Source: Ignavibacteriota bacterium
GTDB taxonomy: Bacteria; Bacteroidota; Ignavibacteria; SZUA-365
Reading direction: 5' to 3'
Length of the DNA stretch: 48,418 bases
NCBI GenBank assembly: GCA_016218045.1
Contig: JACRFB010000042.1
Span: 1-48,418, forward strand
The translations under genes were made by a program, and so were the position numbers. The notes beneath the pieces are model-generated. The model was not told where the DNA came from and searched no databases. It saw only the letters and a program-made list of their open reading frames with translations. Shown here piece by piece: positions 1 to 48,418 of the stretch. The first letter of the stretch is position 1; each line of letters begins with the position of its first letter.

Positions 1-145
1 AGACGTTCCCGAGACGTTCTGCAAGACGGAGCAATCCGAGTTTGTTCCCGATGAGTTTCTGTTGCGTGGTCATCGTCACACGGTCCTTTCATGTGGTGGT
101 TGATGATACGCGTCTGTCAGATATTATCCTAACTTGTACACTTGT

Positions 146-217
146 CACGTGTTACGTGTCACGTGTTACGTATTTCGTCCTTCCACTTTGCTACCTTGCT
201 ACTTTGCTACATTCAAC
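146..217. repeat. Short degenerate tandem repeats upstream of the VOC gene
   Basis: Tandem heptamers of the form ACGTGTY (about 146-172) are followed by the reverse complement of the AAAGTRGN octamer family (CTTTGCTAC words, about 183-217). The same two words recur together around 30.8 kb, so this is a dispersed repeat family and not a local accident. There is no coding potential of its own; it occupies the leader region of the VOC gene. Confidence 0.75.
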
Positions 218-252
218 CAACCCCGCAAACTTGTAGCTTCCCCGCACTCCTC

Positions 253-678
253 ATGGATCCCACCGCGCTCAAGATAAAAACCGTGATTCGTTGCGCCGAC
301 ATCGGACGCTCGCGGATGTTCTATGAGATTCTGCTCGGGTTGAACGTGGTGGAGGAGTGGGAGGAGCGCGAGGGCGCGGGCTGCATTTTCGGCATCGGCG
401 GCAACGGCGGCGGCGGACTGCTGGAAGTGTACGAGATGAACGACGCCGACACCCGCTTCGACGAGGCCTTCGCTCGTCCCGTCCCCAGCGACAAGATCGA
501 CATACAACTCTCCACCCCCTCCCTCGAACCCTGGCTCTCGCGCCTCGCCGGCAAGTGGGATGTGACCGGCCCCGAAACTATGCCCTGGGGCGAGACGCGC
601 CTCTCCCTCCGCGATCCCGACGGGGTGCTGGTGGTGTTGGTGGAGGAGCCGGACACGCAGTCCGCACAACACGGCTGA
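253..678 (+). CDS. VOC-fold (glyoxalase/bleomycin-resistance-like) protein
   Basis: A 141-residue single-domain protein of the vicinal oxygen chelate superfamily. The N-terminal strand and helix read IRCADIGRSRMFYEILLGL, the usual start of a VOC beta-alpha-beta module, and the C-terminus carries ETRLSLRDPDGVLVVLVEE, the usual 'F.DPDGN...L' strand with V in place of N. One VOC module normally dimerises to build a metal site; the substrate cannot be told from the sequence. ATG at 253 is chosen because the upstream in-frame extension translates repeat DNA. The stop at 678 is two bases from the convergent stop of the HipA-like gene. Family membership is firm, function open. A second copy of the C-terminal end of such a gene lies at 2547-2633. 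Confidence 0.8.
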   Translation: MDPTALKIKTVIRCADIGRSRMFYEILLGLNVVEEWEEREGAGCIFGIGGNGGGGLLEVYEMNDADTRFDEAFARPVPSDKIDIQLSTPSLEPWLSRLAGKWDVTGPETMPWGETRLSLRDPDGVLVVLVEEPDTQSAQHG

Positions 679-679
679 A

Positions 680-2002
680 TCACCCTCCCGCCAGCGCGCG
701 CCTCACCTGCTTCAGCACCGCGCCCGCGATACGGCGGAAAGAATCGGATACCATGGTGTTATTTTCGAGGTCCGCCCAGTAGGCCTCGGCGAGTGCACCC
801 GTTGCCGACCAGCGCGCGGACTCGTATCGCTCGGCCGACGGCGCCGTGTACGACACCGGCGGCAGCTCGCCCCGCCGCGGCGCCCATGCCATCGGCAGCA
901 TGTCGTAGATGGGATGGACCGTAAAGGCGGATCCTTTGGGACGTACGGCGAGGTTGGCCCCGTGCATGTCGGTGTTCCCGATCCACGCGCCGAACAGTGC
1001 GAGCTCCGCGATACGCGCGGCATCGGACGCGCTCAACACACCGCGCCCGACAAGCGCCTCGGCGCTGCCACGCCAGGACGACATGTCGCCGGTATACTCG
1101 GTGGAAACACTCTGCAGCGACAGTGTGGGCACACGACCCATCTCGCCGCTCCGGTCGAAGCGCCTGCTCTCGAGGAACACACGGCCGCCGAAGGTACACA
1201 CGGCCGTATCGGCGGCGGGGAAACCGTGACTGCGGAGAGTGGCTAGGGCCGCGGCCTCCGCCAGCAGCAGATCGCGCCAGCGCCGCGCCTCGGAACCCGC
1301 GCCCGCCGGCGAGAACTTCACGATGAGATGACCCGCCTCCTCGTCGTACACCGTGAACTTCGGCTGCTCACCGCCCGCGGACGGTCCCGGGAGACCCTCC
1401 CGCATGGATCGTGCTGCAAAGACGGGGTAGTCGACATCCCGCGAGCGGAGCACAAGACCCGGCGGCCGCGCCGCGCGGGCGCATGCGCCCTCACCGATGA
1501 GTACATCCCCCGGTGCCTCCTCGCCGAAGTCGAGCAGGTACGAACCCACGAGATCCGCGCTCCATACCTGTGTGTCCTCGGGATACCCGCGCAGGTCGGC
1601 GAGTCGGCGCGCAATACTGCGGCCGAGGAAGCCGCCCGGACGCAGATCCTCGAGGAAGTAGGGCAGGCCCGGGTACAACCCGTCTCCCCCCTCGCCGAGC
1701 AGCCAGGCTTGCGTTCCGTCCGCCTGCACGAGGAAACGCCCGTCGCGTAACGCGCGCAGCACACCGGCCTGGGTACACTTGCCGCTCCGGTTAACACGGT
1801 AGATGTTGTACGACAGCTCGCGGCCGAACACCGCGGCGGCCCGCGCATAGCGCGTGGCGCGTGCCTTGCCGAGACGTATCACCGCGTCACCCTCCGCGCG
1901 CAGCAGACGCGAGAGTGTCGGCTGGCTCACACCCAGCACACGGCACAGTTCCGGCGCCGTGCGGAATCCGTTCCCCAGTGCGGAAAGAAGAGATACGGGC
2001 AT
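680..2002 (-). CDS. Stand-alone HipA-like Ser/Thr kinase toxin (YjjJ/HipT type)
   Basis: A 440-residue HipA-family kinase with an N-terminal helix-turn-helix (about residues 12-38, LCRVLGVSQPTLSRLL), the architecture of single-gene HipA proteins such as E. coli YjjJ (HipT), where the fused N-terminal part replaces a separate HipB. Kinase landmarks are visible: a GEQPK segment at 211-215 matching the GAQPK phosphate-binding motif, the catalytic loop WIGNTDMHGAN around 340-350 with N343 and D345, and the metal-binding D367 in IYDML. Relatives phosphorylate tRNA synthetases or similar targets to arrest growth; the target here is unknown. Start 2002 (ATG) gives the family length; the longer in-frame extension is not family-like. 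No hipB gene is adjacent. Repeated sites just upstream may bind its own HTH. Confidence 0.88.
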   Translation of the reverse strand: MPVSLLSALGNGFRTAPELCRVLGVSQPTLSRLLRAEGDAVIRLGKARATRYARAAAVFGRELSYNIYRVNRSGKCTQAGVLRALRDGRFLVQADGTQAWLLGEGGDGLYPGLPYFLEDLRPGGFLGRSIARRLADLRGYPEDTQVWSADLVGSYLLDFGEEAPGDVLIGEGACARAARPPGLVLRSRDVDYPVFAARSMREGLPGPSAGGEQPKFTVYDEEAGHLIVKFSPAGAGSEARRWRDLLLAEAAALATLRSHGFPAADTAVCTFGGRVFLESRRFDRSGEMGRVPTLSLQSVSTEYTGDMSSWRGSAEALVGRGVLSASDAARIAELALFGAWIGNTDMHGANLAVRPKGSAFTVHPIYDMLPMAWAPRRGELPPVSYTAPSAERYESARWSATGALAEAYWADLENNTMVSDSFRRIAGAVLKQVRRALAGG

Positions 2003-2010
2003 GTGTGTGT

Positions 2011-2122
2011 GAATGGATTTGTGAATAGATACTGGAATCGTCTCAATCAATATCGGCCAATATAACAGCGGCTCAACGAAATCACAACGAATAGATTCCC
2101 GGCCAGCTATGAATAGATACTG
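2011..2122. promoter_or_regulatory. Repeated GAATAGAT-type sites upstream of the HipA-like gene
   Basis: The leader of the leftward kinase gene contains the 13-mer TGAATAGATACTG twice (2022-2034 and 2110-2122), a related CGAATAGATTCC (2089-2100) and GAATGGATT (2011-2019). The two perfect copies are 88 bp apart in the same orientation. Because the encoded kinase has its own N-terminal HTH, autoregulatory operators are the simplest reading. This is inference from position and repetition. Confidence 0.5.
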
Positions 2123-2306
2123 CAGGTCCTTCGTCGCACACTCACCCACCGCCGGAGGCGCGGAAATGAAGGGAAGTACGGCGGGTGGCGTGTGAGAATG
2201 CAGTGAGTGATCACGGAATATTACGTACGATGCGTGTTTGATTACACGATGCTGCCTTACATTACCAAATACGAGCGGTACACACAGCGATCGAGGAGCC
2301 ATAGGC

Positions 2307-2546
2307 ATGAAAGAGAGCGCACAGTACGTAAAGATTGTGGAATGGTCCACCGAGGACAGTTGTTACGTCGGGAGTGCGCCCGGGCTCCTGTACGGCGGCT
2401 GTCATGGACAGGATGAAAAGGCCGTCTTTGATGAACTGTGTTCGATTGTTGAAGAAACGATAGCACTATACCACCGGGAAGGGCGATCGTTACCGCCGCC
2501 AACGGCAGGCCGAGATTCTGCAAATCGTACGCAGCCCGCCGCGTAG
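2307..2546 (+). CDS. HicB-like antitoxin-family protein
   Basis: A 79-residue protein with the partial RNase H-like HicB fold: YVKIVEWSTEDSCYVGSAPG at the N-terminus (compare the typical 'Y...V.WSeEDg.YVa..Pgl'), followed by a helix (KAVFDELCSIVEETIALYHREG) and a short proline-rich tail. GAGGAG nine bases before the ATG supports this start. HicB proteins normally neutralise a HicA mRNA interferase encoded next to them; no HicA-like ORF is seen on either side, so it may be an orphan or act with another partner. The stop codon directly abuts a VOC gene remnant. Confidence 0.65.
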   Translation: MKESAQYVKIVEWSTEDSCYVGSAPGLLYGGCHGQDEKAVFDELCSIVEETIALYHREGRSLPPPTAGRDSANRTQPAA

Positions 2547-2633
2547 GAGACGCGCCACACACTCCACGATCCCGACGGCCTGCCGGTGATGATGATGGAG
2601 AAGGGACGTGCGGAGGTGCATCAAAGTCTATAA
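2547..2633 (+). pseudogene. Remnant: C-terminal end of a second VOC-family gene
   Basis: Read in frame from 2547, the 28 codons before the TAA at 2631-2633 give ETRHTLHDPDGLPVMMMEKG plus a short tail. This aligns with the C-terminus of the intact VOC protein at 253-678 (ETRLSLRDPDGVLVVLVEE). No start codon or upstream VOC domain remains; the preceding DNA is the HicB-like gene. It is read as a 5'-deleted VOC gene left at a recombination junction. Confidence 0.6.
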
Positions 2634-3309
2634 ACTGGTTGCACTTTTCTATAAGGTGCTCACAGAGTCACGTATTTCCCAGGACAGATAAGAATCGCCG
2701 TACACGGGGAATGCCTAATCACGAGCTTAGGCCATGTGACAGAAATCGAGACTTCGCATGAACAGTTGGAGTTTCAAGCAATAATATCGCGATAGTGGAA
2801 TCGAGCGGTCAGGCTAAAGTAGTGCCGCTCGTTGGTTGCAGGTTCCGGGATCGTGTCATGAGCCAGCCGACTGGTAGGTGAGGACAAACCACATAGGGTA
2901 CGTACGTCTTCGACATTCCTGTCATCGTCATAGTGAAATTCATACGCCGGATTTGGTCGTTGGATTATCCTACGTGAAGGAATACTCTGACGTTTCTACA
3001 GAGGAATTAAATCGTCTGACGAAATTAAACGGTTCAAATTGCGTTTGCGCTTTGTATTTGATACGTTGTGAAGAGCGAAAGTATCAACTAGAGATGACGA
3101 AGAGATTACAATGAACAGTGTCCTCCAGGTGGACTGGGAGATCGCCCATTCGGGTAGGATTCCATTAAACCGTTCAAGGCCTTGGATGGTAGCGCTGTAC
3201 GTTCTTTGGAAGACAACCACACAAAATATGGTCTTCTGACCTGAACTAAAGAGTGGTCGCAGTAAACACTTTGTTCAAGCTGCTGTTGGAATATCCGAGG
3301 AGTTAATAT
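2634..3309. other. Spacer of 0.68 kb at the left edge of the AT-rich island
   Basis: No supported gene. Base composition falls from GC-rich on the left to AT-rich on the right, so the left boundary of the accessory island probably lies here. A short open stretch at 2878-3114 lacks a ribosome-binding site and family features and was not accepted. The last bases hold the GAGGAG that serves the helicase gene. Confidence 0.5.
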
Positions 3310-6300
3310 ATGTCGATACCTGATCGCGTTAGGCTGCTACATGATCCAACTCGCATCGGTGTGCTAACTGGCCGCGAGCAATACAGAAGAGAAAGAAAAT
3401 TGGTTCAAGTACAATTCTCTGACGGACTTAGATGGGTTGCAGAAAATAAACTTGAATATATAAGCGAAATTCGACTTTCGCCGCTGGATATGTTGGAACG
3501 GAGAAAACTTGGCCGTGCGATTGATATCCGACGAACACTAACACATGTAAAATTATCCGGACGCCTCGCCGACGTTATATATAGTATGGAGGCAACTAAT
3601 ACCGAATTCTACGCTTATCAATTCAAACCGGTTATTAAGATACTCGAATCGCCGTCAAATGGGATATTACTCGCAGACGAAGTTGGGCTGGGTAAAACGA
3701 TTGAGGCTGGGTTAGTCTGGACTGAACTTCGAAGCCGGTTCGATATGCGACGTCTTGTTGTAATTTGTCCGGCAGCTCTGCGTGAAAAGTGGAGGCGTGA
3801 GTTAACGACGCGATTCGGTGTTTCAGCACAAATCTCGAATGCAAGCGATTGTTTGAAGATATTGAGTGACGATAATTCAAGAGTGCATGGATTCGCATTG
3901 ATATTAAGTATTCAAGGGATTCGACCCCAGCGTAGATGGGAGGATGCTGACAGTAAAAAACCCAATAGTGAACTTGCTCGCTATCTAAGTGCTATGGAGA
4001 ATGAGGAGAAATTAGTCGACCTGCTAATTGTTGATGAAGCACACCACCTTCGGAACCCAGAAACCCAAACCAATGAGATCGGCCAACTCTTCAAAAACGT
4101 ATCCGATTATACCATTCTGCTTACAGCTACGCCAATTCACAATCGCAACGAAGATCTTTTCTCGCTTCTTAATCTAATTGATCCGGATACATTTACGAGA
4201 GTAGACGTCCTCAATCAGATCCTGGAAGCAAATGCGCCGCTTGTGGCTGCACGTGAACACATCCTTGGTCATAATCCAAACTCTCATACGCTTCGGCAAT
4301 TATTAGAAAAGGCGCAGGAGAGTCCATTACTCCAGACAAATCGCCAACTATTATGGATATTAGAAACTGATATCCAGCCCGATAATTTAAAACGTCTCGC
4401 ATTTAGAAGCCGTCTTGCATCGAGGATCGAAACTGTGAACCTGCTAGCGCATGTTATAACGCGCACTCGCAAGAGGGATGTTCTTGAATGGCAAGTGGTA
4501 CGAGACCCAAGAGCGGAGTTCGTTAATCTTTCGACGGTCGAGAGCAACTATTATAACTTAGTAAGTGCAATAGTTATTGAGTATGCAGCACACCGCCACG
4601 CTAACGAACGCTTTCTTCTTGCACAGCCTCAACGGCAGATGACTAGTAGCATGCCAGCATCCTTGAGTGCATGGCAAAAACGCCTAATTGAAGTAGAGGA
4701 GGCTGATTATTCAGATAATAGTGATGATGATAAGCGGCCAATGGATGTGCTCGGACCACTAGTAACAGAGATTGTTCGCCGCTCACATGATTACGTTGAA
4801 TTGTCTCAATTAATAAAGTACGACTCAAAATATAAACGGCTCATTTTCGTACTCGCCGAACTTCTAAAACAGAATCCTAGAGAGAAGATTGTTGTATTTT
4901 CGACGTTTCGCGCTACTCTAGACTATCTTCGAGGTCGTCTTAATGACGACGGTATTAACTGCATAATATTAAAGGGTGGGCAAAAAGAAAGCAAAGACGA
5001 TGTCATCACACGTTTCAAGAGTTCAGATGGACCGAGTGTCTTATTATCTTCGGAGGTCGGTGGTGAGGGTGTCGACCTGCAATTCTCAAGAATTGTCATC
5101 AATTACGATCTCCCATGGAACCCGATGAGAATAGAACAACGAATTGGACGAATTGACCGTCTTGGGCAATCGGCAGAAAAGGTGATTATATGGAATATAC
5201 TTTATGCCAACACAATCGATGCACGCATTTATTCTCGTTTATATGAAAAACTGGACCTTTGCAGAACGGCATTGGGAGACTACGAAGCGATGCTTGGTGA
5301 AGTAATACGTAAACTGGAAATGGATCTCCTTTCTTTGCAGTTGACAGCTCAAGAACAGGAGCTACGCATCGACCTGGCCGCTCAGGTTCTTGAGAGCCGG
5401 CGTCAAGCTGAACAAAGACTGGAAAAGGAAGCAGCTCACCTCATTGCCTATGGTGACTATATCTTGAGCCAAGTACATGCAGCTCGTGAACTAAATCGCT
5501 GGATTACTTCGACAGATATCAAAAACTATGTCTTTGATTATCTCCGACTGCATTTTCCAGGATGCGAATTGCTAAAATCTGAATCTGACAATGATATATA
5601 TGATATTGAGTTGTCAAATGAAGCGAAAAGCGCCTTATCAGAATATATTAAAACCAATAAAATTTCTGTAGCAACGCGTTTGACGATGGCTTCGTCCCGT
5701 CCCGTAAGGTGCTGCTTTATAAATAGGTCAATAGATTCTTCAAAAAATAATCTAGAGGCTATTACACAGTTCCATCCTTTAGTTCGTATGATATGTTCTC
5801 GCATTTCTGAAAGTGATGAACAGCTTACGCCGGCAGTAGCTATCAACATAGATAAGCAGAGTGTCGACTCCACAATCAATACGGGCCTATATATTGTGGC
5901 TGTCGCTCTTTGGTCCTTTCATGGTCTACAGGATACAGAAAAGTTGGCGTATGCAGGATGCATGTTCGATTCCGATCATCAGCTTCTACCGCAAGAGAAT
6001 GCTGAAAAAATGGCGCTGGCGGCGGTACAATGCGGACAAGATTGGTTGGAAGCTAGAAATATTGTCGATTTAGATCTGGCGTATAAAATTATTAATGAAA
6101 CGCTTTTTGCGGAACTCGACGAGGAATATGAAGAATATGCTAGAGAAATTAGCGCAAAAAATCATGATCGGGCTGATATACAGCTCAGGACTCTAGAACA
6201 ACACTTGCGTCAACAAGAAGGTAAATTATTGGAAATTCGAAGCAAGCATTACGAACACGGGCGTGAATCCCTTGTAAAAGCTACCGAGGGCAGAATACGA

Positions 6301-6405
6301 GCACTGCGTAACAGTGTCGACTTACAACGCTTAGGAATCACCCGACGAAGAGAAATCAATTCAGAGTCACGAGAAATTGCTGTGGCTATCATCAACATCA
6401 AATAA
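3310..6405 (+). CDS. SNF2-family (RapA/DrmD-like) DEAH helicase, putative defence protein
   Basis: A 1031-residue superfamily 2 ATPase of the SNF2 type. Visible motifs: Walker A region LADEVGLGKTIEAGL (121-135), motif II DEAH (242-245), motif III LTATP (271-275), and in the second RecA lobe VVFSTF (528-533), SSEVGGEGVDLQ (580-591) and motif VI QRIGRIDRLGQ (610-620). The C-terminal third is rich in charged coiled coil (about 660-710 and 960-1010), as in RapA and other defence-associated SNF2 proteins. It would translocate on double-stranded nucleic acid and remodel protein complexes. No nuclease or methylase motif was seen. GAGGAG eight bases before the ATG supports the start. The gene is AT-rich compared with the window and forms an operon with the Hsp70-like ATPase 17 bp downstream. 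I do not recognise the pair as a named defence system. Confidence 0.85.
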   Translation: MSIPDRVRLLHDPTRIGVLTGREQYRRERKLVQVQFSDGLRWVAENKLEYISEIRLSPLDMLERRKLGRAIDIRRTLTHVKLSGRLADVIYSMEATNTEFYAYQFKPVIKILESPSNGILLADEVGLGKTIEAGLVWTELRSRFDMRRLVVICPAALREKWRRELTTRFGVSAQISNASDCLKILSDDNSRVHGFALILSIQGIRPQRRWEDADSKKPNSELARYLSAMENEEKLVDLLIVDEAHHLRNPETQTNEIGQLFKNVSDYTILLTATPIHNRNEDLFSLLNLIDPDTFTRVDVLNQILEANAPLVAAREHILGHNPNSHTLRQLLEKAQESPLLQTNRQLLWILETDIQPDNLKRLAFRSRLASRIETVNLLAHVITRTRKRDVLEWQVVRDPRAEFVNLSTVESNYYNLVSAIVIEYAAHRHANERFLLAQPQRQMTSSMPASLSAWQKRLIEVEEADYSDNSDDDKRPMDVLGPLVTEIVRRSHDYVELSQLIKYDSKYKRLIFVLAELLKQNPREKIVVFSTFRATLDYLRGRLNDDGINCIILKGGQKESKDDVITRFKSSDGPSVLLSSEVGGEGVDLQFSRIVINYDLPWNPMRIEQRIGRIDRLGQSAEKVIIWNILYANTIDARIYSRLYEKLDLCRTALGDYEAMLGEVIRKLEMDLLSLQLTAQEQELRIDLAAQVLESRRQAEQRLEKEAAHLIAYGDYILSQVHAARELNRWITSTDIKNYVFDYLRLHFPGCELLKSESDNDIYDIELSNEAKSALSEYIKTNKISVATRLTMASSRPVRCCFINRSIDSSKNNLEAITQFHPLVRMICSRISESDEQLTPAVAINIDKQSVDSTINTGLYIVAVALWSFHGLQDTEKLAYAGCMFDSDHQLLPQENAEKMALAAVQCGQDWLEARNIVDLDLAYKIINETLFAELDEEYEEYAREISAKNHDRADIQLRTLEQHLRQQEGKLLEIRSKHYEHGRESLVKATEGRIRALRNSVDLQRLGITRRREINSESREIAVAIINIK

Positions 6406-6422
6406 ATACGAGGAGAATCAGC

Positions 6423-7805
6423 ATGAAGTCGGATGAAAAGGTGTTACAGTACGTCCAGCCCGGAAATGAGGGGGAGGGTGAATTAATTATTGGGCTGGAC
6501 TTTGGTACATCAGCCTCGAAAGTCGTAATACGCGCGACGGATGTACCGGGCAGACCCGGTTACGCAGTGAATTTTGGAGATTACGCACATCACACAATGC
6601 CATTTTTACTTCCAACAAAACTATCAGTAAAGAAGAATGGAGCATGCTCGCTCACTCTGACAGACGATGCGCAGTGGGTTAATGACATCAAGCTCGAGCT
6701 TTTCTCCAAGCAACGGCAAATGTTCAGTAATCGTGGTGCCACAGAGCTTAGTTTATCCTCGGAGGCGGCAGCAGTCACTTATCTCGCTATTCTGTTCAGG
6801 TATGCACGACGCTGGTTCCTTGAGACACACCATGATCTCGTAGGACACTTTTCAAATCTTCGCTGGCAGGTTACGATGGGGGTGCCATCGCCGTGCATCG
6901 AGGAAAACGAAGAAAATCAGAGGTTTTTACGAGTTGGAAAAGCGGCATGGATGCTTTCTACGTTGCCGGAAGATAAAATAACTATGCGCCGAGCATTTGC
7001 GGAACTCGAGGAAATTGACGATCCCGAGTACTGGAATTCGGACAATTCCGACGCCTGTGAATATGATATACTCCCCGAAATCGTTGCGGGTGCGGTTAGT
7101 TATGCCCTATCAGATCTCCGCCGCGACGGACTACATCTGATGATCGACATTGGAGCTGCTACTATTGATGTATGTAGTTTCATCTTGCACAAGCAAGATT
7201 ACGGAAATCAGTTCAGTTTGTTAATTGCAGATGTACAACAGTACGGTACAATTCGACTTCACTGGGAAAGAATTAATGCACTCACAAGGGCACATGAAAA
7301 ACAATCAAGTAATTTGCGCGACAATCACGATCCGTTGTCGCCACTCGCAGAGGACCACATATCGTATTTGATACCACATGATCAACTTGTGACGGAGATT
7401 AAACACTCTGAAGCTGAATTACGAAGAATGGTAATTCAGAAACTTCGAGGTGTTATATGGAAAACAAAGGTCATGCGAGACCCAAACTCACCGATTTGGC
7501 GACAGGGGCGTCTTCCTATATTATTGATTGGTGGTGGGAGTAAGCTAGAATTCTTTTCTGCAGCTGTGTCGCAGCTCCACGATTGGCTATCTACGGTTAC
7601 ACATAATGAAGGGATACAGCTAATTCCTATTCCCGTTCCAGATTTACTAAAAGAAGATAATATCGAGTATCATAGACTTGCTGTGGCATGGGGTCTAAGC
7701 TACGGTGTCGTGGACCTCGGCATGTTGACCCCCGCAGATCGTATCGACGATGTTCCACCGCCCGATCACAAAGAATGGATTACTTACCCATATATAGATG
7801 ATTAG
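6423..7805 (+). CDS. Hsp70/actin-fold ATPase partner of the helicase
   Basis: A 460-residue protein with the three nucleotide-binding signatures of the actin/Hsp70 ATPase fold: phosphate-1 LIIGLDFGTSASKVVI (21-36), phosphate-2 LMIDIGAATIDVCSF (239-253) and the adenosine motif ILLIGGGSKLEFF (366-378). The chain stops soon after the ATPase core (SYGVVDLG near 440), so there is no canonical DnaK substrate-binding domain. No signal peptide or membrane segment is present, so it is cytoplasmic. GAGGAG precedes the ATG. The 17-bp spacing from the helicase gene and shared low GC indicate one operon and a joint function, perhaps sensing or gating the helicase; that role is inference. General resemblance is to virulence-factor/Hsp70-like ATPases of mobile islands rather than to housekeeping DnaK. 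Confidence 0.8.
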   Translation: MKSDEKVLQYVQPGNEGEGELIIGLDFGTSASKVVIRATDVPGRPGYAVNFGDYAHHTMPFLLPTKLSVKKNGACSLTLTDDAQWVNDIKLELFSKQRQMFSNRGATELSLSSEAAAVTYLAILFRYARRWFLETHHDLVGHFSNLRWQVTMGVPSPCIEENEENQRFLRVGKAAWMLSTLPEDKITMRRAFAELEEIDDPEYWNSDNSDACEYDILPEIVAGAVSYALSDLRRDGLHLMIDIGAATIDVCSFILHKQDYGNQFSLLIADVQQYGTIRLHWERINALTRAHEKQSSNLRDNHDPLSPLAEDHISYLIPHDQLVTEIKHSEAELRRMVIQKLRGVIWKTKVMRDPNSPIWRQGRLPILLIGGGSKLEFFSAAVSQLHDWLSTVTHNEGIQLIPIPVPDLLKEDNIEYHRLAVAWGLSYGVVDLGMLTPADRIDDVPPPDHKEWITYPYIDD

Positions 7806-7890
7806 TAGTTAGATGAAAATGCGCGCAAGAGGGTTTATTAGTTCATAGAATCTAGAAAGAACATCGACACGGATAATATACGCGATCCAT

Positions 7891-7921
7891 GCAGAACAGA
7901 CGGTTCTTCCGTCATTTCTGC
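7891..7921 (+). terminator. Stem-loop after the helicase/Hsp70 operon
   Basis: An imperfect inverted repeat (GCAGA..GACGG, loop TTCTT, CCGTC..TCTGC) lies about 85 bp after the stop of the Hsp70-like gene and is followed by the T-rich GGTATTATTTTC. This fits a Rho-independent terminator with interior mismatches. Confidence 0.45.
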
Positions 7922-8801
7922 GGTATTATTTTCGTAAAAGATTACATAATGTTGTGGCGTCTCATCGGTTTTCTCCTGGTTGGAGAAAAAGTCGATGTGA
8001 TAGTATTCATAGTTATCAAATCATCGCGCTGTTGATTTGATCTCCTGAAAAGCCGAAACCATGCTTCCGGTAATGTCGTTAATGATTCAATATAGAACGT
8101 CCGTAAAATAATCCTGGAGAAGCTGCACCATCGTCTTCGCCGCTGCGATCTTAGGCCGTAGTATACTTTGGGGTGGGGTAGTAGTATCACCGCGTGAAGT
8201 ACGGGAACGGCTTGTGCCTCATGCCACGAAAGATGGAGGATATCTCTCGTCTTGCTGATCGATTGGACACGCAACGTCCTTACAAGCACGATCTCTTCGA
8301 ATGGCAGCGACCAGCGCGAGTGGGCTGCATTACAAAGAATTGATGCCGTGTGTGCAATGGGAACTAGACTGTTGCAATACGGCACGTGGCAATACAGGTA
8401 GGATTGATGCCGCATTATATCGAGATGGCGCCATACCAAGTTCCTGATGCTGATTCCTCAACCTGACATCTTTCCAGCGGGAAGGGATGTTTCCGCTACA
8501 GTCAACCAGCCGCTTTGGAGCAATGTCGCTACGTTGTTCCACAATGACACGAGGTCCGATGGTGATATTCTGTGGCGCACGGAGACTGAGGAGACGACTG
8601 AGTATGGGACCATGGTTGCATCAATGACCATAATCCGGTCTCCGACCATTTGAGATTGGTGTTCCGTATCATGCGTGCCTCTATCAAAACCACTATGAAC
8701 AGCGTAGCGCAACCAATACTTGTCAAAAAACGGAATGCAGGCCTCGAGAAATTCAAACAATTATCGGTCGGGTGCCCGGCGGCGACGTTTCTGGGGCCAT
8801 G
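7922..8801. other. 0.9-kb stretch without a supported gene
   Basis: Both strands hold only short overlapping open stretches (for example 7942-8439 and 8458-8760 on the minus strand) with no ribosome-binding site and no recognisable domain. It separates the rightward helicase operon from the leftward restriction cluster, so it is the convergent gap between two defence modules. Decayed coding sequence is possible but I could not identify a parent family. Confidence 0.4.
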
Positions 8802-9848
8802 TTATTTTACGTTGGCATGTTCATTTGCTGAGGCGAAAAGCGGCATATCGTCGTACGGTGGCGCGGCCCGATCAAGCAGCTTGATAAAGTCCGCCCATGT
8901 GTCGGACACTTTCATCAGGCCCAAAACAAGACCTAGATGTTGGAGCAACTGAGGATTACCCACATCCTCACTCAGATATTGGAAATGCTTTGCCGTTCGA
9001 TGGCCGGATTCGGTTTTCTTATTGCGTTTTTGGAGTTCGGTCAAGACGTATGGTGCGAGCCTTTTGTAGACCACATCATTCGTAAGGTGGCCGAAATACA
9101 TGGGTAGTTTCATGTCGGGACGATATGTCGTATTTCGAAGACGGCAGAGTTGTCGGAAGTATTCGTTTGGGAAAGTTTTCACCCACCGTCGAAGTTCCTC
9201 AGAAAGAAACTGTTTAAGAAATTCCTGCAGGTCTGACTTTTGTCTTTCGTATTGATATCCTGTTGCTTCGTCAACAAGCGCGACAATACCAACCTGCGCA
9301 AGTCCGCGTATGAGGATCTCCGCTTTGTCCGCGATCAATTGTTGCGTCGGTCCTAATACGCCGGCTTTTCGAGCATCAAGCCAGACATCGCAAATCTTCG
9401 GAAGTACCTCCGCCTTTATCCCTGAAGTATTTAACGCGCCCTTTTTTGTTCTGTACTGGATAGGTGTGTAGTGTACACCTCCGAAGTGTTTGATCACAAA
9501 GGGCTTCAGGTTTTTATGGGCCAAGGATAGCGGGATTTGCCCCCCGTCTTCTTCCGATTTGCGTCGAACAGATAACGCACCACTGCGGTACATTCCCATC
9601 GCTTCCATGAAGTTCGATTCAGAGATAACCCGTGTCCCGTCGTCGAGCACGGCGCAATCGAAGGTGATGTCGCCGATGGTAAGTGGACCATCGTGAGTTG
9701 CCTTAGGCACCTCTGCATGCTCCTTGTGCCACCTTGCCATGACCGCATTTCTAGCGATTTCCGAACGTTCTTCTGGAGTGAGCGACTCGGCTCTCGCCTT
9801 TCCACCTTTGGAAGCATACCCTTCAAGTTCGTTTTTCTTCTTGGCCAT
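8802..9848 (-). CDS. P63C domain-containing protein
   Basis: A 348-residue protein. The N-terminus (EGYASKGGKARAESLTPEER and RSEIARNAVMARW) is a KGG-type basic motif. It is followed by a region resembling the P63C domain found in phage and mobile-island proteins (IPLSLAHKNLKPFVIKHFGG; then ALVDEATGYQYERQKSDLQE and PNEYFRQLCRLRNT). P63C proteins have no established biochemical role. ATG at 9848 is chosen because GGAG lies nine bases upstream and the protein then begins MAKKKNELEG; an in-frame extension to 10142 looks non-coding. It is the last gene of the leftward restriction cluster, about 300 bp after hsdR. Confidence 0.7.
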   Translation of the reverse strand: MAKKKNELEGYASKGGKARAESLTPEERSEIARNAVMARWHKEHAEVPKATHDGPLTIGDITFDCAVLDDGTRVISESNFMEAMGMYRSGALSVRRKSEEDGGQIPLSLAHKNLKPFVIKHFGGVHYTPIQYRTKKGALNTSGIKAEVLPKICDVWLDARKAGVLGPTQQLIADKAEILIRGLAQVGIVALVDEATGYQYERQKSDLQEFLKQFLSEELRRWVKTFPNEYFRQLCRLRNTTYRPDMKLPMYFGHLTNDVVYKRLAPYVLTELQKRNKKTESGHRTAKHFQYLSEDVGNPQLLQHLGLVLGLMKVSDTWADFIKLLDRAAPPYDDMPLFASANEHANVK

Positions 9849-10151
9849 TTTAGCGTCTCCATTGTTTGTTAACACGAAGATACAAGCCCAGCAAGTATAA
9901 AGCAAGTACCGGTGCACCATACATGCATTATTCATGCCTTGTAAGAATAACGGCGGTTCAGGCAAAAAAATGGACGTGAAATTGAAGCGTCCGTTCGGAT
10001 GTCTCGGATAGAAACGCAGCAACAAAGAATGGAGCGTGTCTACGCAAAGGACATTTGGGTCCTCGATGGAATCCAGCAATTTCTCTAGAACAAAAAACCC
10101 GTCTCGGGATTTGAGCCAATCCGTGGAAGGGGATAGTAACATAGCCGAGGT
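9849..10151. other. 303-bp spacer between hsdR and the P63C gene
   Basis: Open in frame with the P63C gene on the minus strand, but the predicted peptide has no family features and the ribosome-binding site lies at the downstream start. It probably holds the promoter of the P63C gene; no element could be assigned with confidence. Confidence 0.4.
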
Positions 10152-12551
10152 CTACCCCACCCCACGCTCCTGATACAGGTATTTCTGAAAGCCCACGAAC
10201 ACTTTCCTGATCTCGTCGGGGTCGCCTAGTTCGGCGATGGCGTCGTGGATCGAGTCGTGGTAGCGGAGCATGAGGAGCGGCGTGAGCTTCTCCTGGTCGA
10301 GTTCCTCAACGCCGATCTGCACGTAGTGCATGAGTACAAAATCGAGAAACGCCTGGACTGTGCTGCTGAATTGCGCGGTGATGATGATCTTGGCCTTCTC
10401 GGCGCGCTCTTCGCGTGTGAGGGGTGGCCGGGAGTACGCAATATGCGTGAGCACATCGAAGAGGTCGCTGTTTTCGGCATCGATCACATGCTGCATTTCA
10501 GCGAGTTGCTCTGATCCGAATCCCTGTTCCGCCAGTTGGATTAATAAACGTTTCCGTGTCTCAGGTATGCTCCACAGGGCGCGGAGTTCCGCCTCGTCCT
10601 TGAAGAAATCGGGGAGTCTGCCGAACAGCATTTCCATGAACCGCTGTGCCGACATCGGTGTGCCGTCAGGATGCCAGAACGTGGTCATCATCATGTGCTG
10701 TATGTTGCGCTCCTTGCCGTCGGCGAGTTTGATTTTTGTCTTCTTCGGCCTTCTCTCGCAGGTGCAGGGTCTTTCGCCACATCGCGGGCAGGGACATTCG
10801 CAAGGCTTTTGCCCGCAAACTTGACATGGTTCCGGCTCCAGCTTCTCACATACACAAGGGTACTGCCCGCATTTCTCACACTTCTCCGGTTCGATGGGTT
10901 CCCCGTCCCATTCCGGATCGTTGAAGTGATGATGCGCCTTCACAAAATCGTAAATCGTGAAGTAGTTCTTGCTGTCGAATAATCGCGTGCCGCGCCCGAT
11001 GATCTGCTTGAACTCGATCATGGAGCCGATGGGACGCATCAACACGATGTTGCGGATGTTCCGCGCATCTACGCCCGTGGAGAGTTTCTGTGATGTGGTC
11101 AGAATAGTCGGGATGGTCTTTTCATTGTCCTGGAAATCGCGCAGATGTTGTTCGCCCAGGCCGCCGTCGTTCGCTGTCACGCGATGGCAGTAATTCGGAT
11201 CGGTACTGCTTTTTATCTGATTCACAAGGTCGCGGACCGCAAGTGCGTGCGCCTGGTTCGCGCAGAACACAAGGGTCTTCTCCTTCTGATTGATCTCCGA
11301 CATAAAAATCTCGACGCGCTTCTTCTCCCTTTCCTTGATCTCGATAATGTAGTTGAAGTCGGGTTCCTTGTACATCTTCACAGGATCGACCTCGCCTTCG
11401 AGCACTGTATCGTCGGGCGTGTACTTGTACTCGTCGAGGGTGGTGGAAATCTGCTTCACTCGGAACGGTGTCAGGAAGCCGTCGTTGATGCCCTCCTTGA
11501 GCGAGTAAATGTAGACCGGCTCACCGAAGTAGGCGTAGGTATCCACGTTGTCCTTGCGCTTCGGCGTGGCTGTGAGGCCGAGCTGTACTGCAGGCGAAAA
11601 ATACTCGAGGATGCTGCGCCAGGTGCTCTCATCATTGGCGCCGCCGCGGTGGCATTCGTCAATGATGATGAGATCGAAAAAATCGGGGGGATACTCACCG
11701 AAGTACGGCGACAGGTTCCCGTCTTGCGGCGGTCCGCTCATGAAGGTCTGGAAGATGGTAAAGAACAAACTTCCGTTTTTTGGAACCTTGCCCTTTTTAC
11801 TGATCTCTCCCGGTGCGATACGCACCATGGCGTCTTCGGGGAAGGGCGAGAAGGCGTTGTAGGCCTGATCGGCCAGGATGTTTCGATCCGCGAGAAAGAG
11901 TATCCGTGGTCGGCGTACGGGCTCCGTCTCCATCTTCCAATCCGACAGATTCCAGCGGCTGTGGTACAGTTTCCAGGCGATCTGGAATGCGATAAAGGTT
12001 TTCCCCGTTCCTGTGGCGAGAGTGAGGAGGAGGCGGTTGTTATTCCCGGCGATGGCATCAATCACCCGCTGTACGGCGATATCCTGATAATATCTGCCTT
12101 GGAAGTAGCCGCTCTTGTCTTCGAACGGGACGGCTGCGAAACGATCGCGCCAGATATTACCGGTTGCGAAAATTCGTTGCCAGAGTTCATCAGGGCTCGG
12201 GTACTGCGCGATCTCTCCCTCGGATCCTGAATCCATGTCGATGCCGTAGATGCCCTGCCCATTGGTCGCGTAGGCAAAACGCAGTTTCATCTTCCCCGCA
12301 TAATCCTTCGCCTGCCCTACCCCTTCGGTCAGTTCTTTGTCCCACGCCTTGGCTTCAACCACTGCGAGCTTGGTGTTGTGATATTCCAGCACGTAGTCCG
12401 CCGTCAGTGCCTTGCCGCGTTTGCCATGACCCTCGATGCGCCCGAGCGTGATGGACACCTCACGGCGTATTCGACTCCCCTCAACAAGACCCCAGCCGGC
12501 TGCTTTTAAGGCGGGATCGATATGTTCAGCACGGGTTTCGGCTTCGTTCAT
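10152..12551 (-). CDS. hsdR: Type I restriction endonuclease subunit R (EcoEI-like)
   Basis: A 799-residue motor and nuclease subunit of a type I restriction enzyme. The N-terminal nuclease core is visible as D52 and E66-A-K68 in ADYVLEYHNTKLAVVEAKAW. The translocase follows: Walker A LATGTGKT (178-185), DECH (298-301), TATP (327-330) and motif VI QIIGRGTRLF (516-525). The C-terminal part fits the EcoEI_R_C region that docks to the methylase. Between motor and C-terminal domain, residues 558-598 form a cysteine-rich insert of three CxxCGxxPCxC units, probably a zinc-binding segment. It restricts unmodified DNA with HsdM and HsdS. Same strand as the other cluster genes; the start at 12551 fits the family N-terminus. 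Confidence 0.93.
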   Translation of the reverse strand: MNEAETRAEHIDPALKAAGWGLVEGSRIRREVSITLGRIEGHGKRGKALTADYVLEYHNTKLAVVEAKAWDKELTEGVGQAKDYAGKMKLRFAYATNGQGIYGIDMDSGSEGEIAQYPSPDELWQRIFATGNIWRDRFAAVPFEDKSGYFQGRYYQDIAVQRVIDAIAGNNNRLLLTLATGTGKTFIAFQIAWKLYHSRWNLSDWKMETEPVRRPRILFLADRNILADQAYNAFSPFPEDAMVRIAPGEISKKGKVPKNGSLFFTIFQTFMSGPPQDGNLSPYFGEYPPDFFDLIIIDECHRGGANDESTWRSILEYFSPAVQLGLTATPKRKDNVDTYAYFGEPVYIYSLKEGINDGFLTPFRVKQISTTLDEYKYTPDDTVLEGEVDPVKMYKEPDFNYIIEIKEREKKRVEIFMSEINQKEKTLVFCANQAHALAVRDLVNQIKSSTDPNYCHRVTANDGGLGEQHLRDFQDNEKTIPTILTTSQKLSTGVDARNIRNIVLMRPIGSMIEFKQIIGRGTRLFDSKNYFTIYDFVKAHHHFNDPEWDGEPIEPEKCEKCGQYPCVCEKLEPEPCQVCGQKPCECPCPRCGERPCTCERRPKKTKIKLADGKERNIQHMMMTTFWHPDGTPMSAQRFMEMLFGRLPDFFKDEAELRALWSIPETRKRLLIQLAEQGFGSEQLAEMQHVIDAENSDLFDVLTHIAYSRPPLTREERAEKAKIIITAQFSSTVQAFLDFVLMHYVQIGVEELDQEKLTPLLMLRYHDSIHDAIAELGDPDEIRKVFVGFQKYLYQERGVG

Positions 12552-12648
12552 GACGTCAGGAGGCGGTAGAGATTAAGCACGTATGTGCAGCTATAACAAG
12601 GACTTGCGGCTGTGTCCTCGGATGAAATGGATTTGCTTTTAAGCACTA

Positions 12649-14067
12649 TTACGCCCAAAACGGAACATAGCGGGCATATCGAGTAGATGAAGACTCAGAG
12701 AAGTCGGCCTTGATCAAACCAGCTTCCTTGGTTGCGCTGATTATTTGTGAGGCGGTTACCAGCTTTGTTTCAGGCAGATTAAATCTCTTTCTGAGAGATT
12801 GATTCGACATTCGCTGGCTGCTCACGTACTGGAGGCAGCAGTGTTGATAACACGCCCGAACTTTGTCATCCCTTCCCATTTCGGAAAAATCGATATGGGC
12901 AAAAAGCACCGCGGTAGTGCGCGTTTCACCAACTCGAAAATCCGGTGCTGGGAGCTGATAAACCTCTGCAGCAGTAACAACCTTGTCTATACCACTACCC
13001 CGCTCCTCACAGAAGCCAAGTCGACGCATCAGATCGGCAAGTCTTTCATTTCTAGAGCGGTACTCATCGATGAACCGTTCAACACGAATTGGTGGTACTC
13101 CTGGATTCGAGACTTCAAGCCGATCCGAATACATCTCCACCATTACAGACGCGCCCGAGGTCAAGAAATCCTGATGAATCAGTGCATTCGCAACCAATTC
13201 ACGAATGGCTTGTCGCGGGAACATCTTTACTTCTTTGCGAATAGTCTCCTCCACATATCGATTGTTCGGAGCGGATTCATGAATAAAATTTACGAGATGT
13301 TCAAATCCGACAGCGTATCCCCTATTGCCCTGCACATCGTTCCGCATTTCGATTTTATTCTTGCCTGAGTAAAGAATCACGCGCACGGCTTTTCTGGATA
13401 TTGTTAGTGGAAACTCATCAAGCTTTTTGGCAAACACGATGGCTGCCAGGTTTGTTATCGTCCAATTCTGTGCCGTGTTCACGATCAGTCCCTCTGCACT
13501 GAGCCTGTCGAGGACTCCGCTTTGCGTAGTTGGATACGGGATTTTCATCAAATCGAAAAAGGCTTGTGTGTCGAGGAGGCGAATCACCCCATCCGCGCTA
13601 ACATCGTAGTGTGCAGCCTGAGAAAACCAATCAAGGGTTCCTTCTGCAAAAACCCGTCTCAATTGATCATGTGTCATCTTACGCACTTCTTCGCCGACAC
13701 GCATAAAATGCACCGCATTATAATCGATAGGGAATCCGGCCGGCCTCGATGGTATATCAAAAACAAGAACTCGGCCATCCGGATGAAATAACTCGGTGAC
13801 GTTCACTCGAATATGCAACTGCGAAACGATGTGCGCCTTTATTGAGTTCAAGTCCTTCAAGGCTGAGAAGGCGTTTGTACTGACGACTTTCCTGGGTGGC
13901 CTGTCAGAGACCCCGAGGATGAGGTGGCCGCCGCCTTCATTTGCAAGTGCAACACAATACCGGAGTAACTTGTCCGTATCAAACTGTATCTTTGCTTCCT
14001 TGAACTCCAAGTGTTCATCCTCTGCGGGAGCAATTAACCAGTTCGAGAGAGTTTCGAGGCTAATCAT
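12649..14067 (-). CDS. AlbA_2 / RecG-like ATP-binding domain protein (Schlafen-AAA-like)
   Basis: A 472-residue protein beginning with an AlbA_2 (formerly AAA_4) domain: EDEHLEFKEAK and VALANEGGGHLILGVSDR are its hallmark strands, the fold related to Schlafen RNA/DNA-binding cores. The middle carries the RecG-like C-terminal ATPase region (RQAIRELVANALIHQDFLTS, then YSDRLEVSNPG and EERGSGIDKV, a GHKL-type pattern). The last 100 residues contain a helix-turn-helix-like region. Such proteins are frequent in restriction-modification clusters, where a regulatory role is often assumed but rarely shown. It sits between the 236-residue unknown gene and hsdR, all leftward, with about 100 bp to hsdR. 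Confidence 0.85.
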   Translation of the reverse strand: MISLETLSNWLIAPAEDEHLEFKEAKIQFDTDKLLRYCVALANEGGGHLILGVSDRPPRKVVSTNAFSALKDLNSIKAHIVSQLHIRVNVTELFHPDGRVLVFDIPSRPAGFPIDYNAVHFMRVGEEVRKMTHDQLRRVFAEGTLDWFSQAAHYDVSADGVIRLLDTQAFFDLMKIPYPTTQSGVLDRLSAEGLIVNTAQNWTITNLAAIVFAKKLDEFPLTISRKAVRVILYSGKNKIEMRNDVQGNRGYAVGFEHLVNFIHESAPNNRYVEETIRKEVKMFPRQAIRELVANALIHQDFLTSGASVMVEMYSDRLEVSNPGVPPIRVERFIDEYRSRNERLADLMRRLGFCEERGSGIDKVVTAAEVYQLPAPDFRVGETRTTAVLFAHIDFSEMGRDDKVRACYQHCCLQYVSSQRMSNQSLRKRFNLPETKLVTASQIISATKEAGLIKADFSESSSTRYARYVPFWA

Positions 14068-14186
14068 AAGAAGCGAAAACTAAGGATTTCTGTTGCACGT
14101 TTCATATAGCAGAGACAGCTTCAACATCACCAACGCGGCCTGCTACTGCGCGGAGAACGTGGCGGGGTGTTGTGTTTCGGCGGTGT

Positions 14187-14897
14187 TCACGGCTGCTTCT
14201 CCTTCACTCCCCCATAACTCACTCGGTCGATATACAGTCGCCCGTGATTCACGGAAATCTCCAGTTCGTCCCGCATGAGTCGCTTTGGCAAATGCCGCAG
14301 ATTCCCTACCGGAATATTAAAATGCGCGGACCAGGCCTTCCCTGTTGCCGGCATCGGTAATGCCTGATCACAGCATAGGATTGTCAGCACTGTGCCATCG
14401 AAGGTAAACTCCACTGTTGCCGTGTCATCTGTATCGGCGAAGATCATAGACAGGTTTTTCAAAGCAAGTCGTAACCAGTCTCTTCGGACCATACAACGCG
14501 GGCGGGTCTCATATACGACCTTATCCAGTTCCCAGGGCAACAAATCCCGATTTGCACGGCCCTCATCCAGCCAGGCAACGTGCTTCATGGGGTGGAACAG
14601 ATTCCCGCGAGCGGCATTGTCCAGATAGTACACGAGCATCGCCGCAAGCTGTTCCCGCGATGCGACCAGACGCGGGAGTTCGAAACAGACCTGCGTCAAC
14701 GATCGTTGCGAGGCAAGTACGCCGGTAAACAACACAGTCGGTTGGAAATACTGACCCATCGCGACGCTGGCAGTGAGTTTGAAATTGCCGAAATCATAAC
14801 TGAGTCCGGGCCTGACATCCGACATCACAAACACGTCCGGTGCGAAACCAAACTCCTTGAGTACATCCCAGGTGGCGGTGTGTTCAGTGCTTATCAT
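14187..14897 (-). CDS. Unknown protein of the type I RM cluster, possibly clamp-like
   Basis: A 236-residue protein encoded nine bases after the hsdS stop and so probably co-transcribed with hsdM and hsdS. I do not recognise a family. The C-terminal 100 residues have a pattern reminiscent of a sliding-clamp-type domain: a helix (LALKNLSMIFAD), alternating strands (TVEFTFDGTVLTILC), then VGNLRHLPKRLMRDELEISV and a closing strand GRLYIDRVSY. That similarity is by eye only. No nuclease, kinase or HTH motif is visible; no signal peptide. The position inside the hsd operon suggests a role in control or assembly of the restriction complex. Confidence 0.7.
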   Translation of the reverse strand: MISTEHTATWDVLKEFGFAPDVFVMSDVRPGLSYDFGNFKLTASVAMGQYFQPTVLFTGVLASQRSLTQVCFELPRLVASREQLAAMLVYYLDNAARGNLFHPMKHVAWLDEGRANRDLLPWELDKVVYETRPRCMVRRDWLRLALKNLSMIFADTDDTATVEFTFDGTVLTILCCDQALPMPATGKAWSAHFNIPVGNLRHLPKRLMRDELEISVNHGRLYIDRVSYGGVKEKQP

Positions 14898-14906
14898 GTC
14901 ATGCTA

Positions 14907-16097
14907 CTAAAGTTCACCGTTAAATGCTTGGTGCAGCAGTGATTGCTTCAATGCTGCCAGCGCGAAGATTTTGCGGGTATAGATTCTGGCGAGGTGTTGG
15001 GTTTCTTCGGACAAGGCATCGAGCTTGGCGACAATTTGTTTCTGGTCGGCGAGAATTTTCGGAAAAGAAATCTCAATCGTCTTGAGCAGGCTCGCCTTTA
15101 TGCCTTGGACGGTCGCGCCAGTCCCTTTGGTGCGGATGCGTTCCTGCACCGGCTGCGACAACAGGAGGTATTTCAGGAAAGTGCAGTCGAGCTTTTCTGC
15201 GTTCGGCTGCATGATGATTATGCGCTGGGCGAAGGCCACCTTCCCGTCTGTGTCGAGTTGCGCGACATTGGCGAGCGGTGCTTCGGTGGTGAAAAGTATG
15301 TCACCCTTCTTCGGAATGCCGCGCGTCATCCAGCTTTGGTAATTGTCGGCGGCGATGAACTCCATCGGCGATTCTTGGACATAGCCCATCTTTACGTTCT
15401 TTGCGGTGATGAGCCGAATTCCACTCGAGGTCTTCACTGGCGTCTTGCCGCGATAATCAATAAAACGGTTTTCCGATCCAATGGTCGTCTCCACCCACCC
15501 CTCGCCCCGTTTCGTGAACACCTCATTCAGGTGGCTCTCAAACAGCGCGCGGGCGTTCTTGAGGTTCTTCTCGGCATTGGCCGACGCATTTGCCAAGCCT
15601 GCAAACGCCTCGTCTAAAATCTTGACTATGCGTTGCTGTTCGGTGAGATGAGGTAGAGGAATTGGAACCTCCTTTAATTTACCGCCAGAAAGTTCTTTGA
15701 ATGTCGCGCCTGTTCCGAGAGACTCCAATAACTCAACTATACTGCTTAAATAATAATATAAAAACTTGTATTCAAGTTGGTTGCTCGGTATCAAACTCTT
15801 GCAACCTTGATTTGTAGACATTGGCTCCGTGTTAATAATCAAATGACCGATCGGCGCACGTGAAGAAAGGACGACCGAGAACGGGGGCAACATCCTTGCT
15901 GAACTGTTGCGAAGCCCTGCATCAGTTAGCCTACGCTCCGTATCATGCACATACGGCGATTCACGCTTACCCATTTCAGCGGGCGTGATCCAGCGATGTT
16001 CCCCGCCCCAGTATTCAGGCACGTTTGTCCTTGGTGTACCCCCGTTTACAACTTCGCAAACATCACCAATGCATTTCTTTTGCCAGATATGTTTCAC
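14907..16097 (-). CDS. hsdS: Type I restriction-modification specificity subunit S
   Basis: A 396-residue HsdS with two target-recognition domains separated by conserved helices. The first half-repeat starts WQKKCIGDVCEVVNGGTPRT and ends LPHLTEQQRIVKILDEAF; the second starts WVETTIGS and ends ADQKQIVAKLDALSEETQHL followed by a C-terminal coiled coil. Each TRD contacts one half of a bipartite DNA target, and the coiled coils set the spacer length. The start codon overlaps the hsdM stop as ATGA (16094-16097), so translation is coupled. The TRD sequences do not tell the target site. Confidence 0.92.
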   Translation of the reverse strand: MKHIWQKKCIGDVCEVVNGGTPRTNVPEYWGGEHRWITPAEMGKRESPYVHDTERRLTDAGLRNSSARMLPPFSVVLSSRAPIGHLIINTEPMSTNQGCKSLIPSNQLEYKFLYYYLSSIVELLESLGTGATFKELSGGKLKEVPIPLPHLTEQQRIVKILDEAFAGLANASANAEKNLKNARALFESHLNEVFTKRGEGWVETTIGSENRFIDYRGKTPVKTSSGIRLITAKNVKMGYVQESPMEFIAADNYQSWMTRGIPKKGDILFTTEAPLANVAQLDTDGKVAFAQRIIIMQPNAEKLDCTFLKYLLLSQPVQERIRTKGTGATVQGIKASLLKTIEISFPKILADQKQIVAKLDALSEETQHLARIYTRKIFALAALKQSLLHQAFNGEL

Positions 16098-17554
16098 TTC
16101 AGCGATCCCTTGATGTGCTCCAGCACTTTGGCACTCTCAGCGTCGAGCGCGGCGATCTCGTTTATGATCTCACGCGGACTACGGTGAACGACGGCCTCGC
16201 CACCATTCGGATTCTTTACAGAGAGATCACACGAGTCGGGATCCACTTCCTTGACATCGATACTCCAGCTCTTGGGTGAATCGGCGCAGGTCTTCTGTAG
16301 CGTGACGAATTCCGCAAGATCGTCGTCGTTGAGTGGATTGGTCTTGCCAAGATTGCGTCCGGGATCGAGCTGGTAGTACCACACCTTGCGCGTCTTTGTA
16401 CCCTTCTCGAAGAACAGCACCACCGTCTTCACTCCCGCACCCTGAAAGGTACCGCCGGGGCAATCGAGTACGGTGTGCAGGTTGCACGTTTCGAGAAGAT
16501 GCCTCCTGAGACTCACAGAAGCTTTGTCAGTGTTCGAGAGGAAGGTATTCTTGATCACCACGCCGCCGCGTCCGCCCGCCTTCAGCATCTTGATAAAATG
16601 CTGCAGGAAGAGGAAGGCGGTCTCACCCGTGCGAATGGGGAAGTTCTGCTGCACCTCCTTGCGCTCCTTTCCTCCGAAGGGCGGGTTTGCGATCACAACA
16701 TCCACACGGTCCTTCTCTTGTACGTCCGCCAGGTTCTCCGCGAGGGTGTTTGTGTGAATGATGTTCGGTGCGTCGATCCCGTGCAGAATCATGTTCATGG
16801 TTGCGATCACATAGGCGAGCGACTTCTTTTCCTTGCCGTAGAAGGTGCGCTCCTGCAAAACGCGATCCTGCGCGGTGCTGCGTTTCGGATTTGTCCGCTT
16901 CAGGTAATCGTACGCCTCGCAGAGGAAGCCCGCGGACCCGAGGGCGCCGTCGTAGATGCGTTCTCCGATCTGCGGTTTTACAACCTCGATGATGGCGCGG
17001 ATCAGCGGGCGCGGGGTATAGTATTCTCCGCCGTTCCTGCCGGCGTTCCCCATGTTGCGGATCTTCGCCTCGTAGAGGTGCGAGAGTTCGTGTTTCTCCG
17101 TCTGCGAGCGGAAGCGCAGCTCGTCGATATGATCGATTATCTCGCGTAGATTGTAGCCGCTATGAACCTTGTTTTTGATCTCGCCGAAAATCTCGCCGAT
17201 CTTATAGTCTATCGTGTTCGGACCGCTTGCGCGCTGTTTGAAGCCGTGCAGATAGGGGAATAACCTTCTGTCCACGAAGTCACGTAGATCGTCGCCCGTC
17301 AGCGCCTTGTTGTGGTCCGTTTTGCCGTCTTTCCCCTTCGGTGCCGCCCACGTGTCCCAGCGGTAGGGCTTGTCGAGAATATAGCTGTACGACTTTCCGT
17401 CCAGCTTGGCCTTCATTGCGCGGTCCTGTTCCAGCCCGTCCAGGTATTTCAGAAAGAGCAGCCAGGACGTCTGTTCCGTGTAGTCGAGTTCCGTCGTACA
17501 TCCCGCCTCTTTCCACAACACATCATCGATGTTCTTGAAGGCTTGTTCGAACAT
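16094..17554 (-). CDS. hsdM: Type I N6-adenine DNA methyltransferase subunit M
   Basis: A 486-residue HsdM. The N-terminal helical domain (FEQAFKNIDDVLWKEAGCTT) is typical, followed by the SAM-binding motif I YDGALGSAGFL (201-211) and the catalytic motif IV NPPF (290-293) that marks N6-adenine methylation. It methylates the site chosen by HsdS and is needed for restriction. The start is placed at 17554 because homologues begin near MFEQAFKN; an in-frame ATG at 17602 would add 16 residues and cannot be excluded. It is the first gene of the leftward cluster, so the operon promoter should lie just right of 17.6 kb. Confidence 0.93.
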   Translation of the reverse strand: MFEQAFKNIDDVLWKEAGCTTELDYTEQTSWLLFLKYLDGLEQDRAMKAKLDGKSYSYILDKPYRWDTWAAPKGKDGKTDHNKALTGDDLRDFVDRRLFPYLHGFKQRASGPNTIDYKIGEIFGEIKNKVHSGYNLREIIDHIDELRFRSQTEKHELSHLYEAKIRNMGNAGRNGGEYYTPRPLIRAIIEVVKPQIGERIYDGALGSAGFLCEAYDYLKRTNPKRSTAQDRVLQERTFYGKEKKSLAYVIATMNMILHGIDAPNIIHTNTLAENLADVQEKDRVDVVIANPPFGGKERKEVQQNFPIRTGETAFLFLQHFIKMLKAGGRGGVVIKNTFLSNTDKASVSLRRHLLETCNLHTVLDCPGGTFQGAGVKTVVLFFEKGTKTRKVWYYQLDPGRNLGKTNPLNDDDLAEFVTLQKTCADSPKSWSIDVKEVDPDSCDLSVKNPNGGEAVVHRSPREIINEIAALDAESAKVLEHIKGSLK

Positions 17555-17602
17555 AGTCACCAATAGCGTACGATTTGAGAGCAAAGCAGGAATTTCGGGC
17601 AA

Positions 17603-17849
17603 GATACGGCTAATTCAGATCGTGACGAAGAGATATCAGAGTTGTCCATCTCTTACTGCGAGGCCGGGATTCCTGAAAACCGTGTAGCACCGTCCCAACA
17701 GGGACACAAACAGATCCACAGCTATTGCGCTGTGCCACCGGCGGAATCCCGATCGCGAGAAGTTGTATTTTTACATACCGGCGGAACGTGGTTGCTTCGG
17801 ACTGTCCGGTTGATACAGCACCTGAATCATTCAGCAGAGTGAGTGGACC
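17603..17849. other. Spacer at the right edge of the restriction island
   Basis: Intergenic DNA between divergent hsdM and the DUF4405 gene. It must contain both promoters; no tRNA, integrase or clear direct repeat marking an island end was seen. Confidence 0.4.
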
Positions 17850-18194
17850 ATGAACAGCACCTCCCGGCAGTCGATGAACAAGCGGGCTCTTACGTCGATG
17901 TTCATGTTTTTTTCCTTCGTGTGCCTGCCCGCCTCCGGCATCCCGCTGCACTACTGCCGCTCCGGCGATTTCTCCACCGCCGAACACTTTCTCATGAGTG
18001 TGCACAACATGGCCGCGACGATGTTTGTGATCGCCACGGTGTTGCATCTCGTGTGGAATTGGACCGCGCTCACGAAGTACATCATCGACAAGCAGCGCGA
18101 GTTCTTCTCCTTCAAACGCGAGATGCTCATCGCCCTGTTCGTCGTCGTCCTTCTCGTGGGCCTCTTCTCGTCACACGCCCTGCACGTACATTGA
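17850..18194 (+). CDS. DUF4405 membrane protein
   Basis: A 114-residue integral membrane protein with three predicted transmembrane segments (about 15-34, 48-70 and 90-110) and membrane-embedded histidines (IPLHYC, SVHNMAATMF, VLHLVWNW), the pattern of DUF4405 proteins, which resemble a compact cytochrome b561-like fold and may bind heme. The electron-transfer role is inference. It is a single gene, divergent from hsdM, followed by repeat DNA. The first ATG is preceded by GAGTGAG; an internal ATG at codon 9 is also possible. Confidence 0.65.
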   Translation: MNSTSRQSMNKRALTSMFMFFSFVCLPASGIPLHYCRSGDFSTAEHFLMSVHNMAATMFVIATVLHLVWNWTALTKYIIDKQREFFSFKREMLIALFVVVLLVGLFSSHALHVH

Positions 18195-18261
18195 GCGGCA
18201 AGCGTGGGGTCTGTTCTGCTCCGTTGTAGGCGGACGGCCGGTGTCGTTCTGGAGATGTACC

Positions 18262-18424
18262 AAGGTGGGAAAGTAGCAAAGTGGGAAAGTAGCAAGGTGG
18301 GAAAGTAGCAAAGTGGCAAAGTGGAAAGGCGCTGGCCGGCTGGATCTTCTACTTTGCTACTTTCCACTTTTCACGTTCTTCTGCCTTGCCACTTTTCACC
18401 TTCAACGTTCTTTCACTTTCCCCG
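18262..18424. repeat. AAAGTRGN octamer repeats in inverted halves
   Basis: Seven to eight tandem octamers of AAAGTAGC/AAAGTGGG type (18262-18330) are followed after about 20 bp by reverse-complement copies (CTACTTTGCTACTTTCCAC, 18349-18367) and further degenerate words up to the stop of the DUF6599 gene. The inverted halves could form a long hairpin that ends both converging transcripts. Confidence 0.75.
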
Positions 18425-18425
18425 T

Positions 18426-19268
18426 TTACCGAAGAGCCACCCGCTTCAACACCTCCGCGAATTCGGCGGCTGCAGCCGTCGCCTCGACAAGGTATAGCCG
18501 CGCGTTCGTGCCGAGACGCACGGCGCGGCGCCGGCCGTCCTGCTCTCGAATGCTCCAGGATGTTGCATACACGGCTTGTTCGTCGAAGCCCGCGTGGCGG
18601 AGGAACGTCGCGCGTGTCTGTGTGTCGCGGAAGGTGATGCGGGCGATGAGGCGCAGACCTGCGGGAGCGGAGATGTCGATGGTCTCGACCGTGTAGCCGT
18701 CGAGTCCGTCGAAGAGCGCTTCGAGCGCGGGGAAGGCGCTCTGCAGCCCGAGCGGACCATAAATACGACGATGTTGTCCGATAATATCCGGACGGCCCGG
18801 ACGGAGCAGCGGAGCCGGCGTGAAGCGCTCGGCGCGGTACTGACTGCGGAGCGCGCGCAGCAGCGCGGGCAGCACGGTGAGTGCCGTGTCGGGCGGCGTG
18901 ATGGTGAGTTGTATCCACCGCCGTCCCACAAGCGCGCTTGCGCCGTGTGCCCCTATTTCGTCACGCTGTGTGTGCTGCGCCGTGATTCGTGCACCCGGAC
19001 CACTCGCGCGCAGCGACACGAGTCCGTACGCCGCGGCCGCGTCGGACATCTGGTACACATCCACCGTCGCTTCCATGTTGCCCCGCCTGAAACGCCGTAC
19101 ATCGAGCCGCACAAAGCCGTATTCGTGATACAGCTCCGCGCCGCCGTTGATATACCCGAACAACTGCTTGCCCGCATAGGCCTGTGAATCCACCACCGCC
19201 CAGCCGCGCAACACCGGCTGCGCGGCGGCGATCGGTGCAAGGAGGATAAGGGCGAGAAAGAGCTTCAT
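18426..19268 (-). CDS. DUF6599 family exported protein
   Basis: A 280-residue protein starting with a signal peptide (MKLFLALILLAPIAAAQP, likely cleaved after A16). The mature part begins GWAVVDSQAYAGKQLFGYIN and GGAELYHEYGF, the typical DUF6599 opening, followed by 'R.RRGNMEATVDVYQM' and alternating strands. DUF6599 proteins are found in Bacteroidota-like and other Gram-negatives and have no known activity. ATG at 19268 is selected because the upstream extension translates repeat DNA. The gene lies downstream of and on the same strand as the DUF362 gene, separated by two repeat families. Confidence 0.72.
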   Translation of the reverse strand: MKLFLALILLAPIAAAQPVLRGWAVVDSQAYAGKQLFGYINGGAELYHEYGFVRLDVRRFRRGNMEATVDVYQMSDAAAAYGLVSLRASGPGARITAQHTQRDEIGAHGASALVGRRWIQLTITPPDTALTVLPALLRALRSQYRAERFTPAPLLRPGRPDIIGQHRRIYGPLGLQSAFPALEALFDGLDGYTVETIDISAPAGLRLIARITFRDTQTRATFLRHAGFDEQAVYATSWSIREQDGRRRAVRLGTNARLYLVEATAAAAEFAEVLKRVALR

Positions 19269-19365
19269 GGTGGAAGGTGGCAAAGTAGCAAAGTGGAAAG
19301 GTAGCAAGGTTACAAAGTAAAATCTCGCCTTCACGTCTTTACCCCTTCACATCTTTACGACTTCA
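19269..19365. repeat. AAAGTRGN repeats plus GTRAAGNN octamers ending on the DUF362 stop codon
   Basis: 19269-19320 holds AAAGTRGN-type words. 19325-19365, read on the minus strand, is a tandem of GTRAAGNN octamers (GTGAAGTC GTAAAGAT, then GTGAAGGG GTAAAGAC). The TGA stop of the DUF362 gene (19363-19365) is the first of these words, so the array starts exactly at the gene end. Confidence 0.75.
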
Positions 19366-20538
19366 CGCCTTTATGACCTCAATCTTCGCACGATCCGCCA
19401 CACCGAGCTTGTACCCCTCGGCCATGGTCATGAAGCCAATGCCGCGCGGACTTTCCTCCTTCTGCACGCCGGTCTCGATGCGTTTTTTCAGGACGATTTC
19501 ATAGCCGATACGATCGACGGCCACGGGGTCGGATCCGGCGAGAAGGGTTTTGTATTCGGTAAAGAATTTTGGATCGGCTCCGGGACCGCCGTTGTAACAC
19601 CCGATGATGCCGTCGACGATGTTCAGCACCACCTTGTCGCGCAGCGGCGGGAAGCAGGGCACCTGCGCGCAGGTCTCGGCCCAGAGTTGTTTGTGCAGGC
19701 GTCCGGTGTTGGTGATGGCTCCGTACGCGAGATTCTTCAGGCACAGCGTCACGGTGGGGCCGGCATTTTTAAGGATCGGGATATTGATGATCTTCGTCAC
19801 TTCCTTGGTTACAAAACTCGCGAAGTACGAGTGTTTACCCTGGTTCACCATGTAGGGCAGTGTTTCCGCATCGTAGCTCTCCTCGCAGTCTGCCCAGTAG
19901 AAGATGTCGCGGTCGATGCGCTTCTCGCTGTGCAGTTTGCCCTCGGCGTCGTAGAACGATCCGGCGTCGTCCTTGCACTCGGGACCGGTGATGCGTATGC
20001 CGGGGAAGGCCGCGGCTGTAAAACCCGCCTCGTGGAGTTCGAACTCGCGGCGGTCCCAGATCACGATGTTCTTCCGCGGGATGCCCGCGTCCTCGAGCTG
20101 CGCGATGATGGCGTGCACGAGTTCCGGACTTGTCGAAAGATCCTTGCCCGCCACCGGATTTACCTTCAAGCCGATCACGTCGTCGGGCGTCACGAAGGTG
20201 CGCCATGCGTCGGCCAGACTGCCGGCGCCGGTGAGACTCAGCATCGTCGCCTCGAGCATTTTTTTCATCGCGTCCGCGTCTGGACGTCCGTTGCTGATGC
20301 AGGTGTCGGAAGAGACCTGCGCCACGCGTCCGGGATATTTGCCCGGCATCGACATCTCCGTGCGAGGGATCTTCAACGCGTCCTCGATGTTGGTCGCGGG
20401 TTTGTCCGCGCGCAGCGCGCGCGCCGCCGGATGTGCGCTCACAAGCGACGGCAGCACCGCCGCGGTGGCCGCTCCGCCCGCAACCAGTCGGAGAAAATCT
20501 CTCCGCGGAATTCCATTCTCAGGTGGCTGGTGGCTCAT
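19363..20538 (-). CDS. DUF362 family protein with Tat signal
   Basis: A 391-residue protein. The N-terminus RRDFLRLVAGGAATAAVLPS (R12-R13) is a twin-arginine signal, so the protein is exported folded, as expected for a cofactor-containing protein. The body matches the DUF362 pattern: DVIGLKVNPVAGKDLSTSPE, GIPRKNIVIWDRRE, then INIPILKNAGPTVTLCLKNL and a final region on DPVAVDRIGYEI. DUF362 is often joined to Fe-S domains, but no ferredoxin-type cysteine cluster is seen here. ATG at 20538 is supported by GAGGAGG upstream and by the Tat motif position. The last codons (KA and stop) are made of the 8-bp GTRAAGNN repeat. Substrate unknown. Confidence 0.82.
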   Translation of the reverse strand: MSHQPPENGIPRRDFLRLVAGGAATAAVLPSLVSAHPAARALRADKPATNIEDALKIPRTEMSMPGKYPGRVAQVSSDTCISNGRPDADAMKKMLEATMLSLTGAGSLADAWRTFVTPDDVIGLKVNPVAGKDLSTSPELVHAIIAQLEDAGIPRKNIVIWDRREFELHEAGFTAAAFPGIRITGPECKDDAGSFYDAEGKLHSEKRIDRDIFYWADCEESYDAETLPYMVNQGKHSYFASFVTKEVTKIINIPILKNAGPTVTLCLKNLAYGAITNTGRLHKQLWAETCAQVPCFPPLRDKVVLNIVDGIIGCYNGGPGADPKFFTEYKTLLAGSDPVAVDRIGYEIVLKKRIETGVQKEESPRGIGFMTMAEGYKLGVADRAKIEVIKA

Positions 20539-20587
20539 GGTGGGGTCCTCCTCACGCGTGTGATGGTGGGTGTTTGGTTGGATCTTC

Positions 20588-20720
20588 GGAGGGTGAAAGT
20601 AGCAAAGTGGAAAGTGGAAAGTGGAAAGTAGCAAAGTGGAAAGTGGAAAGTAGAAAGTGGAATGCGGGATGCCGGACATCGAGTATCTGTTACTTTGCTA
20701 CTTTGCTACCTTGCTACATA
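20588..20720. repeat. AAAGTRG(N) repeats between DUF362 and queC
   Basis: Mixed 7- and 8-bp tandem words of AAAGTGG and AAAGTAGC type (20596-20665), then reverse-complement words CTTTGCTAC (20693-20718). The spacer between the two leftward genes consists of little else. Confidence 0.75.
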
Positions 20721-20725
20721 AAACG

Positions 20726-21418
20726 TTACAACGTTGTTCCACCGACATATGGAATTGGATCCGAATAGCCGGCTTGCGCAAAGCCGCGCAGGCGCAGGGC
20801 GCAGGATTCGCAGACGCCGCAGGCGTGGTCTTCGTTTTTGTAACAACTCCATGTGAGGTGCAGCGGCGCGCCGAGTTCGAGTCCGCGACGCACGATGTCG
20901 GCTTTGGAGAGATCGATGAGCGGCGTGTGTATGATCATGGGGCGCTCGTTTTTTGTGCCCGTTTCGATCACACGCTGCCAGGCGTCGTAGAACACGCGGC
21001 GGCAGTCGGGATAGCCGCTCGAATCCTCCTCCACCGCGCCGATGAACAGCGCTTCCGCGCCGATCACCTCGGCCCAGCTCACCGCGATGGCGAGCATGTT
21101 TGCGTTGCGGAAAGGCACATATGTGTTCGGAATCCCGTCTGTCGATTCCGACGCGTCGTTCACATGCAGGGTGGTGTCGGTCAGGCTCGAGCCGCCGATA
21201 CGTGCCAGATGTTCGATCGACACGATCATACGTCGCGAGTCGGGCACGCCGTAGTGATCCGCTATCGCCTGGAAGGCCTCGAGCTCGCGTGTCTGTGTGC
21301 GCTGTCCGTAATTGACGTGCAGAAATGCCAGCGTGTACGTCTCCGCCGCAATCGCGGCGGTGACACACGAGTCCATTCCGCCGCTGGCGAGCACAATCGC
21401 GATTGATTCGTTGGGCAT
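20726..21418 (-). CDS. queC: 7-cyano-7-deazaguanine synthase QueC
   Basis: A 230-residue PP-loop ATPase that converts 7-carboxy-7-deazaguanine to preQ0 with ATP and ammonia in queuosine biosynthesis. The PP-loop SGGMDS is at 12-17. The zinc-binding cysteines are C192, C200, C203 and C206 ([16 protein letters not shown]), and the segment [15 protein letters not shown] is typical. Full length. The start at 21418 gives the usual [14 protein letters not shown] opening; a 116-bp duplication has copied the start codon and leader upstream. queF lies further upstream on the same strand and queE is across the bioY unit, so three queuosine genes sit within 3.5 kb; queD is not seen. Confidence 0.95.
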
Positions 21419-21628
21419 CGTTGTCTTTACGTTACACGTAGCACGTATCCATGTGACACGTTGTAGGTAGGAAAGTGGGTAAGTAGCAAAGTGGCAAAGT
21501 AAAAGATTTCCGTCGCGATTGATTCGTTGGGCATCGTGGTCTTTACGTTACACGTAGCACGTATCCATGTGACACGTTATTGTGGGAAAGTAGACAAGTA
21601 GCAAAGTGGCCAAGTAAAAGATTGTTCC
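21397..21628. repeat. 116-bp tandem duplication of the queC 5' end and leader
   Basis: The stretch starting TCGCGATTGATTCG at 21397 recurs from 21513 with few changes and the same order: start-codon region, then TTACGTTACACGTAGCACGT, then AAAGTRGN words and AAAAGATT. The period is 116 bp with one indel. The second copy contains a decoy queC start (MPNESIA) that soon runs out of frame. Confidence 0.85.
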
Positions 21629-21633
21629 ATTAC

Positions 21634-21680
21634 ACCTTTACCTCTTCACGCATTTACCTCTTCACGCCTTTACGCCTTTA
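21634..21680 (-). repeat. GTRAAGNN octamers ending on the queF stop codon
   Basis: On the minus strand the sequence is GTAAAGGC GTAAAGGC, then GTGAAGAG GTAAATGC GTGAAGAG. The TAA stop of queF (21670-21672) lies inside the second unit and the codons GTA AAG GCG before it are the first, so the protein ends V-K-A because of the repeat. Confidence 0.8.
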
Positions 21681-22011
21681 CTCCGTCATACTCCGCAGTG
21701 ATCACCGAATAGATTCCCCCGCGCGTGTTGAAGGTGCCTGTGACCTTCATGCGGCGGGGTTTGCACACGTTCACAAGATCGTCGAGGATCTGATTCACGG
21801 CGGTTTCGAAGAAGATGCCCTTGTTGCGGAATTCGAGGTAGTAGTACTTGAGCGATTTCAATTCGATGCACAATTCGTCGGGCACATACCATACTTCGAT
21901 GGTCGCAAAATCCGGCAACCCCGTCATCGGACACACCGACGTGTACTCGGGATTCACGTGCCGGATCTCATACTCGCGGTTCGGATACTTGTTCGGAAAT
22001 ACTTCGATCAT
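21670..22011 (-). CDS. queF: NADPH-dependent preQ0 reductase QueF (type I)
   Basis: A 113-residue unimodular QueF that reduces preQ0 to preQ1 in queuosine synthesis. The catalytic C27 (YTSVCPMTG) and D34 (LPDF) are present, as is the NADPH-binding QueF motif ELKSLKYYYLEFRNKG (50-65). ATG at 22011 follows AGGTGGAG closely and gives MIEVFPNKYPNREYEI, the expected start; longer in-frame readings run through repeat DNA. Slightly shorter than many type I enzymes. The C-terminal V-K-A and stop are formed by an 8-bp repeat. Same strand as queC. Confidence 0.93.
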   Translation of the reverse strand: MIEVFPNKYPNREYEIRHVNPEYTSVCPMTGLPDFATIEVWYVPDELCIELKSLKYYYLEFRNKGIFFETAVNQILDDLVNVCKPRRMKVTGTFNTRGGIYSVITAEYDGVKA

Positions 22012-22103
22012 CACTCCACCTCTGTCAACGGATACTTTCTCCCACGAATATACCGCAGCGTGTGCATACAAGCACGGAGAGCGGGAGCGGAACAACGACA
22101 TGG

Positions 22104-22131
22104 TGTCTCGCTGAGCGGAGTCGAAGCGCGG
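22104..22131 (-). repeat. Single copy of the 36-bp hairpin element next to the GIY-YIG stop
   Basis: The minus strand reads CGCGCTTCGACTCCGCTCAG then CGAGACACC, matching the repeated unit at 22678-22857 but on the opposite strand. It begins about nine bases after the stop of the GIY-YIG gene, so that gene is flanked by inverted copies. Confidence 0.8.
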
Positions 22132-22139
22132 CGGCATTT

Positions 22140-22448
22140 CTACCTTCGTTTGCTTGCAGATCCATTTCTGCATTCCGAAAGCTGCCGTACCGATTCCATG
22201 TCTCTTGCAATGAGGGCTGACTTCTTCGCCCGGCTCCAACCCTTGATTTGTTTCTCTGCACGAATAGCTTGTTCGATCAAGAGGTAGTCCTGCAAGAACA
22301 CGAGACGCACCGGTCTGCGTTGCGCGGTATATGACGTAGGGTCCACAGCGTCCTGATGCTCTATAAGTCGACGAGTTATATCATTCGTGACACCGGTGTA
22401 GTATGAACCATCTGCACATTCAAGGATGTAGACGTAGTACTGTTTCAT
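22140..22448 (-). CDS. Small GIY-YIG nuclease-domain protein
   Basis: A 102-residue protein made of one GIY-YIG domain (UvrC/intron-endonuclease superfamily, YhbQ-like single-domain type). Motif elements: YVYIL (5-9) and YYTGVT (16-21) correspond to GIY and YIG, R26 in DITRRLIEH is the catalytic arginine, and E64 in IRAEKQIKGWSRAKK the metal-binding glutamate. AAAGGGGC precedes the ATG at 22448; an upstream in-frame ATG at 22469 would add seven residues. The gene is enclosed by copies of a 36-bp hairpin-forming element, one nine bases after the stop and a five-unit array about 230 bp upstream in inverse orientation. The intact active site and the flanking repeats suggest a nuclease acting on those repeats; that is inference. 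Confidence 0.85.
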   Translation of the reverse strand: MKQYYVYILECADGSYYTGVTNDITRRLIEHQDAVDPTSYTAQRRPVRLVFLQDYLLIEQAIRAEKQIKGWSRAKKSALIARDMESVRQLSECRNGSASKRR

Positions 22449-22640
22449 GATGTGCCCCTTTAATGGCAATGATGTACCCGGGCTTTGTACGCGCGGCGTA
22501 AATACTTTGTTCCCATGTGGCGAGGGTGAGGGGTTTTGTACAGATGTCTCAGGGCTTGCAGGCCCGATCCCGTTTCACGGTTACTTCGCGTTCCGCTGTG
22601 TGTGTCAGGATGAACGTAGTCGAAGCCGACACGCGCATCA

Positions 22641-22863
22641 GTCGCGCTTTCCGCCCAAGGCGGATCCTGCGAGACACCGAGTCGTCGCGCTTCGACTCCG
22701 CTCAGCGAGACACGGAGTCGTCGCGCTTCGACTCCGCTCAGCGAGACACCGAGTCGTCGCGCTTCGACTCCGCTCAGCGAGACACCGAGTCGTCGCGCTT
22801 CGACTCCGCTCAGCGAGACACCGAGTCGTCGCGCTTCGACTCCGCTCAGCGAGACACGGTGTC
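22641..22863 (+). repeat. Five tandem copies of a 36-bp element plus a diverged edge copy
   Basis: Units start at 22678, 22714, 22750, 22786 and 22822, each 36 bp with the core CGCTTCGACTCCGCTCAGCG and end GAGACAC; they are nearly identical. A sixth unit at 22641-22677 keeps both ends but has a different middle (TTTCCGCCCAAGGCGGATCC). Each unit can fold into an imperfect hairpin. There are no unique spacers, so it is not CRISPR. Because 36 is a multiple of three, every frame stays open and translates as a 12-residue repeat; no gene is inferred from that. Confidence 0.9.
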
Positions 22864-22937
22864 GTGTTGACGTTGCTCCCTGCGGTGATTTTCCGTAGTT
22901 TTACGAACAGAGTTTTCCGACCAACAACGGATCAATC

Positions 22938-23504
22938 ATGCAGTTCTTCTCGACACATTCCGGAACATTGAGTATCGTGCGCACGCGCACGTTTTCACAC
23001 ACCGCGGCTATCGGCGGCTTTGCGCTGCTGACGGCTGTCGGCGCACAGATTGCCATTCCGACTGTTCCCGTTCCCTTTACGCTGCAGACCGTGTTTGTGC
23101 TGCTCTCGGGCGCAGTGCTCGGCGCGCGGCGCGGTGCGGCCGCCCAGCTCGCCTACCTCGCGATGGGCGCGGCGGGCCTGCCGGTGTTTGCGGGCTTCAG
23201 CGGCACCTTCGTCCATCTGCTCGGACCGACAGGCGGCTACCTGCTCGCCTTCCCGCTCGCCGCCTTTGCGACCGGTTTCCTTTTTGAGAAACTCCGCGCG
23301 CTGCCGCGTTTTGCCGCTGCCCTCGTGTCGATGACAGCCGCCATGGCGCTCGTCTTCGCGATCGGTGTGTCGTATCTGAATCTGATGTATATGCACGACT
23401 GGAACGCCGCCTTTACCGCCGGCTTCCTGCATCTGCAGGTGTGGGACGCGGTGAAAATCGTGTCGGCTGCCGGTATCGCCTCGGCCGCGCGCCGCTCCGC
23501 GTAA
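22938..23504 (+). CDS. bioY: Biotin ECF transporter S component BioY
   Basis: A 188-residue membrane protein with about six hydrophobic helices. Family landmarks are IAIPTVPVPFTLQTVFVLL, GARRGAAAQLAYLAMGAAGL followed by PVFAGFSG, and LGPTGGYLLAFPLAA, the BioY signature. It binds biotin in the membrane and works with an ECF energising module (EcfT plus ATPases), none of which is encoded here, so it probably shares a module or works alone. It is followed after 16 bp by queE on the same strand, so the two should be co-transcribed although they serve different cofactors. The ATG at 22938 has only a weak ribosome-binding site (ACGGA). Confidence 0.9.
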   Translation: MQFFSTHSGTLSIVRTRTFSHTAAIGGFALLTAVGAQIAIPTVPVPFTLQTVFVLLSGAVLGARRGAAAQLAYLAMGAAGLPVFAGFSGTFVHLLGPTGGYLLAFPLAAFATGFLFEKLRALPRFAAALVSMTAAMALVFAIGVSYLNLMYMHDWNAAFTAGFLHLQVWDAVKIVSAAGIASAARRSA

Positions 23505-23520
23505 ACCGCCGCGCGCGTCG

Positions 23521-24180
23521 ATGAGCAGACTCGCGCTCAACGAAATATTTTTCAGCATCCAGGGTGAGGGCAGCCGCGCAGGGCTGCCCTGCCTGTTTGT
23601 GCGCCTGCATGGCTGCGGACTGCGCTGCTCGTGGTGCGACACCCCGTACGCGCTCGAACATGGCGGCAGCGGGAGCGAACTCGTGTCCATCGAGGAGGTG
23701 CTCGCGCGTGTCTCCTCGTACGGCTGTTCCTTCGTGGAAGTGACCGGAGGCGAACCGCTCGAGCAGGAGGCCTGTCTGCCGCTGCTCGCGGCCCTCTGCG
23801 ACGAGGGCTACACCGTGGCCGTGGAAACGGGCGGACATGTCGACATCGCACAGGTCGACAGCCGCGTGGTCATTATCATGGATCTCAAGGCGCCCGGCTC
23901 GGGCATGGAAAAGAAAAACCGCCTGCGGAATCTCGACTACATCAAACCTTCGGACGAACTCAAGTTTGTGCTCGCCGACCGTGCGGACTATGAATGGGCG
24001 CGCGACCTCATCCGTGCGCGGCGCCTCGATGCCATCACAAAACACCTGCTCCTCGCGCCCGTCTTCAACACACTCGATCCGCGTACGCTCGCCGAGTGGA
24101 TACTCGCCGATCACCTCCCCGTGCGCCTCGGATTACAATTACACAAAATCATCTGGCCCGCGGATATGCGAGGAGTGTAG
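23521..24180 (+). CDS. queE: 7-carboxy-7-deazaguanine synthase QueE (radical SAM)
   Basis: A 219-residue radical SAM enzyme that contracts 6-carboxytetrahydropterin to CDG, the step before QueC in queuosine synthesis. The [4Fe-4S] cluster cysteines are C32, C36 and C39 (CGLRCSWC), preceded by the usual opening NEIFFSIQGEGSRAGLPCLF. VTGGEPLEQ and TGGHVDIAQVD contribute to SAM and substrate binding; YIKPSDELKFV is typical. Starts 16 bp after bioY. A GGGAGTD heptamer repeat begins directly after the TAG stop. Confidence 0.95.
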   Translation: MSRLALNEIFFSIQGEGSRAGLPCLFVRLHGCGLRCSWCDTPYALEHGGSGSELVSIEEVLARVSSYGCSFVEVTGGEPLEQEACLPLLAALCDEGYTVAVETGGHVDIAQVDSRVVIIMDLKAPGSGMEKKNRLRNLDYIKPSDELKFVLADRADYEWARDLIRARRLDAITKHLLLAPVFNTLDPRTLAEWILADHLPVRLGLQLHKIIWPADMRGV

Positions 24181-24182
24181 TG

Positions 24183-24395
24183 GAGTAGGGAGCTGGGAGT
24201 AGGGAGTAGGGAGTAGGGAGTTGGGAGTAGGGAGTGGGGACAGCGGGAGAGCGGGACAGCGGGACAGCGGGAGAGCGGGAGAGCGGGACAGCGGGAGAGC
24301 GGGACAGCGGTGTAGTGTCACGCCGAGCTTGTCGAGGCGCGATGACACTGCGAGAATTTTACGCGTGTCGGCTTCGACTCCACTCAGCCTGACAC
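24183..24395. repeat. Composite of heptamer, octamer and hairpin repeats after queE
   Basis: Four families run head to tail: seven GGGAGTD heptamers (24188-24236), nine GASAGCGG octamers (24239-24310), a hairpin element GTGTCACGCC - GAGCTTGTCGA - GGCGCGATGACAC (24316-24349) and one half of the 36-bp element (GCTTCGACTCCACTCAGCCT, from about 24370). The same order of families occurs around 30.2 kb and 33.5 kb, so they move or grow as a set. Confidence 0.85.
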
Positions 24396-24424
24396 GCGCG
24401 ATGAAGAGCACGGTGACAGCAGGA

Positions 24425-25198
24425 TCAATCGCCTGAATGTAATCTGCTGTTGCGGTCCATGCGTGTGCGGACGGATTTCCAGACGTCGGAGACAAGGACG
24501 TTATCTTCCATGCGTTCGGCCATGGTGATGAAGGCGTGCCAGGGCAGGGCGAAGGAGACGGCTCCGGCCTCGATGTAATGACGCGCCTTCATGTCGAGCA
24601 TGCCGATGAAGGCCTGTGGTCCGTGCTCAGGCACCGCGCGTCCCGGATGATACACAAGCGACGAGCAGCCGGAACAGTAGAGCGAGGCAACCGTGTCCGG
24701 CGCGGCGCCGGGTCCGTGCACCAGGGTCATGAGACCGGACAATGCGTCGGGCTGCGGGAAAAAGACAACCACCTCCGGAATATCGGTTTCGCGGAGCGCC
24801 GACCAGGGTTTGCAGATCAGGTAGCGCCGCCGCTGCGGCAAACCCGGGTAGGCGGCATTCAGAGCGGCCGTCTCCGATCCCGACACCACCACACGTTCGC
24901 CGCTGATTTTTCCCGGCATGCCGCAGGAGGGGAAGGTGTCGTGGAAGGGGCGCAGGTTGGCGCCGAAGCCGAAGTACAGGCGCGCGCCGTTGCACGAGGC
25001 CGTGTCGTCGACAAAGTACAGCGCCTGTCCGGCGCGGACGCGCGCGATGTGATCGAGCACGCAGTGCTGGCCTTCGATCGCCTTGATCGGCTGCGCATCG
25101 CAGGTCTCGTCGCAGTGGAAAAACACGATGGGCAATTCCTCATTCGGGAAGAAACCCTTCCAGAGCATGCGGAAACGGTGAATCAGAGTCTTGTCCAT
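24425..25198 (-). CDS. DUF169 family protein
   Basis: A 257-residue soluble protein of the DUF169 (COG2043) family: LPIVFFHCDETC near the start, a cysteine-containing CNGARLYFGFGAN, GERVVVSGS and the conserved CSGCSSLVYHPG. Members occur in many anaerobes and facultative bacteria and no reaction has been assigned. No signal peptide or membrane segment. It lies 105 bp after the fic stop on the same strand and could be a distal gene of that unit, though the spacing favours its own promoter. Confidence 0.75.
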   Translation of the reverse strand: MDKTLIHRFRMLWKGFFPNEELPIVFFHCDETCDAQPIKAIEGQHCVLDHIARVRAGQALYFVDDTASCNGARLYFGFGANLRPFHDTFPSCGMPGKISGERVVVSGSETAALNAAYPGLPQRRRYLICKPWSALRETDIPEVVVFFPQPDALSGLMTLVHGPGAAPDTVASLYCSGCSSLVYHPGRAVPEHGPQAFIGMLDMKARHYIEAGAVSFALPWHAFITMAERMEDNVLVSDVWKSVRTRMDRNSRLHSGD

Positions 25199-25302
25199 GA
25201 CCTGCCCCCCGGGGCTGTCGGCGCGCTGCGCCGTTCATCGATGTTCGTGGAATCACAAACTACGGAAAAACTCCGCTTCGTCCACCCGGCTCACTCGACG
25301 CG

Positions 25303-26481
25303 TCACACCATAGCGGCTGTGAGCGGATCGCTGAACAGTGCGATGTAGGGAGCGTAACGGAAACGCCTGTTCCTTGAGTGACCCGTCATTTCGGAGAGGA
25401 TTCCCAGCGTCTCGAGTTTTGATACGAGACTGTTGGCCGCAGAGTATGTCGTACCCGTCAGCGCCTGCACTTCATTGACGGAAACGATGGGCCGGTCGAA
25501 TAACGATTCGAGCACCCTGTGCCCGTTTGCGGCCGCGCGGCCAAGCCCGATTGTGATGTCGTTGCGATGGACCTCACGTAACTGGAGAATACGCCTCGCA
25601 GTCTCCGTTGCTTCGGTGGCTACATCAATCACACCGCGGAGAAAGAAGGCGAGCCACCCTTCCCAATCGCCTCGATCACGCACAGCCTGCAGGTGATCGT
25701 AATATGCCGCACGGTGCTGCCGGAAGTAGTGCGATAGATACAAGACCGGCTTTTGCAGCACCCCGCGCTCGGTGAGCAGAAACGTGATGAGCAGACGGCC
25801 GACACGGCCGTTTCCATCCAGGAAGGGGTGTATCGTCTCGAACTGCACGTGCGCAAGTCCAATTTTTAGCAGCGGTGGAGATCCATCATCCTTGTGAAGG
25901 AATCGCTCCAACTGTCCAAGCAGCTCCGGCACCATGTGAGCGGGTGGTGGTACAAACGTTGCCGTGTTGAGCGTGCTGCCCGCGGGACCGATCCAGTTCT
26001 GACTCGAGCGCAGGTCTCCCGGCTGTAATCTCCCGCCGCGCACGCCCAGCAGCAGCCGTGCATGAATCTCGCGGATGAGCCGCACAGACACGGGCAGTTC
26101 AACGAGCCGCGCCAAGCCATGATTCATCGAAGCGACATAATTGATAACCTCGTCGACATCTTTCGGTACGGTCTGATCGTACAGCCTCGCCTCCGCTGCA
26201 AGAAGATCCTGCAGAGAACTTTGGGTCCCCTCTATCTGGCTGGAGAGGACGGCCTCCTTCCGAACATACATAAAGACAAACAGGTCCGGATTTGGCAGTG
26301 TGAGCACCGAGCCATCCAAACGGCCGAGCGCACGATCCGCCTCCGACAACAGCCCCTGCAGTTTTCCGCTGAGGGAAACGGGAGGATCCGGCAGCAGCGG
26401 TTCGGGCACAAATGCGCTGTACCCGGTCGGCTGTTGTACGTAGCGACCTGCACGTCCCGCGCTGTTCGTCTTTGATTCCAT
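25303..26481 (-). CDS. Fic family AMP-transferase with N-terminal inhibitory helix (class II)
   Basis: A 392-residue Fic protein. The catalytic motif HPFLDGNGRVGR is complete (218-229), so it should transfer AMP (or another nucleotide moiety) to a hydroxyl of a target protein. The class II inhibitory motif S-x-x-x-E-G is present as SSQIEG (80-85), in which E84 blocks ATP gamma-phosphate binding. The C-terminus (about 325-385, SVNEVQALTGTTYSAANSLV and SKLETLGILSE) is a winged helix that could bind DNA. ATG at 26481 is the likely start. A textbook promoter with an operator-like dyad lies directly upstream, which fits autoregulation by the winged helix (inference). No antitoxin gene adjoins, as expected for class II. 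Confidence 0.9.
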   Translation of the reverse strand: MESKTNSAGRAGRYVQQPTGYSAFVPEPLLPDPPVSLSGKLQGLLSEADRALGRLDGSVLTLPNPDLFVFMYVRKEAVLSSQIEGTQSSLQDLLAAEARLYDQTVPKDVDEVINYVASMNHGLARLVELPVSVRLIREIHARLLLGVRGGRLQPGDLRSSQNWIGPAGSTLNTATFVPPPAHMVPELLGQLERFLHKDDGSPPLLKIGLAHVQFETIHPFLDGNGRVGRLLITFLLTERGVLQKPVLYLSHYFRQHRAAYYDHLQAVRDRGDWEGWLAFFLRGVIDVATEATETARRILQLREVHRNDITIGLGRAAANGHRVLESLFDRPIVSVNEVQALTGTTYSAANSLVSKLETLGILSEMTGHSRNRRFRYAPYIALFSDPLTAAMV

Positions 26482-26517
26482 AGTATTGGCTGCCTGCAAT
26501 AAGGATCAATTATTCGT

Positions 26518-26573
26518 CCATATTATACGCAGCCTATAACATGGAGTCAATTCGCCGTCCATATTATAGGCTG
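26518..26573 (-). promoter_or_regulatory. fic promoter with overlapping 15-bp inverted-repeat operator
   Basis: On the minus strand TTGACT (26545-26550) and TATAAT (26522-26527) are separated by exactly 17 bp, 41 bp before the fic start. An inverted repeat of 15 bp (CAGCCTATAACATGG at 26530-26544; CCATATTATAGGCTG at 26559-26573, one mismatch) has one arm filling the -10/-35 spacer and the other just upstream of -35. A second TATAAT lies in the outer arm. Confidence 0.75.
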
Positions 26574-26626
26574 AGGCACATACAGGGCACCAATTCCGCC
26601 GATCCGCGGGATGGTATGATGGGGGT

Positions 26627-26674
26627 GAAATCTCCGGTCGGCGGGCTTTTCCGTGGATTCGGTGTGGAGATTTC
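26627..26674 (-). terminator. Possible stem-loop after the GH38 gene
   Basis: A perfect 9-bp inverted repeat GAAATCTCC/GGAGATTTC with a long loop lies just after the GH38 stop. No T-tract follows, so a Rho-independent terminator is only one option. Confidence 0.3.
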
Positions 26675-26678
26675 GCTT

Positions 26679-29600
26679 TCACTCCAACAATAAGGTCACA
26701 TGCTCATAGGGTCCGAGCACGCCAGTGCGAAGCGTCGTTCTCTCCTCGTCGGCCGTCTTCTGATGTGGCTGTCGGACTTGCAACACATACTTCTGCGTCG
26801 TTTCCGTCGGATTGAAGAGGCGCAAGAAAGCTGAAGCGGCATTCGATGCGGCATCAGAAGGATTTGGACCCGCATCAGGATACTGGTCGAGACTGCCCAT
26901 CCGCAGCAGCACGACACTCGGATTGTCGATATGTACTCGCAACTGTACCGGAGTCGGTTCTCGATTTTCCCGCGCGGGACGGGCAATCAGGAGAGGAGTG
27001 GAAATGAACGGCTGCGCCTGCTCGATGCCGAAACGCATGGCGGCCGCGGCATCGTAGCCTCCGTGCGGACGGATCGCGTAGCGGAAGCGGAGCTCGCCCT
27101 CCTGATCTGCGCGGAAATTCGTGTGCCAGTGATTGTTCAGCGCCCAGGAGTAGAGTGTCTGTGAAGGCGGAAGAGTGCGTATCCACTCGGGCGATTGCCA
27201 CTGCGCTCCGAGCAGACGCGCTGTGATGCCGCCCACTTCCATCAGCGGCGCGTCGAGTGTGGCCCAGGTCACACCCATCGTATCGTTCGAGATGTCCACA
27301 TGCCGCTGCACCGTCAACCAATTCTTGCAGGAGCCGGGGAGCTGATCCTTCTCCGGGATGATGGTCGCCCAGGGGGCGTCGATGCGCATCGTGCCGCCGG
27401 GTATCCTGAAGCCGAAGCCGAAGTGCACCCCTTCCTTCTCGCGTATGGCGATCTTGTCGAGGCGATTTTCGATTTCCAGAAAATCGGCCTCGGCCGCGAG
27501 GCGGATTTCGCGCTCCAGCCAGTGGCAGCCGGGTGCAGGTGATCTCACGAGGAGCGCGGCTCTCAGTGGTCCTTTTTCCTTCACCGTGATCGTCGCTGAT
27601 CCGGATCCCAGCAGCCGCGCGAGTGAATCGCCGGGGAGATAGAAGTAGGCGTTCATGCCTGCCGCGGAACCGGAGTCGACGTACTCCCGCTTTGTACGCA
27701 GATCGATGATCGAAGCAATGTTGCCTGTAACACTGTCGAGGCGGATACGGAGGATGCCGTTCGACAGTTCGTATTTCTCCGCGCGTGCCACATGCTTTGG
27801 ATACGCGACTTCACCCCGCAGCACGTAAGATTCGAAGCGGAAACGCTCGACGCCGAAGGCGGGAATCCCCTTGGAATACAGAGCAAGACTGCTGTCGGCA
27901 AGCACCTGGTGTCCGATCGCGTGGACGCTGTCCATCACGGTGCCTGTCTTGCGCGAATAACCGGGCGGCAGGATAATCAATCCTTTGCGGGTCTGGTCGA
28001 GCGTGTTGTACACGTCGGCAATTCGCGTGTTCGTGTATGGATGACGTTGGGGCCCGGTTATTATTCTTGCGCGAGCGAGGGAAAGAGTTGAGTCGCGAAA
28101 AGAGCGGGCAAGTGAATCCGCTGTTTCTGCGAATCCGCGCTTGGTGTGCCACTGCTGCCGCACGGCTTCGTTGTCCGGCTCCGAAGTGCTGTTCCATGCA
28201 CCCCAGGTGTGTTCCGAAAACAGCGCCACAAAGCGCCACGCCTCATCCGAGGATGCCGCGGGTTCAAAGCCCGTCATGGTCCGAAGAGTTTCGGTTTGCA
28301 GCAGCGTTTCCACCGCTCCGCGTTTCAGCGCCGTCTCCCGCGCGCCGCTGCCGATGCCGTCGGTCCAGTACTCGGTCATGTCGCCGCTGTAATGCGGAAG
28401 CACCGCGCCATAGCGCGCCTCGAGCACCGCGCAGGCGGTTGCGGTGGACGAGATCAGGATGCGTGGTGAAGCATAGCGTTCGTTCCAGGCGCGCACGGCG
28501 TCGGGCAGGTCGGGATCGATGGCGGCGTTGTCGCTCAAGGCCCACGAGAGCGCGATCATATCGTAGGGATACCGCTTCGCGGAGAGTGTGGCGAGATGAT
28601 CGAAGAGATACGGATCCAGAAATCCTTTTTCCGGATCCTCACCCGCGATGGCGCGCACGGAATCGTGCCAGAGCCGGTTGCGGATGCGCTGGCCCTTGAG
28701 GCCGTAGGCGAGCGAGTACGGTTGTATCTGCCAGTACAGCAGGGTGTCGCGTCCGCTCTGTGAAATCCAGTAGAAGGGTTTGTCCTCCCAGGCCTCGCGC
28801 ACGAGGCCGATGCGGTCGGAATTGTTCGGAGCGCTGACGAAGTACCGTATGCCCGAGCGCGCGGCCGCGGTCACCACACCCCACGCGGCGCCGGGAATGT
28901 CGACCTGCATCATCGAGGTGACGGGGATGTTGTACTGCGAGGACATCGCGCGCGCGGGGCGAAACAGATCAATCAGCTCTTCGGCATTGTTCGTACTGGT
29001 GTTGGTGTTTGTATACGTGGCGTCGAGATGCAGCCAGCCTTTTTTGAGCGCGTCCTTCAGACGCGGGTCTGGGATCCGTGGCGTGGATCTGCGCAGTCGG
29101 TCTTGCGGATGCCCGTATCCCCACAATGCCCAGGCCGTCTCGAGATTCCACACGAAGCGGCTGCCCTCGGGGTAGTTCTGCGTACGCTCCGCGAGATCGA
29201 TCGCCGCCTCGATGTTGTTCCAGTGAATGTCCTCGACACGATGCTGCTGATCCGTGTAGCCGATGTCGACGTGTGAATGCGGCAGCAGGTACACCGTGTA
29301 GCGCCGCACGGGTTGAATAACATGAACGACCTCGTGGAGGGGCGGGCGGCCGTCCGATGTGCGATGGGGCGGACGGCCGTCCGATGCGTGTACGGGCAGA
29401 CGACCGACTGATGTGCGTTGGGGCGGACGGCCGTCCGCCCGTACACGCGTCCCCGCGTCCGCCCCAACACGCACGACCATCTTCCTCGGCGCATCGACCG
29501 GCGGCACGGGGAGAGGAATCTCGGTGTGACCCGGACGCAGCACAAAACGATGTTCCGCGAGGAGCACACTGTTCGAATCGAGCGCGGAGAGCACGACGGG

Positions 29601-30524
29601 TTGCGGCGCGCCGAAATGCCAGATGCCCGCGCGCAGGCGTTGCGACTCGCTGCCGTCGGTCGAGCGAAGCAGGCACTCGTCCGTCCGCACGCGCAGGCCT
29701 TCTGCCAGCGGCATCTGGAACACCATGAACCAGCGCCGGTCGTTCGCGTGTTCGCCGCGCACGGCGATGTTCTGCGCACCCGCGCGCAGCAGCGCCCGCG
29801 GCATCGACAGTGTCAGCAGACCGAAGGCGTCGCCATGGACATCGATGAGCAGTGTGTGAAAAACGAGGCGCATGCCGTTGGCCGCAGTGGTGTCGAAGCC
29901 CGTCCACGACGAATCGCGCGGATTGCGGAAGTGAAACACTTCAGCGCCGTTCACCGACAGACGAAACAGCCGTCCCCCCGGCTTCGTGTCGAAACCCGCG
30001 AGCATTACGAAGCGCGCGGTGTCGCCCGTCCACCCGGCGGGCACTTCCTCTGTCTCCCATTCGATGTACTTCGACGAATCGATCGCGCGCACCAGCAGCG
30101 CGTCCGTTGCTCCCGGGAAGCGTCCCGCGTAGTCGATCACTTCGCCGGTGATACGCGTGTTGCAGCCGGAGAAGGAGAGCGGGACAGCGAGAGAGCGGGA
30201 GAGCGGGACAGCGAGAGAGCGGGAGAGCGGGACAGCGAGAGAGCGGGACAGCGGGACAGCGAGAGAGCGGCCCTGTGTCACGCCGAGCTTGTCGAGGCGC
30301 GACGGAAGAGCGTACCCACGACACAGTGTCTCGCTGAGCGGAGTCGAAGCGCGACCACATGGTGTCAGCGCCTCGTTTTCATTGGCTGCGAAGCCAAGGC
30401 GCGGCGGAGCGGCAAACACCATCTGTGTCAGCATCACACCGCTTGTGACGAGTGCGAGGAACAGAACACTCACGCGGCGTTTGCACGATGCGCTGCGGCG
30501 CGGGAGAGGTGATGAAGGAGGCAT
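26679..30524 (-). CDS. Secreted GH38-like alpha-mannosidase-family protein, repeat-invaded
   Basis: A 1281-residue protein. After a signal peptide (residues about 10-38, VSVLFLALVTSGVMLTQMVF ending in AA) comes a beta-rich domain. The GH38 barrel starts at VYLLPHSHVDIGYTD, with metal ligands H416, H418 and D420 and the nucleophile D542 in MMQVDIPGAAWG. The GH38 C-terminal beta domains follow (YELSNGILRIRLDSVTGNI and onward). The expected activity is hydrolysis of alpha-mannosidic links in the periplasm or outside; specificity unknown. Two in-frame repeat insertions are present: residues about 58-117 (36-bp hairpin element plus twelve octamers, giving SLAVPLSR units) and about 359-395 (four 27-bp palindromic units). 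SFSGC after the first insert looks like a lipobox and might be a remnant of the original export signal. ATG at 30524 is chosen for the signal peptide. Confidence 0.82.
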   Translation of the reverse strand: MPPSSPLPRRSASCKRRVSVLFLALVTSGVMLTQMVFAAPPRLGFAANENEALTPCGRASTPLSETLCRGYALPSRLDKLGVTQGRSLAVPLSRSLAVPLSRSLAVPLSRSLAVPLSFSGCNTRITGEVIDYAGRFPGATDALLVRAIDSSKYIEWETEEVPAGWTGDTARFVMLAGFDTKPGGRLFRLSVNGAEVFHFRNPRDSSWTGFDTTAANGMRLVFHTLLIDVHGDAFGLLTLSMPRALLRAGAQNIAVRGEHANDRRWFMVFQMPLAEGLRVRTDECLLRSTDGSESQRLRAGIWHFGAPQPVVLSALDSNSVLLAEHRFVLRPGHTEIPLPVPPVDAPRKMVVRVGADAGTRVRADGRPPQRTSVGRLPVHASDGRPPHRTSDGRPPLHEVVHVIQPVRRYTVYLLPHSHVDIGYTDQQHRVEDIHWNNIEAAIDLAERTQNYPEGSRFVWNLETAWALWGYGHPQDRLRRSTPRIPDPRLKDALKKGWLHLDATYTNTNTSTNNAEELIDLFRPARAMSSQYNIPVTSMMQVDIPGAAWGVVTAAARSGIRYFVSAPNNSDRIGLVREAWEDKPFYWISQSGRDTLLYWQIQPYSLAYGLKGQRIRNRLWHDSVRAIAGEDPEKGFLDPYLFDHLATLSAKRYPYDMIALSWALSDNAAIDPDLPDAVRAWNERYASPRILISSTATACAVLEARYGAVLPHYSGDMTEYWTDGIGSGARETALKRGAVETLLQTETLRTMTGFEPAASSDEAWRFVALFSEHTWGAWNSTSEPDNEAVRQQWHTKRGFAETADSLARSFRDSTLSLARARIITGPQRHPYTNTRIADVYNTLDQTRKGLIILPPGYSRKTGTVMDSVHAIGHQVLADSSLALYSKGIPAFGVERFRFESYVLRGEVAYPKHVARAEKYELSNGILRIRLDSVTGNIASIIDLRTKREYVDSGSAAGMNAYFYLPGDSLARLLGSGSATITVKEKGPLRAALLVRSPAPGCHWLEREIRLAAEADFLEIENRLDKIAIREKEGVHFGFGFRIPGGTMRIDAPWATIIPEKDQLPGSCKNWLTVQRHVDISNDTMGVTWATLDAPLMEVGGITARLLGAQWQSPEWIRTLPPSQTLYSWALNNHWHTNFRADQEGELRFRYAIRPHGGYDAAAAMRFGIEQAQPFISTPLLIARPARENREPTPVQLRVHIDNPSVVLLRMGSLDQYPDAGPNPSDAASNAASAFLRLFNPTETTQKYVLQVRQPHQKTADEERTTLRTGVLGPYEHVTLLLE
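29341..29448 (-). repeat. Four 27-bp palindromic repeats inside the GH38 gene
   Basis: Units begin at 29341, 29368, 29395 and 29422, each with the palindrome core CGGACGGCCGTCCG (third copy degenerate). The period of 27 bp keeps the reading frame and yields nine-residue units of the type SDGRPPHRT. A single related word (GGCGGACGGCCGG) occurs near 18225, outside any gene. Confidence 0.85.
30175..30352 (-). repeat. Octamer array and hairpin elements inserted in the GH38 coding region
   Basis: Twelve perfect GASAGCGR octamers (30175-30270, 96 bp) are followed by the element CGCCGAGCTTGTCGAGGCG (about 30281-30299) and a copy of the 36-bp element (GTGTCTCGCTGAGCGGAGTC, from 30321). Twelve octamers are 32 codons, so the frame is preserved. 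The order matches the intergenic composites at 24.2 and 33.5 kb. Confidence 0.85.
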
Positions 30525-30775
30525 GTGCGTTGGGCTGATAGGAAGGAAGCGCGGTGGTGGTGTGCCTGCGTATGCGCGGAGGAAGTGTGTACGGCGCAAA
30601 CTTACGATAGCGGGGGATGAGACGGGAGGGGAGCTCGTCATGTACGAGCGGAACTACCGGTTTTTGAAGCATACTACTCAAGTGTACCGCTGCAACACGG
30701 ATGTGTGCCGTGTGTCGCCCTCCGCTGCGCTCCGGGCTCTATCGTGTCGCCCTCCGCTGCGCTCCGGGCTCCGTT

Positions 30776-30953
30776 GAACGTAGCAACGTGGAAAGTAGCC
30801 ACGTGGAAAGTAGCCACGTGGAAAGTAGCCACGTGGATCGTAGAACGTTGAACGTGCGACGTGTTACGTGGCACCGTGGAAAGTAGCAAGGTGGAACGTG
30901 CTAACGTGTCACGTGTCAACGTGTAACGTGTTACATCTCACGCCTTCACGCCT

Positions 30954-30956
<3 letters not shown>
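30776..30956. repeat. AAAGTRGN and ACGTGTY repeats ending on the leuS stop codon
   Basis: Words of the AAAGTAGCCACGTGG type (30788-30836) grade into ACGTGTY heptamers (30837-30940). The last part, read on the minus strand, is GTGAAGGG GTAAAGGC, then GTGAAGGC GTGAGATG, with the leuS TAA (30954-30956) inside the second unit. A 17-bp duplication of the phrase CGCCCTCCGCTGCGCTCCGG precedes it (30716-30772). Confidence 0.75.
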
Positions 30957-33389
<2,433 letters not shown>

Positions 33390-33444
33390 GATGCTGTCCT
33401 GTGTGAGCGTACGCGGCCCGCGGCCGCTGGAATTGCGTAAAATA

Positions 33445-33660
33445 CGAAGATGAGTCGGGAGTTGGGAGTAGGGAGTAGGGAGTTGTGTGATGCCGAGCTT
33501 GTCGAGGCACGACGGGACAGCGGGACAGCGGGAGAGTGTCTCGCTGAGCGGAGTCGAAGCGCGACGACACTGTGTCTCGCTGAGCGGAGTCGAAGCGCGA
33601 CGACACTGTGTCTCGCTGAGCGGAGTCGAAGCGCAACGAAACTGTGTCTCGCTGAGTTCG
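33445..33660. repeat. Repeat composite upstream of leuS, with 36-bp tandem units
   Basis: GGGAGTW heptamers (about 33456-33485), the element TGCCGAGCTTGTCGAGGCA (33491-33509), three octamers of GACAGCGG type and then 36-bp units at 33536, 33572 and 33608 plus a partial copy from 33644 that breaks off after CTGAG. The 36-bp units are reverse complements of those at 22.7 kb. Confidence 0.88.
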
Positions 33661-33971
33661 CATTTGGTGGTACGATACGTGACAGCGGGGACAACAGATC
33701 AGACGGCCGCTCATTATTCAGCATCACCGTGTTGTGATGGAGGAAGCGATCTCGTATGTGTGGCGTCCGATGATGATCCTCCTTGAATGCGCACAAGTAT
33801 ACGTCTCAACAAATGAGACATGGTGAATCCCATACATAATAATGGTACATTCCCGTGCTCGATTTTTGCAGCAACTCTCATGCGTGTGGCCCGTCTGTTT
33901 CTCCATGAACGCGCACTCACTGATAGCTTCGCCCAGCGGGGTGGCGTTTTATTCCACTTATTGGAGAAACC
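33661..33971. other. Spacer between leuS leader and the cytochrome gene
   Basis: About 310 bp between divergent genes. It must hold the cytochrome promoter; GGAG seven bases before its ATG is clear. No other element could be assigned. Confidence 0.35.
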
Positions 33972-34832
33972 ATGAAAGCGATGGTCCGTGCCTCCCTGCT
34001 TGCCGTTCTCACACTTCTTTTTTCACGCTGCAGCGAGGATAACACAAGTGTTCCCGCCCCCACCGACCCCGCCGCGTACCTGAGTGCCAGCGCCTCGAAA
34101 GGCGGAATACTGTATGACAATTTTTTCAGCACCGAGGGTGGTTTTAATCAATCAGATCCGAACCTTGCCACGTTCAAGACCTTCAGCGATTTCTTCCGCT
34201 GCAAACAGTGCCACGCGTGGGATCTGCTTGGGACTGGAGGTTCGTACAACAACAGAGCGCCGAAAAACAACCGACCCAATGTCTCGAGCGTAAATCTTTT
34301 TCAAATCGCGAAGACAAAAACTGCACAGGAACTGTTTGACGCCATGAAAAGGACGACCAACAGACGTGCAGCGACGGCCGATCTGTCAACGTATAATCCC
34401 GCCACATTTGCGACGCTCGGTGATCAGATGCCGGATTTCAGCAGCATCCTCACTGATGCCCAGATTTGGGACCTGGTCAAGTTCATGAAGGCGGGCGCGA
34501 CGGACGTCAGTCTGTTGTATGACGCCACGTATACAGGGACGTATCCCGCGGGGAAGGCGACGTACAGCAACCTGGGAAAAGACGGAAACGCTGCGAATGG
34601 AAACACGTATTACAGCGCCAATTGTGCGATCTGTCACGGTGTAAAGGGCGACACCTTCCTTATGGAAAACATGACGGTGGGTGCGTTTACCCGGTCAAAA
34701 CCGAATGAAGTGCAGCATAAAGTGCGCTTCGGTCAGCTCGGATCCGTCATGGTCGGTAAATTCGATATCACGCTGAGCCAGATGAAGGATCTGTACAAAG
34801 CTCTTGCCGACACTGTCGCCTTCCCGAAGTAA
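33972..34832 (+). CDS. Diheme cytochrome c lipoprotein
   Basis: A 286-residue exported protein with a lipoprotein signal peptide (LLAVLTLLFSRC, lipid-modified C20) and two c-type heme sites, CKQCH (77-81) and CAICH (218-222). Methionines after each site (for example QMPDFSSIL) could be axial ligands. The spacing suggests two cytochrome c folds, each about 100 residues. It would carry electrons in the periplasm, anchored to a membrane; the partner is unknown, though a hydrogenase maturation operon lies downstream. GGAG before the ATG supports the start. A perfect 14-bp stem-loop 50 bp after the stop ends the transcript. Confidence 0.85.
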   Translation: MKAMVRASLLAVLTLLFSRCSEDNTSVPAPTDPAAYLSASASKGGILYDNFFSTEGGFNQSDPNLATFKTFSDFFRCKQCHAWDLLGTGGSYNNRAPKNNRPNVSSVNLFQIAKTKTAQELFDAMKRTTNRRAATADLSTYNPATFATLGDQMPDFSSILTDAQIWDLVKFMKAGATDVSLLYDATYTGTYPAGKATYSNLGKDGNAANGNTYYSANCAICHGVKGDTFLMENMTVGAFTRSKPNEVQHKVRFGQLGSVMVGKFDITLSQMKDLYKALADTVAFPK

Positions 34833-34882
34833 GTGAGCGGGGGACCGGCCATCGCTCCGTCCCCACGTACGATCTGTCTCCA

Positions 34883-34913
34883 CGCAGAGGGCTGTCGATG
34901 ACAGCCCTCTGCG
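34883..34913 (+). terminator. Rho-independent terminator after the cytochrome gene
   Basis: A perfect 14-bp stem (CGCAGAGGGCTGTC / GACAGCCCTCTGCG) with the 3-base loop GAT, followed by TTTCT. Fifty bases after the cytochrome stop. Confidence 0.8.
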
Positions 34914-34922
34914 TTTCTGCAC

Positions 34923-35285
34923 TGCGCGCAAGAGACCACTTCGATCCGCATACCGTGTGACAGTATCCGCACACTCCTTCTCGACGCACGGTCGGGCGTT
35001 GGTGATGGTATTTTGCTTGGATTGGGATTCGGTTTAGCCGCAAGTGCCATGCTCGCCATGCAGGATGCAAAGGCGCATTCGCTGCCGGACGATCCCGGCG
35101 AGAGGTTCCTTCTCGGGCTGAAAACTGTGGGTGCGCCGGCGGTTGTCTGCGGGTATCTGTTAGGTCTGCTTCACTCTGATTGGGAAAGAGTGTGCAAACC
35201 CTCGGAACCGGATTTCGAAAACACAATTCGGAATGCATCGTACTTCGTTCGAGACATTCCGCCGGAATTGACTCTCTGGAAGTGA
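34923..35285 (+). pseudogene. Probable 5'-truncated small membrane-associated gene
   Basis: An open frame without a good start runs from just after the terminator to TGA at 35285. It reads IPCDSIRTLLLDARSGVGDG, then a glycine-rich hydrophobic stretch ILLGLGFGLAASAM and a second one LKTVGAPAVVCGYLLGLLHS. The motif 'IP.dSI' followed by a glycine-zipper segment recalls short hypothetical exported proteins of this bacterial group. The upstream part and any signal peptide are missing, so it is taken as a remnant; an ATG at 35013 could still yield 90 residues. Confidence 0.35.
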
Positions 35286-35442
35286 CTCAGGGTCGGAGAG
35301 CCGGACAGCGGGACAGCCGGAGAAAACCTCCCCTTCTCCGTGCCTCCCTGTTGCTGTTCTCCTGTTCTCCATTCCCTCCGGCACTCCACGCTCCTTCGTC
35401 ATTACATTTTTTCTTCCTCCGCGCCAGGCCCTACATTTCCTT
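35286..35442. repeat. Degenerate octamer words before hypA
   Basis: GCCGGACAGCGGGACAGCCG at about 35299-35318 is a short run of the GASAGCGR family, followed by C/T-rich degenerate words. No clear ribosome-binding site precedes hypA. Confidence 0.5.
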
Positions 35443-35796
35443 ATGCATGAACTCTCCATCGCCGAGAACATCATCGACATCATCCGCCAGTACGTGCCGG
35501 AGCACGAGCTGCCGCTGGTGCGCGATGTGCGGCTGGCGATAGGCGCGCAGTCGGGCATAGCGCCGGAGGCGCTGGATTTCGGATACGCGTCTCTTATTTC
35601 AGAGACGCCGCTCGGCGGCTCGGCGCTGCGTATCGAACTGGTGCCGTACCGCCTGCGCTGCCACGGCTGCGAGGAGGAATTTGTCAGCAACGACGGACTC
35701 GTCGTCTGTCCGTACTGCGCGGAAACACGCTGCGACACGTTGGCCGGAACGGACATGCGCGTGGTGGATATCACGCTGGCGGAGGACGGATCCTGA
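35443..35796 (+). CDS. hypA: Hydrogenase maturation nickel chaperone HypA
   Basis: A 117-residue HypA, which hands nickel to the large subunit of [NiFe]-hydrogenase together with HypB. The N-terminal MHE (H2 is the nickel ligand) is intact, and the zinc site is C73/C76 and C89/C92 (CHGC...CPYC). Full length. The stop overlaps the hypF start (TGATG at 35794-35798), so both are translationally coupled. hypB is not in the window. Confidence 0.95.
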   Translation: MHELSIAENIIDIIRQYVPEHELPLVRDVRLAIGAQSGIAPEALDFGYASLISETPLGGSALRIELVPYRLRCHGCEEEFVSNDGLVVCPYCAETRCDTLAGTDMRVVDITLAEDGS

Positions 35797-38201
35797 TGCA
35801 GCGCCTCCGCATCGTGATCTTCGGCGCGGTGCAGGGCGTCGGCTTCCGCCCCTTTGTCTATCGGCTCGCGACGGAGCTGGCCCTCGCCGGCTGGGTGCGC
35901 AACACGTCGCAGGGCGTGGTGATCGAAGCCGATGGCGGCGATGGTCCGCTGCGCGCCTTCCTCACGCGTCTGCGCACGGATCTGCCGCCGCGCGCTTTCA
36001 TCCAGAGCTTCGAAAACACCTGGCTCGACGCTGCGGGCTACGCCGGCTTCGACATCCGCGACAGTGACACGTCGGGCGCACCCACGGCGCTGATCCTGCC
36101 CGACATCGCCCCGTGTCCCGACTGCCTCGCGGAAATGTTCGATCCGGCGGACCGGCGGCACCTGTACCCCTTCACCAACTGCACGAACTGCGGTCCGCGC
36201 TACACCATCATCGACGCGCTGCCCTACGACCGCGCATCCACGTCGATGCGCGGATTCACGATGTGTGCGCGCTGCGAGGCCGAGTATCACGATCCGGCAA
36301 ACAGGCGCTTCCATGCGCAGCCCAACGCGTGTCCCGACTGCGGACCGGTCCTCTCGCTGCACGACGCCGAGGGCCGTCCGCTCGCTTCGGCGCGCGAGGC
36401 GCTGCTCCACGCCGCGGACGCCCTGCGCGACGGCCGCATCGTGGCGGTGAAAGGTGTGGGTGGATTCCACCTCATGACCGATGCGCGCAACACCGAGGCT
36501 GTTCTGCGCCTGCGCGCCCGCAAACACCGCGAGGAGAAACCACTCGCGGTGATGTTCCCCTCCATCGAATCCGTCCGGCAGTGGTGTGATATCACCACGC
36601 AGGAGGAACTGCTCCTTACCGCCCCCGAAGCGCCGATTGTTCTCGTAGCGACGCGTACAGACATACCTCACACAGCGAGGAGTGTAGGGAAGAAACTATT
36701 CGTGCAAGATACCGCTGAGACGTCGATCGCGTTCCCCGCCTCTCTACTCCCTACTCCCCACTCCCCACTCGATGCGATAGCGCCGAACAATCCGACGCTC
36801 GGCGCCATGCTGCCCTCGTCGCCGTTGCACGCGATACTGCTGCGTGAGTTGGATTCTCCAGTGATCGCCACAAGCGGGAATATTTCGGACGAACCGATCT
36901 GCATCGACAACGACGAGGCCGTCGCGCGCCTGCACGGTGTAGCCGATCTGTTCCTCGTGCACAACAGGCCGATACGCAGGCATGTGGACGATTCGATCGC
37001 GCGCATCATCGACGGGCGCGAGATGCTGCTGCGGCGCGCGCGCGGCTATGCGCCGCTGCCTGTTGTGGTGTCCGGCCTGACCGCGCAGGTTCTGGCGCTC
37101 GGCGCGCATCAGAAAAACACGGTTGCGCTCGCCATGGGCGGCAACGTGTTCGTGAGCCAGCACATCGGCGATCTCTCCACTCTGGAAGCACACACGGCTT
37201 TTACACGTGTGCGGAACGACATGCTCGATCTGTACGGCGCGCACCCGGAACAGGTCGTCTGCGATCTGCATCCCGACTACCATTCCACACATGCGGCCGA
37301 CGCCGGGGATCTACCCGTCGCGCGCATACAGCATCACGCGGCGCATGTGGCCGCGTGTAAAGCCGAGAACGGACTTGCGGGACCGGTGCTCGGTGTTGCG
37401 TGGGACGGGACGGGCCTGGGTATCGACGACACGATCTGGGGCGGCGAGTTCCTGCGAATGGACGACGCGGGCTGGAGCCGCCTCGCGACGTTGCGCGGTT
37501 TCCCCCTGCCGGGAGGTGACGCCGCGTCCCGTGAACCCCGCCGCGCCGCGCTGGGGCTGCTCTACGCGATGTCGGGCGAAGACGCCTTCACCGCGCCGCA
37601 TTTGCGCGATGTTTTTACGCCGGACGAAACTGCGATGCTGCGTTCGATGCTGTTACAGGAGCGGAACACCCCGCAGACACACAGCGCCGGACGCCTCTTC
37701 GACGCCATCGCTTCGCTGCTGCATCTGCGGCAGCGCTGCGCCTTTGAAGGGCAGGCGGCCATGGAACTCGAGTTTCTCGCCGCGGAGACCGAGGCCGCGC
37801 CGTATCCGTTCGAACTGCGGGAAAACAAAGGAGCAGAGGATCCGATTATCGGTGATGGCGACACGGCACGGCCGCGCTGGATACTCGACTGGGAAATGAT
37901 GCTGCGCGGCATACTCGCCGATCTCGACACGGACAGGGATAGATCCGCCATTGCGGCCGCGTTCCACGCGACACTTGCCGATATGATCGTTGCCGTGGCG
38001 CGTGCTGTGGCTCTGCCGCGCGTGCTGCTCAGCGGCGGGTGTTTTCAGAATCGTCTCCTCAGCGAACTGACCATCAGCCGCCTGCGCGGCGCCGGCTTCC
38101 AGCCCTATTGGCATCAGCGCATTCCGCCGAACGACGGCTGCATCGCGCTGGGGCAGGCAGTGCTTGGATCTGCTGCGCGTGTGAGAATCGATTTGACGTG
38201 A
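35796..38201 (+). CDS. hypF: Carbamoyltransferase HypF, with a repeat-derived insertion
   Basis: An 801-residue enzyme that makes the cyanide ligand precursor of the [NiFe] site from carbamoyl phosphate and transfers the carbamoyl group to HypE. Domains in order: acylphosphatase (1-90, GAVQGVGFRPFVYRLA), two zinc fingers (107-185, CPDC, CTNC, CARC, CPDC), YrdC-like (about 195-380) and Kae1-like carbamoyltransferase (about 390-795, VCDLHPDYHSTHAA and GLGIDDTIWGGEF). Between IVLVATR (about 282) and IAPNNPTLGAMLPSSPLH the linker is about 30 residues longer than usual and includes LLPTPHSPL, encoded by a GGGAGTD-type heptamer repeat. The reading frame is kept and the core motifs are intact, so it is probably active. 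Coupled to hypA. Confidence 0.94.
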   Translation: MQRLRIVIFGAVQGVGFRPFVYRLATELALAGWVRNTSQGVVIEADGGDGPLRAFLTRLRTDLPPRAFIQSFENTWLDAAGYAGFDIRDSDTSGAPTALILPDIAPCPDCLAEMFDPADRRHLYPFTNCTNCGPRYTIIDALPYDRASTSMRGFTMCARCEAEYHDPANRRFHAQPNACPDCGPVLSLHDAEGRPLASAREALLHAADALRDGRIVAVKGVGGFHLMTDARNTEAVLRLRARKHREEKPLAVMFPSIESVRQWCDITTQEELLLTAPEAPIVLVATRTDIPHTARSVGKKLFVQDTAETSIAFPASLLPTPHSPLDAIAPNNPTLGAMLPSSPLHAILLRELDSPVIATSGNISDEPICIDNDEAVARLHGVADLFLVHNRPIRRHVDDSIARIIDGREMLLRRARGYAPLPVVVSGLTAQVLALGAHQKNTVALAMGGNVFVSQHIGDLSTLEAHTAFTRVRNDMLDLYGAHPEQVVCDLHPDYHSTHAADAGDLPVARIQHHAAHVAACKAENGLAGPVLGVAWDGTGLGIDDTIWGGEFLRMDDAGWSRLATLRGFPLPGGDAASREPRRAALGLLYAMSGEDAFTAPHLRDVFTPDETAMLRSMLLQERNTPQTHSAGRLFDAIASLLHLRQRCAFEGQAAMELEFLAAETEAAPYPFELRENKGAEDPIIGDGDTARPRWILDWEMMLRGILADLDTDRDRSAIAAAFHATLADMIVAVARAVALPRVLLSGGCFQNRLLSELTISRLRGAGFQPYWHQRIPPNDGCIALGQAVLGSAARVRIDLT
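36746..36772 (-). repeat. GGGAGTD heptamer repeat inside hypF
   Basis: The plus strand reads CTACTCCCTACTCCCCACTC followed by CCCACTC, that is, about four reverse-complement heptamers of the intergenic family seen at 24.2 and 33.45 kb. Twenty-seven bases keep the frame and encode nine residues of a linker in the YrdC-like domain. Confidence 0.75.
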
Positions 38202-38529
38202 TGGATCTGTTGAGTGTGGAAGGTAGCAACGTGGAAAGTTGAAGGGGAAAGAGGGAAGGGGGAAGGGGGAAGAGGGAAGAGGGAAGGGGCGGAATGCGTT
38301 TTTCACACCGTCATTGCTTCGTGTATTCGCGCCGCGCTGCGCAATCCCATGAGCCCCGGAGGGGCGGCATTCACCAACCCACACCGTGAGAAGTCTGCTG
38401 CGCGCCACGCGATCCCACCTTCCACTTTCCCCGGCCCCCGCCCACTTTCCACTTTGCTACCTTCCACTTTCCACATTCCATTGACCCAACTACCCTCCAT
38501 CACCTAACTTGCACAAAACGGACCCCACC
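38202..38529. repeat. Spacer between hypF and hypC, mostly repeat words
   Basis: AAAGTRGN-type words (38216-38245), a purine-rich stretch of GGGAAGAG/GGGGAAG words (38240-38288), then reverse-complement CCACTTTGCTAC words (38420-38480). About 130 bp in the middle (38290-38418) show no feature. The two hyp gene pairs may therefore be separate transcripts or one long one. Confidence 0.7.
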
Positions 38530-38784
38530 ATGTGCCTCGCGATACCAGGAAAAATTCTTTCGATCGACACAGCCGCCGCGCCGGTGATGGGGGCGGTGGA
38601 TTTTGCCGGCATCCGCAAGGATGTGTGCCTCGAGTGGCTGCCCGAAGCGCGGGTGGGGGATTACGTGATCGTGCATGTGGGATTTGCACTGAGCATAGTG
38701 GACGAAGAAGAGGCCCGCGCCACACTCGAGCTGCTTCGCGAGATGGGCGAGATGCCGGAAGAGAGCGCGGGTCCGCCGTCGTGA
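38530..38784 (+). CDS. hypC: Hydrogenase maturation chaperone HypC
   Basis: An 84-residue HypC. The N-terminal MCLAIPGK with the functional C2 is diagnostic; the rest ([20 protein letters not shown] and [20 protein letters not shown]) is a small OB-like barrel. It carries iron with its CO/CN ligands between HypD and the hydrogenase large subunit. The stop overlaps the GTG start of hypD. Confidence 0.95.
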
Positions 38785-39878
38785 AACATGTGGACGAGTA
38801 TCGTGACGCCGGCGCCGCGCAGGCGCTCGCACGCCGCCTGAAGTCCGTGACAACACAGCCGTGGACCATCATGGAAATCTGTGGTGGTCAGACCCACGCG
38901 ATCGCCCGCTACGGCCTCGAGGATCTGCTGCCGCGCGAGATCACGCTGGTGCACGGCCCGGGCTGCCCCGTGTGTGTGACACCGCTCGAGACACTCGACC
39001 GCGCCATGGCCATCGCCGCGCTGCCCGGCGTGATCTTTACGTCCTTCGGCGACATGCTGCGTGTGCCCGGATCCACGACCGATCTACTCGCCGTCCGCGC
39101 GGAAGGAGGCGACGTGCGCATGGTCTATTCACCTCTGGACGCGTTGCGGCTTGCGGAGGAAAATCCGGATCGGGAGGTCGTTTTTTTTGCCGTCGGCTTC
39201 GAGACCACCGCGCCTGCCAACGTGATGGCGGTGAAGACAGCCGCCGCGCGTGGCATCCGGAACTTTTCGATCCTGTCGTCACACGTGCTGGTGCCCCCGG
39301 CCATAGACGCCATCCTTTCCTCTCCGGACAACCGCGTGCAGGCCTTCCTCGCCGCGGGTCACGTATGTACGGTGATGGGCCTCAACGAATACCATCCCCT
39401 CGCGGCGCGTCACGGCGCGCCCATCGTGGTCACGGGTTTTGAGCCGGTGGACATTCTCCGCGGCCTGCTGCGCGCCGTCGAATTGCTCGAGGCGCGCGAG
39501 GCGCGTGTCGACAATGCCTATGCGCGGTCGGTGCGCGAGGAGGGGAATCCCGCCGCGCGCGCGCTGCTGGCCGACATGTGCGACGTGTATAATGCCGCGT
39601 GGCGCGGCATCGGCACGATTCCGCGGAGCGGATACCGGCTGCGCGAGGCCTTCGCGTCCTTCGATGCGGCGCTGCGATTTTCTGTCGACACGGTGACCGC
39701 CGCCGAATCGCCCCTGTGTATCGCGGGCGACATTCTGCGCGGCAATCGTCTGCCCGCGCAGTGCTCCGCCTTCGCCACACACTGCACACCCGAACATCCG
39801 CTCGGCGCGCCCATGGTGTCGTCGGAGGGTGTCTGTGCCGCGTATTACCGGTTCCGGCGCGGATCAGCGCAAGAGTAA
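38781..39878 (+). CDS. hypD: Hydrogenase maturation Fe-S protein HypD
   Basis: A 365-residue HypD, the scaffold with a [4Fe-4S] cluster on which the Fe(CO)(CN)2 group is built with HypC, HypE and HypF. Conserved motifs: [45 protein letters not shown] and the C-terminal [16 protein letters not shown] with [16 protein letters not shown]. The GTG at 38781 (overlapping hypC's TGA) is chosen; a longer reading in the same frame crosses hypC. The 3' end overlaps the convergent secreted-protein gene by 15 bp. hypE and hypB are outside the window. Confidence 0.95.
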
Positions 39879-42800
39879 CGGGCGTTCCACGCTGCTCTCC
39901 GAAGTCTGCGCACGCACGAAGTACAACCCGGACGGCAGACCCGTGAGGACCGCATGAATTTGAAGATCGGCACCAGTAGCCATTCCGTCGAAAATGAGTT
40001 GAAGCTCCTTTCCATCCAGAGTCACCAGTGACAGTCGTACATGCCGTGGTGATGCCATGCGGCACTTGAGCGTCACACTTCCGTCAGAGGGATTGGGATA
40101 CGGAACAGCAAGTTCCAGATCATCAGGTGGCGTCGCAAGGGAACCATGAGGTAAGGTGGTGACACCTGTATCGGTGATCAATGAAATACAGACGCGTGGC
40201 TTCGTGTCCTGATAATCGACCCATGACACGATCGCTTGCCCGGGAACGTGTGCAATGATATTTGCGCTTTCAGGTTGGTTCCGCCCGGGACAGATGACCC
40301 GGGCCGAGTCGCCGAATACCCGGCGCCCGTACTTGTCAATCCACTGAATGTATAATCCGCCGGTGAGTCCACGCGACCAGGTGATGAACGCTCCCCCGCT
40401 TCCGTCGGGGCACACCGTGTGATCCTTGCCGCTGTTGTTGTACACGGAGACGAGAGTACCGGTCGTTCCCCACGGACGGTCGCCGGTCCGCGTGATTTTG
40501 TGCAGCACCGCGGGGTTATCAACAACAGTGATGCAGCCACCCTCGCCGTCGATGCACGTACGCGTGTGCGAGTAGCTGGTCGCAATGAGACCTGGATCCG
40601 ACAACACCTGGCCCTGCTCGCCCAACAGTCGTTCTCCCATCGCGTTGAGCCGCTGCAGCGTGGTCTTTCCTTCCTCGTCACGAAATGTGACGTATACTCC
40701 CCCTGCCGCATCCGATACCGCTGTTACTTCCACGAACAAGCCGGGACTCGCGCAAGGGACGCCGCGTGGATTCCACTGCAGAATCCCGTCCGCGCTGACA
40801 CGCTGAGCGAATACTCCCGCTGCGCCCTGCGTTTCGTTCCAACAGATCATGGCACCTCCTGATCCATCAGGCACAATCGCATAGCCGATACCTGTCGCTC
40901 CCTTCACCGTGGAAAGAGACACGCCGCTGTCTCCCCACATGCGTTCGCCCTGCGCATCGAGGCGCTGCGCGCGTGTATCGGCGCATGCAATGATGACGCC
41001 TCCGGCGCCGTCGCTGATGGCACACGCTGCGACGATTCCGAGATTGGCGACGGATACGCCGCTTCCGCTCCACAGAGGCGAACCGTTTTCATCGAATTTT
41101 TGGGCGAGGGTTGCACGCGAGGCCGCCCAGCACACAATCGGTTCCATGCCGCACCCGCTGGCCAGCACTGGTTGAAATTGATCGCCTGTGCGGGGACCAG
41201 ACACCCGCACTCCGTTCGACATCCACACGGGGCGTCCCTGCGGTGTCAGTTTTTGGATGTACACATTGTCGGTACCGGCAGTGCGTTTGTCGTTCCAGGC
41301 GAGATACACCCCGCCTGCTCCATCCGTTTTGCTGTCGGTGAACACAGATCCCCATGGTGCGGCAGTGTCGCTGATGACTCGGCCACACGGGATTACAGCG
41401 GTCTCATGCTGAAATTGCTCTGAGATCTCCGTGCTGCTTGAGACGGTATTGCCTTCCAGCATGCTCTCCGCGGATATGGTTCTCTCCGGGAAGGTATCGC
41501 CATACTGCCGTGCGAGATGCACCTGTGTCGGATCCACTTTCGACGAGGGCGCGGTTGCCGCGGCCGTGGGGACTCGGGGCAGGAAGAGTGATGCCGTGTG
41601 GAGGGTTGGGTAGCTTGGATCGTCACTGTGATCCGTCCATGCCAGGATGGCGGTACCCGTCCGACAGAGTATGATGCGCGGCCATTTTGTGAGACCGGCC
41701 GATGCCGTTACCACCAGACCCGAATCGCCGCAGCGCTGTTCGCCGCGCCTGTCCAGCCACTGCGCAAAGATTGTCCGCTTGTCGAGTGCAGTCCAAAGAC
41801 ATAGTGCGCCACCCATGCCATCGGCACAGATTCCATGCGAGGTGAGGAGTCCGCCCGCAGGGGTGACAATTTCACCCTCGGTATTCCAGCGGTGAGTGCC
41901 ATCCGGACCGATCTTGTGTACGACAAGAGTCCCGGTCGTATCACTGCGCCGAAGAAAAAGCAGCACGCCGCCATTACCATCGGAACACATATTTCTCTCG
42001 AATGAATGACCGGCGAGGCGCAGACCTTTCGATCCACACGTGATTCTCCCCGCGTTGTCGACATGCTGGAGAATGACGCCGTTGTTCTCCTCCATCCAGG
42101 AGACAAAAACGCCAAAGTTGCCGTCGGACACTGCGCGCAGCAGAAAACGCAGCGTGGGACGAACGCTGAGCTGCACCCCGGTTCCCCGCCAATACAATGT
42201 TCCGGATCGACTGATGTGTTGCACATACGACTGGGATGGCTCCGCACGCGAGGACGGTTCGGTCCAGCATGCAAACACACCGCCGAATCCATCATCGACC
42301 ACATCAAATTCCTCGGTCTCGACAAACGCACGGCGCGGACTGAGGCGAATGCCCTTTGGTCCCCACAGCAGTCGGCCGTCGGCGGAAACCCGCTGCACGA
42401 CGGGGCTGTAATTGTCCCGCCACGCAAGTACCACTCCTCCATCGGGGTGTGGATGCAGCACGGGTTCAAAATCGGATTCAGGGGTGCTGCGTGGTATACG
42501 GATACCACCTTGTGCCCACAGGGCGGTGCCTGTCGAATCGAGCCGCTGCAGGTACAGGGAGGCCGATCCCTGCCACACGACGTAATGGGTGGCGTCTGAT
42601 CCTGTCACAATCGACGCATTGCTCTGCGATCCGGCCGCAGCCAGGGAGAGGCGCACTCCGAGCGGCTGCCACAATGGTGTCGCCGCGGATCCAACCCGTT
42701 GCGCGTACATCTGCCACAGGTCGCTGTCGCGCCTGTCGCTCCACACCACAAGCGCACCGCCTCGTCCGTCGGGGCAGAGTTGCGGAAGCAAGGTTGTGAC

Positions 42801-42920
42801 CTTCCCACTGAAGTGGGCTATCCGCGCGGAGACGCCGAGCACCTGGCTTGCAGCGGACGTCGCTGCCATACAGAGGAGCGCAGCGCACAGGGCTGCCGCA
42901 CAAAGGTGTGTACGCCCCAT
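39864..42920 (-). CDS. Large secreted repeat protein with T9SS sorting domain
   Basis: A 1018-residue exported protein. The signal peptide is [29 protein letters not shown] at 42920 has GGGAGG upstream and is preferred to in-frame ATGs at 42959 and 43130. The body is a series of about 50-60-residue beta repeats with the recurring pattern 'DG.GG..v.W.D.R' and 'vQrld..G..lW...G', expected to form propeller blades. The last 90 residues ([15 protein letters not shown] ... [19 protein letters not shown]) are a Por/T9SS C-terminal sorting domain, so the protein should cross the outer membrane by type IX secretion and attach to the surface or be released. Function unknown; binding or structural rather than catalytic is most likely. 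The 3' end overlaps hypD by 15 bp. Confidence 0.85.
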
Positions 42921-43275
42921 GTCGTGCCTCCCAGCCGAAAAGCGTAGCTGATGTTTCATCGCCGTATGCTTCGTGAGTGATCCCGTCAATCCAATCACAA
43001 TACAATCTGTACTCATGCCGACGCTCCGCAAAACCAATATTGTATAACAGAAGGTAGATAACTCCCAATTGCCGCACAATGATTTTCTTCGGCGGGGTTC
43101 CGTGTCACGGATGACACCCATCGCGCACATCGCGGAGTGAGCGTAGTTTGAAACCGCTCCGCGACTTTACATCTTGTATGTTGTGGTTACGTATGAACAC
43201 ATGGAGCGTTCTCCCACTCGATCTTTATGGTCGCGTTGTACGGAGTAAGGAAGCTCAGAAAGACAAGGAGTCTGC

Positions 43276-44607
43276 ATGACAAGATCTCTCGGTGTCCTCA
43301 CAATATTGTTTTTCATGCTGATCGGGATCTGCAACGCCCAATCCACGGCGCACACGCGGCTCGAATCGATGGGCCGGAAGGGGATTAATCTCGCGAACTG
43401 GCTCGAGGCCGGCTGGCTGGGGTCGGCGTATCCGAATCCGCGCGAGTACACGCGCGAGGATCTCGAGGCCCTTGCCCGCATGGGCTTCCGCACGATCCGT
43501 GTGCCGGTGATCTTCGAATGGATCACCAGCGACGAGCCGCCCTATGGCGAGGTGGTCGACAAAACGCCGTTCGATCTGATCGATTCGGTGGTGGTGCCGG
43601 TGGCCGAGAAGTACAACCTCGTTGTGATACTCGACAATCATCACGGATACGAACTCACCGAGGCGACCTACCTGTCGGACATCCCGCGGCTCTGCGGCAT
43701 GTGGACGGCGCTGGCAAAAAAATACAAACACCTCCCGCCCGAGCGCTATTTCTTCGAACTGCGCAACGAGCCCACCTACGAAATCGAGAACGGACACCTG
43801 CATCAGGTGCAGCAGCAGATCATCGACAGCATACGCGTGGTCGATCAGGACCGCACGCTCATCGTCGGGGCCAACTGGTGGAATGCGGGCGGCAGTCTTG
43901 CCGAATCGGAACCCTACGACGATCCGTCCGAGAACATCATCTACACGTTTCACAATTACGATCCGTTTCCCTTTACACATCAGGGCTTCAGTTGGAGCGG
44001 ACTGCCCACCGGTCCCACGTTCAGCGCGGCCGATCCGGAGGCGGAACCGATTCGCGAGGTCGTGCGCCGCGTGAAGCAGTGGTCCAACCAACACGGCGTG
44101 CCGGTTTTCCTCGGGGAATTCGGTGTGAGCTGGTTTGCGGATGCCGCCAGCCGCTGCGCCTACATCACGTTTATGACCACGCTGATGGCGAACACGGAAA
44201 TACCGTGGCTGTACTGGGATGTCAAACACGGCTACGACGCCTTCGGCATTTTTACCGGCACCGAGGTGCGCGCCGACGAGCTTATCCCCTGTTTCAAGGA
44301 CGCGATGGGACTGACCGTCACCGGCGCCGCCGACGCGCCAGTGGCGCATCGTCTCGTCCTCGGCATCAGTCCGCAGCCCGTGAACGGCAAGGCGCGGGTG
44401 TCGTGTACACTGCCCGCCGCGGCGACGCTGCACCTCACCGTCCACGACCTCTCGGGGCGCGAAGTGGCACGGCTGGCTGCCGGCGAGTATGCGGCCGGGA
44501 CGCTCGAATTCCGCTGGCAGGCAGGGGCGCTGCCGCCGGGCTCATACTTTCTGCGCCTCGACGCGGGCGGACTCCGCGCCGAGCGGCGTGTGCTTGTGAC
44601 ACGATAA
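43276..44607 (+). CDS. GH5 family glycosidase (endoglucanase-like) with T9SS tail
   Basis: A 443-residue secreted glycosidase. Signal peptide MTRSLGVLTILFFMLIGICN then AQ. The GH5 barrel shows RKGINLANWLEAGW, R75 in FRTIRVPVIFEW, H122-H123 in LDNHHGYEL, the acid/base E165 in ELRNEP, H226/Y228 in YTFHNYDP and the nucleophile E281 in VFLGEFG, with W314 region WLYWDVKHGY. It should cleave beta-1,4-linked glucans or mannans. Residues about 355-443 (ISPQPVNGKARVSCTL ... LPPGSYFLRLDAGG) are a T9SS sorting domain. AAGGAG precedes the ATG. The DUF1573 gene follows 42 bp later on the same strand. Confidence 0.93.
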   Translation: MTRSLGVLTILFFMLIGICNAQSTAHTRLESMGRKGINLANWLEAGWLGSAYPNPREYTREDLEALARMGFRTIRVPVIFEWITSDEPPYGEVVDKTPFDLIDSVVVPVAEKYNLVVILDNHHGYELTEATYLSDIPRLCGMWTALAKKYKHLPPERYFFELRNEPTYEIENGHLHQVQQQIIDSIRVVDQDRTLIVGANWWNAGGSLAESEPYDDPSENIIYTFHNYDPFPFTHQGFSWSGLPTGPTFSAADPEAEPIREVVRRVKQWSNQHGVPVFLGEFGVSWFADAASRCAYITFMTTLMANTEIPWLYWDVKHGYDAFGIFTGTEVRADELIPCFKDAMGLTVTGAADAPVAHRLVLGISPQPVNGKARVSCTLPAAATLHLTVHDLSGREVARLAAGEYAAGTLEFRWQAGALPPGSYFLRLDAGGLRAERRVLVTR

Positions 44608-44649
44608 ACACGGCATGTGTATATTTCGAGACACAGGAAAGGACATCCC

Positions 44650-45417
44650 ATGAACCGATACATCCGATATGCCGCTCTGATATTCACGGTGTGTGCGATG
44701 GCGCACGCCCAGACTCCCGCGAAACCGTCCGCGCAGGAGTGTTTCAAGGCGGTCGAGAGTGACTACAACTTCGGGAAGGTGGACGGCGGCGTGCCGGTGA
44801 AACACACCTTCGTCTTCAAAAACACCTGCACGAGCGTGGTGGAAATCGATCAGGTGCGCGCGAGCTGCGGGTGCACGGCGGCCGTGATCAGCGAGAAGTC
44901 GGTGAAGCCCGGCGGCGAGGCCAAAATCGACGTCACGTTTACGCCGCCCAACGGCACGCGCGGAACCGTGAGCAAGACGGTAAGTGTGTACCTGAAGGAC
45001 GCCACGGAGGCGCACACGACGCTGCGTTTCTCGGCCGAAGTGAAAAGCTATTACGACATCGAGCCGCGGAGCTTCCAGCTCCAGGGCGCCGAGGTGGGCG
45101 CGCCCGTCAACGCGCGGGTGACCATGAAAAACACCGGAGAAAAGGATCTGGATGTCCGCAACCTGGTGCTCAGCGTCACCTCGTACAAGGATACGGTGAT
45201 TTCGGGACGCAAGAGCAACATCGCCCTCGTGTCGTCGGGCACAATCCTCACGCCGACCTCGTTCACGCTCAAGCCCGGCGAGACGCGGCCGCTGGAGATA
45301 CAGGTGACGCCGCAGTACCCGGGACAGATCCTCGGTTCGCTGCGCATCAGCACGCTCACCGCCGAGGAGTCCGTGCCCATCACCGGCGTGGTGCAGCAGC
45401 CCTTCATCCGCCGCTGA
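44650..45417 (+). CDS. DUF1573 exported protein (ASPM/Hydin-like Ig repeats)
   Basis: A 255-residue exported protein with signal peptide MNRYIRYAALIFTVCAMAHA. The first domain reads YNFGKVDGGVPVKHTFVFKN, then VRASCGCTAAVISEKSVKPG, the DUF1573 signature including the CGC motif; a second Ig-like domain follows (EVGAPVNARVTMKNTGEKDL). Such proteins are abundant in Bacteroidota and relatives and have no known enzyme activity. ATG at 44650 is supported by AGGAAAGGA; an in-frame start at 44617 would precede the signal peptide. Likely co-transcribed with the GH5 gene. Confidence 0.82.
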   Translation: MNRYIRYAALIFTVCAMAHAQTPAKPSAQECFKAVESDYNFGKVDGGVPVKHTFVFKNTCTSVVEIDQVRASCGCTAAVISEKSVKPGGEAKIDVTFTPPNGTRGTVSKTVSVYLKDATEAHTTLRFSAEVKSYYDIEPRSFQLQGAEVGAPVNARVTMKNTGEKDLDVRNLVLSVTSYKDTVISGRKSNIALVSSGTILTPTSFTLKPGETRPLEIQVTPQYPGQILGSLRISTLTAEESVPITGVVQQPFIRR

Positions 45418-45669
45418 CCGCAAATACCAACGTACCAGCGGCACGGGTCGACGGCTACGATTCGGACGCCGACCGTGTGAAATGGGTGTCACATTTTACA
45501 CGGGGCGTGTTTCTATCCCACAGGAAACCCGGAAGAGCCCTATTATTCTTCTATCGCAGAGAAACAATTTGGGATTTCACCAGTGAATGTGTGCATGCTA
45601 CCAACTACGATCGCGCAGATGCCGCGTGCAACTACGACCCCTCCTTATAAAGCGTATTGAATTGCCAAA

Positions 45670-46269
45670 TCAATCGTGATAATACTCCTTTAGATTCGGT
45701 AATGCCTTCCGAATCCTCTCGATCTCCTGACGGCTGATTGGATTGTTATTGACATCTAATAGCCACAGTCTTTTCAGTTTATGAATGCTATCCGGTAAAA
45801 CTGTTAGATGATTATCACTAAGGGTGAGAACACCCAATCCCTCCATATTGCAGATTTCATCAGGCAAATAGTTCAGGTTATTACTTGAAACACCCAATTC
45901 TATTAAATTCTTGAGCTTTCCGATCTCCGGTGCTATGGTGTCTATGGTATTATTCCGAAAGGCCATCCTTAGCACAGATTGTAGGTCTCCAATAAATGAG
46001 GGAATTGACGTAAGATGTCCCCTTCGCCATAATAATAACTTCATATTAGGCAACAAATTCAATTGAACAGGCAAGGCTGTTGCAGTATCTCCTTCAACAT
46101 CAAGCGTAATCGCACGTTCGGGATACTTCAGTGCCTTTTCAAGAGAGTCGAAGCGAGTGCTATCAGTAGTATGATCTTGATTTGCGAAGTATAGGTTGTT
46201 ATCATCGCAACTCATCATAACCGCTGTGAAGACAAGCGCGAGGACGAGGAGCCCGCTACGAGTATTCAT
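45670..46269 (-). CDS. Leucine-rich repeat lipoprotein
   Basis: A 199-residue lipoprotein with signal MNTRSGLLVLALVFTAVMMSC (C21 lipid-modified) followed by DDNN. The mature part contains about five LRR units (LPNMKLLLWRRGHLTSIPSF, LKNLIELGVSSNNLNYLPDE, MEGLGVLTLSDNHLTVLPDS, LKRLWLLDVNNNPIS), a curved protein-binding surface. Aspartate after the lipid cysteine is compatible with inner or outer membrane depending on the species. The gene is AT-rich compared with neighbours to the left. It is 56 bp downstream of the next leftward gene and may share its transcript. Confidence 0.8.
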   Translation of the reverse strand: MNTRSGLLVLALVFTAVMMSCDDNNLYFANQDHTTDSTRFDSLEKALKYPERAITLDVEGDTATALPVQLNLLPNMKLLLWRRGHLTSIPSFIGDLQSVLRMAFRNNTIDTIAPEIGKLKNLIELGVSSNNLNYLPDEICNMEGLGVLTLSDNHLTVLPDSIHKLKRLWLLDVNNNPISRQEIERIRKALPNLKEYYHD

Positions 46270-46325
46270 GATATTGACTCCTTCTGAGTCCATGCATTTC
46301 CATATATTTCTTCAATAACATCATT

Positions 46326-47639
46326 TCACCGCGAATCAAGTTTTTCAATCGGCTTAGGGCAGCGAGGTAGAGGTGAGTTCAGCCACAAGTCGCTACGATC
46401 AACTGGATTCGTACCACGACATTCCCGACAATCACTCTTTGCGCAATAATATATCTGCTTAGTCTGTTTCATTGTTTGCTGTTTCAGGAGTTTTTGACGC
46501 TCGGCAGCAGCACAAAACATTTCAAGTCTACGCCAATACATCTCGCAATATGCGTTTTTGAGAACTTCAAGATCACGCTCGGTACAGCCCCCAGTTTCCT
46601 TATCTATTTTAGTCAAATGCTCTACCTCGTGTCCCAGCTTCCCTCGTCGGTCGCAAATGCAGCGTATCATAGCCCCAAAAGCTGCACTCCCTTGCAACAG
46701 TTTCTTCAATTCCGGCTCAAGATCAGAAGGGATTTTCCATATGTCCTTGCTACCGTAGTAATCATGTAGGTTGCATATCTCCCCAAGCTTATGAACAAAT
46801 TCTTTAACAATCTCAGACGGATATGCTGCAGCGCCATTAAACTTGCTCTTGGCAGTCTTTAAATGTGTATCAAGATAGTCAACGTCTGTATACTCATGCA
46901 TCTTCTCATTATAATAACGGCTCAATATAATATACGGATATGCTGATCGTCCATTAGCAATCTCCTTCATGTGCTCCCAGCCGACACGTTGATCCGAGTC
47001 GCCCATGCCACCAGTTGCATACCAAGGCCCGTCATACCCAGTGTACATTAATATATCTGCTAAAGATTCAAATCCATAAAATTCATTTTTCCATGTTTTA
47101 TCGAAACCCAAAGGCAGCACGTATGCACCTAATGCGATATTCTGCTTCAATTTCGGTGTAGTTCCATCTCCCAATTCCACTTCATGGATTATTGTTACTG
47201 CACGTATATATGCCCTGTAGCACTCTTCTCTATTTTCATCAAGTTCATGCGGTTCACCGAAACATACTGCATAAAATGCTCCAGGCGCACCACCAGCAAA
47301 TCCTACACCTCCTCTGATCCATTCAGACAATTTCGCCTTAAGGTCGTCACCCAATATCAGTTCCTTACTCAATTCAAGTATGATATCACCGTTATCCAGC
47401 TCAAATTTTTTAATATATTTTTGGTCGGCAAGACTCGCCGTAAGAACGAATTTATTAAACCCCATATTTTTCAAACGATCGATGTCTTCTTTTGTTGTTA
47501 CGCAAATATCCAAATGAGTAAGATAGCAGAATAGATTGACCCCATCCTCCTGTGTACGACCTTTCCCTGAAGGGACTTCTACATAGTCATGGAATTCACA
47601 TTCGCTGCTGTAATCTTGATAACACTTCAAATCTGCCAT
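46326..47639 (-). CDS. Unrecognised AT-rich 437-residue protein
   Basis: I do not recognise a family. The protein is soluble, without signal peptide or membrane segment. Features: an acidic N-terminal half (LDICVTTKEDIDRLKNMGFN; WIRGGVGFAGGAPGAFYAVC), a middle with aromatic motifs (YGFESLADILMYTGYDGPWY, HEVELGDGTT), then HKLGEICNLHDYYGSKDIW and a cysteine-rich end (CICDRRGKLGHEVEHLTKID; CAKSDCRECRG) that might bind a metal. The GHEVEHL segment recalls H-x-x-x-H metal sites but is not a full protease motif. GGAG nine bases before the ATG at 47639 supports this start over ATGs at 47645 and 47687. Low GC compared with the core suggests acquisition. Confidence 0.75.
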   Translation of the reverse strand: MADLKCYQDYSSECEFHDYVEVPSGKGRTQEDGVNLFCYLTHLDICVTTKEDIDRLKNMGFNKFVLTASLADQKYIKKFELDNGDIILELSKELILGDDLKAKLSEWIRGGVGFAGGAPGAFYAVCFGEPHELDENREECYRAYIRAVTIIHEVELGDGTTPKLKQNIALGAYVLPLGFDKTWKNEFYGFESLADILMYTGYDGPWYATGGMGDSDQRVGWEHMKEIANGRSAYPYIILSRYYNEKMHEYTDVDYLDTHLKTAKSKFNGAAAYPSEIVKEFVHKLGEICNLHDYYGSKDIWKIPSDLEPELKKLLQGSAAFGAMIRCICDRRGKLGHEVEHLTKIDKETGGCTERDLEVLKNAYCEMYWRRLEMFCAAAERQKLLKQQTMKQTKQIYYCAKSDCRECRGTNPVDRSDLWLNSPLPRCPKPIEKLDSR

Positions 47640-47693
47640 TTTCATCAGCTCCAAAGAATATGAAATCACCTTGACAACAACGATCACATCGAT

Positions 47694-47742
47694 GATGGGT
47701 GCATGCGTCCCGCCATTTGACCTTCATGCGCATGCACCCATC
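47694..47742 (-). terminator. 14-bp perfect stem-loop between the last two genes
   Basis: GATGGGTGCATGCG (47694-47707) and CGCATGCACCCATC (47729-47742) are perfect reverse complements with a 21-base loop. It begins 18 bases after the stop of the rightmost gene. No run of T follows, so it may be a terminator, a processing signal or a protein-binding dyad. Confidence 0.55.
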
Positions 47743-47760
47743 AGCCGAGATGCGATTATT

Positions 47761-48345
47761 CTACGACACAATCATCCACTCCATATCGAACATGTAGTAC
47801 GTCGAGCCGTTCTTCAACCACAATCCCATGCGGACGCTGCCCGGTTGGAGCAGGACGACATCAAACGCGATGCTTCCACCCACCCAACTGCCGGAAAAGA
47901 GGATCACCGGGATCGTTCCCTGCGCATCGCCGCGTGTCGCTGCATTGTTCAGGAAGCTCAGTTGGGCCTCCGTAATCGTCGCTGGGAACGTGAAGTACAG
48001 TGTGTTTTTCCATTCCGTGCCTGCACGCAGGAATACAGTGCGTCGAAGCGGCAGTGGCACCGCAGAGGCGCTATCCCATGTCAGATGTGAGAAATTCCAC
48101 TGTGCCGCCTCGGCGACTTTCTCGAGATTGTCCGTCCCAAGCGCTGTAACAACCGGCTTGGCATCGATGCGAACGGCGCCGTTGATCTCCGTCCACGTCA
48201 CATCACGGTAGTTCGTACTGCTCGCCAACGATCCCGCGATACCGCCCAGCGATGCCGAGGCGATCAAATCCAATGGGCACTTCGGGGAAGTATTCTGCAT
48301 CCCATAGAAACTGTCGATCTGCCTGGAGCCATTTCCACAACTCAT
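47761..48345 (-). CDS. Unrecognised 194-residue protein
   Basis: I do not recognise a family. The start is strongly supported by AGGAGG seven bases upstream. No signal peptide; a cysteine-containing N-terminus (MSCGNGSRQ), then LDLIASASLGGIAGSLASST, and a beta-rich remainder (VILFSGSWVGGSIAFDVVLL; GLWLKNGSTYYMFDMEW). The pattern of alternating strands and small residues resembles a virion, jelly-roll or carbohydrate-binding type protein, but this is only an impression. GC-rich like the core, unlike its neighbour. The 73 bases after its start to the window end show no other gene. Confidence 0.7.
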   Translation of the reverse strand: MSCGNGSRQIDSFYGMQNTSPKCPLDLIASASLGGIAGSLASSTNYRDVTWTEINGAVRIDAKPVVTALGTDNLEKVAEAAQWNFSHLTWDSASAVPLPLRRTVFLRAGTEWKNTLYFTFPATITEAQLSFLNNAATRGDAQGTIPVILFSGSWVGGSIAFDVVLLQPGSVRMGLWLKNGSTYYMFDMEWMIVS

Positions 48346-48418
48346 ACTAACCTCCTATCGGTTCATAGAGTGCTTAAGGGCGCATTTTCAGGTTCGTGCT
48401 TTGTTTCGATTCTACTTC

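What the first reader, a model, noticed from the sequence alone, without database searches (positions are those of the whole stretch)
22104..22863. Small GIY-YIG nuclease gene enclosed by inverted copies of a 36-bp hairpin element
Seen: an intact 102-residue GIY-YIG protein gene (22140-22448) has a copy of the element nine bases after its stop and a five-unit array about 230 bp upstream, in opposite orientation. Other copies are dispersed at 24.37, 30.32 and 33.54-33.66 kb. Known: RAYT (Y1) transposases flanked by REP elements form REPtrons that spread REPs. Inference: here a GIY-YIG nuclease may play the analogous role. From memory, small GIY-YIG ORFs of Bacteroidota-like genomes often sit near such repeats, but I know of no description of a functional link.
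Basis: partly seen in the sequence, partly recalled or inferred. Interest (0 to 1): 0.82.

Follow-up and report, generated by a model that had tools for sequence, protein, structure and literature searches.

The report
GIY-YIG nuclease genes partnering palindromic repeats
A tiny DNA-cutting enzyme gene here sits between mirror-image copies of a short hairpin repeat scattered through the genome, and the same arrangement recurs in many bacteria, pointing to these enzymes as the long-missing partner of a large class of repeated DNA.

Summary

In the window, an intact 102-aa GIY-YIG gene (22140-22448, -) lies between inverted copies of a hairpin element whose loop, GAGCGGAGTCGA, occurs 89 times in the genome (reversed control 0).

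Of 71 relatives from several phyla, 41 have a strong inverted match between their 250-bp flanks, against 0 of 809 control placements. Stems vary with compensation while loops and a 5' TGTC-like tag stay.

Sister GIY-YIG subfamilies are flanked instead by textbook CGTC REPs (Azospirillum, Neisseria, Sinorhizobium, Novosphingobium), the superfamily published as lacking a dedicated transposase (PMC3733652). Paralogues in one genome carry different elements; orthologues in other genera carry the same one. Dispersed doublets share the head-to-head geometry of the gene-bearing unit. An empty site exists in Azospirillum sufB-sufC. Several element-bearing genomes have no Y1 transposase.

Best explanation: a GIY-YIG-driven analogue of REPtrons. 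Cleavage and transposition are inferred, not shown. Some element-rich genomes lack the gene (G042, G077). No earlier report was found in the searched library.

The parts
22140..22448 (-). single-domain GIY-YIG nuclease gene (102 aa)
   Evidence: PF01541 E=4.8e-14; AlphaFold2 pLDDT 93.8; nearest solved folds UPF0213 proteins 1zg2/1ywl, then Slx1
22103..22134 (+). hairpin element copy downstream of the gene: tag GTGTC, stem CGCT/AGCG, loop GAGCGGAGTCGA
22682..22857 (-). five tandem element copies (period 36) upstream of the gene, inverted relative to the downstream copy, so tags point outwards on both sides
22602..22633 (+). degenerate element copy (GTGTCAGGATGAACGTAGTCGAAGCCGACACG) between gene start and array
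24315..24345 (+). variant element with 11-nt loop GAGCTTGTCGA; forms a head-to-head doublet with the next copy
24364..24395 (-). element copy with different but paired stem (GGCT/AGCC) and loop GAGTGGAGTCGA
30275..30305 (+). variant element, loop GAGCTTGTCGA, stem CGCC/GGCG
30326..30357 (+). dispersed element copy
33485..33515 (+). variant element, loop GAGCTTGTCGA, stem TGCC/GGCA
33536..33639 (+). three tandem element copies, period 36

Best explanation
The small GIY-YIG protein is the cognate nuclease of the hairpin element. A head-to-head pair of elements enclosing a GIY-YIG gene is the autonomous unit. The dispersed single, paired and tandem elements are non-autonomous derivatives spread in trans. 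The nuclease most likely recognises the tag plus hairpin (extruded cruciform or single strand at a replication fork) and nicks or cuts at it; spread then follows through replication or break repair. Shown here: the association and its inverted geometry across phyla, selection on the stem-loop, nuclease-element cognate specificity, dispersal, and presence/absence of the whole unit at one site. Inferred: that the protein cuts the element, that cutting causes spread, and the route of joining (GIY-YIG enzymes form no covalent intermediate as far as I know, so host repair would have to join the ends).
For: Enrichment at GIY-YIG genes. 89 dispersed copies vs 0 control. Stem pairs covary: pair 3 17/22 vs 7.1 shuffled, and in the 11-nt class 30/34 vs 13.1, 0 of 2000 shuffles; six paired stem types in the own genome. 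The loop class follows the protein clade, not the host: three Chloroflexota proteins inside the proteobacterial clade carry its 11-nt-loop elements and CCGCTC-type tags. Sister subfamilies carry textbook CGTC REPs, 8/8 (7 on both sides). In one genome (G185) paralogues have different elements, while orthologues in G183/G180 share type. In G185 all 18 close pairs of 62 copies are head-to-head, and the two widest (346, 431 bp) are the ones that hold GIY-YIG genes. Whole unit present in A. lipoferum sufB-sufC, absent in four other Azospirillum. No Y1_Tnp gene in G185, G183, G180, G041, G042; none of 20 Y1 loci has an adjacent element. UvrC 0/13, other GIY-YIG subfamilies 0/7.
Against: Element-rich genomes without any small GIY-YIG gene exist (G042, G077). 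Within genera the gene is mostly syntenic, hence vertically inherited, as is RAYT (from memory). No target-site duplication or precise junction could be read at the empty site, because the intergenic flanks differ. No cleavage data. About a third of homologues show no strong inverted pair in their 250-bp flanks.
Confidence: 0.74

Rival explanations
1. The elements are mobilised by another enzyme, such as a Y1 (RAYT-like) transposase, and the GIY-YIG gene is a passenger cargo caught between two copies.
For: The window genome does have Y1_Tnp genes. Element-rich genomes without GIY-YIG exist.
Against: Y1_Tnp genes are absent from element-bearing G185, G183, G180, G041, G042; 20 Y1 loci have no adjacent element; Di Nocera et al. 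found no transposase flanked by CGTC repeats (PMC3733652). One cargo gene family caught independently in many phyla with matched element types is implausible.
Confidence: 0.1
2. The nuclease is a host repair or resolution enzyme acting on the cruciforms that the repeats form; the pair is kept for genome upkeep or for autoregulation of the gene, and the repeats spread by other means.
For: Nearest solved relatives include the structure-selective Slx1. Vertical, syntenic inheritance. Small GIY-YIG (COG2827) genes of Caulobacter were proposed as backup repair enzymes (PMC1839093).
Against: Does not explain why the gene itself is enclosed by head-to-head copies, why each paralogue has its own element family, or the presence/absence of the whole unit.
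Confidence: 0.13
3. The elements are ordinary regulatory hairpins or terminators, and their closeness to the gene is chance or intergenic bias.
For: Elements are intergenic and hairpin-like.
Against: 0 of 809 and 0 of 94 control placements and 0 of 13 UvrC genes match; no Rfam match; the loop follows the protein clade.
Confidence: 0.02

Closest known systems
REPtrons: REP elements with RAYT (Y1/HUH) transposase
   Same: a single nuclease gene enclosed by inverted copies of a short tagged palindrome that is dispersed in the genome as singlets and head-to-head doublets; cognate pairs; mostly vertical inheritance
   Different: the enzyme is GIY-YIG, unrelated to Y1/HUH, with no known covalent-tyrosine strand-transfer chemistry; the tag is TGTC/CGTC/CCTC-like, not GTAG
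CGTC REPs (Di Nocera et al. 2013, PMC3733652)
   Same: sister GIY-YIG genes are flanked by elements with the published CGTC/TGTC/CCTC tag, AT-starting 8-9 bp stem, 4-5 nt loop and CCA tail; the window's element shares the TGTC tag
   Different: published as having no dedicated transposase; the window's class has a 4-6 bp variable stem and a conserved 11-12 nt loop (GAG...TCGA)
Free-standing GIY-YIG homing endonucleases (e.g. phage T4 seg genes)
   Same: small mobile GIY-YIG genes
   Different: homing enzymes spread their own gene into one cognate site by gene conversion; they are not known (from memory) to be enclosed by dispersed hairpin families
UPF0213 (BH0048, EF2693) and Slx1
   Same: closest solved folds
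   Different: no known link to repeats; Slx1 has extra domains and acts in repair

Membership tests
REPtron (REP + RAYT) | enzyme is a Y1/HUH tyrosine transposase | tested here: not met
   The protein is PF01541 GIY-YIG; Y1 genes are absent from several element-bearing genomes
REPtron (REP + RAYT) | gene enclosed by inverted copies of the dispersed palindrome | tested here: met
REPtron (REP + RAYT) | GTAG tag on the palindrome | tested here: not met
   tags are GTGTC, TGTCA, CGTCA, CCTCA, CGTTCG or CGCTCA
CGTC REP superfamily (elements at sister GIY-YIG genes) | C/T-G/C-TC tag, AT-starting 8-9 bp stem, 4-5 nt loop, CCA tail | tested here: met
   met for most elements at L296-L298, L300, L302, L303; L299 has the tag and stem but starts GC and has a 3-nt loop as scored
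CGTC REP superfamily (the window's own element) | C/T-G/C-TC tag, AT-starting 8-9 bp stem, 4-5 nt loop, CCA tail | tested here: not met
   shares only the TGTC tag; stem about 4 bp, loop 12 nt
GIY-YIG nuclease superfamily | GIY-YIG fold with conserved Tyr/Arg/Glu | tested here: met
   invariant Y7, G19, R27, E65 and nearly invariant Y17 in 34 relatives; model pLDDT 93.8
Mobile element | movement or empty site | tested here: met
   unit present in A. lipoferum sufB-sufC, absent in four congeners; exact junctions not resolvable; active movement not testable here
Transposase for these elements | cleaves or joins element DNA | not testable with these tools
   needs biochemistry

The most novel reading that the evidence does not exclude
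GIY-YIG nucleases drive a large, ancient class of bacterial mobile palindromes (CGTC REPs and a new GAG...TCGA-loop class) by a transposition chemistry unlike any known transposase, with cognate nuclease-hairpin pairs diversifying in parallel within single genomes.
Probability: 0.6. Interest if true: 0.93.

Novelty: new variant of a known kind. Interest (0 to 1): 0.86.

Why it matters
CGTC REPs were catalogued in 2013 across five phyla with the explicit puzzle that no dedicated transposase could be found (PMC3733652). Small GIY-YIG (COG2827) genes have been left as orphan endonucleases, guessed to act in excision repair (PMC1839093). The two puzzles appear to answer each other. This gives a concrete enzyme-substrate pairing to test in ordinary laboratory strains, a natural panel of cognate nuclease-hairpin pairs for studying structure-specific recognition, and possibly a new mobility chemistry.

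Tried and rejected
Comparison of close pairs in the 80 loci for element-sized indels gave only changes in array length. Rfam: no match. RAYT as mobiliser: rejected. NCBIfam: no family. Literature: searches pairing GIY-YIG, element sequences or CGTC repeats with REP terms found no earlier link; the 2025 REP survey (PMC12306157) and the RAYT phylogenomics paper (PMC6006769) mention no GIY-YIG. The library holds only open-licence PMC papers, so an earlier report elsewhere cannot be excluded. Error of mine: the tail of the protein query was mistyped and is not the true L239 protein; the places found are genuine tblastn matches and were checked on their own DNA, but the E-values should not be quoted. 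One search read some loci on the wrong strand; one search is the corrected version. Head-to-head geometry in the window genome itself is less clear than in Sphingomonads: there the copies are mostly tandem arrays in one orientation.

Full report
OBSERVATION. The GIY-YIG gene is at 22140-22448 (-). The element GTGTCtcgCTGAGCGGAGTCGAAGcG lies at 22103-22134 (+), just past the stop, and five inverted copies of period 36 lie at 22682-22857 (-), about 230 bp before the start. Tags therefore point outwards on both sides. The 12-nt loop occurs 89 times in the 4.77-Mb genome, in clusters on many contigs, against 0 for the reversed pattern. Rfam has no match.

ANATOMY. Copies in the own genome share a GTGTC tag and the loop, while the 4-bp stem changes with compensation: CGCT/AGCG, CGCC/GGCG, CCCT/AGGG, CCCC/GGGG, TGCC/GGCA, GGCT/AGCC; 34 of 36 distinct contexts have a paired stem of at least 4 bp. 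Across loci from different genomes, stem pairs 2-4 pair far more often than when partners are shuffled, for example 30/34 vs 13.1 and 29/34 vs 12.9 in the 11-nt-loop class, 0 of 2000 shuffles. So the hairpin itself, not just the sequence, is kept.

ADJACENCY. A scan of 84,980 species genomes with the protein gave 80 loci in Bacteroidota, Ignavibacteriota, Chloroflexota, Eremiobacterota (Vulcanimicrobiota) and Pseudomonadota, and one Halanaerobiales MAG. 56 of 80 have the loop motif within 700 bp. Density is 6.3/kb in the first 100 bp and about 0.1/kb beyond 1 kb. Many of the rest carry the same plan with another loop, such as TGTCAGTCTGAGGCTCTCGAAGACA or CCTCATCCTGAGGAGC...GCGTCTCGAAGGATG. A motif-free test (best inverted match between 250-bp flanks) reaches score 15 in 41/71 genes and 0/809 control placements in the same loci. 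The loci are not all independent: syntenic groups within genera reduce the 80 to about 60, so the p-values overstate the case but the conclusion stands.

COGNATE PAIRS. In a maximum-likelihood tree the loop class follows the protein clade. Three Chloroflexota proteins inside the proteobacterial clade (95/98 support) carry that clade's elements, which separates protein from host. In sixteen proteobacterial genomes I examined 53 small GIY-YIG genes: 33 have strong inverted flanks, against 0/94 placements and 0/13 UvrC genes. Seven genes of other GIY-YIG subfamilies have none. In Sphingomonas cavernae (G185) about a dozen paralogues carry different elements; orthologues in Novosphingobium (G180) and Parerythrobacter (G183) carry the same type as their G185 counterpart, for example CGTCACCCCGGGCTTGACCCGGGGTCC at L242, L249 and L259.

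LINK TO CGTC REPs. Many of these flanking elements are the CGTC REPs of Di Nocera et al. 2013 (tag CGTC, TGTC or CCTC; stem 8-9 bp starting AT; loop 4-5; tail CCA), which that paper reports as lacking a dedicated transposase. I checked eight further records. CGTC REPs flank the GIY-YIG gene in Azospirillum lipoferum 4B, Neisseria gonorrhoeae, Sinorhizobium meliloti, Novosphingobium aromaticivorans, Aeromonas caviae, Rhizobium and Shinella on both sides, and in Photobacterium on one. The first four are species or genera named in the 2013 paper.

DISPERSED DERIVATIVES AND EMPTY SITE. G185 has 62 copies of one CGTC element; controls 0. All 18 neighbouring pairs under 500 bp are head-to-head. Fifteen have offsets of 57-67 bp, one 164, and the two widest (346 and 431 bp) are exactly those that contain GIY-YIG genes. 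In A. lipoferum a doublet-gene-doublet unit lies between sufB and sufC, while A. ramasamyi, A. oryzae, A. sp. B510 and A. thermophilum, with 90-97% identical flanks, have neither gene nor element. The junctions are too diverged to read a target duplication.

ALTERNATIVE ENZYMES. Y1_Tnp genes are absent from element-bearing G185, G183, G180, G041 and G042. None of 20 Y1 loci in related genomes has an adjacent element.

LIMITS. Genome-level co-occurrence in 148 Bacteroidota-phylum genomes is moderate: of element-rich genomes 9 have the gene at E<=1e-20 and 9 do not; of the others 29 and 101 (odds ratio 3.5, p=0.02; the rich/poor cut of 20 above control was mine). G042 (single contig, 222 matches) and G077 have only UvrC-sized and 446-460-aa GIY-YIG frames, no small one. 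Loss of the gene is the likely reason, since a family member of G042 has it with flanking elements (L148), but this is inference. Within genera the gene is mostly vertically inherited.

MECHANISM. The protein is a compact GIY-YIG domain with all catalytic-motif residues, nearest in fold to UPF0213 proteins and the branched-DNA nuclease Slx1. I infer recognition of the tag and hairpin in cruciform or single-stranded form, nicking there, and completion by host replication or repair. The first step (cognate action on the element) I hold at about 0.85, mobilisation at about 0.7.

NOVELTY. It works like a REPtron but is not one, since the defining enzyme and tag tests fail. No earlier report was found in the searchable papers, which exclude most subscription journals and all preprints. 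Filed as a new variant of a known kind; if a new joining chemistry were shown it would be categorically new.

Noticed in passing
L074, L083, L097, L109, L112 (MeaB-like GTPase); L071, L073, L099 (RNA methyltransferase-like); L077, L095 (JAB-like protease); L089 (deaminase); L076 (PurK-like): In Beta-, Gamma- and Sphingomonad genomes and one Chitinophagaceae MAG, the GIY-YIG reading frame runs through the downstream element into the next host gene, with element-encoded linkers such as LRQAQPERGG and VRPEPVEG. Naming of the fused partners is by eye, not by a family search.
   Followed up: partly
G162:C1:1384640-1385513 and 1733884-1734727; G004:C1:3709349-3710400: Tandem triplicates of small GIY-YIG genes at constant spacing (about 323, 317 and 427 bp).
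   Followed up: no
window 24213-24320, 30149-30275, 33507-33543, 35287-35323: Arrays of an 8-bp unit (GGACAGCG/GGAGAGCG) that mostly adjoin the hairpin elements in the window and at other sites in the genome.
   Followed up: no
window 18230-18339, 19258-19319, 20578-20659, 21456-21632, 30773-30929, 38208-38480: Degenerate arrays of units like AAAGTAGC/AAAGTGGC and a near-exact 66-bp direct repeat (21397, 21513).
   Followed up: no
L062 compared with L074, L083, L097, L112: An alphaproteobacterial MAG and several Burkholderiales share about 2 kb upstream of the GIY-YIG gene (probably the mutase gene before the MeaB-like gene): same site in two classes.
   Followed up: no
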